From: a virus
Virus record (IMG/VR): IMGVR_UViG_3300022918_000005
Coordinates: 1 to 45,293 of that record
Direction: 5' to 3' (one strand)
Length of the DNA stretch: 45,293 nucleotides
This document shows positions 1 to 45,293 of the stretch, piece after piece. The translations under genes were made by a program, and so were the position numbers. The notes under the pieces were generated by a model. The model had not been told where the DNA came from. It made no database searches and saw only the letters and a list, made by a program, of their open reading frames with translations. Numbering within the stretch: position 1 is the stretch's first letter; each line of letters opens with the position of its first letter.

Positions 1-40
1 CGACGATCCGCTTGAAAAACATGTTTTCGTCGAGGTTCAT
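1..40 (-). CDS. Partial duplicate: N-terminal 13 codons of the collagen-like protein
   Basis: This is the repeated start of the gene that is complete at 44547-45206. The ATG (38-40) overlaps the TGA (37-39) of the next gene. It should not be counted as a separate gene once the contig is circularised. Confidence 0.8.
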   Translation of the reverse strand, partial: MNLDENMFFKRIV

Positions 41-127
41 GGCGCGTCCAATCCGGCCACCAGGGACCAGGCCGAGTCGCCCATCCACACGTTGTTCGCT
101 GCCCACGTCGAGGTCTGGCGGACAAAG
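1..127. repeat. Terminal direct repeat, left copy (circular contig overlap)
   Basis: Bases 1-127 are identical to 45167-45293. A terminal repeat of 127 bp on a contig that otherwise reads continuously across the join (the collagen-like gene and the next hypothetical gene overlap there by ATGA) is best explained as an assembly overlap of a circular or circularly permuted molecule. It may not exist in the virion. Confidence 0.9.
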
Positions 128-366
128 CGGCCCTTCTGGTCCGGGCCGTAGGTGATCGCGATCTGGTTGCCGTCGGTGTCGTACTTCGGTTTGCAGGGCA
201 GCGAGCCGAGGTCGAACATCACCTGGCCGGTGGACTCGGTGATGAGGCCAGCGCCAGCGGCCGGGGCCGTCCGGTCGGCGTAGGTGCCGTCGGAGAGTCG
301 CACCAGTGCGCGGGCTTTGCCGTCGCCAATGCCGAAAGTGATTTTGTCGGGGAATTCGTCTGCCAT
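37..366 (-). CDS. Hypothetical phage protein, upstream of collagen-like protein
   Basis: A 109-residue protein beginning MADEFPDKITFGIGDGKARA. I do not recognise the family. It is not membrane-bound and has no signal peptide; the composition suggests a small beta-rich domain (many T, G and D). The reading frame is open far upstream, but the ATG at 364-366 has a GAGGCG Shine-Dalgarno-like stretch, whereas the upstream part reads as arginine- and serine-rich antisense-type sequence. Its stop overlaps the start of the collagen-like gene by ATGA, so the two are translationally coupled and may act together as virion decoration or fibre parts. That role is inference from position only. Confidence 0.75.
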   Translation of the reverse strand: MADEFPDKITFGIGDGKARALVRLSDGTYADRTAPAAGAGLITESTGQVMFDLGSLPCKPKYDTDGNQIAITYGPDQKGRFVRQTSTWAANNVWMGDSAWSLVAGLDAP

Positions 367-448
367 GGTGCGCCTCGCTGGTGGTGGAGGGTTAGCGGGA
401 GGGCAGACGGATTTTACCTTGGGAAACGCGGAGGAATCTAGCGAATTG

Positions 449-769
449 TCACTCCACCGGCCATCCATCCAGACCGATCTGCACCTTGGGCCGATAGGTG
501 CGCCCGTTCTCGTGTGCGGTCTTGGCGAGGTGGTGGGGGTGGCAGATCGTTTGCAAGTTCTTGGGGTCGTCGATCTGGTCATCACGCCACCCCATCTGTC
601 CGGCCTTCGCTTTGCTGACGATGTGGTCCACCTCGCGGCCTGCTGTAACCCGCCCTTCGGCCTTGCACACCTGGCACATGCCCGTGTCGCGGGCCAGCAC
701 CTCGGCCCGGACCTTCTCCCATGCATTTCCATAGCCACGGTTGTGGCGACTTTCCTTTGACCAGGCCAT
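449..769 (-). CDS. HNH endonuclease
   Basis: A 106-residue HNH nuclease. The core reads R-EVDHIVSKAKAG-Q-GWRDDQIDDPKNLQTICHPHHLAKTA: His of VDHI, Asn of KNLQ and His of HPHH make the beta-beta-alpha metal fold. A CQVC pair lies upstream and may bind zinc. Start at 769 (MAWSKESRHNRGYG) is chosen for the AAGGA eight bases upstream; an ATG 19 codons earlier is less likely. Small HNH proteins of this type in HK97-like phages assist terminase at packaging, and this one lies at the front of the late genes, so a packaging role is plausible. The alternative is a free-standing homing nuclease. Confidence 0.88.
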   Translation of the reverse strand: MAWSKESRHNRGYGNAWEKVRAEVLARDTGMCQVCKAEGRVTAGREVDHIVSKAKAGQMGWRDDQIDDPKNLQTICHPHHLAKTAHENGRTYRPKVQIGLDGWPVE

Positions 770-840
770 GTTCTGTTGTCCTTGTAAAAATTTACGTCTT
801 GATGTTCTGTTTGTTTTATTTTGCAACTTGAGGTGCTTGA

Positions 841-960
841 CTCTTGACTTGACACCCTGTCTTCTAGACAGGGGTTAGTCAAAGTCAAAAGTCAAACAGC
901 TAACCTGACCTTTGACTTTTGACTTTGACCTAATAAAACACGTCAAAAGTCAAGTCAAGT
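841..960. other. Iteron-like repeat cluster, candidate replication origin
   Basis: An AT-rich non-coding stretch between the primase-helicase and HNH genes. It is dense in GTCAAAAGTCAA-type units on both strands: 878-896 and 911-929 form a perfect 19-bp inverted repeat with a 14-nt loop, and further units lie at 942-959 and 843-853. A separate hairpin CCCTGTC/GACAGGG sits at 855-861/867-873. Repeated short units beside a replication gene are typical of origins where an initiator binds; a regulatory array is the other option. Confidence 0.5.
930..958 (-). promoter_or_regulatory. Candidate leftward sigma70-type promoter
   Basis: On the minus strand TTGACT (953-958) and TATTAG (930-935) are 17 bp apart, inside the repeat cluster. 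It would transcribe the HNH gene and the late genes beyond. The many TTGACT-like repeats make chance matches to a -35 element likely, so this is tentative. Confidence 0.35.
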
Positions 961-964
961 GTAA

Positions 965-3166
965 TTATTCGCACGCAGTTTTCGGCAAACTAAGTACGCC
1001 TTGGATCTCGATCACCTCGCCTCGATCGATCATCTTGCGCAATGGGCGGGTGATAAGGGCCTTCCAGCTGGCACTTTCAACGCCGGTTGCCGGCAGTGGG
1101 GTGATGGCCCTGACGTCATCACAAAAGGTATCCATCTCGACTTCGCCCGACAGGTAGGTGGCCAACTGCTCCAGTATCCGGGCTTCTACCTTGCTCGCCT
1201 TGGACTTCGGTTTGTCGGAGTCCGGCGCCGAATCGGCCAGGTGCTCGACCACGCACGAGGTGATGTCCTCGCCGTCCTCGTCCTCCCCCAAAGGCACCGT
1301 ATGCAACTGGAAGCCGAACTGCTTGCCGTCCTCGCCGTCCTTCTGCTTGGTGACCTTGGCGCCGCGTGTCTTGGTGTTGCTGGTGACCTGGATCTCGGTG
1401 TCCACCGCTGCACGTAGCGCGGAGCTGCCGCGCGCGCCGGCGGCGTCGTCCTTACCGCTGTGGTGGACGAGGATGACGGTGGCCTTTGTCCTGCTCTGGA
1501 TCTTCGCGCACTGGGCCACCACTTCGCCCACGTCCTTGGCATCGTTCTCGTTGCCGCCGACCATTACGCGAGCGTAGGTGTCCATGACGATGAAGGAGAT
1601 AGGTCCGAAGGCTTTCAGGTCTTCGATGAGCTCGTCCACCTGCAACTTGTCGCGGAGGTTCGGCGCATTGGCGATAAGCCCCATACCCAGCTCGGACGGG
1701 GCCACGTCGTGCTGCTCGCAATACGCCTCCAGCCGATTGCGAAAGCCCCCAGCGCCCTCGGCCACTACGTACACTCCACGGCCCTGCACCACCCGCGCAC
1801 CGCGCCACGGCAGGCCGCGCGCAATGGCCGCGCACATATCGAAGGTGAAGAACGATTTTCCCGATCCGCTGGCGCCGTAGACCATCACGAGGCTTTTCTG
1901 TGGCAGCACGCCTTTGATCAACCACTTGGGCGCCGGCCGTCGCAAGAACTGCTCGGGGGTCTGCGGGGCGAACCGGCGCGACTTGATCGGCGCCAGGTCG
2001 CGGCCGACTACTTCGGCGTCTGGATCGGGCCCGAGATCGTCGAACTCGTCCGAGCCGGCCACCGCCTGCGGCTCGCCGACGGACATCTCGGGCGTGCCCC
2101 CGCCGAGCAAATCCTCCAGCGTCGGTTCGCTTTCCGGCTCGGCGTCATCGTCAAGATCCATATCGTCAAAAGACAGATTCAGATCGTCGCGGATCGCCTT
2201 GGCCTTGGCCTCGCCAGCGCCGGCACTGTGTTTCCACAAGTAGCGCAACGCCTTATCGTAATCCTGGCCGCGATGGTTGAGGGCGATCTCCAACGCGAAC
2301 TCGTTCGATTCCAAAAGCGAAAAAATCTCTTGCCGATTGCACCCCGAGCGGCCGAGCTCAACAGCCACCCTAAACAGCACGCGCGAATTGTCCGTCGTAC
2401 CCACCGGCGCGCCTTCCGCAAAGAAGTTTGCCACGTTGGGGGTGAGCTCCAAGTCGGACAAATCCGGCATGTCCATGGCGGAAAGAAGCGGCGGCAGGTG
2501 CAAATCCAGCACGTCGGCGCTTTGCAGCTTCTTCCGGTACTTCGCCACCAGAACGTCGACCGAGCCCGCGCGCGGCGCCCGCACGTCTTTCGGCGCGCCG
2601 TCTATGTACTGCCCGGTGATGGTGACGAACCGGGCCTTAACGCCGCCATATATCTCCACGCCCTCATCGATATTGATGCAGTCGCGGGCCAGGGAATACT
2701 CGGCCACGGCGCGCAACCCGGTGCCGGACGGCGACACCTCGGCATATGTGTCCAGCTGGGCGAGCACCTCAGCGGCCCACGGTTCGATTACGCCGGTCAG
2801 CGGGTCGCGGCAATGGTCGAGGTCGACGCCGACGAAGCGGCCGGGCTCGAAGGCGTCGGCGGCGGAGCCCTCGGTCTTGTCGCCGGTCAGCACATAGCCC
2901 ACGCCGGCGAACTTGTCCGGCGCGGCCAGGTAAGCGGCCATGGCGGCATCGAACGAAGTCCACCCGCGCGTCGAGTTATTGGCCAGCTTGAAAGCAGGAC
3001 GATCGGCGCGATACGGGATCTTCCCGTACTTGCCTTGGCCGCCGAGCGCTTTGGGGTTCCAGACGGCGGCCCACGGCGCCCAGCGGCGTTCGGCTTTCAG
3101 CGCGGCCGGAATATTTTCAGGGATTACGGGCAGGATCGGCGGCAGTTGGGCGGGCGTGGTCATCAT
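965..3166 (-). CDS. Bifunctional primase-polymerase / AAA helicase (replication protein)
   Basis: A 733-residue fusion. Residues about 20-215 look like an archaeo-eukaryotic primase-type domain: FVGVDLDHC (Asp115, Asp117), SPSGTGLR at about 145, and GGVKARFVTITGQ at about 174. Residues about 330-385 are a very acidic linker. Residues about 405-620 are a RepA/KaiC-like ATPase: Walker A GASGSGKS (431-438), Walker B FIVMDT (Asp529) and VILVHHSGK at about 564. The protein probably primes and unwinds phage DNA together with the PolA on the other arm. The start overlaps the stop of the upstream nuclease gene by ATGA. The nearby repeat cluster at 841-960 fits a replication origin. Family assignment is strong; exact polymerase activity is not shown by sequence. 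Confidence 0.9.
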   Translation of the reverse strand: MMTTPAQLPPILPVIPENIPAALKAERRWAPWAAVWNPKALGGQGKYGKIPYRADRPAFKLANNSTRGWTSFDAAMAAYLAAPDKFAGVGYVLTGDKTEGSAADAFEPGRFVGVDLDHCRDPLTGVIEPWAAEVLAQLDTYAEVSPSGTGLRAVAEYSLARDCINIDEGVEIYGGVKARFVTITGQYIDGAPKDVRAPRAGSVDVLVAKYRKKLQSADVLDLHLPPLLSAMDMPDLSDLELTPNVANFFAEGAPVGTTDNSRVLFRVAVELGRSGCNRQEIFSLLESNEFALEIALNHRGQDYDKALRYLWKHSAGAGEAKAKAIRDDLNLSFDDMDLDDDAEPESEPTLEDLLGGGTPEMSVGEPQAVAGSDEFDDLGPDPDAEVVGRDLAPIKSRRFAPQTPEQFLRRPAPKWLIKGVLPQKSLVMVYGASGSGKSFFTFDMCAAIARGLPWRGARVVQGRGVYVVAEGAGGFRNRLEAYCEQHDVAPSELGMGLIANAPNLRDKLQVDELIEDLKAFGPISFIVMDTYARVMVGGNENDAKDVGEVVAQCAKIQSRTKATVILVHHSGKDDAAGARGSSALRAAVDTEIQVTSNTKTRGAKVTKQKDGEDGKQFGFQLHTVPLGEDEDGEDITSCVVEHLADSAPDSDKPKSKASKVEARILEQLATYLSGEVEMDTFCDDVRAITPLPATGVESASWKALITRPLRKMIDRGEVIEIQGVLSLPKTACE

Positions 3167-3738
3167 GCGCCGCCTTTCTCGCCGAACTCGAAGCGGGCAC
3201 CGCGCGCCGCGTACAGCGCATCCTGAAACGGGCCGGGTCGGGGGGTAGCGCCGCGCGCGGCATGATCAGCGTTATAGGGGGCACTGTGCAGCGCGAAGCC
3301 CTCTTGGTCGTGGTCAGGTGACAGCCAGCCAAACCCAAGAACCACACGCCACTCGTCGGAGGGTCCGAAATAAGCATGGGCCGGGCATTCCAGCACCGTG
3401 GCGCCGTCGTCGCGGCTGTAGAAGATGACGCCGTTGCGATCCGGCATGCCCTCGGTACAGTAGACCGGATACCCGGAGTGCTGCACCAGGCGCCGCGCCT
3501 TCTCGCGGGTCACATCGTCGATGCTGTCGGGCTTGACCTCGACCCACATTTTCCAGTCAGGCAACCAGAAGTCCGGGAGGTAGCGCAGCCCATTGCCCAG
3601 CTCGAACCCCTCGGGTTCATAGGACCATTTGATTTTCAGGTGATCGAAGAATTTTGCCCAGCGGGCTTCCAGGCGGGAGCGGAAATTGTAGCCTTGATAG
3701 CGCGTAGTGATGGCGCGCAGCGGATTGCTCTTTTGCAT
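3163..3738 (-). CDS. PD-(D/E)XK nuclease-like protein (DUF1064-like)
   Basis: A 191-residue protein. FRSRLEARWAKFFD near residue 20, YLPDFWLP near 55 and WVEVKPD near 65 give the E...D...ExK arrangement of small PD-(D/E)XK nucleases; phage proteins of this kind resemble Holliday-junction or very-short-patch nucleases. The C-terminal third (FGWLSPDHDQ onward) has no motif I recognise. Start at 3738 (MQKSNPLRA) is preferred: the longer frame runs back through a terminator. It is probably the first gene of a unit with the primase-helicase, with which it overlaps by ATGA. A role in recombination or DNA breakdown is inferred. Confidence 0.78.
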   Translation of the reverse strand: MQKSNPLRAITTRYQGYNFRSRLEARWAKFFDHLKIKWSYEPEGFELGNGLRYLPDFWLPDWKMWVEVKPDSIDDVTREKARRLVQHSGYPVYCTEGMPDRNGVIFYSRDDGATVLECPAHAYFGPSDEWRVVLGFGWLSPDHDQEGFALHSAPYNADHAARGATPRPGPFQDALYAARGARFEFGEKGGA

Positions 3739-3777
3739 ACGTTTCTTTCTGAGTAAGTACAGCGTCGGGGAGAGTAT

Positions 3778-3793
3778 TCGGAAAATTCCGAAC
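3778..3793. promoter_or_regulatory. Short palindrome upstream of nuclease-primase unit
   Basis: TTCGGAAAATTCCGAA has 7-bp arms and a 2-bp centre. It lies 40 bp before the nuclease start and just after a terminator, where a promoter would be expected. An operator is possible, but no convincing -10 box was found. Confidence 0.3.
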
Positions 3794-3830
3794 TGCCCCA
3801 AGCATACCCCACCACCCCAAGCGAGCGCAA

Positions 3831-3860
3831 CAAAAGAAAAAGCCCGCACGTGGCGGGCTT
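3831..3860 (-). terminator. Rho-independent terminator (leftward)
   Basis: On the minus strand AAGCCCGC-CACGT-GCGGGCTT is followed by TTTCTTTTG. It sits nine bases past the stop of the 3870-4472 gene and separates the methyltransferase-containing unit from the nuclease-primase unit. Confidence 0.8.
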
Positions 3861-3869
3861 GGGTTTCGG

Positions 3870-4472
3870 TCAAGCCTCCTCGACCCCCATCTCCTGGGCC
3901 ATCTTGAGCAGCTTATTGGCCAGCACCACCAGCTCTCGCGCCGGGGTGCCGGGCGGCACGGCCACGTCGATGTGGCGCGTCTTGACGTGCTGGACATCGG
4001 GATTGTCGGCGGCCCGCCGGCGCTGCGCCCGGCTCGATCCCGTTGGCGCGGGAACGGCGGCCGGCGGGGCGGCGGCGGCGGGTGCGGCACCCACATAGAC
4101 GCCGACGGCGTCCATGGTGTCGAGCCGCAGCGGGGCCAGGAACTCCACCAGCGCGGCGATGGCGCCGGCCGGGGCCAGGCTCCCGACCGTCTTGCCAACG
4201 CGGCGCGCACCGATCTTGTCGAACAACGCGGCCGAGCGGCCAATGCGCCGCATCACGGTCTGGTAGGCTGGATCTTCGTGGTTGAGGCATGGCCGGCCGG
4301 CGTCGGAGTAGACACCGCGCAGCTCGCGTCGGGCGTCGAGCGACGCGCCGCCGAGGGTGTGGAAGACGAACAGGGACACGGCCAGTTCGGCCTGGAGTGC
4401 CTTGGAGGACAGTGCGAACGCGCCGGACAACGCTTTGACGCAGGCGGTGAAATCGTGGGAGGGGGTGGACAT
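3870..4472 (-). CDS. Hypothetical phage protein, 200 aa
   Basis: A 200-residue protein of unknown family, beginning MSTPSHDFTACVKALSG. The N-terminal 100 residues look helical (ALSSKALQAELAVSLFVFHT). A proline/alanine-rich linker lies at about residues 130-150, followed by a basic patch RAQRRR and a C-terminal helical segment (TPARELVVLANKLLKMAQEM). Start at 4472 is fixed by a strong AAGGAG six bases upstream; the in-frame ATG further up contains that site. The gene ends directly before a terminator. A DNA-binding or accessory replication role would be a guess. Confidence 0.7.
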   Translation of the reverse strand: MSTPSHDFTACVKALSGAFALSSKALQAELAVSLFVFHTLGGASLDARRELRGVYSDAGRPCLNHEDPAYQTVMRRIGRSAALFDKIGARRVGKTVGSLAPAGAIAALVEFLAPLRLDTMDAVGVYVGAAPAAAAPPAAVPAPTGSSRAQRRRAADNPDVQHVKTRHIDVAVPPGTPARELVVLANKLLKMAQEMGVEEA

Positions 4473-4576
4473 GATGGGACTCCTTCTCAAAAGTGATAAA
4501 TCGGAGTTCCATCATGCGCCGGCGCGCGGCCGGCGGTTTGATGATTGTCAGGTGGGCGGGGGACGGATATCAAGGA

Positions 4577-6004
4577 TTAGATCAGGTCGCCGAGGTATTC
4601 CACCTGGGCACGGCCCTCCGCGATGTCGGCGTACTCGGGCGTCAGCTCGATGCCCGTCATGACGAAACCCTCTTGCAGGCCGGCCACGATGGTGGAGCCG
4701 CTGCCGGCGAAGATATCGAGTGACCGGCCGCCGGGCGGCGTCACCAGGCGCAGGAGGTAGCGCATCAGCGCCAGCGGCTTGACCGTCGGGTGGGTGTTGC
4801 CAGGTCCGCGATCCGACTTGCTGGCCTTGGCACAATAGAAGAAGCGGGCGGCGCTACCCGTGCCGGCGTCGCGCAGTTCGCCCGGCTCATCGGCCATACC
4901 CCAGTTTTCTCCGTCGCGTTCGCCGCGCTTAAGCGTGCGAGCCTGCCCACTGCCGTTAGAGTCCGGGAACGCAGCCAGCACCTCGTCGCTGCCGTCGTGG
5001 ATCAGGTTAGCGGGCCAGCGGCCTTCCGGTTGTACGAACTCACCAGCAGGGCGCGCACCGGGGGCGGACATGCCCAATGCTGCACCCGTACGCTCATCCC
5101 CCGGCATCGGGGCGGCCTTACCTCCAGCGGAGTAGGTTCCCCCGTTCAGGTTGTCGCTCGTCTCCACCCTGCAGCCGTCGATATTCAGCGCCCCCGTACC
5201 ATGCGCCAGCACGTTGGCCGCGACGGTGCCAATCAGCGGCTTGCGCGCCACGCAGATCGGTTCATGCGCCGGTTTCAGGGCGGTGCCCCAGCCTTCCCAC
5301 TGGCGGGCGGCGTCGGACCCCGCCCCTGTGATGGCGAGATGGGTAACCCCCCGGTCATTTTCTTGACCTGGTGCTACTGCCAGTTTGGTGCCGGGCTTGA
5401 TGCCCAGCACTTCGCGCTCGTACTGCACACGCTCTACCCGCTCTTTCCATTTTTCATCGAGGCCGAGCAACGGCTGTAAGATCGCCCATTGCTCGACGGT
5501 CGGGAAGCCGTAGCCGTTGGCCCAATTCACTGAGCTGCCGCCATGGTTGACTTCACCGAACCATCCACCGGCTGCGCAGATCTTGGAATGGGTTAGCCCC
5601 AGCGCTTTACGGCGCGCTTCGTAGTGCTCGGCGAATTCAGCGAACGGTGCCTGCCCTGGCGGACCGGCCTTGTCAATGGCCTTGCTCACGTCCAGCGACT
5701 TGGGGAAGCCCGAGCCGTACACCCACATGATCTGGTCGCGCACCTCGAAACCGGCGTCCTCGATAGCGCACGTCATGCGGTGGTAGGTGCGCGAGCCGGA
5801 GAACGCCAACAGGTGGCCGCCCGGTTTCAGGACGCGCAGCGCTTCGCGCCATATGGCGACGTTGTTCGCGATACCGGTGGCGTCCCAGGCTTTGCCCATG
5901 AAGCCGAGCTCATACGGCGGGTCCGTGACGATGCTGTCAAAGGAGGAATCAGGGAGGGTGCGCAGCACCGCGAGGCAGTCGCCCCGGAGGATCTCGTAGC
6001 TCAT
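4577..6004 (-). CDS. Site-specific DNA methyltransferase (N6-adenine or N4-cytosine, beta class)
   Basis: A 475-residue methyltransferase. The catalytic motif TDPPY is at residues 27-31 and the SAM-binding motif DIFAGSGST at about 430, with a long target-recognition region between them. This order (catalytic first, SAM motif last) is the beta class, and DPPY points to amino-methylation of A or C. HPTVKPLALMRYLL precedes the SAM motif as usual. No restriction nuclease is next to it, so it is probably an orphan phage enzyme that protects phage DNA or regulates it. The start at 6004 overlaps the upstream stop by ATGA. Target sequence cannot be read from the protein. Confidence 0.93.
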   Translation of the reverse strand: MSYEILRGDCLAVLRTLPDSSFDSIVTDPPYELGFMGKAWDATGIANNVAIWREALRVLKPGGHLLAFSGSRTYHRMTCAIEDAGFEVRDQIMWVYGSGFPKSLDVSKAIDKAGPPGQAPFAEFAEHYEARRKALGLTHSKICAAGGWFGEVNHGGSSVNWANGYGFPTVEQWAILQPLLGLDEKWKERVERVQYEREVLGIKPGTKLAVAPGQENDRGVTHLAITGAGSDAARQWEGWGTALKPAHEPICVARKPLIGTVAANVLAHGTGALNIDGCRVETSDNLNGGTYSAGGKAAPMPGDERTGAALGMSAPGARPAGEFVQPEGRWPANLIHDGSDEVLAAFPDSNGSGQARTLKRGERDGENWGMADEPGELRDAGTGSAARFFYCAKASKSDRGPGNTHPTVKPLALMRYLLRLVTPPGGRSLDIFAGSGSTIVAGLQEGFVMTGIELTPEYADIAEGRAQVEYLGDLI

Positions 6005-6285
6005 TTCGCCACCGCCGCGCAAGGCCCATCATGCCCAGCGGCGCGCGTGCAGCGCCAACCGGGTGGCGGAAGGGTGCAGCCCACCGCGAACATAGCCTTG
6101 AGCTGATTTTCGGCCCGAGCGTGATCTGGCGGTCCGTTACGGTGGATGGAGTCGCGCAAGGCACGACGCCGCACGATGCCGGCCCAGTTGTCCGCCGCCT
6201 CCAACAGTTCCAAGATCTTGCGCGGGCGCACCAGCGCCAGCAGGGCGAAGGCGATGAACAGGCCGAATAGTTTAATTCGCATCAT
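6001..6285 (-). CDS. Small membrane-anchored phage protein
   Basis: 94 residues. It starts MMRIKLFGLFIAFALLALV, a hydrophobic segment followed by RPRK, so it is probably an N-terminal membrane anchor or signal. The C-terminus PGWRCTRAAGHDGPCAA is a Cys-Thr-Arg...Gly-His-x-Gly-Pro-Cys motif seen at the ends of many small phage proteins of unknown function and may bind metal. AGGAG seven bases upstream fixes the start at 6285. It overlaps both neighbours. Confidence 0.72.
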   Translation of the reverse strand: MMRIKLFGLFIAFALLALVRPRKILELLEAADNWAGIVRRRALRDSIHRNGPPDHARAENQLKAMFAVGCTLPPPGWRCTRAAGHDGPCAAVAK

Positions 6286-6493
6286 GGGTTTTCTCCTGGA
6301 TAGTTTTGTACTCGGCACGCAGCTGGTTATCGTGCTGCTCGTCAAACGGCTTGAAACCGCGACTGCACCGGCATTCCGTCATGTACCGTTCGGCGGCGGC
6401 TTCAACCCCTTCTCCCGGCACCACGGGCAGTTTGCCGGTCAGTATGCACAAACAGCCCTTCTCAAAATAATCTTTAGTGTCTTCGGCTTTCAT
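6272..6493 (-). CDS. Small hypothetical protein, 73 aa
   Basis: 73 residues with four cysteines (GCLCIL and ECRCSRG) in two close pairs, which could bind a metal. It is otherwise unrecognised. It overlaps the upstream gene by ATGA and the downstream gene by 14 bases, so it is part of the leftward early operon. Confidence 0.65.
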   Translation of the reverse strand: MKAEDTKDYFEKGCLCILTGKLPVVPGEGVEAAAERYMTECRCSRGFKPFDEQHDNQLRAEYKTIQEKTHDAN

Positions 6494-6744
6494 TTCGCCA
6501 CGCCCTCTCGATGGGTGGAGTAGGGTACTCCGGGGACCACGAAAGTATTGCCATCGCCGGCCCCTACTGGAATGCGCTTCTCAGGGTTGGCCAACATGAC
6601 TTCGATGATCGCCTGCGCGAGATTGCGCAGCTTCACGCCAGCGAAACCGTCGATCACGAAATTGGAATTCGGGGCGAGGGCGTTGGCCCGCTTCATCACC
6701 TCGGAAACGAGGCGTTCAACTTCTGGCTGTTGTGCGGTGGTCAT
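6490..6744 (-). CDS. Small hypothetical protein, 84 aa
   Basis: 84 residues, begins MTTAQQPEVERLVSEVMKRA, probably helical; no family recognised. ATG at 6744 is preferred over a TTG four codons earlier because GGAG lies at the right distance for the ATG. It belongs to the leftward early operon. Confidence 0.65.
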   Translation of the reverse strand: MTTAQQPEVERLVSEVMKRANALAPNSNFVIDGFAGVKLRNLAQAIIEVMLANPEKRIPVGAGDGNTFVVPGVPYSTHREGVAK

Positions 6745-6746
6745 GT

Positions 6747-6986
6747 CTATCTCCAAAGTAATTTCAAACGCGACGCCTTGACGTCAGGGTGGATGCGGCC
6801 GGCGCAGATAGCGCGCACGGTGTTGGGGTGGAGCAAGGTGCCGTATCGCTCGATGCACTGGGCGATCGACAGCAGGCCGACTTCATAGTCCCAGCGCACA
6901 GCGGCCACCAGGCGCGCCGGGGTGGGGTTGCCGGCCGTGCGCGGCGGGATCAGCCGGGGGATGACGAGAGGGGGCTGGGTGGTCAT
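6747..6986 (-). CDS. Small putative helix-turn-helix protein, 79 aa
   Basis: 79 residues. GLLSIAQCIERYG-LLHPNTVRAICAGRIHPDVK resembles a helix-turn-helix of the kind found with phage HNH or regulatory proteins, but the match is by eye only. The start at 6986 overlaps the upstream stop by ATGA. It could be a minor early regulator. Confidence 0.6.
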   Translation of the reverse strand: MTTQPPLVIPRLIPPRTAGNPTPARLVAAVRWDYEVGLLSIAQCIERYGTLLHPNTVRAICAGRIHPDVKASRLKLLWR

Positions 6987-7204
6987 GGCGCGCGCCTGTT
7001 CCATGCCGCGATTGCCTCAGCCAGAGTCGCGCGATAGCCGCCACTGGCCCCACAGCCCCGATTAGTAAAATCGCAGATCACCGCGCAAGAGTCGGCGTCA
7101 CCCTCACCGAAAAAGGTGTTTTCTTCGGAATCCCAAGTTACTCGGCCCGACTTCGCCGCACCACAGAACGGGCACGGTTTAAGCTCAACAGGCGCGGCGC
7201 TCAC
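6983..7204 (-). CDS. Lar-like restriction alleviation / zinc-ribbon protein
   Basis: 73 residues. KPCPFCG at residues 9-15, later cysteines (CAVIC, GCGASGG) and the C-terminus AIAAWNRR are the hallmarks of the Lar family, in which a zinc ribbon precedes a conserved tryptophan. In lambdoid phages Lar moderates host type I restriction; here that role is inferred. It starts with GTG overlapping the repressor stop (GTGA), so it is cotranscribed with the repressor-like gene. Confidence 0.78.
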   Translation of the reverse strand: MSAAPVELKPCPFCGAAKSGRVTWDSEENTFFGEGDADSCAVICDFTNRGCGASGGYRATLAEAIAAWNRRAP

Positions 7205-7551
7205 AGATCACCCCCGACGCCCATCGAGCTGCGCACCTTCGGCGACACCAGGTCGTTGCGCGGGATGCCGAATTGCATTTCGATCTCCTTGGCGCGCGCC
7301 AGCGGCACGTAGCCCTGGCGCAGCCACTGGCCCACGGCCTGGCGGGTGACGCCCAGCGCCACGGCCAGCTTGTTCCAGCTGCCGGCCTTCTCGACGGCCT
7401 TGTCCACCGCGCTGGTGGCGCGGGGCACTGGTTCGTCAGCGGCGAGCCATTCCTTGAGCTGGGCCTTCGTGGCATGGACGGACTTGATAAAGGGGCCGAT
7501 GCCGCCGATGTGGGCGATGGCCATCTGCAGGCCGGTTTGTTTCTTGGTCAT
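7201..7551 (-). CDS. YdaS/Cro-like helix-turn-helix regulator (putative repressor)
   Basis: 116 residues. Residues about 50-105 match the YdaS/Cro type of HTH: AGSWNKLAVALGVTRQAVGQ with the recognition helix TRQAVGQWL, then the usual VPLARAKEIE helix. The N-terminal 45 residues (AIAHIGGIGPFIKSVHATKA) may be a second, degenerate copy of the fold. It is the second gene after the leftward promoter at 7760-7788 and faces the divergent early region, the position of a phage repressor. It is the leading candidate to bind the CTTGCR sites there and at 15308, 17328 and 20702; that link is inference. No cleavable (LexA-type) C-terminal domain is present. Confidence 0.82.
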   Translation of the reverse strand: MTKKQTGLQMAIAHIGGIGPFIKSVHATKAQLKEWLAADEPVPRATSAVDKAVEKAGSWNKLAVALGVTRQAVGQWLRQGYVPLARAKEIEMQFGIPRNDLVSPKVRSSMGVGGDL

Positions 7552-7588
7552 GGTGTTTTCCAGGTGATGCCCGCCGGCGGGCGGTGGT

Positions 7589-7711
7589 TTAGTCGTTCCA
7601 GAAGAAGCAGGTCAGCGAGCGTGCGGCTTGATCGATCCCGTCGATATCCTGGTCGATCAAGAAGCCGTAGTCGTCCATCAAACCGGTGCCAGCCCAAAAA
7701 GTATTGTTCAT
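7589..7711 (-). CDS. Small phage protein, 40 aa
   Basis: A 40-residue acidic protein beginning MNNTFWAGTGLMDDYGFLID. AGGAG lies seven bases before the ATG at 7711, and the gene is the first after the leftward promoter, about 37 bp before the repressor-like gene. No family recognised. Its start overlaps the stop of a 14-codon reading frame that begins at the expected transcription start (see findings). A GCCCGC/GCGGGC palindrome follows its stop. Confidence 0.6.
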   Translation of the reverse strand: MNNTFWAGTGLMDDYGFLIDQDIDGIDQAARSLTCFFWND

Positions 7712-7759
7712 GATCTTGCTCCTGTCTCAGCAGCACACAATGCGCCGCCCATGAGTAGA

Positions 7760-7788
7760 ACTATATACGCAAGCAGCGCTTTACGCAA
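7760..7788 (-). promoter_or_regulatory. Leftward early/repressor promoter (PL)
   Basis: On the minus strand TTGCGT (7783-7788), 17 bp, TATAGT (7760-7765). CTTGCG sites overlap the -35 and end just before the -10. The core and the bases after it match the rightward promoter at 20702-20734 (25 bases from TATAGT onward with one mismatch). It drives the 40-aa gene, the repressor-like gene and the early operon. Confidence 0.72.
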
Positions 7789-7818
7789 GTAATAAATATT
7801 CGCAAGAAATTGCTTGCG
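7768..7818. promoter_or_regulatory. Operator array between divergent promoters
   Basis: Four copies of the hexamer CGCAAG/CTTGCG: 7768-7773, 7784-7789 and 7801-7806 in one orientation, and 7813-7818 inverted. The last two form a near-perfect palindrome around AAATTG. Spacings of 16-17 bp between the direct copies place them on about one face of the helix. They cover the leftward -35 and the rightward -35, as in a phage repressor/Cro switch. Confidence 0.62.
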
Positions 7819-7839
7819 TATCGTAAATCCTTGTGTAAT
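7810..7839 (+). promoter_or_regulatory. Candidate rightward early promoter (PR)
   Basis: TTGCTT (7810-7815), 18 bp, TGTAAT (7834-7839), with the -35 inside the operator palindrome. It would start the transcript for the gene at 7891 and the replication genes after it. Weaker than the leftward promoter by consensus. Confidence 0.5.
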
Positions 7840-7890
7840 GATTCTCCCTGTCGATTCGGACAAACCTCACAACCCACTAGGAATAACCTT

Positions 7891-8445
7891 ATGAGCATCG
7901 AACAAACCCTGCAGAACATCGCCGACGCGCTGCTGAAAGTAGCCGAGGCCAACCACGCCATCGCCGCAGCCAGCCTGAAAACCGAGGAAAGCTATCGCGC
8001 TTCGATCGGCGCCTACGCCGCAGCGACGGCGAACAGTGGCGCGCCGCTGACCACCGACACCATCGAGGCGGACGTCGCCAAGGTGGAAACCGACGCCAAG
8101 GCCGAGCAGAAGAAGGTCATGGCCGCCGTCGAAGCCGACCGCAAGCCGACCAGCGCCAAGGAAGCCGTGGCCGATGCGCTGGCCCGCGCCAAGGCCGAGA
8201 AGGAAGCCGCCGCGCCGGTCGTCGAGGAAGACGACCCGCTGGCCGACTCCACCCCGCTGGACTACGAGAAGGACGTCAAGCCTAAGCTGGTCCAGGTGGG
8301 CAAGAACAAGCAGGAAATGGTCGACCTCCTGGCCTCGTTCGGCGTCGGCAAGGAGCTGACCTACGCCAAGGCCGACATGCTGCCGGCGGACAAGTTCGGC
8401 GCCGTCGTCGCCGCCTGTGACAAGATCCTGGCCGCGCGGGGCTGA
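7891..8445 (+). CDS. Hypothetical early protein, 184 aa
   Basis: 184 residues, first gene of the rightward arm. The N-terminal half is alanine/lysine/glutamate-rich and helical (LKVAEANHAIAAASLKTEES, then VAKVETDAKAEQKK), a likely coiled coil. The C-terminal 70 residues (VGKNKQEMVDLLASFGVGKE) look like a small folded domain. No known family recognised. Start at 7891 has AGGA eight bases upstream; an in-frame ATG at 7810 falls in the promoter and is rejected. It probably works with the DUF2800/DUF2815 genes that follow, but only position supports this. Confidence 0.78.
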   Translation: MSIEQTLQNIADALLKVAEANHAIAAASLKTEESYRASIGAYAAATANSGAPLTTDTIEADVAKVETDAKAEQKKVMAAVEADRKPTSAKEAVADALARAKAEKEAAAPVVEEDDPLADSTPLDYEKDVKPKLVQVGKNKQEMVDLLASFGVGKELTYAKADMLPADKFGAVVAACDKILAARG

Positions 8446-8447
8446 TC

Positions 8448-8921
8448 GTGTGGGCGGATATTGCGGGCTACGAGGGCCGCTACCAGGTTGACCGGGCAGG
8501 CCAAGTGCGGAACGTCAAGACCGGCCGTATTTTAAAGGCCCATGTGTTTCGCAACCACTACGTAGGCATCATTCTGGGTAGGGGCAGCAAGACGCACTTG
8601 GTGCACCGACTGGTGGCTACGGCTTTCATACCCGGCGATACGTCGCTGCAGGTCAACCACAAGAACGGCAACCGTGGCGACAACCGAGCGGAAAATCTGG
8701 AGTGGCTTTCTTGCTCAGATAATCATCGGCACAGCTACCGCGAGCTGAAGCGTAAAAAGCATTGCCTTACTAAAACTGTTTTACTTTCAAAAGGGGATTC
8801 GACCATGCAATTCGATTCCGTAGTATTGGCTGCTAAAGCACTGGGCGTGGTGCCCGGTTCGGTAGCATCGGCCGAGAACAAAAGCCACCGGTGCCGTGGC
8901 TGGGTGGTGTCCTATGTCTGA
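8448..8921 (+). CDS. NUMOD4/HNH homing endonuclease
   Basis: 157 residues with GTG start. [20 protein letters not shown] at the N-terminus is the NUMOD4 motif. [12 protein letters not shown], then [20 protein letters not shown], is the HNH_3 type core. The C-terminal segment ([17 protein letters not shown]...GW) resembles a NUMOD1 DNA-binding repeat. It is a paralogue of the gene at 12462-12995. Such genes spread by cutting alleles that lack them. It overlaps the next gene by 8 bases. Confidence 0.88.
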
Positions 8922-10392
8922 GCATGCCAAGCTGTCGCCCTCCGGCGCCCACCGCTGGATCGCTTGTGCCGGATCTCTCGCGATGGAATCGGGCATCGAA
9001 GACAAGGGAAGTGATTTTGCCGAAGAGGGGACGCTGGCCCACGATCTGGCGGCGCGCTGCCTCAAAGGTGAGCATGATGCCGCGTTCTTCGTAAGCTCCA
9101 CCACCGGGCTGATGTACGAGTACGAAGACCACGGTGAAAAGAAGAAAGCGCACATCACCTCGGACATGGCCCGCGAAGTCCAAAAGTATCTCGACCAGGT
9201 CCGCAGGGACGCCGAAGGCATGGAGATGCACGTCGAGCAGCGTCTGCCGATTTTCGGCGGTGCGATACCAGGGCAGTTCGGCACAAGCGACGTCGTTTTG
9301 TTGTCCGATACTGTGCTGCACGCGGCAGATTTAAAATTTGGAAGGGGCGTTCAAGTCTACGCCGAGGAAAACGAGCAGCTGATGCTCTACGCCCTCGGCG
9401 CGCTGGACGAGTTCGACTTGCTCGGGACGATCGAGACGGTGCGTATGTCCGTGTACCAGCCACGATTGAACCACTTCGACACGTGGTCGTGCACCGTCGA
9501 GCACCTGCGGGCATTCGAGCAACGGGCGATCGCCGCCGGCCAGGTAGCCTTGGCGTGGGCCGAAGACCCCGCCGATTCGAACCTGGCCCACGCACTGGCC
9601 CCCGGCCCCGACCAGTGCCGATTCTGCAAGGCCAAGGCGACTTGCCCGGCGCTGCGCGATCAGGTGCTGGCGACGGTGGCGGGCGACTTCGAGATCCTCC
9701 CGGAGATCGCCATCGCGGGCGAGACGCAGGGCGCCGAAATGCCCCCGGTCGTGGATTGCCTTGTCGCACTGGGCAAAGGCGAGATCGCGGTGTCCATCAT
9801 CGACGCCGAGAAGATCATCGCGGCGGCGCACGGGGTAGCGCCGGGCAAGGTGGACCTGGAGTACGACTTAGCCGGGGGAGGCCCCCCTTCGTTCATCGTC
9901 AAGAAGCCCACCCTGCGCCCGGCGCTGGAGAATCCCGAGGCGCGACTGACCAGCGCCAGCGACGAGCAGCTCGGCCTCTTGGGCGAGGCCATCGACTTGG
10001 TGGAGGGCTGGGCCAAGGCGGTGCGCGCTGAGCTGGAGCGGCGCATGCTGGCCGGCGGCGAGGTGCCCGGATTCAAGCTGGTCAAGGGCCGCGAGGGCAT
10101 CCGCAAGTTCTCGGACGCCGCCGAGGCCGAGAAGATGATGAAGTCGATGCGCCTGAAGCAAGACGTGATGTACGACTGGACGCTGATCAGCCCGACCACG
10201 GCCGAGAAGCTGTACGCCGACGGCATCATCGGCAAGAAGCAATGGCCGAAGTTGCAGGCGCTCATCACCCGCAGCGAGGGCGGCCTGTCCGTGGCGCCAG
10301 CGGCCGACAAACGACCAGCGGTGGTTATCACCCCGGTGGCCGACGATTTTGAAGCACTGCCCGACGCGGACGACCTGTCCGATTTACTCTAA
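8914..10392 (+). CDS. DUF2800 family protein, Cas4/RecB-like exonuclease
   Basis: 492 residues. It begins with the family signature [19 protein letters not shown] at residues 123-126 and [10 protein letters not shown] (Asp139, Lys141) are the D...DxK of a PD-(D/E)XK nuclease, and [18 protein letters not shown] near 240 adds the clustered cysteines of an iron-sulfur RecB/Cas4-type nuclease. DUF2800 genes usually stand beside DUF2815 and PolA in phage replication modules, as here. Probable role: 5'-3' exonuclease in recombination or end processing. The start at 8914 lies inside the 3' end of the HNH gene. Confidence 0.9.
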
Positions 10393-10420
10393 ACTGTTTA
10401 TACCATTACGAAAGAACACC

Positions 10421-10966
10421 ATGAAAATCAAACTGCAAAACGTCCGCCTGTCCTTCCCTGGCCTGTTCAAGGCCGAAGCTTTCAAGCCGGGCGACGACCC
10501 GAAATACAAGGCCACCTTCCTGATCGAGAAGGGCAGCGACCAGCACAAGGCCATCGAAGCCGCCATCCTGGAGACGGTGAAGATCAAATTCGGCGCCAAG
10601 GATGCCGAGAAGATCATCGCCAATATCCGCAGCAACGCGAACAAGTTCTGCTACCAAGACGGCGACACCAAAACCTATGATGGCTACGAAGGCATGATGG
10701 CGCTGTCGGCGAAGAACGGTGTCCGCCCGCTGGTCATCGACCGTGACCGCACCCCGCTGGCCGAGCAGGACGGCAAGCCATACGCGGGTTGCTACGTCAA
10801 CGCATCGGTGGAGTTCTTCGCTTACGACAATACCGGCAAGGGCGTCTCGGCCAGCCTGGGCGGCGTCCAGTTCGTCAAGGACGGCGACGCGTTCGCCGGC
10901 GGCAAGGCCGCATCAGAAGACGACTTCGACGCGCTGGACGGCGCCGACGCCGACAGCATGATCTAA
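10421..10966 (+). CDS. DUF2815 family protein, probable ssDNA-binding/recombination protein
   Basis: 181 residues. MKIKLQNVRLSFPGLFKAEA and later YAGCYVNASVEFFAYDN plus GVSASLGGVQFVKDG are the DUF2815 signature; the family has an OB-like fold and is predicted to bind single-stranded DNA. The acidic tail (SEDDFDALDGADADSM) is like the tails of SSB proteins that bind partners. It lies between DUF2800 nuclease and a terminator, with PolA further down. Confidence 0.9.
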   Translation: MKIKLQNVRLSFPGLFKAEAFKPGDDPKYKATFLIEKGSDQHKAIEAAILETVKIKFGAKDAEKIIANIRSNANKFCYQDGDTKTYDGYEGMMALSAKNGVRPLVIDRDRTPLAEQDGKPYAGCYVNASVEFFAYDNTGKGVSASLGGVQFVKDGDAFAGGKAASEDDFDALDGADADSMI

Positions 10967-10973
10967 ACCCACC

Positions 10974-10996
10974 GCCCGGCTCGCGCCGGGCGTTTT
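10974..10996 (+). terminator. Rho-independent terminator (rightward)
   Basis: GCCCGGC-TCGC-GCCGGGC followed by GTTTT, eight bases after the DUF2815 stop. Probably partial, since no strong promoter is visible before the next gene. Confidence 0.65.
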
Positions 10997-11020
10997 CCAC
11001 CTCCCAAGGGGATAATCGTC

Positions 11021-11227
11021 ATGTCTAAAGCATACAAACCGCCCGGAACGAAGCCAGAGGAACCGGGCATCTACGATACAACAGAACCGCACGATCCCAC
11101 CCCGACGTATCAGCGCTGGGATGGAAAAGCTTGGAGTTGGTGCGCGCCAGACATTCGCTCCGCGCGTACCGCGTTTGCTAATGGCGCTTTCCAAAATCCA
11201 CCTTGGCGCGAAATAGAGCAAGAATGA
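11021..11227 (+). CDS. Small hypothetical protein, 68 aa
   Basis: 68 residues, begins MSKAYKPPGTKPEEPGIYDT; rich in proline and aromatic residues (YQRWDGKAWSWCAPDI). AAGGGGA precedes the start. Family not recognised. Overlaps the next gene by ATGA. Confidence 0.65.
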   Translation: MSKAYKPPGTKPEEPGIYDTTEPHDPTPTYQRWDGKAWSWCAPDIRSARTAFANGAFQNPPWREIEQE

Positions 11228-11538
11228 CCACCTACTCGATCCGCTGCCGCCACAACGCATGCCGTCACCGCCGCGTGTCGCGCACCCACCCCGACGACTA
11301 CAAGGTCACCCCGGCGTGCGAGGCGTGCGGCCAGCGCAAGGGCTGGCGGATCGAGCAGCGGGCCTACAACAAGCGCGGGCTGTGCCACTGCACTGGCCCG
11401 CTGGGGCGGAACAACGAGCCGTTCCCGCACCGTATCACCCACCCGTCGTGCGACCAACACCCGCGCGGCATTTACAACCAGGCGCGCGCCCGTGGCGTTG
11501 CCCACGAAGATATCCCGGAGGAATTTTGGCCAAAGTAA
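11224..11538 (+). CDS. Cysteine-rich putative zinc-binding protein
   Basis: 104 residues with C-x4-C near the start (RCRHNACRHRR), CEACGQ near 39 and CHC near 60, plus several histidines: a probable zinc-binding small protein. Similar Cys/His-rich proteins often precede HNH genes in phages. Starts at 11224 by ATGA overlap and itself overlaps the following HNH gene by 13 bases. Confidence 0.68.
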   Translation: MTTYSIRCRHNACRHRRVSRTHPDDYKVTPACEACGQRKGWRIEQRAYNKRGLCHCTGPLGRNNEPFPHRITHPSCDQHPRGIYNQARARGVAHEDIPEEFWPK

Positions 11539-11915
11539 AAACGCCCGCCGGATCGTTCGGCGCCCGCGCCTGCCGCACGCTGCGGGTGCGCTTGATGGAA
11601 GGCGGACGGGAGGCGTTGCCTCCCTCATTCGCGGCGTCGAACTGGATTTGCCAGCGCATCCTGGCCACGGTGCCGTGGGCAGACTTCAACGAGATCCGCA
11701 AGATCTACCACGAGGCCGACCGGCTGACGATCGCCACCGGCATCAAGCACAACGTCGACCACATCATCCCGCTGCACCACCCACGGGTCAGCGGCTTGCA
11801 TGTACATTTCAATCTGCGGGCGATCCCCGCCGGCCCGAACATGAGCAAGGGTAACCACTGGTGCCCCGAGCAGTTGGAAATGTTCGACGGCCCCGAACAA
11901 TTGAGGCTTCTATGA
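11526..11915 (+). CDS. HNH endonuclease
   Basis: 129 residues from a TTG start at 11526 with GGAGG four bases upstream; an ATG at 11595 is the alternative. The core is VDHIIPLHHPRVSGLHVHFN, followed by a conserved asparagine (NMSKGNHWCPE) as in the common phage HNH type. The segment before it (IYHEADRLTIATGIKHN) is typical of this family. It may be a free-standing mobile nuclease, but it overlaps both neighbours and looks well integrated in the operon. Confidence 0.82.
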   Translation: MAKVKTPAGSFGARACRTLRVRLMEGGREALPPSFAASNWICQRILATVPWADFNEIRKIYHEADRLTIATGIKHNVDHIIPLHHPRVSGLHVHFNLRAIPAGPNMSKGNHWCPEQLEMFDGPEQLRLL

Positions 11916-12043
11916 AAACTAGTAAAACCTGGGCTTTCATCCACAACCTGATCGCGCACCCGCTGCTGGCACTCACCGGCGGCGCGCGCTGGGCAGATCG
12001 GTTCCACGATTACACCGCCGGAAAAGCTTGGCCAAGATCATGA
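11912..12043 (+). CDS. Small phage protein, 43 aa
   Basis: 43 residues: MKTSKTWAFIHNLIAHPLLA, then ADRFHDYTAGKAWP. I have the impression of a recurrent small phage protein with an IHNLxAHPLL core; function unknown, possibly membrane-associated. ATGA overlaps at both ends support it as a real gene. Confidence 0.66.
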   Translation: MKTSKTWAFIHNLIAHPLLALTGGARWADRFHDYTAGKAWPRS

Positions 12044-12465
12044 CCTACTACGACGACCACGAGGACAAGCACCTCGGCACCAGCCGGCGCCGGTTCTTCG
12101 GCAACCGCAGCCCGAAGAAGCAGGCCGAGGTGCGACAGGCTGACCGGCGCGCGATGCACGTGCCGCCCGAAGCCTATCTCGATCGCAAGGCGCTGAAGGC
12201 GGCGCCGGGTAGCACACTGGCCCGCGCCCGGATCGATGCCCATGGCGCGTTCGACCCGCTGTGGCAGTCCGGCGCCATGTCGCGCCGCTCGGCCTACGAC
12301 TGGCTGGCGATCCAGTTGCACCTGCCGGTGTCCGCCTGCCACATGGTGCTGTTCGACGTGGCCATGTGCCAGCGCGTGGTGGCCGTCTGCGCCGCCAGCG
12401 ACGTGTGCCGCGCTGCTGTTGCGAAGTGCGGCCCTATCAACGATTTTGAGGATTTGACGAAATGA
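12040..12465 (+). CDS. DUF3268-like protein lacking the zinc finger
   Basis: 141 residues. The C-terminal half (ARARIDAHGAFDPLWQSGAM, SAYDWLAIQL, SACHMVLFDVAMCQRVV) matches the end of the DUF3268 family (xAHxAFDPLW...AYxWLA...CHIGxFD). Known members carry an N-terminal CPxCG...CxxC zinc finger; here the first 60 residues are instead basic and have no cysteine pair. So this is a family member that has lost or replaced the finger. Function unknown. ATGA overlaps join it to both neighbours. Confidence 0.7.
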   Translation: MTYYDDHEDKHLGTSRRRFFGNRSPKKQAEVRQADRRAMHVPPEAYLDRKALKAAPGSTLARARIDAHGAFDPLWQSGAMSRRSAYDWLAIQLHLPVSACHMVLFDVAMCQRVVAVCAASDVCRAAVAKCGPINDFEDLTK

Positions 12466-12995
12466 CCGAACAGTGGAAAGACATCGCGGGCTTCGAGGGC
12501 CGCTATCAGGTGAGCGACCAAGGCCGGGTGAAGGCGCTGTCGTTTATGCAGCGCTGGCGCCATGGCCTGCGCCGCGTGCGTGAGCGCATCATCGCGCAGC
12601 AGACGATTAACAGTGGCTATCAGGTGGTGCACATGCACCTGGGTAACAAGGCGTTTGCCAAGACCGTGCACCGGCTGGTGGCGCTCACCTTCCACCCCGG
12701 CGCCGATCCGAAACTCGACGTCAACCATATCGACGGAAATAAAAAGAACAACGCCGCCACGAATTTGGAATGGCTCGGCCGTACCGCGAACCACGATCAC
12801 GCGGTGCGTCTTGGCTTGAACACGGGCGCCATTCGCGTGCGCGGCGTTCCGGTCGCTGGCGGGCCGGTGGTCGAGTACCCATCCATGGCGCAGGCGGCGC
12901 TGCAGCTGATTGGCCGCCGTAGCCCCAGTGCGATTAGCGCGTGCATCCGGGGCGCGCAACGCACCGCGTACGGGTACACATGGAGCAAGATATGA
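12462..12995 (+). CDS. NUMOD4/HNH/NUMOD1 homing endonuclease
   Basis: 177 residues with a full homing-endonuclease layout: NUMOD4 (WKDIAGFEGRYQVSDQGRVK) at about 5-25, HNH_3 core (VHRLVALTFHPG then VNHIDGNKKNNAATNLEW) at about 68-105, and NUMOD1-type repeat (PSMAQAALQL...SAISACIRG...AYGYTW) at the end. It directly precedes the polymerase gene with ATGA overlap; DNA polymerase genes are classic homing targets, although here the polymerase frame is not interrupted. Paralogous to the gene at 8448-8921. Confidence 0.9.
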   Translation: MTEQWKDIAGFEGRYQVSDQGRVKALSFMQRWRHGLRRVRERIIAQQTINSGYQVVHMHLGNKAFAKTVHRLVALTFHPGADPKLDVNHIDGNKKNNAATNLEWLGRTANHDHAVRLGLNTGAIRVRGVPVAGGPVVEYPSMAQAALQLIGRRSPSAISACIRGAQRTAYGYTWSKI

Positions 12996-15238
12996 AACTG
13001 AGTTTTCATGACCTCGAAACATTTTCCGAGGTGCCGATCCGTCACGGCGCTTGGGCCTATGCCGAAGGCGCCGAGGTGCTGCTGTGGGCCTACGCGCTGG
13101 AAGACGGCCCCGTCAAGGTATGGGACTTGACCAGTGGAGAGCCGATGCCCGACGACCTCGCGGCGATACTCGTCGACGACGAGATCACCACCGTGTGGCA
13201 CAACGGCTCCATGTTCGACACCACCATCCTGGCGGTGGGGCTGGGTATCGACATTCCACTGGCGCGCCTGCACGACACTATGGTCCAAGCGCTGCAGCAC
13301 AGTTTGCCGGGTTCGCTAGGGGCGCTCTGCGAAGTGCTGGGCGTGCCGAGCGACAAGGCCAAGGACAAGGCCGGCAAGGAATTGATCCGCCTGTTTTGCA
13401 TTCCGCCGGCCGGCAACCTCAAGCGCGGACGCGCCACCGCTGCCACGCACCCGGCCGAGTGGGCGCGCTTCAAGGATTACGCCTCGCTCGATATCGTCGC
13501 CATGCGCGAGTGCTACAAGCGCATGCCGAAATGGAATTGCACCTTGATCGGCGAGCGCGCGGTATTCCACGTCGACCAGACGATCAACCGGCGCGGCATG
13601 TGCATGGATATCGATTTGGCGCGCGCGGCTGTCGCGGCGGTGGACGTCGCCCAGGTGGCGCTGCGCGAGCAGACGTTCGATATGACGTCCGGCGAGGTGG
13701 AGAGCGCGACGAAGCGCGACGCCATGATGCTGCATATTCTGACCGAGTACGGCGTCGATCTGCCCGATATGCAGAAGTCTACCCTGGAGCGCCGCATCGC
13801 CGACCCCGAGCTGCCCGAGGGCTTGCGCGAACTGCTGCGCATCCGACTGCAGGCGACCACCACCAGCACCAGCAAGTACACGGCGCTGATGAACTGCGTG
13901 AGCAGCGACGGCCGGCTGCGGGGAACGAAGCAATACTGCGGCGCCGCGCGCACCGGTCGCTGGGCGGGGCGGCTATTCCAGCCGGATAATCTACCTCGAC
14001 CAACCATGAAGAACCCGGACATTGAATTGGGCATCGAGGCGCTGAAAGCCGGCATTGCCGATCTGCTCTACAACAACGTGATGCAGTTGACGAGCAACGC
14101 CATTCGCGGCTGCATCACCGCCCCGCCCGGCAAGAAGCTGGTGGTGGCCGATTTGTCCAACATCGAAGGCCGGGTGCTGGCGTGGCTGGCCGGGGAAACG
14201 TGGAAGCTCAAGGCGTTCCGCGACTACGACGCCGGCACCGGCTTGGACCTGTACATTTTGTCCTACGCCAAGTCGTTCGGGGTCGATCCGAAAACTGTTA
14301 CTAAAAATGATAGACAAAAAGGCAAGGTTCAAGAACTCGCCCTGGGGTACGAGGGCGGGGTGGGCGCCTTCGTCACCTTCGCCGCCGGCTACGGCATCGA
14401 TCTGGAAGAACTGGCCAACAGCGCGCAAAGCTCGATCCCCGGCAACGTGTGGGGGCAGGCCAACATCATGCTCGCTTGGCACCGCCAGCAGGGCCGCGAA
14501 CCGGCCGAGGGGCTGGGCCTGTCCGATAAAGCTTGGCTGGTCTGCGAGTCCTTGAAGCTCGGCTGGCGCGACGCCCATGCCAACGTGGTGCAGTTGTGGC
14601 GCGACGTCGACGCGGCGGTGCGCGAGGCCATCAGCACGCCGAGCACCACCGTGCAGGTGCGCATGCTCAAGATCCGCCGCGATGGCGCGTGGTTGCGCAT
14701 CGTGCTGCCTTCGGGCCGTGCGCTCTGCTATCCGGCGCCGAAGCTGGAAGCCGAGAAGAAAAAGCGCAACTTCGAGGTAGATTCCGCCGGCGAGTGCGCG
14801 GCATGCGGCGGCACCCACACGGTGCTGGTCGGCGGCTGGCAAGGCGAGGAACCGCCGGGCGTGGCGCACCTCGAAGCGTGCTCCGCATGCCAAGGCCAGG
14901 AGCCGACGCGCGAGGGTGGCCGGACGAAAATCACCTACGCGGGCGTGAATCAGTACAGTCGGAAGTGGGGCCGGATCGATACATATTCTGGAAAAATTGT
15001 CGAAAATATAACGCAAGCAGTTGCGCGTGACGTGATGGCGTCCAGCATGGTGGCGATCGAAAAGGCCGGCTACGCCATCGTGCTGACCATTCACGACGAG
15101 ATCCTGGCCGAGGCGCCAGACGAGCCGCAGTACAATGCCGAGCACTTGGCCGAGCTGATGGCCGAGGCGCCGGACTGGGCCGAGGGATTGCCGCTGGCCG
15201 CCGCCGGCTTCGAGTCGTATCGATACCGGAAAGACTGA
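12992..15238 (+). CDS. polA: DNA polymerase A with 3'-5' exonuclease domain
   Basis: 748 residues, family A replicative polymerase. Exonuclease: HDLET (Asp7, Glu9), HNGSMFD (Asn71, Asp76) and YASLD (Tyr163, Asp167), all present. Polymerase: motif A VVADLSNIEGR (Asp387), motif B DRQKGKVQELALGYEGG (440-456), motif C LTIHDEI (His701-Asp702-Glu703). Between motifs B and C there is an insertion with CAAC (602-605) and CSAC (630-633) that looks like a zinc ribbon. The ATG overlaps the stop of the HNH gene. The last 13 codons before the stop are repeated in frame just downstream (15260-15307). It probably copies the phage genome with the primase-helicase of the left arm. Confidence 0.95.
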   Translation: MKLSFHDLETFSEVPIRHGAWAYAEGAEVLLWAYALEDGPVKVWDLTSGEPMPDDLAAILVDDEITTVWHNGSMFDTTILAVGLGIDIPLARLHDTMVQALQHSLPGSLGALCEVLGVPSDKAKDKAGKELIRLFCIPPAGNLKRGRATAATHPAEWARFKDYASLDIVAMRECYKRMPKWNCTLIGERAVFHVDQTINRRGMCMDIDLARAAVAAVDVAQVALREQTFDMTSGEVESATKRDAMMLHILTEYGVDLPDMQKSTLERRIADPELPEGLRELLRIRLQATTTSTSKYTALMNCVSSDGRLRGTKQYCGAARTGRWAGRLFQPDNLPRPTMKNPDIELGIEALKAGIADLLYNNVMQLTSNAIRGCITAPPGKKLVVADLSNIEGRVLAWLAGETWKLKAFRDYDAGTGLDLYILSYAKSFGVDPKTVTKNDRQKGKVQELALGYEGGVGAFVTFAAGYGIDLEELANSAQSSIPGNVWGQANIMLAWHRQQGREPAEGLGLSDKAWLVCESLKLGWRDAHANVVQLWRDVDAAVREAISTPSTTVQVRMLKIRRDGAWLRIVLPSGRALCYPAPKLEAEKKKRNFEVDSAGECAACGGTHTVLVGGWQGEEPPGVAHLEACSACQGQEPTREGGRTKITYAGVNQYSRKWGRIDTYSGKIVENITQAVARDVMASSMVAIEKAGYAIVLTIHDEILAEAPDEPQYNAEHLAELMAEAPDWAEGLPLAAAGFESYRYRKD
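15189..15219 (+). repeat. Direct repeat, copy 1 (3' end of polA)
   Basis: A 31-bp sequence inside the end of polA, repeated exactly at 15261-15291. The offset is 72 bp, a multiple of three, so both copies are in the same frame and encode PLAAAGFESY. Confidence 0.92.
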
Positions 15239-15307
15239 TGCGACCCGGCGGCGCCGGACATGCCGCTGGCCGCCGCCGGCTTCGAGTCGTACCGCTACAA
15301 GAAATAA
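15239..15307 (+). pseudogene. Remnant second C-terminus of polA
   Basis: After the polA stop the same frame continues CDPAAPDMPLAAAGFESYRYKK and stops at 15305-15307. It repeats the true end (EAPDWAEGLPLAAAGFESYR) with small changes. This looks like the tail of an alternative polA allele left by recombination or by loss of an inserted element. It carries its own ATG (15260) but is too short to be a gene. Confidence 0.75.
15261..15291 (+). repeat. Direct repeat, copy 2 (downstream of polA stop)
   Basis: Exact copy of 15189-15219, lying in the polA remnant and ending 16 bp before the promoter at 15308. Confidence 0.92.
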
Positions 15308-15340
15308 CTTGCACAAGTAAATACTTGCGTGTATAGTTCT
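15308..15340 (+). promoter_or_regulatory. Repeated rightward promoter/operator, copy 1
   Basis: -35 TTGCAC (15309-15314), 17-bp spacer, -10 TATAGT (15332-15337). CTTGCA at 15308 and CTTGCG at 15324 are 16 bp apart, as in the leftward promoter. The 33 bases are identical to copies at 17328 and 20702; with copy 3 the identity extends to 39 bases (from 15302). It starts directly after the stop of the polA remnant and precedes the 46-aa gene. Confidence 0.75.
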
Positions 15341-15368
15341 TTACATACCAACCGAACCGGAGATTAAA

Positions 15369-15509
15369 ATGAACGCAGCCGCCATCCAAGAAATGATGAA
15401 TAACTGGGAAAAGATCGAATCGAACGTACGCGCTGCACTTCCTAGCGCCACCGCCGAACAGGTCTATCAGTTGACGGCGGCAGCGATGAATAAATCGCTT
15501 GGTACGTAG
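15369..15509 (+). CDS. Small phage protein, 46 aa
   Basis: 46 residues: MNAAAIQEMMNNWEKIESNV, then RAALPSATAEQVYQLTAAAM. Helical, no membrane segment, family not recognised. GGAGA lies at a good distance before the ATG and the repeated promoter 30 bases upstream would make it the first gene of a new transcript. The hairpin RNA element begins 16 bases after its stop. Confidence 0.6.
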   Translation: MNAAAIQEMMNNWEKIESNVRAALPSATAEQVYQLTAAAMNKSLGT

Positions 15510-15524
15510 TTACTAGCGCCCTCC

Positions 15525-15628
15525 CGGGCGCATATGGAGCGGCCCTGAATAGGGGTTCAACTAGAAAGCCCTGTAAGTGCGGGATTAAGGAAGCCAAGGG
15601 CAGTAAAGGGCCGCTCCATATGCGCCCG
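15525..15628 (+). ncRNA. Structured element: perfect 22-bp inverted repeat with 60-nt loop
   Basis: Arms 15525-15546 and 15607-15628 are perfectly complementary over 22 bp (the stem contains CATATG and GGAGCGGCCC). The 60-nt loop is purine-rich and can form one of two exclusive short stems: AGGG 15551-15554 with CCCT 15569-15572, or GCCCT 15568-15572 with AGGGC 15597-15601. A second hairpin, GCCCGCC/GGCGGGC, follows at 15637-15654; neither has a U-tract. It lies between the 46-aa gene and a small HTH gene in a transcript from the promoter at 15308. It could be a small RNA, an antitermination or attenuation element, or a MITE-like insertion. No coding potential and no tRNA fold seen. The strand is assumed from the transcript. 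Confidence 0.5.
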
Positions 15629-15689
15629 CAACCACCGCCCGCCACCCGGCGGGCATTACCCACCACCACCACCTCCCAAGGAACCCATC

Positions 15690-15920
15690 ATGAAAAACGA
15701 AAATATGCTGCTCGACCTGGCCGCCGAGATCCTGAAGGCCAAGAACGACGCCACGCTGTGCCGCGCGTTGGAGCTGTCGCCGCCGGTGGTCAGCAAGATC
15801 CGCCACAACCGCCTGCCGGTGGGCGCCGGGCTGGTGATCAAGCTGCACGAGGCCACGGGCATGGCGGTGCGCGAGATCAAGTCGTACATCACCCACGGCC
15901 CGCAGCAGGTGGTGAAATGA
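15690..15920 (+). CDS. Small helix-turn-helix regulator
   Basis: 76 residues. LLDLAAEILKAKNDATLCRA, then ELSPPVVSKIRHNRLPVGAG is a Cro/YdaS-type HTH with PPVVSKIRHNRLP as turn and recognition helix, a form common in betaproteobacterial phages. AAGGAA precedes the ATG. As the HTH gene of the rightward transcript it could act as the Cro-like partner of the repressor at 7201-7551, binding the same CTTGCR sites; this is inference. Overlaps the next gene by ATGA. Confidence 0.78.
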   Translation: MKNENMLLDLAAEILKAKNDATLCRALELSPPVVSKIRHNRLPVGAGLVIKLHEATGMAVREIKSYITHGPQQVVK

Positions 15921-16222
15921 GTGGCCTCAAAACCTGCGCGTGCGGAGAGCCGACATACGGCGATGAGTGCAGCCTGTGCAGTTCCGATAAAGGGCTGTTC
16001 CAGCTGCCTGCGCCGCCAGCGCCAGTGGTGCCGAAGGCCGGTTCCCGTTGGGCGCGCCGCGACGCGGTGTCAACCCACGGATACACCGTCTGGGGCGTGA
16101 CGAACACCGAGCACCCCCACGAGCGGCACCCCGCGCAAGTCGTCTACCAAGGCGACAACGGCTCGACGTGGTCCCTCCCACTGGCCGAGTGGCCCGGCAA
16201 CCTTCAGGAGCAAGCAAAATGA
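15917..16222 (+). CDS. Hypothetical protein with N-terminal cysteine cluster
   Basis: 101 residues. The start CACGEPTYGDECSLC gives CxC and CxxC pairs, a likely zinc knuckle. The C-terminal half (VWGVTNTEHP, then QVVYQGDNGSTWSLPLAEW) is a tryptophan-rich segment of the sort found in small phage proteins of unknown role. Part of a chain of genes with four-base overlaps. Confidence 0.68.
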   Translation: MSGLKTCACGEPTYGDECSLCSSDKGLFQLPAPPAPVVPKAGSRWARRDAVSTHGYTVWGVTNTEHPHERHPAQVVYQGDNGSTWSLPLAEWPGNLQEQAK

Positions 16223-16548
16223 AAACCGTCCTCTTACTCGGCGGCCCGGCCGCCGGCCAGCGCGTCGAAGTCCATGGTTGCATGAAAACAGTGATGGGCC
16301 ACAGCCTCGCGCCGGCGATCGACACCATCTACAATGTGGTGCCGCTGCTGTCGCACGGCGAGGTGCACTGGTTCGGCGTGCTCGACGGCGCCGACCCGCT
16401 GGCGCTGCTGATCGACGGCTACACGGCCAAACGCCAGGAGCTGGTGCAAGAGGTGCGCGCCTTCCTCGCGGCGCCATACGGCACCAGCCACGCGGAAGCC
16501 GCACGCGCCTTCTCGCCGACCAAGAACCGCGAAGGGGATGACCGATGA
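16219..16548 (+). CDS. Hypothetical protein, 109 aa
   Basis: 109 residues, begins MKTVLLLGGPAAGQRVEVHG, a common opening of small phage proteins (it is not a P-loop: no GKS/GKT). The C-terminal half is helical. AGGAG is seven bases upstream of the ATG. Function unknown. Confidence 0.68.
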   Translation: MKTVLLLGGPAAGQRVEVHGCMKTVMGHSLAPAIDTIYNVVPLLSHGEVHWFGVLDGADPLALLIDGYTAKRQELVQEVRAFLAAPYGTSHAEAARAFSPTKNREGDDR

Positions 16549-16727
16549 TCCGCGCCGCCATCTTCTTCACCGTTGCGGTGGCGGTGTTCTGCTTCGCGGT
16601 TCGTGTCGATCGTGAATTCTCGGCGCACCCCACGCCACCAATCAAAACCGAAACGCTCACCTGTGTCCGCGTCAAGGAGGTGACGCCGGCCGGAACGATC
16701 AACTACCTTTGCGAGGTGCGGAAATGA
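16545..16727 (+). CDS. Small membrane or exported protein, 60 aa
   Basis: 60 residues with an N-terminal hydrophobic stretch (AAIFFTVAVAVFCFAV) followed by a short soluble part with two cysteines (LTCVRV, YLCEVR). Probably anchored in the inner membrane. Overlaps both neighbours by ATGA. Confidence 0.65.
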   Translation: MIRAAIFFTVAVAVFCFAVRVDREFSAHPTPPIKTETLTCVRVKEVTPAGTINYLCEVRK

Positions 16728-17134
16728 ACAGCAAAATCGAGCGCGACGACTTCGGGTCGACGACCATCAAACGGCGGGCACTGGCGCGCCCACTGCGCGA
16801 GAGCGATATCGAAAAGTACCTGGTCAAGCGCGTCAAGGAACTGGGCGGCGAGTGCCGCAAGATCCAGTTTATCGGCCGGCCGGGCGCGCCGGATCGGCTG
16901 GTGATGCTGCCGCCCAAGTTCACACGGGCAATGGTGTCGAAAGTATTCGACGTGCCCGAAGACCAGATGGTCCCGGAAAGCTATACCCTTGGCCGCACCA
17001 TTTGGATCGAACTCAAGGCCCCCGGCAAAAAGGCCGAGCCGCACCAGCTGCGCGAGCACGCCCGCATGCGCAAGATGGGGCAGCGGGTGGTGGTGATCGA
17101 TTCGCTGGAAGACGTCGACGAGGTGCTGTCGTGA
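16724..17134 (+). CDS. VRR-NUC domain nuclease
   Basis: 136 residues. ESDIEKYLVKRVKELGGECR, FIGRPGAPDRLVML (Asp of APDR), TIWIELKAPGKK (ExK) and HARMRKMGQRVVVIDS are the full VRR-NUC layout (PD-(D/E)XK fold). Stand-alone phage VRR-NUC proteins cut branched DNA such as Holliday junctions or flaps. It lies in the replication arm ahead of the SNF2 helicase, a frequent pairing in phages. The start is set by ATGA overlap. Confidence 0.92.
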   Translation: MNSKIERDDFGSTTIKRRALARPLRESDIEKYLVKRVKELGGECRKIQFIGRPGAPDRLVMLPPKFTRAMVSKVFDVPEDQMVPESYTLGRTIWIELKAPGKKAEPHQLREHARMRKMGQRVVVIDSLEDVDEVLS

Positions 17135-17340
17135 CCCGCTGGAAGCCGACCGGAGACGGCGGTATGGAGCCGTCGCCTACTGGGGCATGGGTGCGCGTGC
17201 AGGAGATAGCTCAGCGCGACGCCCGCATCACCGAACTTGAAGCGGCCTTCGACAAGCTGGCCCAGTGCAAAGGCCGCTACCACACCGAGGCCAATTTCAA
17301 GGTGCTAATCGAGGTGCGCAATAAAACCTTGCACAAGTAA
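17131..17340 (+). CDS. Small coiled-coil protein, 69 aa
   Basis: 69 residues from GTG overlapping the nuclease stop (GTGA). RVQEIAQRDARITELEAAFD is a probable coiled coil. Its last codons (TLHK, stop) lie within the -35 region of the promoter at 17328, so the promoter sequence doubles as coding sequence. Confidence 0.65.
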   Translation: MTRWKPTGDGGMEPSPTGAWVRVQEIAQRDARITELEAAFDKLAQCKGRYHTEANFKVLIEVRNKTLHK

Positions 17341-17360
17341 ATACTTGCGTGTATAGTTCT
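17328..17360 (+). promoter_or_regulatory. Repeated rightward promoter/operator, copy 2
   Basis: Same 33 bases as at 15308 and 20702: -35 TTGCAC 17329-17334, -10 TATAGT 17352-17357. Begins inside the end of the upstream gene and drives the gene at 17388. Confidence 0.75.
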
Positions 17361-17387
17361 TACATCGCAACCCAATCGGAGAACGCC

Positions 17388-17636
17388 ATGATGTATCGCC
17401 ACATGATCCAATACCCGCGCACCGCGCCAGAGACGCCACACCTCGTGATTATGGACGGCCCCGTGTCGGTCGCCGGCATCGATGTCAGCGGTGTATCGGA
17501 AGCAGGCCGCCGCGAATTCGGCGACGCCATGGTACAAGCTCTCCGCAACGCCGAGAACTCCGGCCGCGACTCCCTGCGGCGCGAGCTGCGTAATCTGCTT
17601 GGAGCATCCGCAGTATCTATTGTCTCTGGCAACTAA
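17388..17636 (+). CDS. Hypothetical protein, 82 aa
   Basis: 82 residues, begins MMYRHMIQYPRTAPETPHLV. First gene after promoter copy 2, with CGGAGA before the ATG. It contains a mostly beta N-terminal half and a helix (VQALRNAENSGRDSLRRELR). Family not recognised. Confidence 0.66.
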   Translation: MMYRHMIQYPRTAPETPHLVIMDGPVSVAGIDVSGVSEAGRREFGDAMVQALRNAENSGRDSLRRELRNLLGASAVSIVSGN

Positions 17637-17651
17637 GAAAGGAACCCCGCC

Positions 17652-17849
17652 ATGCCCCGCTCTATCGAAACCCTCCACGCCCGCCGCGCCGCGCAGTTGA
17701 AAGCGCTGGCCCAGGTGCGCAACACCCTGCCGGCGCCGGACCGCGCCATGGTCATCGACCTGTTTGACCAGGCCACGCCGCTGACCGACAAGCAGATCGA
17801 AACGATCGCCGTTCTGGCCGGCCGCTACTTGTGCGAGGTGGTGTCGTGA
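17652..17849 (+). CDS. Small helical protein, 65 aa
   Basis: 65 residues, begins MPRSIETLHARRAAQLKALA, all helical. AAAGGA precedes the start. Function unknown; ends in a GTGA overlap with the next gene. Confidence 0.64.
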   Translation: MPRSIETLHARRAAQLKALAQVRNTLPAPDRAMVIDLFDQATPLTDKQIETIAVLAGRYLCEVVS

Positions 17850-18040
17850 AGCGCTACACGGTCCCCGAAGGAGGGCACCATGTAGCATCGCACGGGGCGT
17901 GGGTGCGCTACGCTGCACACCAGTCGGCTGTGGCTCGGCTCTACGCCGCCCGGCAAGACGCGCTGGTCTTGCTCTACGAAGCGCAAGACCGGATTCGTGA
18001 ATTGGAATCCTTGATGGAGGCCCGCAATGCGAACCGTTGA
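17846..18040 (+). CDS. Small helical protein, 64 aa
   Basis: 64 residues from GTG in a GTGA overlap, ending in a coiled-coil-like helix (LLYEAQDRIRELESLMEARN). Unknown function. It overlaps the NinX-like gene by 14 bases. Confidence 0.62.
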   Translation: MKRYTVPEGGHHVASHGAWVRYAAHQSAVARLYAARQDALVLLYEAQDRIRELESLMEARNANR

Positions 18041-18389
18041 CCTGACCGGTGCCCAGCTGGACTACCACACCGCCCGCGCCGAGGGCGTGCCGGCTGACCA
18101 GTTGGAGATCCGCGCCGCCGGCACTCTGTGCGTGCGCAACCTGCGCGGCACCCCCGGCAAGATCCTGGCCGTCCAGGTGCTCGACTACAGCACCAACTGG
18201 GCGTTGACCGGTCCGCTGGTGGAGAAGCATGGCATCTGCCTGTCGGTGTGCTCGGGCGACGGCGAAGGATGGGCGGCTTGGCTGGACTCACCGAGCACCC
18301 AGTACGGCCCTGACGCGCTGATCGCCATCTGCCGCGCCGTCGTGCGCGCCGCGTTCGGTGACGAGGTGGGGGATTTGCCATGCGCGTGA
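18027..18389 (+). CDS. DUF2591 / NinX-like protein
   Basis: 120 residues. VDLTGAQLDYHTARAEG at the start, DYSTNWALTGPLVEKHGI in the middle and AICRAVVRAAFGDEV at the end are the pattern of DUF2591, the NinX family found in lambdoid phages near the ninR genes. Function of the family is unknown. Frequent in early regions of Burkholderiales phages. Confidence 0.85.
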   Translation: MRTVDLTGAQLDYHTARAEGVPADQLEIRAAGTLCVRNLRGTPGKILAVQVLDYSTNWALTGPLVEKHGICLSVCSGDGEGWAAWLDSPSTQYGPDALIAICRAVVRAAFGDEVGDLPCA

Positions 18390-18583
18390 TGATCAACCCG
18401 GGCACGCACTCCGAAGACCAATGTGAATTGCGCGTCGCTGTTCTGGCGCATGACGTTTTCCGTAACGGGGAGCCTGCGCGCCATCAGCTGGCCGCGCTGA
18501 TCGAACTGCTGGTGGAGAAAGGCGTGCTGACGCTGGCCGACTGCCGTACGCTCGGCGCGCCGCACATGGAAGAGGTGAAGTGA
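18380..18583 (+). CDS. Hypothetical protein, 67 aa
   Basis: 67 residues, begins MRVMINPGTHSEDQCELRVA and ends with the residues EEVK. Probably helical; family not recognised. The last bases (GAAGAGGTGAAGTGATG, 18569-18585) recur at the next two gene junctions. Confidence 0.64.
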   Translation: MRVMINPGTHSEDQCELRVAVLAHDVFRNGEPARHQLAALIELLVEKGVLTLADCRTLGAPHMEEVK

Positions 18584-18804
18584 TGCCCCGCGCTATTCGC
18601 GTCCACACATGCAGCGGCGGGCAAATGCCTCAGCGTCCAGAGACCGACAGCCCTGGATACAAACGCGTCGTGGCGCGCGGCTGTCTCGGCACCACCGATT
18701 ACTGGGGCGAAGCCGATTGCGTCTACGGCTGGACGTGCGAAGAGTGCCCGGTGCTGCGCGAACAGTGGCGCCAGGAAGACCAACAAAACGAAGAGGTGAA
18801 GTGA
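18583..18804 (+). CDS. Cysteine-containing hypothetical protein, 73 aa
   Basis: 73 residues with CEECPVLREQW near the end and an N-terminal HTCSGG. This may be a zinc-binding protein, but the cysteines are spread (C6, C31, C42, C47, C50). Ends EEVK like its upstream neighbour. Coupled by TGATG overlap. Confidence 0.63.
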   Translation: MPRAIRVHTCSGGQMPQRPETDSPGYKRVVARGCLGTTDYWGEADCVYGWTCEECPVLREQWRQEDQQNEEVK

Positions 18805-18986
18805 TGCGCGAAAAACTCTATACCATCGAGATCGTCCCGCGCCGCCGCTGGTGGGTGACGCCCTATGTACACCTGCTGGCCGGCCTGTGCGCGCTGATGG
18901 GCACGTCGCCCGACTGCGACAAGGCGGGCGCGTTTTTGGCGAAGTACGGTCTCAAATACTCGGCTAAATTGAAAGAGGTGAAGTGA
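18804..18986 (+). CDS. Small hypothetical protein, 60 aa
   Basis: 60 residues: MREKLYTIEIVPRRRWWVTP, then a short hydrophobic stretch VHLLAGLCALMG. It might associate with the membrane. Ends KEVK, with the same junction sequence as the two genes before. Confidence 0.62.
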   Translation: MREKLYTIEIVPRRRWWVTPYVHLLAGLCALMGTSPDCDKAGAFLAKYGLKYSAKLKEVK

Positions 18987-19300
18987 TGGCTGTCAAACCC
19001 GAAAAGCGTGAAATGTGGTTGGTCAACCTGAATCGGCCGTGGGCCATGGCGCGCCGCGTACTTGTTGACGTCTACGTCGGCCCGAAAAGGATTTGGGGCG
19101 TTACCCACTTCGTCGCAGGCAATCGCAAAGACACCCGCCAGTACACCTATGGCGTGAACATGTTCGGCACCGAAGAGGCGGCGCTGCGCGAGTGCTACGC
19201 GCGCATGAAGGTGTTCGCCGCCGACTGGTACAACCAGAAGTTCTTCTACGACGCCGTTATCCGGTGCGAGGTGGCGCTGGCCCAAAGGCGTTCCGCATGA
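18986..19300 (+). CDS. Hypothetical protein, 104 aa
   Basis: 104 residues, begins MAVKPEKREMWLVNLNRPWA; mixed alpha/beta with many aromatic residues (FAADWYNQKFFYDAV). Family not recognised. It overlaps the SNF2 helicase start by ATGA, so it may be an accessory protein of that helicase. Confidence 0.66.
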   Translation: MAVKPEKREMWLVNLNRPWAMARRVLVDVYVGPKRIWGVTHFVAGNRKDTRQYTYGVNMFGTEEAALRECYARMKVFAADWYNQKFFYDAVIRCEVALAQRRSA

Positions 19301-20697
19301 TCATCGTCCCGAAAGACTTCGCGCCGCGCCCATATCAAAAGATCATTACCGACTTCATCCTCGACAACGAGCGGTGCGGGGTGTGGGCTGGCATGGGTTT
19401 GGGCAAGAGTATTTCCTCGCTCAACGCGCTGGACACCCTGCAGGCGCTCGACGACCGCCCGATCCTGGTCGTCGCGCCGCTGCGGGTGGCCACCACCACC
19501 TGGCCCGATGAGGTGCGTAAATGGAACCATCTCCGGCACCTCACCGTGCTGCCGATCACGGGCAGCGAGAAGGAGCGCATGCGCGCGCTGAAGTACGACG
19601 CCAATATCCTGACTACGAATTTCGAGCAGCTGCCTTGGCTCGTCGAGCATTACGGCGACCGCTGGCCGTTCTCCACGGTGGTCATCGACGAGAGCACCAA
19701 GCTGAAGGGCTTCCGGCTGCGCCAAGGCACCCAGCGCGCCAAGGCCCTCGGCCGGGTGGCCCACACGAAGATCAAGCGCATCGTCGAGCTGACCGGCACG
19801 CCGGCGCCGAACGGCCTGGAGGACTTGTGGGGCCAGGCGTGGTTCTTGGACAAGGGCGCGCGGCTCGGCCGCACCTATGACGACTTCAAGAAACGGTGGT
19901 TCCGTAAGAAGTACAGCGGCTTCGGCACCGAGCCGATGGACCACGCGCAGGAACAGATCCAGCGCGCGCTGCGCGACATCTGCGTGACCATCGACGCCAA
20001 GGACTGGTTCGACCTAAAAGACCCGATCGTCAACAACCTCTACGTCGATCTGCCGGCCAAGGCGCGCGCGCTCTACCAGGATATGGAGAAGCGCGCCTTC
20101 ATGGAGATCGCGACCATGGGCACCATGCACGGCATCGAGGCGCTGGGCGCGGCGCAGAAGATCGGCAAGCTGCTGCAGCTGTCGAACGGCGCCGCCTACC
20201 TGTCACCGGGCAGTAGCGAATGGGCCGAGGTGCACGACGCGAAGATCCACGCGCTGGAGGACATCGTGGAAGAAGCGGCGGGCATGCCGGTGTTGGTGTC
20301 CATCCAGTTCAAGAGTGATCTGGCGCGCCTGCTCAAGGCCTTCGGCAAGGACGCTATCGCGTTGAACAGCCAGGAGGGCGTGCGGCGCGCCCAGCGCGGC
20401 GAGGGCAAGGTGTGGTTGGGCCACCCGGCCAGCATGGGCCACGGCGTCGACGGCCTGCAGGAGCACACCAACATCATGGCCTTCTTCGGCCACGACTGGA
20501 ACCTGGAGCAGCGCCTGCAGATCATCGAGCGCATCGGGCCGACGCGCCAGATGCAGGCCGGCAAGGATCGGCCGATGTTTATTCACAACATCATTTGTCG
20601 CGATACGGCGGACTCCATGGTCATCGAGCGGGTGGAGACGAAACGTTCCGTCCAGGATATCCTGCTCGCGGCGATGAAAGCCAAGGGCTACGCATAA
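19297..20697 (+). CDS. SNF2-family DEAD-like helicase
   Basis: 466 residues. Motif I AGMGLGKS (31-38, Lys37), motif II IDEST (Asp131, Glu132), motif III LTGTPAPNGLEDLW near 166, and in the second half motif V/VI sequences (GHPASMGHGVDGLQ, EQRLQIIERIGPTRQ; an SNF2-type ending with the arginine finger). It is shorter than cellular SNF2 proteins and typical of phage replication modules with PolA and VRR-NUC. Likely role: DNA translocase remodelling replication or recombination intermediates. The promoter at 20702 begins a few bases after its stop. Confidence 0.93.
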   Translation: MIIVPKDFAPRPYQKIITDFILDNERCGVWAGMGLGKSISSLNALDTLQALDDRPILVVAPLRVATTTWPDEVRKWNHLRHLTVLPITGSEKERMRALKYDANILTTNFEQLPWLVEHYGDRWPFSTVVIDESTKLKGFRLRQGTQRAKALGRVAHTKIKRIVELTGTPAPNGLEDLWGQAWFLDKGARLGRTYDDFKKRWFRKKYSGFGTEPMDHAQEQIQRALRDICVTIDAKDWFDLKDPIVNNLYVDLPAKARALYQDMEKRAFMEIATMGTMHGIEALGAAQKIGKLLQLSNGAAYLSPGSSEWAEVHDAKIHALEDIVEEAAGMPVLVSIQFKSDLARLLKAFGKDAIALNSQEGVRRAQRGEGKVWLGHPASMGHGVDGLQEHTNIMAFFGHDWNLEQRLQIIERIGPTRQMQAGKDRPMFIHNIICRDTADSMVIERVETKRSVQDILLAAMKAKGYA

Positions 20698-20701
20698 ATA
20701 A

Positions 20702-20734
20702 CTTGCACAAGTAAATACTTGCGTGTATAGTTCT
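20702..20734 (+). promoter_or_regulatory. Repeated rightward promoter/operator, copy 3
   Basis: -35 TTGCAC 20703-20708, -10 TATAGT 20726-20731, same 33 bases as copies 1 and 2. The bases after the -10 (CTACTCATGGGC) match the leftward promoter. An ATG at 20739 lies eight bases after the -10, at or next to the expected transcription start. Confidence 0.75.
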
Positions 20735-20777
20735 ACTCATGGGCAGCGCAACGGGCGCGGCGGAATTGGAGAAGAAC

Positions 20778-20993
20778 ATGAAAGCACTCAAAGTCAACGA
20801 AACGCCAGAAGGCCAACCCGTGGTGGAAGTCTATAACAAAGGCAAAACTTACACGGTATGCGGCCCGAGCATCACCCATATCGTCCACACGCGCGGCGCA
20901 TCCTACCGGCGTGAAGTGCTGGGCCATGTGCAGCGTGAGAAGATCGCAGCCGCAGCCGCCCGCTACGGCGGGCATCACCTGGACGCACCATGA
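20778..20993 (+). CDS. Small hypothetical protein, 71 aa
   Basis: 71 residues, begins MKALKVNETPEGQPVVEVYN. The ATG at 20778 has TTGGAGA upstream. An in-frame ATG at 20739, at the expected start of the transcript, would add 13 residues by leaderless initiation. Small beta-rich domain followed by a basic helix (REKIAAAAARYGGH). Family not recognised; overlaps the lipoprotein gene by ATGA. Confidence 0.64.
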   Translation: MKALKVNETPEGQPVVEVYNKGKTYTVCGPSITHIVHTRGASYRREVLGHVQREKIAAAAARYGGHHLDAP

Positions 20994-21835
20994 AAACCAT
21001 CCTCACAATCGCCCTCGCCGTCACGCTCACCGCGTGCGGCGGCATGCAAGACGCCCACGCCGAGCGCGTACGGCAAATCTACCGGCCGTCGCTGCCGGCT
21101 GTCTCGATCACGGCGCCGGACGGCCGCACCACGATCAGCACCTGCGTGCATGACGCCGGCGCGATCTGCTCGCTGGTGCGCAATGGCGTCGAGTACATCA
21201 ACGACACCGACCACGGGCGCCAGTTGCAAAGCGCGGTGTCCTACGACGGCAAGGGCGAGAACGACAACCCGACAGAGGCCGGCGCGTCGCACCTGACCAA
21301 CGGCTACAACCCGTCGCCGTCGAGCAGCCGCCTGGTCGAGTCGAGCGGCGCCGGCAACGTCATCAGCACGTTCAGCCAGATGGCCTACTGGAACCCGGTG
21401 GCCGGCCAGCGCACCTCCGACACCTATTTCGAAAAGCGTGTCCAGTTCATCACGCCGACCGTGATCCGCTATGACGTCGCCTATGTGGTGCCGAAGAAGC
21501 ACACGGCCACGTTCGAGACGCTCACCGCCTACATGCCGGCCGCCTTCAGCGAGTTCTACACCGCCGACGGTATGCGGCTGTCGGACGGCCCCGGCGAGCA
21601 AGAGAAGCCGGTCATCCTGGCCACGCCGAACGGCCAGCATGCCATGGGCATCTATTCGCAGCGGCAAGTCGGCTACGGCCGCTGGCGCTTCCGGGCCGAC
21701 GGCGTGGTGAAGTGGAACGCGGTGGTGCGCGACACCAACGTGGAAGGCATCTACCGATTCACCCTGTACGTGGTGGTGGGGACGCTCGACAGTGTGCGTG
21801 CCGACATCGCCAAACTTTCGCAACAGCCACTTTAA
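20990..21835 (+). CDS. Putative lipoprotein of unknown function
   Basis: 281 residues. MKTILTIALAVTLTACGG is a signal peptide with a lipobox (LTAC, Cys16); it should be lipidated and held in the inner or outer membrane. The rest looks like an all-beta domain rich in T, Y and V, with no motif I recognise. It is under the last early promoter, apart from lysis and virion genes. Phage-encoded lipoproteins in early regions often block superinfection, which is a reasonable guess here. Alternatives are envelope modification or a virion-independent conversion trait. Confidence 0.75.
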   Translation: MKTILTIALAVTLTACGGMQDAHAERVRQIYRPSLPAVSITAPDGRTTISTCVHDAGAICSLVRNGVEYINDTDHGRQLQSAVSYDGKGENDNPTEAGASHLTNGYNPSPSSSRLVESSGAGNVISTFSQMAYWNPVAGQRTSDTYFEKRVQFITPTVIRYDVAYVVPKKHTATFETLTAYMPAAFSEFYTADGMRLSDGPGEQEKPVILATPNGQHAMGIYSQRQVGYGRWRFRADGVVKWNAVVRDTNVEGIYRFTLYVVVGTLDSVRADIAKLSQQPL

Positions 21836-21845
21836 GGAGAGCATC

Positions 21846-21962
21846 ATGAACAAACCAATCCCCACCCTCAACGATACATGGGTCCGCTGGGCGCGCCTGA
21901 TCGGTGCCCTGTTCGTCGCTGCCGTGGTGCTGGCGCTGCTGGGCGCCGGGGTGGATAAATGA
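21846..21962 (+). CDS. Small membrane protein, 38 aa
   Basis: 38 residues: MNKPIPTLNDTWVRWARLIG, then a hydrophobic helix (ALFVAAVVLALLGAG) and VDK. One membrane segment. AAGGAGA lies six bases before the ATG. Overlaps the next small gene by ATGA. Could be a holin-like or superinfection-related peptide; unknown. Confidence 0.6.
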   Translation: MNKPIPTLNDTWVRWARLIGALFVAAVVLALLGAGVDK

Positions 21963-22093
21963 GCCGGTGGCATACGCCCGACTGGCGAAGCGTTAAACGG
22001 GCCGCTGTGCTCGTTGAGCGCGATCTGGCGGTGCAAGGCTGGCTTTGCGTTTTCATCGCCGTGGCGGCGCTGCTGGCAAGCCTGACGGCCTAA
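21959..22093 (+). CDS. Small membrane protein, 44 aa
   Basis: 44 residues beginning MSRWHTPDWRSVKRAAVLVE and ending in a hydrophobic helix (GWLCVFIAVAALLASL). Last gene of the rightward arm: its stop is one base away from the stop of the convergent Rz1-like gene, with no terminator between. Confidence 0.55.
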   Translation: MSRWHTPDWRSVKRAAVLVERDLAVQGWLCVFIAVAALLASLTA

Positions 22094-22094
22094 T

Positions 22095-22349
22095 TCACTT
22101 CGGCCAGGCGTCTACCGTCTTGCGGTGGCGGATCGCGCAGTCGGCATAGCGGGGAATCAGCACCTCCTGCACCCACCCCTGCAGCACATCGTAATCGTCG
22201 GTGGTCGGGGTCTCGCCGATCAGCGCGCAATCACTTGCGAGGTACTGGTCGAGCAATGGCGCCGTCCGCTGCGGCGGCGCTTTCGGCGAGGTTGCGCAGC
22301 CGCACAGGGCCAGGCTTGCAATCAGCAGGGAGAGGTGGAGGGGGCGCAT
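22095..22349 (-). CDS. Rz1: Outer-membrane spanin (Rz1-like lipoprotein)
   Basis: 84 residues. MRPLHLSLLIASLALCGC has a lipobox (LCGC; Cys17 is the likely lipidated residue), then PKAPPQRTAP, a proline-rich stretch as in Rz1. It starts inside the Rz-like gene in another frame (overlap 22231-22349), the classic overlapping spanin arrangement. Longer than lambda Rz1 (60 aa). It would link with the inner spanin across the periplasm to fuse the membranes at lysis. Confidence 0.85.
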   Translation of the reverse strand: MRPLHLSLLIASLALCGCATSPKAPPQRTAPLLDQYLASDCALIGETPTTDDYDVLQGWVQEVLIPRYADCAIRHRKTVDAWPK

Positions 22350-22635
22350 TTTTCTGGTTCCTTCGGATGGCGGCGAGCTGGGTGTTGACGGCGGACAAAT
22401 CGGTCTGCGCGCCGAGGGCGGCGGCGGCGATCACCTCGGCGGCCGTCTTGTAGTCTGACAGCGCCACCTGCGACGCCTGCGAGATCGCATTCGCCTCGTC
22501 GCGCTTCGTCTCGGCCGCCGCGATCTTGAGGTTTGCGATGGTGCCGGCGTACCACAGCTTGGCGCCGAAGCCCCCGGCCGCGAGGCCAATGACCAGCGCG
22601 CCGGCGGCGATCGGCCAGGTGGGAATCAGGCTCAT
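22231..22635 (-). CDS. Rz: Inner-membrane spanin (Rz-like)
   Basis: 134 residues. One N-terminal membrane segment (PIAAGALVIGLAAGGFGAKLW), then a long periplasmic helix with coiled-coil character (AAAETKRDEANAISQASQVAL, SDYKTAAEV). The ATG at 22635 overlaps the lysozyme stop by ATGA; a GTG far upstream (22848) lies inside the lysozyme gene and is rejected. Works with the embedded Rz1-like lipoprotein. Confidence 0.86.
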   Translation of the reverse strand: MSLIPTWPIAAGALVIGLAAGGFGAKLWYAGTIANLKIAAAETKRDEANAISQASQVALSDYKTAAEVIAAAALGAQTDLSAVNTQLAAIRRNQKNAPPPPLPADCKPGPVRLRNLAESAAAADGAIARPVPRK

Positions 22636-23093
22636 CCTATCACCATCCTTTCGATCAACCGCGCCGCGCGGTTCGGGGTCTGCGTCTTGGCCCACGCCGA
22701 GTCGCGCATGTGCTCCGCCGCGCCCTCGTAGTCGCCCACCTGCATGGCCGCCACCGCCTTGCGGAAGGCGAGCAATCCCGACACGCCCAGTTGGAAAGCC
22801 ATATTGATGATGACGCGCTGGCGGTTGTCCGACATGCGGCGCCACCACGGCGCGCGGCGGTCAAGCTCCACCATCTTGGTGTCGATGTCCAGGTTGAGCA
22901 GCAGCACCGACTGGTGCGGGGTGATGCTCTTTCCCTCGCGCAGGTCGACGCCGAACGGAGCAGGGTCGGCGCCCTTGGCCGGGTCCAGCAGGTGGCCCAC
23001 GCCGATGGTCCAGTAGCCGAGGTGGTCCTTGTACGAGCGCAGCTTTTCGTCCTCGTCGGCGCGCAGTTCGACGTTCAATAGCTCGCGGTTCAT
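22632..23093 (-). CDS. Endolysin, T4-type lysozyme (GH24)
   Basis: 153 residues. The sequence ELRADEDEKLRSYKDHLGYW, then TIGVGHLL, holds the catalytic triad of T4-type lysozymes in the right spacing: Glu14, Asp23, Thr29. The length is close to that of T4 lysozyme (164). No signal peptide or SAR segment at the N-terminus, so release through the holin is expected. The C-terminal NRAARLIERMVIG is normal. Overlaps holin stop and spanin start by ATGA. Confidence 0.94.
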   Translation of the reverse strand: MNRELLNVELRADEDEKLRSYKDHLGYWTIGVGHLLDPAKGADPAPFGVDLREGKSITPHQSVLLLNLDIDTKMVELDRRAPWWRRMSDNRQRVIINMAFQLGVSGLLAFRKAVAAMQVGDYEGAAEHMRDSAWAKTQTPNRAARLIERMVIG

Positions 23094-23548
23094 GGCGGGG
23101 TCTCCTCCCGTGGTGCCGGTGCGGGCGGCGCGCCGCGCAGCCGGTTAAAGATATCGGCCATCCAGCCGAACAGGCCATCGTCCACCCCGCGATCGATGAC
23201 GCGGCTACCGCCGGCGCCGCCGAGGGTGATCAGCGCGGCCTGTAACGAGAAGTAGAGCGGGGTCCAGCTGACCAGCAGGAAGACCAGCATGCCGGCGGCC
23301 AGGCCGCAGAACAGATCCTTGACGATCTCCAGCCACACGCTCTTGATCTGCAGGTCGGGCTTGGTGATTTTGTTGAGGGTGTTGGCCGCCGCGCCAATCA
23401 GCGAGAAGATGATGGTGTACTTGATGGCCGCGAAGGGAATGGACTCGATTCCCTTGGCGAGATCGGTCTCTGCCGCATAGGCTGCGGCGCACCAGAAGGC
23501 GCAAAGGTAAATCCAGAAGGCAATCTTCAGCTGCAAGCTCTTTGCCAC
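23090..23548 (-). CDS. Putative holin
   Basis: 152 residues with GTG start at 23548. There are four hydrophobic stretches (IAFWIYLCAFWCAAAYA, AIKYTIIFSLIGAAANTL, LFCGLAAGMLVFLLVSW, FSLQAALITLGGAGG) and a charged, proline-rich C-terminus (PPAPAPREETPP). Position directly before the endolysin with ATGA overlap fits a holin; the sequence family is not one I can name with certainty. The first segment ends AAAYAAE and might be cleaved as a signal peptide. The start is uncertain because the frame is open further upstream. Confidence 0.72.
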   Translation of the reverse strand: MAKSLQLKIAFWIYLCAFWCAAAYAAETDLAKGIESIPFAAIKYTIIFSLIGAAANTLNKITKPDLQIKSVWLEIVKDLFCGLAAGMLVFLLVSWTPLYFSLQAALITLGGAGGSRVIDRGVDDGLFGWMADIFNRLRGAPPAPAPREETPP

Positions 23549-23982
23549 CCTGGGCCTCTTGATCGTAGTTTGGCGTCCAAGAACGCAACGGCAATATTTA
23601 GGAACGCATGCCAATAGAAAAATAATAACAATGATACGCTGTGGCCGCCCCTTTCTGCAACAAATGGTTGCGCCGCGTAGCAGAATGCCAAACTTGCAAA
23701 GAGGTAGTGGCGATACCGGAACGTCCGGCGCCAGGTGATGTAGAGCTTGCGCCGGCCGAAGCTGATGTAGTCCGGGGTCCAGTCGTTGAGCAGCACATCG
23801 AACACCAGCACCAAGCCGATCAGCGCCATGGCCCACAGCAGCGCGGTGCCGTCGGCGTAGCGGTTCACCTCGTACAGCCCGGTGAGGGGGTCGTTGGTGC
23901 CGTAGTACCAGGAGACGAGCGCGCCACCCCCCATGGCCAAACGAGTGAGGGCGGGGAATTGGTCTTGCAAACGTTGGATCAT
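23527..23982 (-). CDS. Putative membrane protein of the lysis region
   Basis: 151 residues with about three to four membrane segments (LAMGGGALVSWYYG, LLWAMALIGLVLVFDVLL, YLFASLAFCYAAQPF, VSLLLFFYWHAFLNIAVAF). GAGGA precedes the ATG at 23982. It overlaps the putative holin by 22 bases. An antiholin or second holin is possible from context only. Confidence 0.65.
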   Translation of the reverse strand: MIQRLQDQFPALTRLAMGGGALVSWYYGTNDPLTGLYEVNRYADGTALLWAMALIGLVLVFDVLLNDWTPDYISFGRRKLYITWRRTFRYRHYLFASLAFCYAAQPFVAERGGHSVSLLLFFYWHAFLNIAVAFLDAKLRSRGPGWQRACS

Positions 23983-24362
23983 TGGCTTCCTCGATTCCGA
24001 AGACGGGAGGACGCTGGGATGAAAGATAGGCATAGGATCTCCGAAAGTTCGAGGATCGCCTGCAGCGCGCGGTACTGGCTAAACGGGTGGCTCCCGTCTC
24101 TATAGTAGCCCATGAAGTGGACAAATACCAACACGGCACAGATGGAGGCGATAACGACACTAGCAGCAGCTCTTAGGCGCAGTGCCACGAGGGCGACAAC
24201 GATCTCGGCGAGACCGCAGAAAATGTAATAGGTCGGCCATTCTGTTGGGGCCGGAATAAAAATGCTCGCGGCCACCACTGCGGTGAGCGCGAGCATGCGC
24301 CAGTCTTTCCAGTTCCGCCAAACGGCGAGCGCCAGCAGCACCAGATAGAGCGGCGTGCGCAT
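23979..24362 (-). CDS. Putative membrane protein, 127 aa
   Basis: 127 residues, four predicted membrane segments (TPLYLVLLALAVW, MLALTAVVAASIFIPA, YYIFCGLAEIVVALVAL, AASVVIASICAVLVFVHFMG). The C-terminus is soluble. Overlaps the next membrane-protein gene by ATGA. It may form part of a multi-protein holin system with the two genes after it; no homologue recognised. Confidence 0.65.
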   Translation of the reverse strand: MRTPLYLVLLALAVWRNWKDWRMLALTAVVAASIFIPAPTEWPTYYIFCGLAEIVVALVALRLRAAASVVIASICAVLVFVHFMGYYRDGSHPFSQYRALQAILELSEILCLSFIPASSRLRNRGSQ

Positions 24363-24363
24363 A

Positions 24364-24459
24364 TTACTTCGGAGGCTTCGGCGGTGGCTCGGTGCCGCCA
24401 CCGGTCTGCGGGGTAGGCACCGGGTCAGGGGTCGGTACTGGCTTAGGATCTGCGCACAT
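24364..24459 (-). CDS. Proline-rich peptide, 31 aa
   Basis: 31 residues: MCADPKPVPTPDPVPTPQTG, then a GG/PP/PK-rich end. AAGGA is seven bases before the ATG, and the stop is one base from the start of the next gene, which supports translation. Short proline-rich peptides between tail fibre and lysis genes are seen in some phages; function unknown. Confidence 0.5.
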   Translation of the reverse strand: MCADPKPVPTPDPVPTPQTGGGTEPPPKPPK

Positions 24460-24495
24460 GGTGTTTCCTTTCAGGTTGAATGTACGCGAATTCTA

Positions 24496-24822
24496 TCACT
24501 CTTCCTCGGCTTCCGGCTCGGGAGATTCCAGCCAACCCGGATCGGGATCCGGCTGCGGCGGCATATCGCCGGGCGGCGGGAACTCGGTCGGCGGCGGCAC
24601 GTCCGGATCCGCCACGTCGGGACGCGGCCGGCAGGTCATCGCGGTGACGCCCTCGGCCTCGTACATGCCGAGCTCGACGTACGCGATGCACAGCCACTCG
24701 GCGTCGCACATAGACGCCACAATGACGTTGATGATTCGGCCATTCTGGTCCAGCAGTTCGACGGCCGGCAAGACCGGGTCGTCGATGGTGCAGGTGTTCG
24801 GTGGAATATTTTCCCAGCCCAT
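24496..24822 (-). CDS. Acidic hypothetical protein, 108 aa
   Basis: 108 residues. The N-terminal 65 (MGWENIPPNTCTIDDPVLPA onward) look like a small beta domain; the last 40 are proline- and glutamate-rich (PPPGDMPPQPDPDPGW, EPEAEEE). It follows the tail fibre gene by 11 bases, so it may be a tail-tip accessory or fibre-binding protein. Family not recognised. Confidence 0.66.
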   Translation of the reverse strand: MGWENIPPNTCTIDDPVLPAVELLDQNGRIINVIVASMCDAEWLCIAYVELGMYEAEGVTAMTCRPRPDVADPDVPPPTEFPPPGDMPPQPDPDPGWLESPEPEAEEE

Positions 24823-24833
24823 GGGGTGCTCCC

Positions 24834-26330
24834 TTATTTGAAGTAGCGGATGATGATGCAGCCGCCGGTGCCGACGCCGCCCGTACCTGTGTTGGCGCCA
24901 CGGCCTCCTGCACCGTACCCAGTAGCGGGCGCTGGTGTGGGTGCAAACCCCATCTGCCCACCAAAACCGTTATTCGAGTCGCCGCCTTGCCCGAACAAAA
25001 TTATTCCTTCTGTTGAGAAGTCCGCACTGCGCGCGCCGGGCCTTGGGGGTCGCGTGGCATCCGCGCCAGAAACCCCAGTGAAAGTGGCGCTGAGCGTTGT
25101 GAACCCGGAGAGGGTGAAACTCGTTGTGCCCCCGTTAGCCGGCAGCGCGCTATTGGTCCCCGGCGCGCCTGCGCCCCCAACTGAGATCAATGCGGTCGCT
25201 CCGAGCACGGCGTCTCGGTAACGCTTTACGCCGCACCAGCCCGCGTCGCCGCCTCGCCGATCATCGGCGGACACCCCGCCCCCGATAACGTATCCGCCTT
25301 GCCCCCCAGCCTGCACTTCCACCTCGAAGCTGGCCGCCTGCACCGTCCAGGTGGAGCCGGACGTTAGCACCTCGATGTACTGCTTGGCGCCAACGACTGG
25401 GGTGCCATCGCGACGGGTGACTGATACTCGGAAAACGCCTGGAGATTCAGCGATTACGTCCACGAGATCGAGAGTCGTGGCGGTCACTGTGCCCCCGACC
25501 ACAAGCATTGTGCTGCTGTTGTCGACAAAGGTCACGGGGGCATTTAACGTTAGCGTGCGCCGTGCGCCGGATTGGGGGGCATTGGGGAACCCGGTTACCG
25601 TGCCTGCGCCGCTCAGGTACATGAAATTACCGGCTCCGCTCCAGATATCAGGACTCGCCGATATGGCCACCGCGCTGGTGCGCGCCAAGTTCAGCGCCCC
25701 GGTAAGATTGCCGCCGGTAATGCCGCCGGTCGCGCCTTGCGCACCTTTCTCGCCGCTCGGTCCGATCACCCAGTTCGCCACGGTGTTGCCGCTGGTCGCC
25801 GGATTCACGTCGGTGACGTTGAGGGTCAGCGTTGTGCCGCTGTAGGTGGCGGTGCCGACCATCCACTGCGCCGCATTCGTCGGGTTGACCGCCTTAAGCG
25901 TCTGGTTCGCTGTGAACTGCTTGCCGGCCTGCGTGGTGAATATTTTGGTGCCGACGCCGATCACCAGCGACGTGGTGCTGGTCGCGGTCAGCGCGGCTGC
26001 GTAGTTCTGCGCCGCGTCGCGCGCCGTCTCGGCGGCCGTCTGCGCCGCCTGCGCCGCGTTGCGATAGGTTAGGGCGGTGTCGCGCGCGGCTTCGGCCGCG
26101 TTGCGATAGGTCAGCGCGGTGTCGCGGTAGCCTGCCGCCGCAACGGCCGACGCGGCGCCGTCCAGCGCGTTGGCGTAGGCGTTGGCGACGATGGCCGCCA
26201 GCTGCGTCAGGATGACGGTGGAGAACCACGTCACCCACGCGTCAACGCGGTCGGAGAACGTGGCGCGGTCGCCGCGCTGGGGGAGATCCGCCGGTGGCGG
26301 GGTATAGCCTGGTGGAGGGGTAGCAGCCAT
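24834..26330 (-). CDS. Tail fibre / receptor-binding protein with glycine-rich tip
   Basis: 498 residues. The N-terminus (MAATPPPGYTPPPADLPQRG) is proline-rich; residues about 50-115 are an alanine-rich trimeric coiled coil with repeated YRDTALTYRNAA. A collagen-like GPSGEKGAQGATGG at about 193-207 precedes beta-structured repeats. The last 140 residues are glycine-rich (GGQGGYVIGGG, GGAGAPGTNSALPANGG, GGRGANTGTGGVGTGG) and end CIIIRYFK, the layout of polyglycine receptor-binding tips. This is probably the host-range determinant. Confidence 0.85.
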   Translation of the reverse strand: MAATPPPGYTPPPADLPQRGDRATFSDRVDAWVTWFSTVILTQLAAIVANAYANALDGAASAVAAAGYRDTALTYRNAAEAARDTALTYRNAAQAAQTAAETARDAAQNYAAALTATSTTSLVIGVGTKIFTTQAGKQFTANQTLKAVNPTNAAQWMVGTATYSGTTLTLNVTDVNPATSGNTVANWVIGPSGEKGAQGATGGITGGNLTGALNLARTSAVAISASPDIWSGAGNFMYLSGAGTVTGFPNAPQSGARRTLTLNAPVTFVDNSSTMLVVGGTVTATTLDLVDVIAESPGVFRVSVTRRDGTPVVGAKQYIEVLTSGSTWTVQAASFEVEVQAGGQGGYVIGGGVSADDRRGGDAGWCGVKRYRDAVLGATALISVGGAGAPGTNSALPANGGTTSFTLSGFTTLSATFTGVSGADATRPPRPGARSADFSTEGIILFGQGGDSNNGFGGQMGFAPTPAPATGYGAGGRGANTGTGGVGTGGCIIIRYFK

Positions 26331-26331
26331 T

Positions 26332-27279
26332 TTAGATCAATCCTTTTACCGTGATATTCACAACAGGTTCCCCGAAGTCGTCATAAGTTTGCCGCGCGCT
26401 GACCAAGCCGAAAACGGTCAGGGCTTCGTACATTGTAACTTGACTTCCGATAACAACAACAGGGGTTCCGAGAACTTCCTTGATCGTGTCGAGCACCGTG
26501 TTGGCGTCCTCGATCGACATCTTCGCATTGATGTTCATGCCGGTGGCGTTGTTGCGCTTGCGCACCGTCGTCTCACCGAACTCGTTGGTGATCACCGAGC
26601 TATAGTCGACCGGCTCCACAGAGGCCCCGCGCAACGGCGCGCCGATGGGGCGCAGATCGCCCAAGGCGAACATTCCGACGGCCACCTCGGAGCTGGCCGA
26701 CGACAACGTCAGCGTAATCTCCATGTTGTTATACGGGTCGATGCCGGTGGCGATAAACTGGCGCAGCGGCTTGAACCTGTCGAAGAAATATTCGTAGTAG
26801 TCGGCCGGCTCGGACCCTTCCAGATCCTGGTCCAACGTGTAGATAACCGTCCCGCCTGGCGCGTCTTTCACCACCGCATTGATGTGCTCGGCCTCCAGGC
26901 CGAACAACGCAAAGCCGTTGAAATACCCAGGCTTGAGCGTGATCGTGATGTTGGTTGCGCGCCGCGTCTTCGTCGACACCAGCCCGTCGAACATGGCGTA
27001 AAGGTTGGTTGGCCCGACCTCGATCCAGAAGGTCACCTCGCCGGCGGCGTTGAACCGATTGGCCAACACTTCGGGGTCTTTCGGCGCGCCGGAAGTCATG
27101 GCCTGCGCCGCTTCGTAGACTCGGTGCGTACTGGCCTTGTAGACGCGCGCGCCCTCCGCGAAGTTCGCCGCCGACCATGCCGGGTTCGGGTCCTCCGGCG
27201 TCAAGTTGGTGGACGTGATCATTGCCGCCGTGATGGTGACCGGCGCCAGGATGCTGCAAATGTCGTCCGCTTCTATCAT
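26332..27279 (-). CDS. Tail tip / distal tail protein
   Basis: 315 residues between tape measure and tail fibre, the position of distal tail or tip attachment proteins. Mostly beta (TFWIEVGPTNLYAMFDGLVS, ITITLKPGYFNGFALFGL). The first motif MITSTNLTPEDPNPAWS is near residue 20. I know of similar uncharacterised proteins in siphophages of Proteobacteria but cannot name a family. Its start overlaps the tape measure stop by ATGA. Confidence 0.72.
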   Translation of the reverse strand: MIEADDICSILAPVTITAAMITSTNLTPEDPNPAWSAANFAEGARVYKASTHRVYEAAQAMTSGAPKDPEVLANRFNAAGEVTFWIEVGPTNLYAMFDGLVSTKTRRATNITITLKPGYFNGFALFGLEAEHINAVVKDAPGGTVIYTLDQDLEGSEPADYYEYFFDRFKPLRQFIATGIDPYNNMEITLTLSSASSEVAVGMFALGDLRPIGAPLRGASVEPVDYSSVITNEFGETTVRKRNNATGMNINAKMSIEDANTVLDTIKEVLGTPVVVIGSQVTMYEALTVFGLVSARQTYDDFGEPVVNITVKGLI

Positions 27280-30200
27280 GCTGGTTCCGTCAAAAGGGCG
27301 TTGCCGCCGGCCGATACTTGATCGAATTGCGTCGCCAGGCGCAGATTGCTGTCGGCGCTGCGGCTGGTGCTGTTCGCGGTGCGCGCGATGTCCGCCTCGA
27401 CGTTGGCCATGCGCGCGTTCATCGTGCGCAGCTCGGCCACGGTGTTGGCGCCGCTGTTCTGGTTCTGCAGGTACTCGGGGCTGTTGAGGAAGCCCTGCTT
27501 GATGGCCTCCCAGCTGGTGCCCTTCGCGATCTCGTCGAGGTAGAACTGTAGGCCGGCCGCATCCGCATTGCGCCCCAGCAGGGTGCTATACAGATTCTCG
27601 ATGGCGCCGATGTTGCCAGTTTCGGCCGCCACCGGGTTGGTCGCGGCAGCGGTCTTGAGCGCGGCGATTGCTTCGGCCAGTGCAGCCAGCGCACCGGGCA
27701 ACGAGTTTAGCGTGGCCGAGGCGCCGGTGGCGATCGCCACCGCCTTGCGCTGTTCTTCAAGGATCGCGTCGAGCCGCGCAATCTGCGCGTCATAGGCGCG
27801 CTGCGTCGCGGTCTTCTGGTCTTGGAGAGCGAGCAGGGTGCGCTCGGCCACCGAGAGCTGCGAGTCGGTGATCGCGCCCAGTTCCTTGATGTCGCGGCCG
27901 GCGGCGGCCTGGTCGCGCAGGTACTCGGTCATGCTGCCGTAATTGTCGGTGCTGTTGCTGCCCAGCGCCGCGAGAGAATCCCTCAGGCTGTCGGCCGACG
28001 GCAAGACGCCGCTCGCCTTGGCGATTGCGATGGCCGCTACCACCTGTGCACGGGCCGCGCCGTACGACGCCACGCTCTGTTGCGCGCTGCGCACTGCGGT
28101 GATCGGCGCGGCCAGCGCGTCGGACAGCGATTTGAGATTGCCGATCTTCGTCGTCACCGCCGTGATGCTGTCGTTGATGGCGGCAAGCGCGGCGTCGAGT
28201 GCGGTCTTGGCGGCGGTCTTCTGCGCGTCCACCACCTTGCCCAAGTCGCTGTAGGCGGCATTGATCGCCGAGACCATCGCATTGACCTGCGCGATCTGCG
28301 CGGCGGCCAGATCCTTGGCGGCCTGCGCGGCGTCGGCGGTGGCCTTCTCTTCGGCCTTCAGCGCGGCCAGGCGGTCGTACAGCGCCACCGTGCTGGCGTC
28401 CATGCCCTTGATCTCCAGCGCGCGCACAGCGGCCTCGCCACCGCGCGCGGCGATGATGGCGTCGATCTGGTCCTGATAGCCTTTGTTCGTCGCCGCCAGC
28501 GCGGCAGCGACTTCCTGCGCGGCCTTTACCTGGGCGGCGGCGATCTCGGCTTCCGCTTGTGCCTTGGCCTTGGCTTCGTCTGCTGCCGCCTTGGCCGCCG
28601 CTTCGGTGGCCTTGGTGATCTCGTTGAAGGCCGGGGCCAGCGCCAGCAGCTGGGCGAACATGGTCGCGCCCGCCTCGGTCGTCTTGTCCAGGCCCAGCAG
28701 ATAGGTCTTGAACTGGTCGTTGGTGGTCAGGCCGGCCACGCCCATCGACTTGAGCGCGTCGGTCAGCTGCTTTTGCACCGGTGCCAGCTGCTCGGCTTCG
28801 GACAGGAAGTTCTGTTGGAAGTACGACAAGCCGCTGCCCAGTGCGGTGAGGCCGCCGTTGACCGCGATAAAACTCTCGCGTGCGGCGATGCTGCCGGCGC
28901 CGACCGCGCCGAACGAGGTGCCCACGGCGGCGAGCATGGTGTCCAGGCTCGCATAGTTGCTGACGATGCGCTCCATGGTGACGCTCAGCGATTCGCCTTC
29001 CTTCTGGAACTTGGTCAGGTTCGGCACCAGTTCCACGGCGATGCTGTCGGCCACGCCCTCGAAGAACTTGGTGATGGCGCCCAGCTTGTCGGAGTCGGTC
29101 GCGAGGCCCGTGAGATCGATGCTCAGTTTCTGCACGCGCGTCGACAGCGCGGAGGTGTCCGCGCCGATGGTGTCGCCCAGCACCTTGGACACGTCGAGGA
29201 TGGCCTTGTAGGTGGACGAGAACGCGGCCGACTGCTCGCCGGACAGCGCGGTGCTGTCAGTGCCCTTCTTGTCGCTGCGGAACCAGCCGCCCTTCTGCGT
29301 CCAGGTGCTCACGTTGTTGCCGGTGGCGCCGGTCGAGGTGAGCGAGCCGTCGATGATCGTGCTCTGGACTTTCTTCTCGCCCATGCCGAACAGCCGATTG
29401 GCGACGCCGCCGAGCAGACCACCAATCAGGGCGCCCAGCGCGGTGCCGACCACGGGCACGATGCTGCCGATCGCCGCGCCGATGGCGGTGCCGGCGGCGA
29501 CGGTATTCTTGCTGCCGTACTGGCCGGAGATCAGGTTGCCGCCGAGGTAGCCGCCCGCCGCGCCGGCGAAGATACCGACGCCGGCGCCCACGGCCGAGCC
29601 GCTGCTGATCGCCGAGCCGGTGCTGGCCATGCCGGCGCTGTTGTACGCTGCCGCCGCGCTGGCGGCCTGGCTGCTCGTCAGGCCCATGCCGGCGCCGAAG
29701 GCCGAGGTGGCCGACGAGCCGAACAGGTTGCCCAGCGTGGTGACGTAGCCGCCCAGCGTGGCGCCGGCGCCAGCGAAGCCGGTGCTGAATCCTTCGTAGA
29801 TCGACTTGCCCGCGTTGATCAGACCGATGGCGCTGCTACCTGCGCCGCCCGCCGATGCACCGCCGCCCAAGGCCGTGGCGATATCGCCCGGACCGCCGGA
29901 CGACGAGGTGCCGATGTTGATGATCCACTTCTTGATCGTCTGCTGGTAGAGCCAGTCGAAGAAGATATTTTTGAAGGTGTCCTTCAGGCGCGTGGCGGTG
30001 TCCTTGCTGCCATCGAGGATCGAGACGAACGTCGCGTGCGCGGTGTCGTCGATGCTTTTCCAGAACGACACCTGCGCGGCGGCCGCGTCGTCGCTGGCTT
30101 TCTTCTGCTTCTCCAAAACTTCCAGGTTGCCCATGGCGGCGACGTTGCGCTTGCGCGCTTCGATCTCGCGCTCCAGCTGCGCCACGGTGTCCTCGCTCAA

Positions 30201-31799
30201 CTCCAGCGCGCCGCGCTGCGACAAGCGGTCCTCGTCGCGCGCCAGGGTCAACTGCGCGATCTCCAGCTTCGTCTTGCCGTAGACGGCCACCAAGTCCTCG
30301 TTCGCGGCGGCCTCGGCCACCAGCGCGGTGTAGTTGGCGTCACGCTCGTCGGCCAGAGCGGCGACGGCGGCGCGCACCTGCTTGGCGGCGGCGGCGTTCT
30401 TCTCCAGCGCCTGCGCGTTGTCGAGCAGCGCGCGGATCTCCTTGATGTGCTCCTTGGTCAGCACGATCTTGCCGGCCGCCAGTTCCTCATCGAGCTTGAT
30501 GCGCGCTTTCTGCGAGTCGGTCAGCGCGTCGCCGCCGTCGATCTCCAGCTGGTCGGCGGCCATCTTCTCTTTGATGGAAGCGATCAGGCCCGCATAGGCG
30601 CTTTGTTCCTTGGCCGCTGCGGCTGCGGCTTGGTCGGCGGACTTCTTGCGCGCGGCGTCGATCTCGCCCGCGTTCAGGAAGGTGGCCACCTTGACGGCGG
30701 TTGCGGCCTTGATTAGGTTGTCCGCGATCAGGTCGCCGGCGTCCTTGACCGGCGCGACTTGGGCCGCCGCCGTGGTACCGAGGTCAACCCACTTCTTTTC
30801 CCACACGTCGAAGGCGGCGCGCGCTTTATCCGCGTCTGCCGCCGCCTGGTCGCCGATCCCGCCCTCGCCAAAGGCACCTTTCAACGTCTGCAGGCCCCCC
30901 GAGATGTCAAGATTGGCGAACTGCCCGACCGCGCTAAAGAACTGTCCTATCTGCGCCGCCCACACGCCGATCTCGGTGGCGACGGTCTTGATCACGAAAG
31001 ATACGTTTCCGGCGGTGATGATCAGCACCCGCAGGATCTCGTTCAATGGGGCGAATTTATCCGCCGCGTTATCCAGCTCCTTGCCGTTGGTGGCGAAGTC
31101 GTCCGCAAGCACGGTCAGCACCGGCAAGAGGCTGGCGGCGATGCGCGTGCCGAGACCCTGAGCGGCAAAGCCCAGTTCGTCGATCTTGTCGTTGAACGCG
31201 CCCGCGTCGGCGGCGACCTGCTCGGTGATGCCGGACAGTTCTTTACCCTTGCCGATCAGCGCGTCGATGCCGGCGGCACCGTTGTCGAGCAAGACGGCCG
31301 CCTCTTGCCACGACTTTCCCAGCACTTCGGCGCCGAAGGCCGCGCGCTGTTGGGGGTCTTGGATATTCTTGAAGATGTCGGAAAGCTGCTTGAACGCTTC
31401 GAGCGGTTCGGTGGCGGTGATGCCCAGCTCGCGGAACTTAGCGCCGTCCTTGCCGATGTTCTGCGCAAGCTTGGTGATGGACGCCCCCACCCCTTCGAGC
31501 TGGGTGTCGGAGAGTTTGGCCCCGTAGGCAAGGCCCGCGAGATCCTCAATCGCCACGCGGGTGCGCACGCTCAAATCGTTGAGCGCGTCGGCGGCGTCGA
31601 TGCTTTGCTTGATGAATGCCGCGAAGGCCCCGATGGAGAGACCGCCGGCCAAGCCTTTCAGCACGTCCTTGAACGCCTCTGCGCTGGCGGACATCGCCGC
31701 GAAAGCCGCACGGGTTTCCCGGCGGCCGTCGTTGAGGTCTTGCCGGAGTCGGGCAATGTCAGCGCGAAGGCGAATCTCTACATCAGCTGCGACTGTCAT
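27276..31799 (-). CDS. Tail tape measure protein with DUF4214 C-terminal domain
   Basis: 1507 residues, the largest gene. N-terminus (ADVEIRLRADIARLRQDLND, then AFKDVLKGLAGGLSIGAF) is typical for tape measure proteins; long helical coiled-coil regions follow. Hydrophobic glycine/alanine-rich segments (AVGAGVGIFAGAAGGYLGG, IGSIVPVVGTALGALIGGLL) at about 730-810 can insert in the host membrane. Near the end, ENLYSTLLGRNADAAGLQFY and FLNSPEYLQNQ form a DUF4214 repeat, unusual at this place and normally linked to secreted or S-layer proteins. The length predicts a long, non-contractile tail (about 0.15 nm per residue in known phages). Confidence 0.93.
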   Translation of the reverse strand: MTVAADVEIRLRADIARLRQDLNDGRRETRAAFAAMSASAEAFKDVLKGLAGGLSIGAFAAFIKQSIDAADALNDLSVRTRVAIEDLAGLAYGAKLSDTQLEGVGASITKLAQNIGKDGAKFRELGITATEPLEAFKQLSDIFKNIQDPQQRAAFGAEVLGKSWQEAAVLLDNGAAGIDALIGKGKELSGITEQVAADAGAFNDKIDELGFAAQGLGTRIAASLLPVLTVLADDFATNGKELDNAADKFAPLNEILRVLIITAGNVSFVIKTVATEIGVWAAQIGQFFSAVGQFANLDISGGLQTLKGAFGEGGIGDQAAADADKARAAFDVWEKKWVDLGTTAAAQVAPVKDAGDLIADNLIKAATAVKVATFLNAGEIDAARKKSADQAAAAAAKEQSAYAGLIASIKEKMAADQLEIDGGDALTDSQKARIKLDEELAAGKIVLTKEHIKEIRALLDNAQALEKNAAAAKQVRAAVAALADERDANYTALVAEAAANEDLVAVYGKTKLEIAQLTLARDEDRLSQRGALELSEDTVAQLEREIEARKRNVAAMGNLEVLEKQKKASDDAAAAQVSFWKSIDDTAHATFVSILDGSKDTATRLKDTFKNIFFDWLYQQTIKKWIINIGTSSSGGPGDIATALGGGASAGGAGSSAIGLINAGKSIYEGFSTGFAGAGATLGGYVTTLGNLFGSSATSAFGAGMGLTSSQAASAAAAYNSAGMASTGSAISSGSAVGAGVGIFAGAAGGYLGGNLISGQYGSKNTVAAGTAIGAAIGSIVPVVGTALGALIGGLLGGVANRLFGMGEKKVQSTIIDGSLTSTGATGNNVSTWTQKGGWFRSDKKGTDSTALSGEQSAAFSSTYKAILDVSKVLGDTIGADTSALSTRVQKLSIDLTGLATDSDKLGAITKFFEGVADSIAVELVPNLTKFQKEGESLSVTMERIVSNYASLDTMLAAVGTSFGAVGAGSIAARESFIAVNGGLTALGSGLSYFQQNFLSEAEQLAPVQKQLTDALKSMGVAGLTTNDQFKTYLLGLDKTTEAGATMFAQLLALAPAFNEITKATEAAAKAAADEAKAKAQAEAEIAAAQVKAAQEVAAALAATNKGYQDQIDAIIAARGGEAAVRALEIKGMDASTVALYDRLAALKAEEKATADAAQAAKDLAAAQIAQVNAMVSAINAAYSDLGKVVDAQKTAAKTALDAALAAINDSITAVTTKIGNLKSLSDALAAPITAVRSAQQSVASYGAARAQVVAAIAIAKASGVLPSADSLRDSLAALGSNSTDNYGSMTEYLRDQAAAGRDIKELGAITDSQLSVAERTLLALQDQKTATQRAYDAQIARLDAILEEQRKAVAIATGASATLNSLPGALAALAEAIAALKTAAATNPVAAETGNIGAIENLYSTLLGRNADAAGLQFYLDEIAKGTSWEAIKQGFLNSPEYLQNQNSGANTVAELRTMNARMANVEADIARTANSTSRSADSNLRLATQFDQVSAGGNALLTEPA

Positions 31800-32669
31800 T
31801 GCCCGTTTTCTCCAGTTTCTTGGCCTTGCGCTCCAGGCGCCGTTCTTCGCGGTCGAGGGACTTCTCCGCTTTTTGGTTCCGCGCCCACCGCCATTTCGAT
31901 TCGAACTCAGGCCATGGGCAAGGTGCTTCGCGCTTCGTCGCGGCGAACGATTCGCCCAAATACGCCTTGGACAACTTGATCAGCAGCCGCGACTGGTACG
32001 GTTGCCATTCTATACCAAGCAGGTGCTCCCACGCCACCAAATCGACCGCTTCGATCGGCCCGTCCTTCTTGGTCGGGCCTATCTCCCATAGGTAGTCCAA
32101 CAAGTCGCGCCCCCAAGACACCGGGGGCAGTTCCAGCGGCAAGCCGCTGGCCTCGATCGTGTCGCGCCGGGGCTTCTCCGGCGGCGCCTTCGTATCCGAG
32201 GTGTTGACCTCGGGCGTTGCGTTTAGCCAGGCTGCGAAGCGGACGAATCGGTGGAGGTCGTCGCTTGCTCTGGCAAGTAGTTTCCCCGGTCACCCGCAAA
32301 CTTGTTCAGGCCGGCGGCGATGTGGCCGATCTCCAGATCCTTGTAGGCCGCGCGGAAAGCCGCATTGCCCACCTTGCCCTCGTAGTCGAAGCCGTCGAAG
32401 GAGATGGTGATCGCGGCCAGGAACACGGCCAGGTCTTCGGTGTCCGCGTCGGCGGCGCGCTTACTGTCCTTGCCGTTGATCAGCGCGGACAGGCCGCCGG
32501 ATTTCTTCTCGGTGAAGTCGTGCAGCGCGGCTTGGAAAATCTTGGTGCCCGGGCTGTGGTGGGTGATGGTCCACGGCGTGCCGTCTTCGTTGTACTGGAC
32601 GTTGCCCTTGGCATCGGTGACTTCGTATTTGCCGACCGGCAGAATGGCGAGGGATTTTAAGCTTGGCAT
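31783..32669 (-). CDS. Tail assembly chaperone fusion (GT-like) made by -1 frameshift
   Basis: Ribosomes that slip back one base at GGGAAAC (32286-32280 on the minus strand) leave the 148-aa G-like frame at residue 130 and continue in the second frame to 31783, giving about 295 residues. The second frame is open from the slip site through LARASDDLHRF and WEHLLGIEWQPYQSRLLIKL to a lysine-rich end. A 5-bp hairpin CTTGC-CAGA-GCAAG starts two bases after the slip site. The pair lies just before the tape measure, the fixed place of G/GT chaperones. The second frame overlaps the tape measure by 17 bases. Confidence 0.82.
32223..32669 (-). CDS. Tail assembly chaperone (G-like)
   Basis: 148 residues, unshifted product. 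MPSLKSLAILPVGKYEVTDA onward; a compact alpha/beta protein with an acidic middle (DADTEDLAVFLAAI) and a Thr/Ser-rich C-terminus (ATTSTDSSASQPG). Position between tail tube and tape measure and the overlap with a second frame identify it as the chaperone that coats the tape measure during tail assembly, by analogy with lambda gpG. Confidence 0.82.
   Translation of the reverse strand: MPSLKSLAILPVGKYEVTDAKGNVQYNEDGTPWTITHHSPGTKIFQAALHDFTEKKSGGLSALINGKDSKRAADADTEDLAVFLAAITISFDGFDYEGKVGNAAFRAAYKDLEIGHIAAGLNKFAGDRGNYLPEQATTSTDSSASQPG
32280..32286 (-). promoter_or_regulatory. Programmed -1 frameshift site GGGAAAC
   Basis: The heptamer is read as G GGA AAC in the G-like frame, the X XXY YYZ pattern of canonical slippery sites. 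After slippage the reading continues GGG AAA CTA CTT. No stop codon lies in the new frame until 31783. Confidence 0.82.
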
Positions 32670-32706
32670 GATGGTTCTTTCTTGGGAGGATTAATGCACC
32701 TTCGGC

Positions 32707-32735
32707 CGCCTGCGCCCTCCCAAGGGCGACAGGCG
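32707..32735 (-). terminator. Stem-loop between tail tube and chaperone genes
   Basis: CGCCTG-C-GCCCT-CCCA-AGGGC-GA-CAGGCG forms an 11-bp interrupted stem in the 102-bp gap. There is no U-tract, so it may act as a partial terminator or mRNA stabiliser that keeps tail tube protein in excess. Confidence 0.4.
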
Positions 32736-32771
32736 ACCGTCAGTGCTGGTTGTGGCCTAGTGGCCGGGTTC

Positions 32772-33269
32772 TTACGCGGCCGGGGTCGGGATGACCGGGG
32801 TCGCTGCTTTCAGGGCTTCGGACTGCAACAGCAGGGTCATGGCGTAGGTCAGGTTGTCGTTGCTGCCGCCGCCGGACTCGGACAGGTTCGACACCTGCGC
32901 GGTGCAGTACAGCACCGAACCGGACTGGCGCACGACGGCGAACGAGGCGACCGAACGGTCACGCATCACCGTGTCGGCGGCGTCGAACGCGTCGGTGTCG
33001 CCGTCTTCGCCTTCTTCGAGCACCATCCACTCGGAGTCGATCAGCTGGTAGTTGCCGACGCGGCGACGCACCAGGCCTTGACTCACGACGTCCAGCTCGG
33101 AGGTGTTCGACTGGCGGCCTTCCATGGCGCCCACCTGGGTGACGGTGAACTCCAGTGCGCCGGCGCCGAAGAACGTTTCAAACGCGGCCTCGGTGTCGTC
33201 GGTTGGGCGGCCGGCTTTAATGAACAGGCGCGTGCCTGCGTAGGTCTCGAAATCTGCTGGAAACGGCAT
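32772..33269 (-). CDS. Major tail (tube) protein
   Basis: 165 residues. FETYAGTRLFIKAGRP, then VTQVGAMEGRQSNTSELDVV and SGSVLYCTAQVSNLSESGGG are typical of siphophage tail-tube proteins; mostly beta. It sits between tail completion and chaperone genes, the standard place. Its own ATG at 33269 follows AGGAG. No Ig-like domain is attached. Confidence 0.85.
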   Translation of the reverse strand: MPFPADFETYAGTRLFIKAGRPTDDTEAAFETFFGAGALEFTVTQVGAMEGRQSNTSELDVVSQGLVRRRVGNYQLIDSEWMVLEEGEDGDTDAFDAADTVMRDRSVASFAVVRQSGSVLYCTAQVSNLSESGGGSNDNLTYAMTLLLQSEALKAATPVIPTPAA

Positions 33270-33336
33270 AATGTTTTCTCCTGTTGAATGCCCGCGCGCA
33301 CCATTGCGTGACGGGCGGGCAAACCGATACCGTATT

Positions 33337-33753
33337 CTAATTCGGTTCGGAAAAAGTTACCATGAAATCCCGCGATTTTTCATGTATTTTATCGTCGCCC
33401 ACCGGCAGATCCGGACCTTCGCCCTGCTGAAGGATGGACTTGACGTGATACGACAACACCATGCCGGTGTGGACGCCCGCGCCGAGCGCGGCGGCTTTCA
33501 AGATTTTCTCGCTCGCCGCGTAGCCGCCGGGGTCTTTTGCCAGCACCGTGACCTGCACGCGGGTGCGCATCGTCTTGCCCGGCTGGCGGCGCGCGATGGT
33601 GCTGATCTCGTCGCCATAGATGCGGGTGACGCTGATGACCGGCAGCACCGTGAACTGCGTGGCGGGGCCAACGTAGATACGATCAGCCGGCACCAGGCTG
33701 GTGACAACAGGGTTGGTGGCCAGGAGCGCGCGGACGATGGCGACGGCGCTCAT
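33337..33753 (-). CDS. Tail terminator / completion protein (DUF3168-like)
   Basis: 138 residues. AIVRALLATNPVVTSLVPAD, then RIYVGPATQFTVLPVISVTRI, a central TRVQVTVLAKDPGGYAASEK and HVKSILQQGEGPD fit the DUF3168/gp17-like tail completion family, which caps the tail tube and joins it to the head. Overlaps the gp10-like gene by ATGA. Confidence 0.84.
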   Translation of the reverse strand: MSAVAIVRALLATNPVVTSLVPADRIYVGPATQFTVLPVISVTRIYGDEISTIARRQPGKTMRTRVQVTVLAKDPGGYAASEKILKAAALGAGVHTGMVLSYHVKSILQQGEGPDLPVGDDKIHEKSRDFMVTFSEPN

Positions 33754-34241
33754 GCGGCGGCCTCGTCGGGCGGCACGGCGGCGGGCACGTCCAAGCCTTC
33801 CTTGGTCAAGCGCTTGCGGATCTGCGCCTGCACGGCGGCGACGGCCTGCGAGAACTTTTCGTCAGCGGCCGGGCGCATGAACGGGTGCGGGCGCGAGCCG
33901 GGGTGCTCGACGCTGCGCACGGTGTTGCCGTTGACGGTCATGGCGCGCGCGGTGATGCTGTGGGCGCGGGTGCCGTACTCGACCATGTGGGCGTAGAAGG
34001 CCAGCGCGTTGCCGACCTTGACGCTGGCCGATATCTGGCCGTCTCGCCCCTTGCGGGTGGTGATGCGCGCCGACTGGCGCAACAGGCCATGCTCCACTGG
34101 GATGTTTTGTTTGACCTGATCGAGGTACACCTTGGCCCCGGCGCGCAGCGCGGAGCGCATGATGTTCGTCTCCAGCTTGGCGGGAAGCGTCTGGAGCAAG
34201 GCGTCGAGCGCCGCGCCGCCGGTGATGTTCTCCTGACTCAC
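33750..34241 (-). CDS. HK97 gp10-like head-tail protein
   Basis: 163 residues. Signature of the HK97 gp10 family: LRAGAKVYLDQVKQNIPVEH, GLLRQSARI, YAHMVEYGTRAH and HPGSRPHPFMRPAADE. A neck or head-tail joining component. Ends with an Ala/Pro-rich stretch. ATGA overlaps at both ends. Confidence 0.9.
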   Translation of the reverse strand: MSQENITGGAALDALLQTLPAKLETNIMRSALRAGAKVYLDQVKQNIPVEHGLLRQSARITTRKGRDGQISASVKVGNALAFYAHMVEYGTRAHSITARAMTVNGNTVRSVEHPGSRPHPFMRPAADEKFSQAVAAVQAQIRKRLTKEGLDVPAAVPPDEAAA

Positions 34242-34582
34242 GAGCTAAACTCCTTGATGGTGAATTCGAGCCACTCGCGGCGCCCGATCTCCGCCGGCCC
34301 TGCGCTGATCTGGTGGATGGTGTCGACCTCGTTGTGGACGATTACCCGCATGTCGGAGCTGATGCCGCGCAGATAGCGGATGCGCACGCGCGCCGGCTTC
34401 TCGGACATGTCGATGGCCTGGCCGTTGCGCTCGGCATTGCCGGGCAGCGTATCCCACACCTGGGCGGGCACGCGCGCGAAGACGGGTTCCCACGGGCCGG
34501 GCTGCGGGCCGTACTCCGGATCTTCCACGACGGTCGGGCGCTCGATGGTGATGCGCCGATCAAGCTGTCCGCCGGTGATCAT
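34238..34582 (-). CDS. Head closure / head-tail adaptor protein
   Basis: 114 residues. MITGGQLDRRITIERPTVVE, then PVFARVPAQVWDTLPGN and RYLRGISSDMRVIVHNEVDT match the head-tail adaptor (SPP1 gp16-like) family, a small beta-barrel that closes the connector. Start at 34582 by ATGA overlap; an upstream in-frame ATG adds 10 residues and is less likely. Confidence 0.88.
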   Translation of the reverse strand: MITGGQLDRRITIERPTVVEDPEYGPQPGPWEPVFARVPAQVWDTLPGNAERNGQAIDMSEKPARVRIRYLRGISSDMRVIVHNEVDTIHQISAGPAEIGRREWLEFTIKEFSS

Positions 34583-35139
34583 TGGTACACCACGTACGGC
34601 TGCAGGAGCCATTTGTAGAAGTCCTCGGGCAGCGCGTAGGTCTGCCCCTCGTTGACCATGCTACGGTGCTCGTAGAACGCGTTTATGGCCAGCAGCATCC
34701 ACTGGCGGATCGGCTCGGGCACGCTGGCCGCGTCGGCATAGCCGGCTTGGTACTGTACGACCACGGCGCCGGCTTGCGCCCTGGCTGAGGGCCAGGGCGT
34801 GCCGTAGGCCGAGGTGATCATAGGCGGGTCCACGAACTGGTCGACCAGGTATCCGGCCGGCAGCGTCTGCTCGGTGCCGTCGGCGTCGATGTACTTGATG
34901 CTGTCGATCTCGGCCAGGGGCGGGCGCGGCACCTTCAGCGCGCCGCAGAAGCCGTCCGCGCCGAAGGCCAGGGTCTGCAGCATCAGCGCGCGGTTAAGCC
35001 GTTCCTCGGCCATCTGGCGCGCGGCGCGGATCATGCGCTCGATGTCGCTGTCCTCATCGGTGCCGATCACCCGCAGGTTGGCCTTGGCCTCCGGGAGGGT
35101 GATCGGTTCGTCGGTCGGTGGGGTGATGACTTTTATCAT
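34579..35139 (-). CDS. Head-tail connector protein (HK97 gp6-like)
   Basis: 186 residues. ITLPEAKANLRVIGTDEDSD, then RQMAEERLNRAL and PEPIRQWMLLAINAFYEHR are the gp6/DUF3199-like connector signature, a ring that binds the portal. The middle part (VPRPPLAEIDSIKYIDADGT) is the usual beta insertion of the longer members. Confidence 0.88.
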   Translation of the reverse strand: MIKVITPPTDEPITLPEAKANLRVIGTDEDSDIERMIRAARQMAEERLNRALMLQTLAFGADGFCGALKVPRPPLAEIDSIKYIDADGTEQTLPAGYLVDQFVDPPMITSAYGTPWPSARAQAGAVVVQYQAGYADAASVPEPIRQWMLLAINAFYEHRSMVNEGQTYALPEDFYKWLLQPYVVYQ

Positions 35140-35176
35140 TTTTGATAAGTGCCGGTTTTGGTGGTGAGGGTCACGG

Positions 35177-37084
35177 CTAGTCCTTTGGAGAAGACCAGTT
35201 GGCGACTTGAATAGTCACACCACCAGCACCGGCAGACGCCGCTGTCACGTTGACTTGGTATCCCGTTACAGTACCGGCGGCCACTTTAAATTTCGGTGTT
35301 TTCACCCTAACTTTAAATACAGACGGAAGATTTATACCGGAACTTGAGTTAGCGCACCATTGATAATTGTAATTAACGCCGCCAATGGTGTAGTAAAACG
35401 AAATAGCGAGAGAATTTATATTAGACCCGCCTGAAACCTTCAATTCAAGTTCCGTATGCAGCACATCACCCGCTGCGATTTGATTTGTAAATGGTAAAGC
35501 GCTACGAATAAACGCTGTCTGGCCGCTACCGGTAAAAGTGGCGGCCAGCACTTGATTGTTACCGAGAGCGTCACCGTCATTGGCAACCGTACGAGGAACC
35601 AGTGACGCGACCGCTGTGGCTGCACCTGTGGTGTCGACAGCCCACCCAAAGCCAACCGAGGTACCCGCGCCGCTCCCCTCTGTTACGCTAGCCCCTTTGG
35701 TGCCGCCGCCGGTCACAAACAACGGGTTTCGCGTAACGTTCTTGCTACTGGAATCCAGTTCGTAAGTGTCCGCAGCCGTAGACACCAAGGGGATCGCAGG
35801 AATACCCAGCCGCTCCAGAATCGGGTCCAGTACAAGCGAGTACATCGAATACGCACCCAGCGCATTTGGGTGAACCGTATCGGCCAACTTATTCAGATCG
35901 GCCTCGCCAGTGGTAGACGACGGATTTATCACCGCTTTAGCATAATCCGCAAGAATGATTCGCGAGTCGGTCGTGGCGTAGGCGCGAACCATGGTATTGA
36001 ACTGGCGGTTACGTTGCGCCCCTGTGAAGCCACCAACGACTTCCGAAAACGAAACATCGGCCGAGCTAATCGGCAGCAGCGTACCGAGAATTACGCGCAC
36101 GCCTTGCGAAAGTATGTCATCCACTAAAAGCTTAAGCTTTGCAAAAGCGGCGTCCGCCGGTTCTTTAGCGCCTCGCAAATTATTAGTGCCGATAAGAAGG
36201 TGCACAATATCCGGACTCTTTGCGTAAATATCTCGGGCACGGCGCGCATATAATCCGTCGATCGTTTCGCTGCCGAGTCCAGCATTGAAGACCATTTGAA
36301 TAAAGCGACCTGTAGCGTAAGTAAAAAATCCTTGGTTGGAATAGCCCACACCCCGCATAACCTGCGATCCAGTACAAGCGTTTACCGAGGGTGCTGTATT
36401 GGCGACAACAGCAAAGTTATCCTTATCGATTACCCGCGACACGAGGTAAGGCGCGTTGTATTCCGTAGGGGTACCTACTTGAATAGTGGATTGATCTCCG
36501 ACTGCTAAACCGTGGGTGACTAGATTAATCAAAATCTCCCCGTTCGAGTAGGTGACGCTGGCCGGGGTAGCTGCCACAAAATTCTGCGATGTAATTGAAT
36601 CCCCAGCCAGAACCAATCGTACGGGGGCAATTTTGTTAGCCGAAGCTACCACCGCCAACACCGAATCCGCCGTCTTCGCCACCAGCGAGCCGGTCGTGCA
36701 CTTGATCTCGACGGTGAAGTCGCCTTCGAACGGGCCAACCGCCAGCGCCGTGGCGCCGATCGTCGTCAACGCCCCCACAGCCGCGCCAGAGGCGTCGTAT
36801 CGCTGGTACGTGCCCGTGGTGCCGGCCGTCGGCGTGATCGTCAGGGCGGACCCTTCCGTCAGCGGCACGGTGGCCTTGCGATTGGCGATCAGGCTGACCG
36901 TGCCGCGCTTCTGCACCGCCGGCTGAATCATCACCGGTTGCCGCTCGCGATACGCCACGGTGCCGCCGGTCAGGGTCGCGGTGGCGTTGCCGCCCGCAAT
37001 CAGCGCGGTCTCCAGCGCCGAGTCCAGCGTGATGATGGACTGAGGCGAGAAGCCGTCGTACGTCGAGAGCAGGCGGATGGTCAT
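35177..37084 (-). CDS. Virion-associated protein with SGNH/GDSL hydrolase domain
   Basis: 635 residues, encoded between capsid and connector genes. Residues about 1-145 are a GC-rich, beta-type N-terminal part, probably the virion attachment domain. Residues about 155-425 are an SGNH hydrolase: LVLAGDSIT (Ser163), VFNAGLGS (Gly269), LLIGTNN (Asn301) and DTVHP (Asp402, His405). Inserted at about 177-245 is HGLAVGDQSTIQVGTPTEYN, resembling a domain common in phage fibres. The last 200 residues are beta-rich. DNA downstream of codon about 142 is clearly poorer in GC than its neighbours. A deacetylase/esterase acting on surface polysaccharide is likely. Confidence 0.82.
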   Translation of the reverse strand: MTIRLLSTYDGFSPQSIITLDSALETALIAGGNATATLTGGTVAYRERQPVMIQPAVQKRGTVSLIANRKATVPLTEGSALTITPTAGTTGTYQRYDASGAAVGALTTIGATALAVGPFEGDFTVEIKCTTGSLVAKTADSVLAVVASANKIAPVRLVLAGDSITSQNFVAATPASVTYSNGEILINLVTHGLAVGDQSTIQVGTPTEYNAPYLVSRVIDKDNFAVVANTAPSVNACTGSQVMRGVGYSNQGFFTYATGRFIQMVFNAGLGSETIDGLYARRARDIYAKSPDIVHLLIGTNNLRGAKEPADAAFAKLKLLVDDILSQGVRVILGTLLPISSADVSFSEVVGGFTGAQRNRQFNTMVRAYATTDSRIILADYAKAVINPSSTTGEADLNKLADTVHPNALGAYSMYSLVLDPILERLGIPAIPLVSTAADTYELDSSSKNVTRNPLFVTGGGTKGASVTEGSGAGTSVGFGWAVDTTGAATAVASLVPRTVANDGDALGNNQVLAATFTGSGQTAFIRSALPFTNQIAAGDVLHTELELKVSGGSNINSLAISFYYTIGGVNYNYQWCANSSSGINLPSVFKVRVKTPKFKVAAGTVTGYQVNVTAASAGAGGVTIQVANWSSPKD

Positions 37085-37335
37085 TATTTTTTACCCTTGT
37101 TGGCTGGCGCTGGGGCCATTTTGTTCTGTACTTCTTCGGCCATCTTCTCGCCGCCCAGCAGGTCGTCCTGGCTGTCGGTCACACCAGTTTGCGGTGCGGC
37201 GTCTTCGTCAATCGACACCAGGCCGGCTTTGCGCAAGTCGGCCAGTTCGCCGGGGCTTACTTCGACTGGATCGCCGGCCCGGTACATTTTCGCTCCGTGC
37301 GCAAAGCTGTCGGTTGCTACCACTTTGGTTTCCAT
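37084..37335 (-). CDS. Small hypothetical head-region protein, 83 aa
   Basis: 83 residues. VVATDSFAHGAKMYRAGDPVEVSPGE suggests a small beta domain of the type found next to major capsid genes; the C-terminal half is charged and disordered (GGEKMAEEVQNKMAPAPANK). Stop and next start share one base (TAATG). May be a head decoration or joining protein. Confidence 0.68.
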   Translation of the reverse strand: METKVVATDSFAHGAKMYRAGDPVEVSPGELADLRKAGLVSIDEDAAPQTGVTDSQDDLLGGEKMAEEVQNKMAPAPANKGKK

Positions 37336-37355
37336 GATCTGTCCTTATCCGATAG

Positions 37356-37380
37356 AAAAAGCCGGGGCGCAAACCCCGGC
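37356..37380 (-). terminator. Rho-independent terminator after capsid gene
   Basis: On the minus strand GCCGGGG-TTTGCG-CCCCGGC-TTTTTC, six bases after the capsid stop. It would make capsid mRNA more abundant than that of the distal genes. Confidence 0.85.
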
Positions 37381-37386
37381 TGTAAC

Positions 37387-38577
37387 TTAGGCGAATGCGC
37401 CTTTTACGCGCGCTTCTGGGCGGTAATCCGCCAGAGCCAGGCGCTCCTCGGCCAGGATGGTCACCCGGTTGTTGACGAAGTCGTCTTCGTTTTCCGTCGA
37501 GACCACGATGTCGGCCGTCTCGCGGTCGAAGATCTGCGCCGACTGGCGGAAGTTACCGGCCAAGAAGTTACCGGCGGTCATGGCCAGGGTGGTGACGATG
37601 CGGCGGCCCCACAGAGTTGGGGCGATGGTGCCTTGTGGATTGCCGATGATGTACCGGCCCTGAGTGTCCTTGATCAGCTCGATCTTCGCCCAGTCGGTCG
37701 GGTGCAGCACGGCAGCGTCGGCCGGCAGCAGGGCCAGCTCACCTTGCAGGAAGGCCAGGCGCAAACGGTCGATGGCGGTCTCGCCGGCCACCACGAACGG
37801 CGCCACGTAGGCGGTCGCGGTGGTGTAGATCCCGGCCAGGTTGTTGCCGGTGCCCGAACCCATCAGCAGTTGGACGTCCTCAACGAAGCGCAGGCCGTAC
37901 AGCAGGCGCTCTTCGATCATCGATTGCATCGCCGGCACGTCGTCCAGGATCTCGGTGGTGGCCTTGATGAAGTGCGCCAGCTTGATGACCACCGCCTGGC
38001 GCTGTTCAAACGTCAGGTTGGATTCCGGCTTGCGGGTGCCCTCGGCCACCGGTGCGACGGAGTTGGTGAAGACCAGCTCGCGGAAGTACTGGATCAGGTT
38101 CGACGAGGTGCGGCCGGGGGCCAGCAGGTCGCGCACGGTGGCCGGGCGCTGCGGGATCGCGATCACACCGGGCAGACGGTCAGGCGCCACCAACAGGCCG
38201 CCCGAGGCGGTTAGGCTGGTGATTGCTTTCACCTGGCCACGGATCGACTGGCCGCGCTGCAGCTTCTCGCCCTTTTCGACGAAAGATTTGAACGCGGCGC
38301 CTTCGGTGAACTGCGCGCCGGGGGTCAGGATAAGAGATTTTTCATCCGCGCCACGGCGCACCAGCTTCTGCTCGAAGTCATCCAGGCGGGCCAGCGCTTC
38401 GCCTTGCTTGAGCATCAGTTCGTCGGTGACCGACTTCTGTTTGTCGCTCAGGGCCTTGCCTTCTTTGGCCAGGGCGATGGCTTCCTCGGCCTTCTCGCGC
38501 ACCTTGTCGGACGACGTGTGCACGTCCTCCTTGATGCGTTTCATTTCGGTGATCAGTTCGCTCATATCGTTGGGCAT
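37387..38577 (-). CDS. Major capsid protein, HK97 fold
   Basis: 396 residues. Residues 1 to about 100 are the delta (scaffold) domain, helical and charged (ELITEMKRIKEDVHTSSDKV). The mature part starts near LTPGAQFTEGAAFKSF and has the HK97 elements RPATVRDLLAPGRTSSNLIQ, ATTEILDDVPAM, GSGTGNNLAGI and NPQGTIAPTLWGRRIVTT. The protease encoded upstream should remove the delta domain. The start at 38577 has AAGGA six bases upstream. Confidence 0.95.
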   Translation of the reverse strand: MPNDMSELITEMKRIKEDVHTSSDKVREKAEEAIALAKEGKALSDKQKSVTDELMLKQGEALARLDDFEQKLVRRGADEKSLILTPGAQFTEGAAFKSFVEKGEKLQRGQSIRGQVKAITSLTASGGLLVAPDRLPGVIAIPQRPATVRDLLAPGRTSSNLIQYFRELVFTNSVAPVAEGTRKPESNLTFEQRQAVVIKLAHFIKATTEILDDVPAMQSMIEERLLYGLRFVEDVQLLMGSGTGNNLAGIYTTATAYVAPFVVAGETAIDRLRLAFLQGELALLPADAAVLHPTDWAKIELIKDTQGRYIIGNPQGTIAPTLWGRRIVTTLAMTAGNFLAGNFRQSAQIFDRETADIVVSTENEDDFVNNRVTILAEERLALADYRPEARVKGAFA

Positions 38578-38586
38578 GATAATTCC

Positions 38587-39261
38587 TTAGTTCGGGGTGA
38601 GTTTAAATTCGCGCAGGAAGGCCAGCGCGGTTTGTGCATCATCGCTCTTGGTGTCGCCGGGCTCACCCCGGAGCAACTTCGACAGGCCGCATGTAGCGAT
38701 GGCTGCGGCCTGTGATTTGGAGAACCCACCTGCATCCCGCAGGAAGTCCTCAAATTCTCGCAAGGTCGGCAGCGTGCCGGCCTCGAGCATGCTCTTGACG
38801 TCGGTCATGCGCGCGGCGTCATTCATGGGGTTGGTCACCACGCTGATCTCCACCAGGTCCAGCTCGTGGAGGGTGGTGACACCGGTCTTCTTGTCGTAGC
38901 TGTCGCGCTTGATGCGATAGCCGATCGACAGACCGGTGATGGTCTTGGTCTTCATGCCCTTGTGGGCGATGCGCGCATACGGCGCGTCCTCGATCCACAG
39001 ATCGGAGTCGCCCAGCAGGCCGTGCTTGTCCTCGGTCAGGTTCGACCAGGCGCCGATAGGCTCGTCGGTCTTGTGCTGCCACAGCGTCGGCACCGCGCGG
39101 CCCGACTTGTCCCACAGCTCCAGGCTTTTGCCGAAGGCGCCGAACTCGACGACATCGCCGCCCTTGTCTACATTGCCGAAAACCGAGCCGTAACCGGAGA
39201 AGCGGCCGGTGTCGGTCAAGCTTTTCAGGTCCAGGTCAATCGATTTGGTCAAGTAATTCAT
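38587..39261 (-). CDS. HK97-type prohead protease (U35)
   Basis: 224 residues. TGRFSGYGSVFGNVDKGGDV, LWQHKTDEPIGAW (catalytic His of WQH) and ITGLSIGYRI (catalytic Ser of LSIG), plus LDLVEISVVTNPMN are all conserved family motifs. Cleaves the delta domain of the capsid. The C-terminal 70 residues (REFEDFLRDAGGFSKSQAAA) form the usual extension for this family. Confidence 0.94.
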   Translation of the reverse strand: MNYLTKSIDLDLKSLTDTGRFSGYGSVFGNVDKGGDVVEFGAFGKSLELWDKSGRAVPTLWQHKTDEPIGAWSNLTEDKHGLLGDSDLWIEDAPYARIAHKGMKTKTITGLSIGYRIKRDSYDKKTGVTTLHELDLVEISVVTNPMNDAARMTDVKSMLEAGTLPTLREFEDFLRDAGGFSKSQAAAIATCGLSKLLRGEPGDTKSDDAQTALAFLREFKLTPN

Positions 39262-40562
39262 GCGGTGGTGTCCGGTTGGTCTTGCGCGATTGTATCAGGG
39301 TTTTGCGTCGTGCTCGTGATTTTTCCGACCATATCCAGCGGGATCATGTTGCTTTGCATGAACAGGTTGTCACCGCCGGGCAGCGGTTCCAGGTTCTCCA
39401 GCGAGCGGCAGAAGTTCGGGGTGTACACGGCGGCCTTGATCATCTTGTCGTAGTACGCCGACCGACCGCTGCTGTCCATGCGGAAGAAACCCTCGCGGCT
39501 GAATTCGGCGAAGTACTTCAATCGCTCGACTGGCGTCAGAAGATTCTTGGCAATGCTCTGCTCGATGCCCACCAGGTCCGGGTCGATCACGTACTGGAGG
39601 AAGCCGAGATTCTGCTGCTCGCGGCCGGTGCCCCAGTTCGACACCGCCGTGCCGTGGCCGATCATCGCCGGCGGCACGCCGTACCAGCGGCACAGATCCT
39701 CTACGCTGGCATTGACCTGTTCGATCAGCTGGGCGTCCACCGGGTTGATGGTGAGTTGCTGGTACGTGGCGCCGCCTTCGAGCAAATACTGGCGGCCCAT
39801 CCGCGCGTCACCGAAAACGCCATCGATGATGGCCGATTGCATGCCCTTGCGCTGATCCGGAGTCAAGATATCCTTGACCGCCACCACCCCGGAGGGCCGC
39901 ATGTTGCCGTTGAACAGGGTAGACGACGCCGACTCCGCGCTCTGCGCGCGGGCCATGGAGCGGGCGCCGACGCCGATCGGCGACAGGCCGGTCAAACCGT
40001 CCTCGGTGAAGCCCTTGATGTGCCAGATATCACGCTCGGTGTATTCTTTTCGGCCGCTCGGGTCGGCGTAGATGAACTGCACGTCGCCGCCGGCCGGGCG
40101 CCGAACCGTCATCAAAGCCGGGTTGAGCGGGTCGAGCGACACGATGCGCGCACCGCTGAAGGTCTTCAGGACGTAGGCATTGCCCCAGGTGTCGAGGCGC
40201 ACCTGGATCGAATTCCAGAAGTCGCGCGCCGTCATGTCCGCGTTGGGCGAGTCGTGCAGGAGGCGATACAGGGGGTGCTCGCGCGCCACGCGGCGGGACT
40301 CGCGCCCGTTGACCTCGGTGCGCTCGTAGATGAACAGGGGCAGGGTGGAGATGGCATTCGATTTGAGCTTGACGCAGGCCCACACAGTGGAGAGCTGCAG
40401 CGCGCGATCGATGCGCGGGGTGTTGTCGCCGATGTTGTAGCTGCCGTTGACCACATCGCGGTTGCCGGGGTCGCGGTCGATCTGCCGATAGGCGAGCGCG
40501 TCGCGAATCGAGAAGTAAATCGCCTTGAGCGAGAAGCCCTTCGGCTTGCCTTTGTCGCTCAT
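39258..40562 (-). CDS. Portal protein, HK97 family
   Basis: 434 residues. YNIGDNTPRIDRALQLSTVW, then HPLYRLLHDSPNADMTARDF, IWHIKGFTEDGLTGLSPIGV, QLIEQVNASVEDLCRWYGVP and SNWGTGREQQNLGFLQYVID are the HK97 portal signature. Dodecameric ring for DNA entry. Overlaps TerL and protease genes by ATGA. Confidence 0.95.
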   Translation of the reverse strand: MSDKGKPKGFSLKAIYFSIRDALAYRQIDRDPGNRDVVNGSYNIGDNTPRIDRALQLSTVWACVKLKSNAISTLPLFIYERTEVNGRESRRVAREHPLYRLLHDSPNADMTARDFWNSIQVRLDTWGNAYVLKTFSGARIVSLDPLNPALMTVRRPAGGDVQFIYADPSGRKEYTERDIWHIKGFTEDGLTGLSPIGVGARSMARAQSAESASSTLFNGNMRPSGVVAVKDILTPDQRKGMQSAIIDGVFGDARMGRQYLLEGGATYQQLTINPVDAQLIEQVNASVEDLCRWYGVPPAMIGHGTAVSNWGTGREQQNLGFLQYVIDPDLVGIEQSIAKNLLTPVERLKYFAEFSREGFFRMDSSGRSAYYDKMIKAAVYTPNFCRSLENLEPLPGGDNLFMQSNMIPLDMVGKITSTTQNPDTIAQDQPDTTA

Positions 40563-42094
40563 GTCACCGCCATGTCCGCAAGATAGTCATCCCATGTCCG
40601 TTTTCCATTTTCCACTTCCTGCGGCATGACGCCGATCGCCATGGCCAGGGCCACCATACCGTCGATGCGGCCGCGCGCGGTGCGCTTGTCGAATTTCCGG
40701 GCGCTGCTGTCACCGACGACTTGGGCATTTCTTGCACAATTTGAAAGCACGGGGTGGTTACCGTGGCGCAGCTGCCCTTCGAGCAGTCGCACTTCCAATT
40801 CGCGCAGGGCCGGCGTCATCGAAGCAGTTCCCTGTCCCATTTCGACAAACGCATCCTGCTGCGCCATCGGCATGTCGGCTTGATCGAGCCACGGCTTCAA
40901 TTGTTGCATGTGATACCGGTCGAATGCGATCAATTGTACGTCAAAATCAATGAAAATCTTGCGCAAAACGAGGGCAACGTGGCGGTATTGTACCGCTTTT
41001 CCGGGGGTTGTCAGCAAAAATCCTTGCTTTTCCCACAGGTCATAGGGCACTTTATCCTTCTCGGACTTCTCTTTTAGCCCATGTTCTGGTAGCCAAAACC
41101 ATGGATAAACGCTCCCGTCGTCGGCGTCGACCAGCACCAACGCGGTCAAATCGTGCACGCTGGCCAGGTCCAGACCCCCGAAAACACGCGGACGCTTGCG
41201 GTGGGTGGGCTCGGCGCCGTTGGCTTCCCATATCGATCGGCTGACGAATGGGGCGTTGGCCTCGGTCCGGGTGTTCAGGTTCAGGTTGCGGAACTCGGGC
41301 TCGAAGCTCGGAGTGGCCTTGGCCTTGGCGCACAGCTTACGCATGTCGGTGAGCGATCGGAACACCCCGAGGGCTGGATTGGCCGCGCGCCACCCATCCT
41401 CATCGTCCAAGGCCGCCTCCGGCGGCGCCTCGTAGACGTGGCAGACGATATGAGGGTCCGGGTTCTCGCGCTGGGCGTCGATCATCTGCGAAAGCATGTC
41501 GACGTCGGTTGGCGCCTGGGTGCTGATGATCAACTGCATGGCGTCCTCGTAGGCGCCCTGCGCTGTTTGGAGGGTGGAGACGAACGGGTCGGACGGTCCG
41601 CGCACCTGGCCGAGCTCGTCGAGCACGAGAATCCGGGGGCTCAAACCGTGCTTCGTTTTAGCCTCCGCCGACAGCGCTTTGTACTCGACATTCTCCGACA
41701 AACCCAGCAGCTTTTTCCCGGAGGGGAAAATCTTGATCCGCTCGGCCAGCTTCGGCGACATGTTTATCATTTTTACGGCGAGCGCGTGCACGAGCGAAGC
41801 TTGCTCTAATGACATCGCGCCGCTGACGATCTGGCTATTGCGCACCGTCTCCGGGCCGGCGATAAACGCCAGCAGAAGACCGGCTATCAGGCTAGTTTTC
41901 CCGTTCTTTCGGCCGATACAAAGGATCGCCGTGTGCGTCCCGTGCGGGTTATCGAAAACTTCTAAGATCCAATTACGCTGAAACGGCATCAGCCGGAAAG
42001 GCTGCCCGATCAGATCCCCCTCGGGGACAATCAGATACTTTTCCATAAAGGAACATATCTTCTCGCCTCGGGTCAAATTCTTTTTAGGCGGCAT
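40559..42094 (-). CDS. terL: Terminase large subunit
   Basis: 511 residues, Terminase_1 type. ATPase: Walker A GRKNGKT (61-67), Walker B ILVLDE (Asp159, Glu160). Nuclease: FGGLDLASVHDLTALVL (Asp309) and RGRIDGMVALAMAIG near 485 supply the acidic residues. The start at 42094 overlaps the end of the HNH gene by 11 bases. The type is close to HK97-like cos packagers, but the packaging strategy is not shown by sequence alone. Confidence 0.95.
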   Translation of the reverse strand: MPPKKNLTRGEKICSFMEKYLIVPEGDLIGQPFRLMPFQRNWILEVFDNPHGTHTAILCIGRKNGKTSLIAGLLLAFIAGPETVRNSQIVSGAMSLEQASLVHALAVKMINMSPKLAERIKIFPSGKKLLGLSENVEYKALSAEAKTKHGLSPRILVLDELGQVRGPSDPFVSTLQTAQGAYEDAMQLIISTQAPTDVDMLSQMIDAQRENPDPHIVCHVYEAPPEAALDDEDGWRAANPALGVFRSLTDMRKLCAKAKATPSFEPEFRNLNLNTRTEANAPFVSRSIWEANGAEPTHRKRPRVFGGLDLASVHDLTALVLVDADDGSVYPWFWLPEHGLKEKSEKDKVPYDLWEKQGFLLTTPGKAVQYRHVALVLRKIFIDFDVQLIAFDRYHMQQLKPWLDQADMPMAQQDAFVEMGQGTASMTPALRELEVRLLEGQLRHGNHPVLSNCARNAQVVGDSSARKFDKRTARGRIDGMVALAMAIGVMPQEVENGKRTWDDYLADMAVT

Positions 42095-42773
42095 ATTTCC
42101 ACCCTTGGCACGTCCCGCCCTGCCGCACCATACGGGAAACTAGGCCCGCGTCTAAATTAAAAGCGTGGCGAAAATCAAACATCAAGCCAGCGAACACCCG
42201 GCCATCCTTGTGTACAAACCGGCGCGGGGTCGGATCAATCTTGCCGAGAGGCGAGCCCAAATTCTCCTCCAGGCACCAGCCGCTCGCGGTCTTGGCGCGC
42301 TTGGTTCCGATCTTCGAGGCGGCCGCCTGCGAGATGCCCGCGTGGTGCTGGATTTCCAGTGTCGTGCCCTCGAATATTTCGCCGGTGGCGATGCACGCGA
42401 ATCGGAATCGCGGCGCTTTGCGCTGCTGTGTGGCCAGCATGCGGGCCTTAGTTTCTTCGTCCGGGGCTTTATTGCGCTGGGCCTCGCGCGCGGCGAACCC
42501 ATGCAAGCGCCGCGACTCGCCGTAACACCGGCTATGCGAAGCCGTCATCAGCACAACCGCCAGCCACAGCTTGCCGCCGTGGATCTTGGCGAGCAGCAGG
42601 TGCGCGAAAAAATGATCTTCTGGCGTGAGGCGAATCAGGTTGCCGGGGGCGTCGTCGCCGCCCAGGCTGCGCGGCACGATGTGGTGCTTTTCGGAGTAGC
42701 CGAGAATCTCGGCGAGGTGTTCGGTGGCGCGGCGATCGGCGATGAAAGCCGTGTATATTTTCTGGTAGTCCAT
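42084..42773 (-). CDS. HNH homing-type endonuclease between TerS and TerL
   Basis: 229 residues. ILGYSEKHHIVPRSLGGDDA, then NLIRLTPEDHFFAHLLLAKI is an HNH core (HHIVPRSLGG...NLIRLT...HFxAHxLL). Repeated weak HTH-like segments follow (GTTLEIQHHAGISQAAASKI; GLMFDFRHAFNLDAG), which probably read DNA. The start at 42773 has AAGGA five bases upstream. The same frame opens earlier at 42884 in an ATGA overlap with TerS, but the added 37 residues look non-coding. It is a free-standing nuclease inserted between the two terminase genes. Confidence 0.85.
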   Translation of the reverse strand: MDYQKIYTAFIADRRATEHLAEILGYSEKHHIVPRSLGGDDAPGNLIRLTPEDHFFAHLLLAKIHGGKLWLAVVLMTASHSRCYGESRRLHGFAAREAQRNKAPDEETKARMLATQQRKAPRFRFACIATGEIFEGTTLEIQHHAGISQAAASKIGTKRAKTASGWCLEENLGSPLGKIDPTPRRFVHKDGRVFAGLMFDFRHAFNLDAGLVSRMVRQGGTCQGWKYAA

Positions 42774-42810
42774 GGCGGTCCTTGACGAGTGGCGACTGTG
42801 GAAGTTGTCG

Positions 42811-42833
42811 GAAGCTGGTAGTCGGCCAGCTTC
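42811..42833. other. Stem-loop in TerS-HNH gap
   Basis: GAAGCTGG-TAGTCGG-CCAGCTTC, a perfect 8-bp stem in the 107-bp non-coding gap before the HNH gene. No U-tract. Such hairpins upstream of mobile nuclease genes often restrict early translation; here that is speculation. Confidence 0.4.
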
Positions 42834-42880
42834 TCGGGTGCCCCCTATCCGACACCCAGACTCTACCACGGTCGACGTCT

Positions 42881-43345
42881 TCATGCCAACAGATCGTCTT
42901 CCTGCTCGACTTCCTTGCGAAGATTACGCGCCCCGGCTTCGAGTTTGCGCTTGGCCGTCGGCGCGCGCGGGTCGCCGGTGGCACGGCCGATCATCTGCAG
43001 CGAACGGCCGAGGGCCATCTGCCGGCGCGCGAGCGCTTCGTTGATCCCCACCAGCGGATTGGCCACCTTGGTCCCGCGCTCGTTGGTCAGCACCCGGCCG
43101 TCGAGGGCCAGCTCGGCGCGCACTTCCTCTTGCTCCACCATGCACTCAGCCAGTTGCGCGGCGATCGTCAGCTGGTGTTCGTTCCATTCCTCGCGTGCGC
43201 GTGCGCGCACAATGTCGGCGAAGTACGGCTCGGCGTCCGTCGAAAGTTGCACGTGGGCCGGTGGCCGGAGGTCCGGCGAGGCCGCATTTTTCGCCGCGTT
43301 GATCGCTGCGGTCGCGCTGTCGGATCGGGTTTTTCGAGTTGCCAT
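42881..43345 (-). CDS. terS: Terminase small subunit (P27-like)
   Basis: 154 residues. PDLRPPAHVQLSTDAEPYFA, then LTIAAQLAECMVEQEEVRAE and NPLVGINEALARRQMALGRS are the P27-type small-terminase signature; the last part is basic (PTAKRKLEAGARNLRKE). It recognises phage DNA for packaging and partners with TerL, from which it is separated by an HNH gene. Confidence 0.88.
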   Translation of the reverse strand: MATRKTRSDSATAAINAAKNAASPDLRPPAHVQLSTDAEPYFADIVRARAREEWNEHQLTIAAQLAECMVEQEEVRAELALDGRVLTNERGTKVANPLVGINEALARRQMALGRSLQMIGRATGDPRAPTAKRKLEAGARNLRKEVEQEDDLLA

Positions 43346-43508
43346 GGTGTAAGTTTCAGGTCAGCAAGTTGTGGGTTAGAGTTTGAAAAGAGGCTCGGCA
43401 CGGTCCTTACCGAAAGCAACTACTTGCACTTTTGACAACCCCCTCGGGTGTTGCAGAAAAACAACGTTGCTCGGGAGGAATGTTTCTCGGATGACAACTC
43501 GCATAGGG
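43346..43508. other. Non-coding gap upstream of TerS
   Basis: A 163-bp gap with several copies of GCAAC/GTTGC: GCAACGTTGC-like palindromes near 43467-43473 and 43525-43534, and a GTTGCT-TTTT-AGCAAC hairpin at 43515-43530 at the end of the upstream gene. On the minus strand TTGTCA and TTGTTT are possible -35 boxes, but no clear -10 follows. A late promoter, a terminator or a packaging signal could lie here; I cannot decide. Confidence 0.35.
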
Positions 43509-43940
43509 TTACGTGTTGCTTTTTAGCAACGTTGCAGGTTCTGGCGTGCGGCCGCGCTGCTGTGCTTCGTCGAGCATTTCCCACGGCACTGCACGTTCAA
43601 GGCCATCCGCCACCATGATAGCGCCCCGCAGCGCGTGAGGGATAACAGGTTTGCGCATCCACAGATGTGGGTAGGGCACGCCGGGGCGGGCGCGTCGCGC
43701 GATCTCGTTCGTCTCGACGTCGCCGGCCACCTCGACCTGCATCGTATCGGCAAACGCCTTGACGCCCGCCGCGCAGCGCGTCATGTACTCGCCCGGCTCG
43801 TCGACCATCGTCATGGATACGCCACGCGGCAGCGCGATGACGATGTAGTCGCCGCCCATCTGCCGCTGCGCCTCGGCGCGCATGTTGTCCACCTGGGGCT
43901 GCGTCAGGGCCGTGTCGAAGGTCAGGAGCACGATGCGCAT
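43509..43940 (-). CDS. Hypothetical protein, 143 aa
   Basis: 143 residues, begins MRIVLLTFDTALTQPQVDNM. N-terminal alpha/beta segment, an RAEAQRQMGGDYIVIALPRG stretch, then a C-terminal part with VPYPHLWMRKPVIPHALRG. Function unknown. It starts in a TGATG overlap with the upstream gene and precedes the terminase genes. Confidence 0.68.
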   Translation of the reverse strand: MRIVLLTFDTALTQPQVDNMRAEAQRQMGGDYIVIALPRGVSMTMVDEPGEYMTRCAAGVKAFADTMQVEVAGDVETNEIARRARPGVPYPHLWMRKPVIPHALRGAIMVADGLERAVPWEMLDEAQQRGRTPEPATLLKSNT

Positions 43941-44413
43941 CACTGCACCTCGTGCGCGGTAGCCGAGGCCGGAACTTCGGACGGCGGCAGTTGATCCCAT
44001 ACGTGCGGAATCCTGCGCTGCTCGGGCGTCAGCTGATCGATCGCCACCGCGTACTGACCATTGGTCTCGTCGCGGCCCAGCGGCGCCACGGCCTGCAGGT
44101 CGGTCAGCATGTTGCGATACAGCCACACATGCGGCGGAATGCCGGCGGGTTCTTCGTCGGGGGTGTCGACGTGTTGGACTTCGCGGGCGTACGGATCGCG
44201 CGCTACGTTGAGCGGCTCGTCGGCCTCTGGTTCAGCCAACGCCGCATCGAGCAGCGCCTGCAGCTCAGCGGCTACTTCGCGGCATTCGTTGGCGTGCACG
44301 CGGCGGCCATACGCGCGGCCTTCTTCCTCGCACGCCTGTTCGTCCTCGTTCTGCGCATGGCGATACTGCTCGCGGATGCGGGCTTCGAGGATGCGTTTGG
44401 TTGCTGGTTTCAT
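43940..44413 (-). CDS. Hypothetical protein, 157 aa
   Basis: 157 residues. MKPATKRILEARIREQYRHA onward is a charged helix, followed by ECREVAAELQALLDAALAEP. The C-terminal half (GIPPHVWLYRNMLTDLQAVA, then DQLTPEQRRIPHVWDQLPPS) contains two HVW motifs. AAGGAG nine bases before the ATG fixes the start at 44413. Family not recognised. Confidence 0.7.
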   Translation of the reverse strand: MKPATKRILEARIREQYRHAQNEDEQACEEEGRAYGRRVHANECREVAAELQALLDAALAEPEADEPLNVARDPYAREVQHVDTPDEEPAGIPPHVWLYRNMLTDLQAVAPLGRDETNGQYAVAIDQLTPEQRRIPHVWDQLPPSEVPASATAHEVQ

Positions 44414-44546
44414 GTTGTGCGGCTCCTTGGGAGGGTCTGCACCGGGATGGTGGCTGCGTCTCACGACGTTGGCATATGGCCTGCGTACGCCAGGCCGAGC
44501 GGTCGACCGGGTTCTCCCAGTCCATTGAAGCCCAAGCATACCACCA
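44414..44546. other. Non-coding gap after collagen-like gene
   Basis: A 133-bp gap. It contains GGCCTG-CGTACGC-CAGGCC (44478-44496), a 6-bp stem with a self-complementary loop. No U-tract, so it is only a weak terminator candidate. No small gene with a ribosome site seen. Confidence 0.35.
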
Positions 44547-45206
44547 TCACGCGGCGACCACAACTACCCGTGCGGGCGCGCCGGCCACGTTCGTGGTGCC
44601 CGCCAGCAGCACCTCCAGGCCCAGCACGGTGACCGCCGCGCGCTGCACGAGGCGCAACGAACAGCCCGTGGTGGTGCTGGTCACCCTCGTCCACACCTGA
44701 TTGCTGGCCGTGGGCGGCTCGGGCTGGATGCTGGGGGTGGCCGCGAAGGCCGACGTGTAGGTGATCGCCACCAGACCATTGGCGTCGGTCGTGCCTGTGT
44801 AGGTGTCGATGCGCTTGGCATCCGCGCCGGCCGTGCCAGTGTTGCCCTTGGCGCCGGCCGGGCCGACATCGCCCTGCGGGCCTTGAGCACCAGTCAAGCC
44901 AATCGGACCTTGCGAACCGGTATCGCCCTTTGCGCCTTGGGTTCCCGCAACGCCTGCGGCGCCAGTCGCACCGGTCAAGCCAATCGGGCCTTGCGCACCG
45001 ACAGCGCCCGCCGCCCCTGTCGCACCGGTCGATCCCTGCGGCCCGGATGGCCCCGCCACGCCGCGATCGCCCTGCGGTCCTTGGCTACCTACCGGCCCGG
45101 TTGCTCCGGTCGCTCCTGTAGGCCCTTGAGCGCCGCTGCCTGCCGGCAGATCCTTGCGCAGGCGGGCGACGATCCGCTTGAAAAACATGTTTTCGTCGAG
45201 GTTCAT
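44547..45206 (-). CDS. Collagen-like fibre protein
   Basis: 219 residues. The N-terminus (MNLDENMFFKRIVARLRKDL) is short and basic. Residues about 22-120 are about 30 Gly-X-Y triplets (GPTGATGATGPVGSQGPQG...), a collagen-like trimeric rod. The last 95 residues are beta-structured (GTTDANGLVAITYTSAFAAT, TTTGCSLRLVQRAAVTV), a probable trimerising head or binding tip. It is encoded before the terminase genes, far from the tail genes, so a head fibre is as likely as a tail fibre. Start at 45206 by ATGA overlap. A very GC-rich, repeat-prone gene. Confidence 0.88.
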   Translation of the reverse strand: MNLDENMFFKRIVARLRKDLPAGSGAQGPTGATGATGPVGSQGPQGDRGVAGPSGPQGSTGATGAAGAVGAQGPIGLTGATGAAGVAGTQGAKGDTGSQGPIGLTGAQGPQGDVGPAGAKGNTGTAGADAKRIDTYTGTTDANGLVAITYTSAFAATPSIQPEPPTASNQVWTRVTSTTTGCSLRLVQRAAVTVLGLEVLLAGTTNVAGAPARVVVVAA

Positions 45207-45293
45207 GGCGCGTCCAATCCGGCCACCAGGGACCAGGCCGAGTCGCCCATCCACACGTTGTTCGCTGCCCACGTCGAGGTCTGGCGGACAAAG
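45167..45293. repeat. Terminal direct repeat, right copy (circular contig overlap)
   Basis: Identical to 1-127. Joining the ends here gives an uninterrupted gene order and a unit of about 45,166 bp. Confidence 0.9.
45203..45293 (-). CDS. Partial duplicate: C-terminal part of the 109-aa hypothetical protein
   Basis: Repeats the last 30 codons of the gene that is complete at 37-366 (ending WSLVAGLDAP). Cut by the end of the window. Not a separate gene. Confidence 0.8.
   Translation of the reverse strand, partial: FVRQTSTWAANNVWMGDSAWSLVAGLDAP

Follow-up and report, generated by a model that had tools for sequence, protein, structure and literature searches.

A probable iteron-type replication origin behind a fused primase-helicase gene in a phage genome, with repeat units that appear to follow the winged helix of the initiator

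The cluster of short repeats behind the primase-helicase gene of this virus is probably the replication origin of the phage, its repeats serving as iterons that are read by the phage's own fused initiator; from the comparison of sequences we put the probability of this reading at roughly 0.78. The DNA analysed, hereafter the window, is the whole of IMG/VR virus record IMGVR_UViG_3300022918_000005 (45,293 bases). Since its first and last 127 bases are identical (an exact terminal direct repeat at 1-127 and 45167-45293), the window is probably a complete, circularly assembled phage genome. In it, a cluster of short repeats stands beside an initiator gene in AT-rich DNA, which is the arrangement of an iteron-type origin. 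The reading as iterons and origin is well supported because the position and layout of the array are conserved, its unit varies with the recognition helix of the initiator, and winged helix and array are exchanged as a block.

The initial annotation had placed at 841-960 a repeat cluster containing a 19-bp perfect inverted repeat with further copies of its unit; all of this is present, with a true extent of 837-958. Twelve TTGAC/GTCAA pentamers are packed within 125 bp in four triads whose orientation alternates about a GC hairpin. Triad A (837-853, plus strand) has TTGAC at 837, 844 and 849, triad B (878-895, minus) GTCAA at 878, 884 and 891, triad C (912-929, plus) TTGAC at 912, 919 and 925, and triad D (942-958, minus) GTCAA at 942, 949 and 954. 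The middle pair of triads makes up the perfect inverted repeat (878-896/911-929), B forming its left arm and C its right, and GTCAAAAGTCAA is found at 884, at 912 (on the minus strand) and at 942. Read along the genes, on the minus strand, the array thus consists of three forward units, three inverted, three forward, the GC hairpin and three inverted. The hairpin itself lies between triads A and B (855-873, minus strand, where it reads CCCTGTCT-AGA-AGACAGGG). An AT-rich box flanks the array on either side, GTAAATTTTTACA towards the HNH gene (783-795, minus) and GCGAATAATTAC at the other end (961-972, minus), where it overlaps the stop codon of the primase-helicase gene. The AT-rich setting beside a replication gene was likewise borne out: G+C is 36-40 per 100-bp window around the array, as against about 60-65% in most 1-kb windows, and the array follows the primase-helicase gene, past its stop codon at 965, instead of preceding it. 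Units this short might be suspected of arising by chance or from a low-complexity AT-rich stretch, a reading whose probability is negligible: 300 first-order Markov simulations of the window gave maxima of 2-4 pentamers per 125 bp against the 12 observed, and relatives carry an array at the same position, which together refute it. Outside the array, the densest 150-bp stretch of the window holds three pentamers. Elsewhere in the window, three identical GCAAGTATTTAC motifs (15317-15328, 17337-17348 and 20711-20722, minus strand) are near variants of the array's AT box and could possibly be a shared regulatory or replication element.

The gene preceding the array (965-3166, minus strand) encodes a protein of 733 residues with matches to phage primase and helicase families. 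Its N-terminus, an AEP prim-pol, matches solved phage and mobile-element primases in the PDB (E about 1e-10), and its helicase is of the RepA type (AAA_25, E 1e-41). An AlphaFold2 model (mean pLDDT 85.4, from a 38-row alignment) retrieved the NrS-1 prim-pol and the RSF1010 RepA helicase (1g8y, 1olo, 1nlf) in Foldseek. The C-terminus is modelled as a winged helix: residues 656-733 (coded at 968-1201, minus) form three helices and a two-stranded wing, and this helix-helix-helix-strand-strand fold recurs when the C-terminus is modelled separately (mean pLDDT 75.7). When the isolated domain was searched with Foldseek, winged-helix chains were among the weak matches (best E 0.024) and nothing fell under E 0.001, so the assignment rests on the models and on the rows of VIA-align 2, where the domain aligns with Fur (9ire_B, Z 9.4, rmsd 1.5, 65 residues) and also with cullin and MCM winged helices. 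By domain content, the protein therefore has all three parts of PrimQH-like initiators: an AEP primase, a RepA-type helicase and a C-terminal (modelled) winged helix. In tblastn searches of named phages, the window initiator matched 1170 records and that of another locus (L013) 860, none of which covered 80% of the query.

Comparison with relatives carries most of the argument. The first three relatives found (46-57% identity) have a similar layout in the same gap built from other units, GCTTCA in L004, GTACAC in L005 and TCCCACA in L006. The set was widened by five further viral scans, one genome scan and 399 genomes of one order (19 matched), two of the scans contributing 80 of 388 and 80 of 550 candidate relatives. 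This yielded 375 loci, 323 of them with a closed initiator frame and 104 unique once duplicates, loci whose downstream sequence was shorter than 150 nt and hits that stopped matching short of profile position 600 had been dropped. Within 220 nt after the initiator stop, 81 of the 104 unique loci have a 6-mer array at p<=0.01 against dinucleotide shuffles. The best 6-mer reaches at least seven copies after the stop in 67 of the 104 loci, as opposed to 5 of 1854 windows drawn at random from these loci, and at least five copies in 80 of 104 against 24 of 1854; its median count is 8 in the 220 nt downstream versus 3 in the 220 nt upstream of the frame. Twenty of the 104 loci are not significant directly after the stop at p<=0.02. 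In nine of these, an array of 8-9 copies begins further on, 285-403 nt past the stop codon, and in one the array overlaps the gene end; the other ten show no array recognisable by 6-mer count, some of them having degenerate units by eye. The unit varies by lineage (GCTTCA, GTACAC, TGCAAC, TGGATC, GCCACA, CGGGAA and others). Two further elements recur among 47 representatives. In 23 of them, and in 1 of 470 resampled controls, there is a hairpin whose stem has 4 bp or more and whose loop consists of T/A, CCCC-TTTA-GGGG being its usual form. An AT-rich box matching GYAAAWWWTTAC with one mismatch or none lies between -60 and +360 of the stop in 33 of them and in 14 of 470 controls. The hairpin count uses a stricter pattern than the earlier hairpin list, which came from a greedy search that picked another stem for some loci. 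The GC hairpin of the window is the positional counterpart of this apex, with a different loop; having TCT/AGA in place of TTTA, it fails the strict pattern.

The repeat unit tracks the C-terminal winged helix of the initiator, and above all its recognition helix, rather than the helicase core. From 84 loci with arrays at p<=0.02, 77 had enough of the helicase and C-terminus, and thinning at 25% C-terminal difference left 47 representatives (35 at 50%). In partial Mantel tests on the 47, a type of test that removes shared ancestry incompletely, the winged helix correlates with the unit given the helicase core (r=0.26, 0 of 2000 permutations), and the helicase given the winged helix does not reach significance (117 of 2000); with the 35 stricter representatives the figures are 0 and 617 of 2000, respectively. 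A regression of 46 representatives on four protein regions gave, out of 2000, 0 for the recognition helix, 18 for the wing, 65 for the helicase and 540 for helices 1-2. The best predictor of the unit is thus helix H3, residues 698-714, coded at 1025-1075 (minus) in the window. The nearest neighbour shares the unit in 21 of 47 cases by C-terminus and in 11 of 47 by helicase core, compared with 4.7% of all pairs. By eye, recognition helices of the form DNRxRD go with CTTC or TTCC units, DQRKxNV with GCTTC(C)A, DTRPQxARRSL with TGCAAC, KRQTERAQAAI with CGGGAA, and DRRR with GCCACA and CCCACA; this table was compared by eye, the four-region regression being the only statistical test of the link. 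There are exceptions, as some pairs have a unit in common and very different winged helices (e.g. L173/L102).

These results also bear on whether the array is an operator, through which the winged helix or a separate regulator would control transcription of the HNH and fibre genes or of the initiator. The array does have genes of one direction on both sides, TTGAC is similar to a -35 hexamer, and many operators are inverted repeats. We nevertheless consider an operator unlikely, given that a scan of 400-1400 found no promoter-like site and that in the relatives inspected the array stays behind the initiator gene although the next gene varies. A separate regulator would not explain why the unit tracks the initiator's own recognition helix, and up to a dozen units with a conserved hairpin exceed, in our judgement, what an operator needs.

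The region also folds strongly. As single-stranded DNA, the window strand folds at -41.3 kcal/mol versus -14.4 for shuffles (z=-9.8), and as RNA it folds nearly as distinctly (z=-8.6). The RNA fold, along with an inverted layout that is kept in relatives while the sequence changes, could speak for an RNA element, in which a pair of stacked hairpins in the transcript would stabilise the mRNA or regulate it as an attenuator, processing site or terminator. Such pairing would require neither direct repeats within the arms nor irregular spacing of the units, and the identity of the unit follows a DNA-binding helix. The terminator scan returned two terminator-like sites against 1.4 expected, none of them in the array, and the nine weak Rfam matches were all far under gathering scores, so that no family was reached. 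We regard an RNA element as very improbable, and return to the array as an origin.

Close relatives swap the winged helix and the array as a single block of about 450 bp. Among the 219 pairs with 70% or more identity in helicase-core DNA, which overlap in loci and are not independent, 110 have the same unit, 104 different units and 5 neither. In the different-unit pairs, which come from 41 loci, winged-helix DNA averages 47% identity and falls below 65% in 103 of 104, as against 79% in the core and 66% in the downstream flank; in same-unit pairs the winged-helix DNA averages 74%. The pair L133/L127 illustrates the pattern, with core and downstream flank both 90% identical and winged helix and array both 44%, and unit-sharing pairs such as L007/L009 have no dip in identity before the array. 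The window and its nearest relative, L004, are one such case. Their cores are mostly 63-87% identical, and the HNH gene and beyond mostly 77-100%; between these, in a stretch that starts about 270 nt ahead of the stop codon and ends 180 nt past it, identity drops to mostly 33-53%, with flanks mostly at 63-100%. The exchanged cassette of winged helix and array spans 785-1235 (minus strand) in the window. In 17 of the 110 same-unit pairs the winged-helix DNA is less than 55% identical, all of them between members with GCTTCA or GCTTCC units.

Two expectations of the initial annotation fared less well. It had predicted a GC-skew minimum at the array; the raw cumulative minimum lies at 2668 and the detrended minimum at 18198, in a skew that is of small amplitude, confounded by gene orientation and a weak test for a mosaic phage. 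It had also paired the origin with plasmid-like maintenance, in part from the lack of an integrase. Comparison of relatives upholds the iterons and origin, and a search with PF00589 indeed found no integrase in the genome, but this absence is equally expected of a lytic phage. No resolvase (PF00239) was found in the genome either, and the search for a ParA-type partition protein (PF01656) gave nothing above the cut-off, its one sub-threshold P-loop hit lying inside the helicase itself. Plasmid-like maintenance is therefore unsupported, with no ParA-type match and with the same origin type present in loci from bacterial genomes, which are presumably prophages.

In the phage DNA collection, the first 20 kb of the window had no near relative; the sole matches were of the polymerase gene to Bordetella BPP-1-type phages and a short one to a methylase. 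On its other strand the window carries genes for a PolA-type polymerase, a Gp2.5-like SSB, an exonuclease and a further helicase. Downstream of the array, 195 bp from the primase-helicase gene, an HNH endonuclease gene begins (449-769, minus; ATG at 769, longest open reading frame from 826), and it adjoins the array in the closest relatives as well. Odn of ICP1 cuts rival origins, and the HNH endonuclease may act in a like manner. Two other features of the window were recorded. A lipase/esterase-like gene (phrog_6102, 35177-37084, minus) is set between head genes with a G+C of about 54% versus about 63% around it. A conserved stretch rich in GTTGC/GCAAC palindromes, a candidate packaging site, is found at 43430-43540 and in L004 at 8730-8860, near predicted terminase genes in both phages.

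Several known systems resemble parts of this arrangement. Berkner et al. (2014, PMC4234260) describe, directly downstream of the prim-pol/helicase/winged-helix gene of pRN1, a stem-loop of about 100 nt that is essential for replication and is the likely origin, the authors stating that they have no direct evidence for this. Its fold is conserved among relatives while its sequence is not, and the authors extend the comparison to a similar stem-loop that follows the replication gene of phage BIP-1 (PMC4234260). The window shares with pRN1 a large stem-loop directly 3' of the initiator gene whose fold is kept and whose sequence is not, but pRN1 has an SF3 helicase, and the helicase of the window has the AAA_25/RepA fold. 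In the same paper pRN1 is described as lacking iterons. We find TGTCCA twice per arm with 9-nt spacing in its stem (L379, 5080-5185), which is no array of a dozen units, and TGTCAC-like words in similar positions in the stem of pHEN7 (L381); two copies are only suggestive of iterons. BIP-1 has at most three copies of any 6-mer. In the PrimQH family of AEP primases, as presented in the available text of Kazlauskas et al. (2018, PMC5862659), the AEP domain is followed by a helicase, in some members RepA-type, and then by a winged helix at the C-terminus, for which origin recognition has been suggested; that text gives neither the origin sequence nor its coupling to the protein. The oriV of RSF1010, as outlined in PMC4234260, combines a RepA-fold helicase, iterons and hairpin priming sites, but divides the work among three separate proteins, RepA, RepB' and RepC, the last of which reads the iterons. 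A parallel to the exchange is found in the PLE satellites of Vibrio cholerae (PMC8263062), in which the RepA DNA-binding domain varies together with the iteron origin and the two move as one exchangeable module. Cognate pairing of initiator and origin was demonstrated experimentally there, and a phage nuclease imitates the RepA DNA-binding domain to cut the origin. The PLE system differs in that its initiator is of the RepA_N type, its iterons number three and are about 30 bp long, its variants form two groups, and there is no fused primase-helicase.

A working model for the origin is as follows. The winged helix would bind the TTGAC-type units through its recognition helix and would then load the hexameric helicase of RepA type. 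Inverted arrays and the AT-rich boxes beside them may melt or extrude as hairpins, and the N-terminal AEP prim-pol would prime on the strand laid bare in this way, possibly using the conserved apex of the hairpin. Priming by the NrS-1 prim-pol begins at TTTGGTTA and GTG sites (PMC8718748). The phage PolA and Gp2.5-like SSB could then take over. Counting against the origin reading are the GC skew, which turns elsewhere, the 20 of 104 loci without a significant array directly after the stop, the divergent winged helices of some same-unit pairs and the AGA loop of the window hairpin.

Already known or predicted are the kind of origin, the domain order, origin recognition by a winged helix and stem-loop origins located 3' of genes like this one. 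In the open-licence papers searched, we found no description of an array of a dozen units plus hairpin behind AEP-RepA-winged-helix genes, nor of unit switching across phages and prophages, of the link to the recognition helix or of the exchange of cassettes. We tentatively propose, as a conjecture we do not hold to be the likelier case, that a plug-in origin cassette is carried by many different phages and prophages, which form a large group: the last 80 or so codons of the initiator (the winged helix) and the array would swap as a block, restricting each lineage to the copying of its own origin. A readable code would then link the recognition helix to the unit, and the diversity would be driven by competition among co-infecting elements or by nucleases directed at origins. 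Were this so, the sequence would tell where replication starts in this phage group, just behind the stop codon of the primase-helicase gene, and dozens of natural pairs of winged helix and site would form a data set for the DNA-recognition code of a winged-helix family. The exchange of specificity by cassettes, in parallel to the cognate pairing in PLE satellites, would also explain how close relatives avoid copying, or being copied by, each other.

Follow-up and report, generated by a model that had tools for sequence, protein, structure and literature searches.

The early region of a freshwater phage contains a perfect 22-bp inverted repeat that is one of a kind in all the data we searched. 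It sits between two small genes, behind a promoter that carries a palindromic operator, in a slot that holds other small genes in related phages and from which the repeat is absent in those relatives. Our preferred but tentative proposal, which we hold to be possible rather than probable, is that the repeat acts at the RNA level, as a stem in an early mRNA under repressor control, where host RNase III would cut it or where it would bar 3′ exonucleases, separating the messages of a 46-aa gene and a small HTH gene. The transcription, the cleavage and the effect on the mRNA are each predicted from sequence.

The window analysed here is the whole stretch of DNA, a 45,293-base virus record with a GC content of 63%. 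HK97-type head, portal and terminase genes are present, as are a primase-helicase gene, a DNA polymerase gene of family A (BPP-1/APSE-like) and a repressor-like HTH gene (7201–7551). HTH relatives in Oxalobacter and other Burkholderiaceae suggest that the native host of the phage is probably betaproteobacterial. Genes for HNH or homing endonucleases occur three times, at 8448–8921 by an exonuclease gene, at 12462–12995 by the DNA polymerase gene and at 42084–42884 by the large terminase gene. Beside the primase-helicase gene, a cluster of direct and inverted TTTGACTTTTGAC repeats (840–960), which includes a 19-bp perfect inverted repeat (878–896/911–929), looks like the iterons of a replication origin. 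A replication-origin reading of the 22-bp hairpin itself was set aside, GC skew having given no clear signal.

A long perfect stem between two early genes

The left arm (15525–15546, CGGGCGCATATGGAGCGGCCCT) and the right arm (15607–15628, AGGGCCGCTCCATATGCGCCCG), both given on the + strand, are complementary at 22 of 22 positions and enclose a 60-nt loop (15547–15606) with a GC content of 48%. A preliminary description of this DNA had reported the repeat and its spacer and had considered so long an uninterrupted stem rare by chance, and both statements hold. When the window was dinucleotide-shuffled 100 times, the longest perfect inverted repeat with a spacer of at most 200 nt measured 11–15 nt in 99 shuffles and 17 nt in one, and in 1.2 Mb of comparison DNA, mostly from related phages, perfect repeats with spacers of at least 25 nt never exceeded 16 bp. 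Because neither the shuffles nor this other DNA reach 22 bp, the stem is real and not a product of chance. The 46-aa gene stops 16 nt before it and the HTH gene starts about 60 nt after it, so no coding frame accounts for the repeat. As had also been stated earlier, no U-tract follows the stem. An intrinsic terminator was rejected, since the GC stem gives way to CAACCACC and not to a U-tract, and the hairpin is absent from the list produced by the terminator scan. ARAGORN returned 0 tRNA or tmRNA genes.

Predicted RNA folds contain the 22-bp stem in both the MFE and the centroid structure, where it dominates the fold of the region. The folding energy of the whole stem-loop is −60.5 kcal/mol and that of the arms alone, as a duplex, −50.3 kcal/mol. 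The total is not unusual for this GC-rich genome, and we dropped stem energy as a measure of rarity because several GC-rich windows fold more strongly; what is exceptional is the uninterrupted length only. A small 6-bp hairpin, GCGCCC-TCCC-GGGCGC (15516–15531, + strand), overlaps the left arm and is worth −11.6 kcal/mol alone, without appearing in the MFE structure of the longer RNA. It could form first during transcription and be displaced later.

The loop was a different matter. The preliminary description had taken it to be structured, with two mutually exclusive short stems that share GCCCT and might switch, and neither idea was borne out. Folded alone, the 60-nt loop is no more structured than its shuffles, with z = −0.04 for the + strand and 0.22 for the − strand. 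In the full stem-loop, GCCCT (15568–15572) pairs upstream at about 88% and downstream at about 12%; the stems are weak, and a mutually exclusive pair of 5-bp stems, with G-U pairs allowed, was found in 18% of shuffled loops.

A repressor-type promoter and a variable cargo slot

Upstream of the 46-aa gene lies a promoter (15309–15337, + strand) composed of TTGCAC, a 17-nt spacer and TATAGT, with a palindromic operator, CAAGTAAATACTTG, inside the spacer (15314–15327). The complete sequence, TTGCACAAGTAAATACTTGCGTGTATAGT, recurs exactly in the window, with its three copies at 15309, 17329 and 20703, which supports the earlier claim of a repressor-controlled transcript at the level of the promoter. 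No promoter was found on the opposite strand. The same promoter sequence is present in ten contigs or fragments, the window included, normally as three copies per phage in corresponding places (at 8374, 10306 and 13319 in L016, for example), and variable small cargo genes lie behind each copy. Besides the window, it occurs identically in L016, L017, L022, L125/L137, L128/L131, L129/L134, L130 and L135. A search of 393 genomes with the promoter sequence gave no link to a host.

The first of these places, slot 1, was compared from promoter to HTH gene in nine phages, namely the window and eight sisters. Its copy of the promoter comes after polA and is followed by variable small cargo, a C-rich border and the same HTH gene (15690–15920, + strand), which is 72–81% identical in the eight sister phages and which lies downstream of the hairpin, as had been described. 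Each of the nine carries one or two cargo genes between promoter and border; there are seven kinds of cargo in all, one of them common to three phages. The C-rich border ends in CTCCCAAGG, or in TCCCAAGG in L135. L125 and L129 have the window's short border hairpin, GCCCGCCACCCGGCGGGC (15637–15654, + strand), at the 3′ edge of their slot 1 as well, and L016 and L130 carry it at slot 2 with a single change. Short GCCCGC...GCGGGC hairpins of this type form the 3′ edge of several cargo slots (15637–15654 and 20958–20973 in the window, 10671–10695 in L016); the comparable hairpin of L022, with its U-tract, resembles a terminator.

The slot 1 cargo of the window consists of the 46-aa gene (15369–15509, + strand), which has no Pfam or PHROGs match, and of the hairpin, placed between that gene and the border. 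Only one of the nine phages has the hairpin. In blastn comparisons of slot 1 with the sister loci, the leader, the border hairpin and the border were matched and the stem-loop never was, and slot 1 of the eight sisters contains no perfect repeats longer than 10 bp with long spacers. The 46-aa gene has relatives in MW202713 and IMG/VR 3300020596_000043, which are early genes and are not accompanied by the hairpin; the one in the IMG/VR record follows a promoter-like sequence directly. Because the sister slots and these relatives lack it, the hairpin is, judging from the sequences compared, variable and recently acquired cargo and not a conserved control element of the phage group. The stem is dispensable, since the sister phages keep the promoter and the HTH gene without it, and this counts against the role that we propose for it. 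An antitermination RNA like put or an attenuator, both raised in the preliminary description, would be kept with its operon in relatives; eight sisters with the same promoter and HTH gene have no such element in slot 1, and we conclude that the hairpin is neither a core antiterminator of the HK022 put kind nor an attenuator common to the group.

The same comparison bears on two further explanations. It is decidedly unlikely, in our estimate, that the repeat is a neutral accident of cargo turnover, a functionless 22-bp copy inverted by template switching or recombination. Its occurrence in one phage only, where the early region varies most, suits such an origin, and perfect arms point to either recent formation or selection; but long inverted repeats tend to get lost, phage genomes are compact, and neither arm is present singly in a sister as a source. 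Most unlikely of all the explanations is that the arms are an inverted pair of DNA sites, with centres 82 bp apart, bound by a protein such as the HTH product or a recombinase. Although two identical 22-bp sites in opposite orientation do lie just upstream of the HTH gene, no third copy or half-site above chance was found in the window, and the sisters that keep the HTH gene have no such sites.

Between the right arm and the HTH gene runs a C-rich, G-poor leader (15629–15689, + strand; 54% C, 15% G), a possible loading site for Rho; extended into the adjacent end of the right arm, it is the window's strongest stretch of C over G on the + strand. We consider it improbable that Rho terminates transcription in this leader and that the stem then shields the 3′ end of the message for the 46-aa protein, an arrangement that would uncouple the cargo gene from the downstream operon. 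Rho usually terminates transcription 100–200 nt past the rut site, and the usual termination point would here fall inside the translated HTH gene. Rho does load on C-rich, G-poor RNA, and 3′ to 5′ exonucleases then trim back the ends that its termination leaves (PMC7815308); the strongest stretch of this composition does lie directly 3′ of the stem. Trimming would, however, be halted first by the small hairpin at 15637–15654, and the borders of the sisters are C-rich too, yet have no stem.

Searches for relatives of the hairpin

Copies of the hairpin were sought at several depths. Neither blastn against phage and plasmid records nor a search of twenty related virus records recovered one, the latter giving a single 19-nt match attributable to chance. 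Scans of IMG/VR gave 0 matches for the arms, 3 for partial arms (about three being expected by chance by our own estimate) and 1 over two scans with the loop, none of them related. A GTDB scan for exact partial arms separated by 45–75 nt was empty. Among 393 Burkholderiaceae genomes there were nine weak matches at E ≤ 0.01, where about four are expected by chance; they include three orthologous nuoF matches, within coding sequence and lacking a stem-loop. In several Burkholderiaceae genomes the antisense strand of nuoF agrees at 26 of 29 positions with the left arm and the adjacent TGAATA (15525–15553). We judged the 25–29-nt one-arm matches to nuoF and other host genes to be chance, their number being near the chance expectation. 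The 399 order-level genomes yielded nothing at E ≤ 1e-4, an empty answer from a search run without a positive control.

Since no homologue turned up in the phage, plasmid, IMG/VR or bacterial-genome searches, there is also no compensatory change that would show selection on the stem, and a multi-copy MITE, the mobile-element reading of the preliminary description, is unlikely. We assign little probability to the more general idea that the hairpin is a MITE-like, non-autonomous element, bounded by 22-bp terminal repeats, that entered slot 1 between the 46-aa gene and the border. The hairpin is a clean 104-bp unit, absent from the relatives of the 46-aa gene and from the sister slots, and its loop has a GC content of 48% against 63% for the window. 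It is, on the other side, present as a single copy in every collection searched (the native host's genome was not among them): there is no second copy in the window, in the 393 Burkholderiaceae and 399 order-level genomes, or in plasmids, phages and IMG/VR, and the GTDB-wide scan for exact partial arms argues the same way. Nor is a target-site duplication visible in the flanks, which read CCCTCC and CAACCA.

Rfam gave no match at the gathering threshold in the window and no meaningful one in 15300–15800 when E was relaxed to 10, DicF included, so that membership of a known RNA family found no support at gathering or relaxed thresholds. This result weighs on the possibility, unlikely in our view, that the loop is a small regulatory RNA freed by cleavage of the flanking stem, in the manner of DicF from the DicA-controlled dicB operon. 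The release of DicF is reported to involve RNase III (PMC12197685). Three things would suit such an RNA: the 60-nt segment is flanked by a stem, its early transcript is of the repressor type, and its slot is one used otherwise for cargo genes. The loop, however, has no special structure, and we found no convincing target, the best match of an arm in a host being the 26 of 29 positions antisense to nuoF, which is at chance level.

Proposed mechanism and comparison with known systems

We return to the proposal that the repeat acts as RNA and not as DNA. Transcription from the repressor-controlled promoter at 15309 would produce an early message comprising the 46-aa gene, the 22-bp stem with its 60-nt loop, and the HTH gene. 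RNase III prefers uninterrupted duplexes (PMC3997798), and a 12-bp stem with a tetraloop is already enough for it (PMC8708148). In T7 early mRNA the enzyme cuts at R1.1, a fully paired version of which is cut on both strands (PMC8708148). The stem described here, at 22 bp, is of adequate length and lies in an intergenic region that should be transcribed, given the promoter upstream; because it is perfect and lies between two genes, it is a plausible RNase III target. An uninterrupted duplex of this kind would be a good substrate for the host enzyme, and the stem, either by being cut or by staying intact to block 3′ exonucleases, would divide the 46-aa message from the HTH message and allow their stabilities to be set independently. 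The stem would have entered slot 1 along with the variable cargo there and would stand outside the conserved control circuit of the phage.

Taken alone, the hairpin amounts to one orphan RNA stem, present in one phage. The more useful and more general finding is that of promoter-tagged cargo slots: nine related phages have identical promoters of repressor type in fixed places and, behind them, small early genes of different kinds, which indicates where to seek genes for host takeover or counter-defence. There is a slim chance that slot 1 can hold non-coding cargo as well, in the form of a stem-flanked RNA that would be made only on release of the repressor, be excised by host RNase III and act on the host or on competing phages, either replacing the usual small protein or working alongside it. 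If the stem-loop were such an RNA cargo, the slots would hold regulatory RNAs besides proteins.

Known systems resemble the hairpin in part. Like HK022 put, it would form as RNA near the start of a phage transcript under repressor control, but it is a single long stem and is missing from sisters with the same operon. It shares with the prophage sRNA DicF a repressor-controlled early transcript and an RNA segment that RNase III could release; unlike DicF, it has no sequence or Rfam match and no target, and its RNA is predicted. The RNase III-excised intervening sequences (IVS) of 23S rRNA are likewise stem-loops of about 100 nt, inserted as a unit, dispensable and sporadic among relatives, whereas our hairpin would lie in an mRNA leader and not in rRNA and has no S23 protein gene. 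The RNase III stems of the T7 R1.1 type have internal loops and small loops where the phage hairpin has a perfect stem, a 60-nt loop and a cleavage that is predicted, and they share with it the placement of a long RNA stem between the genes of an early polycistronic message.
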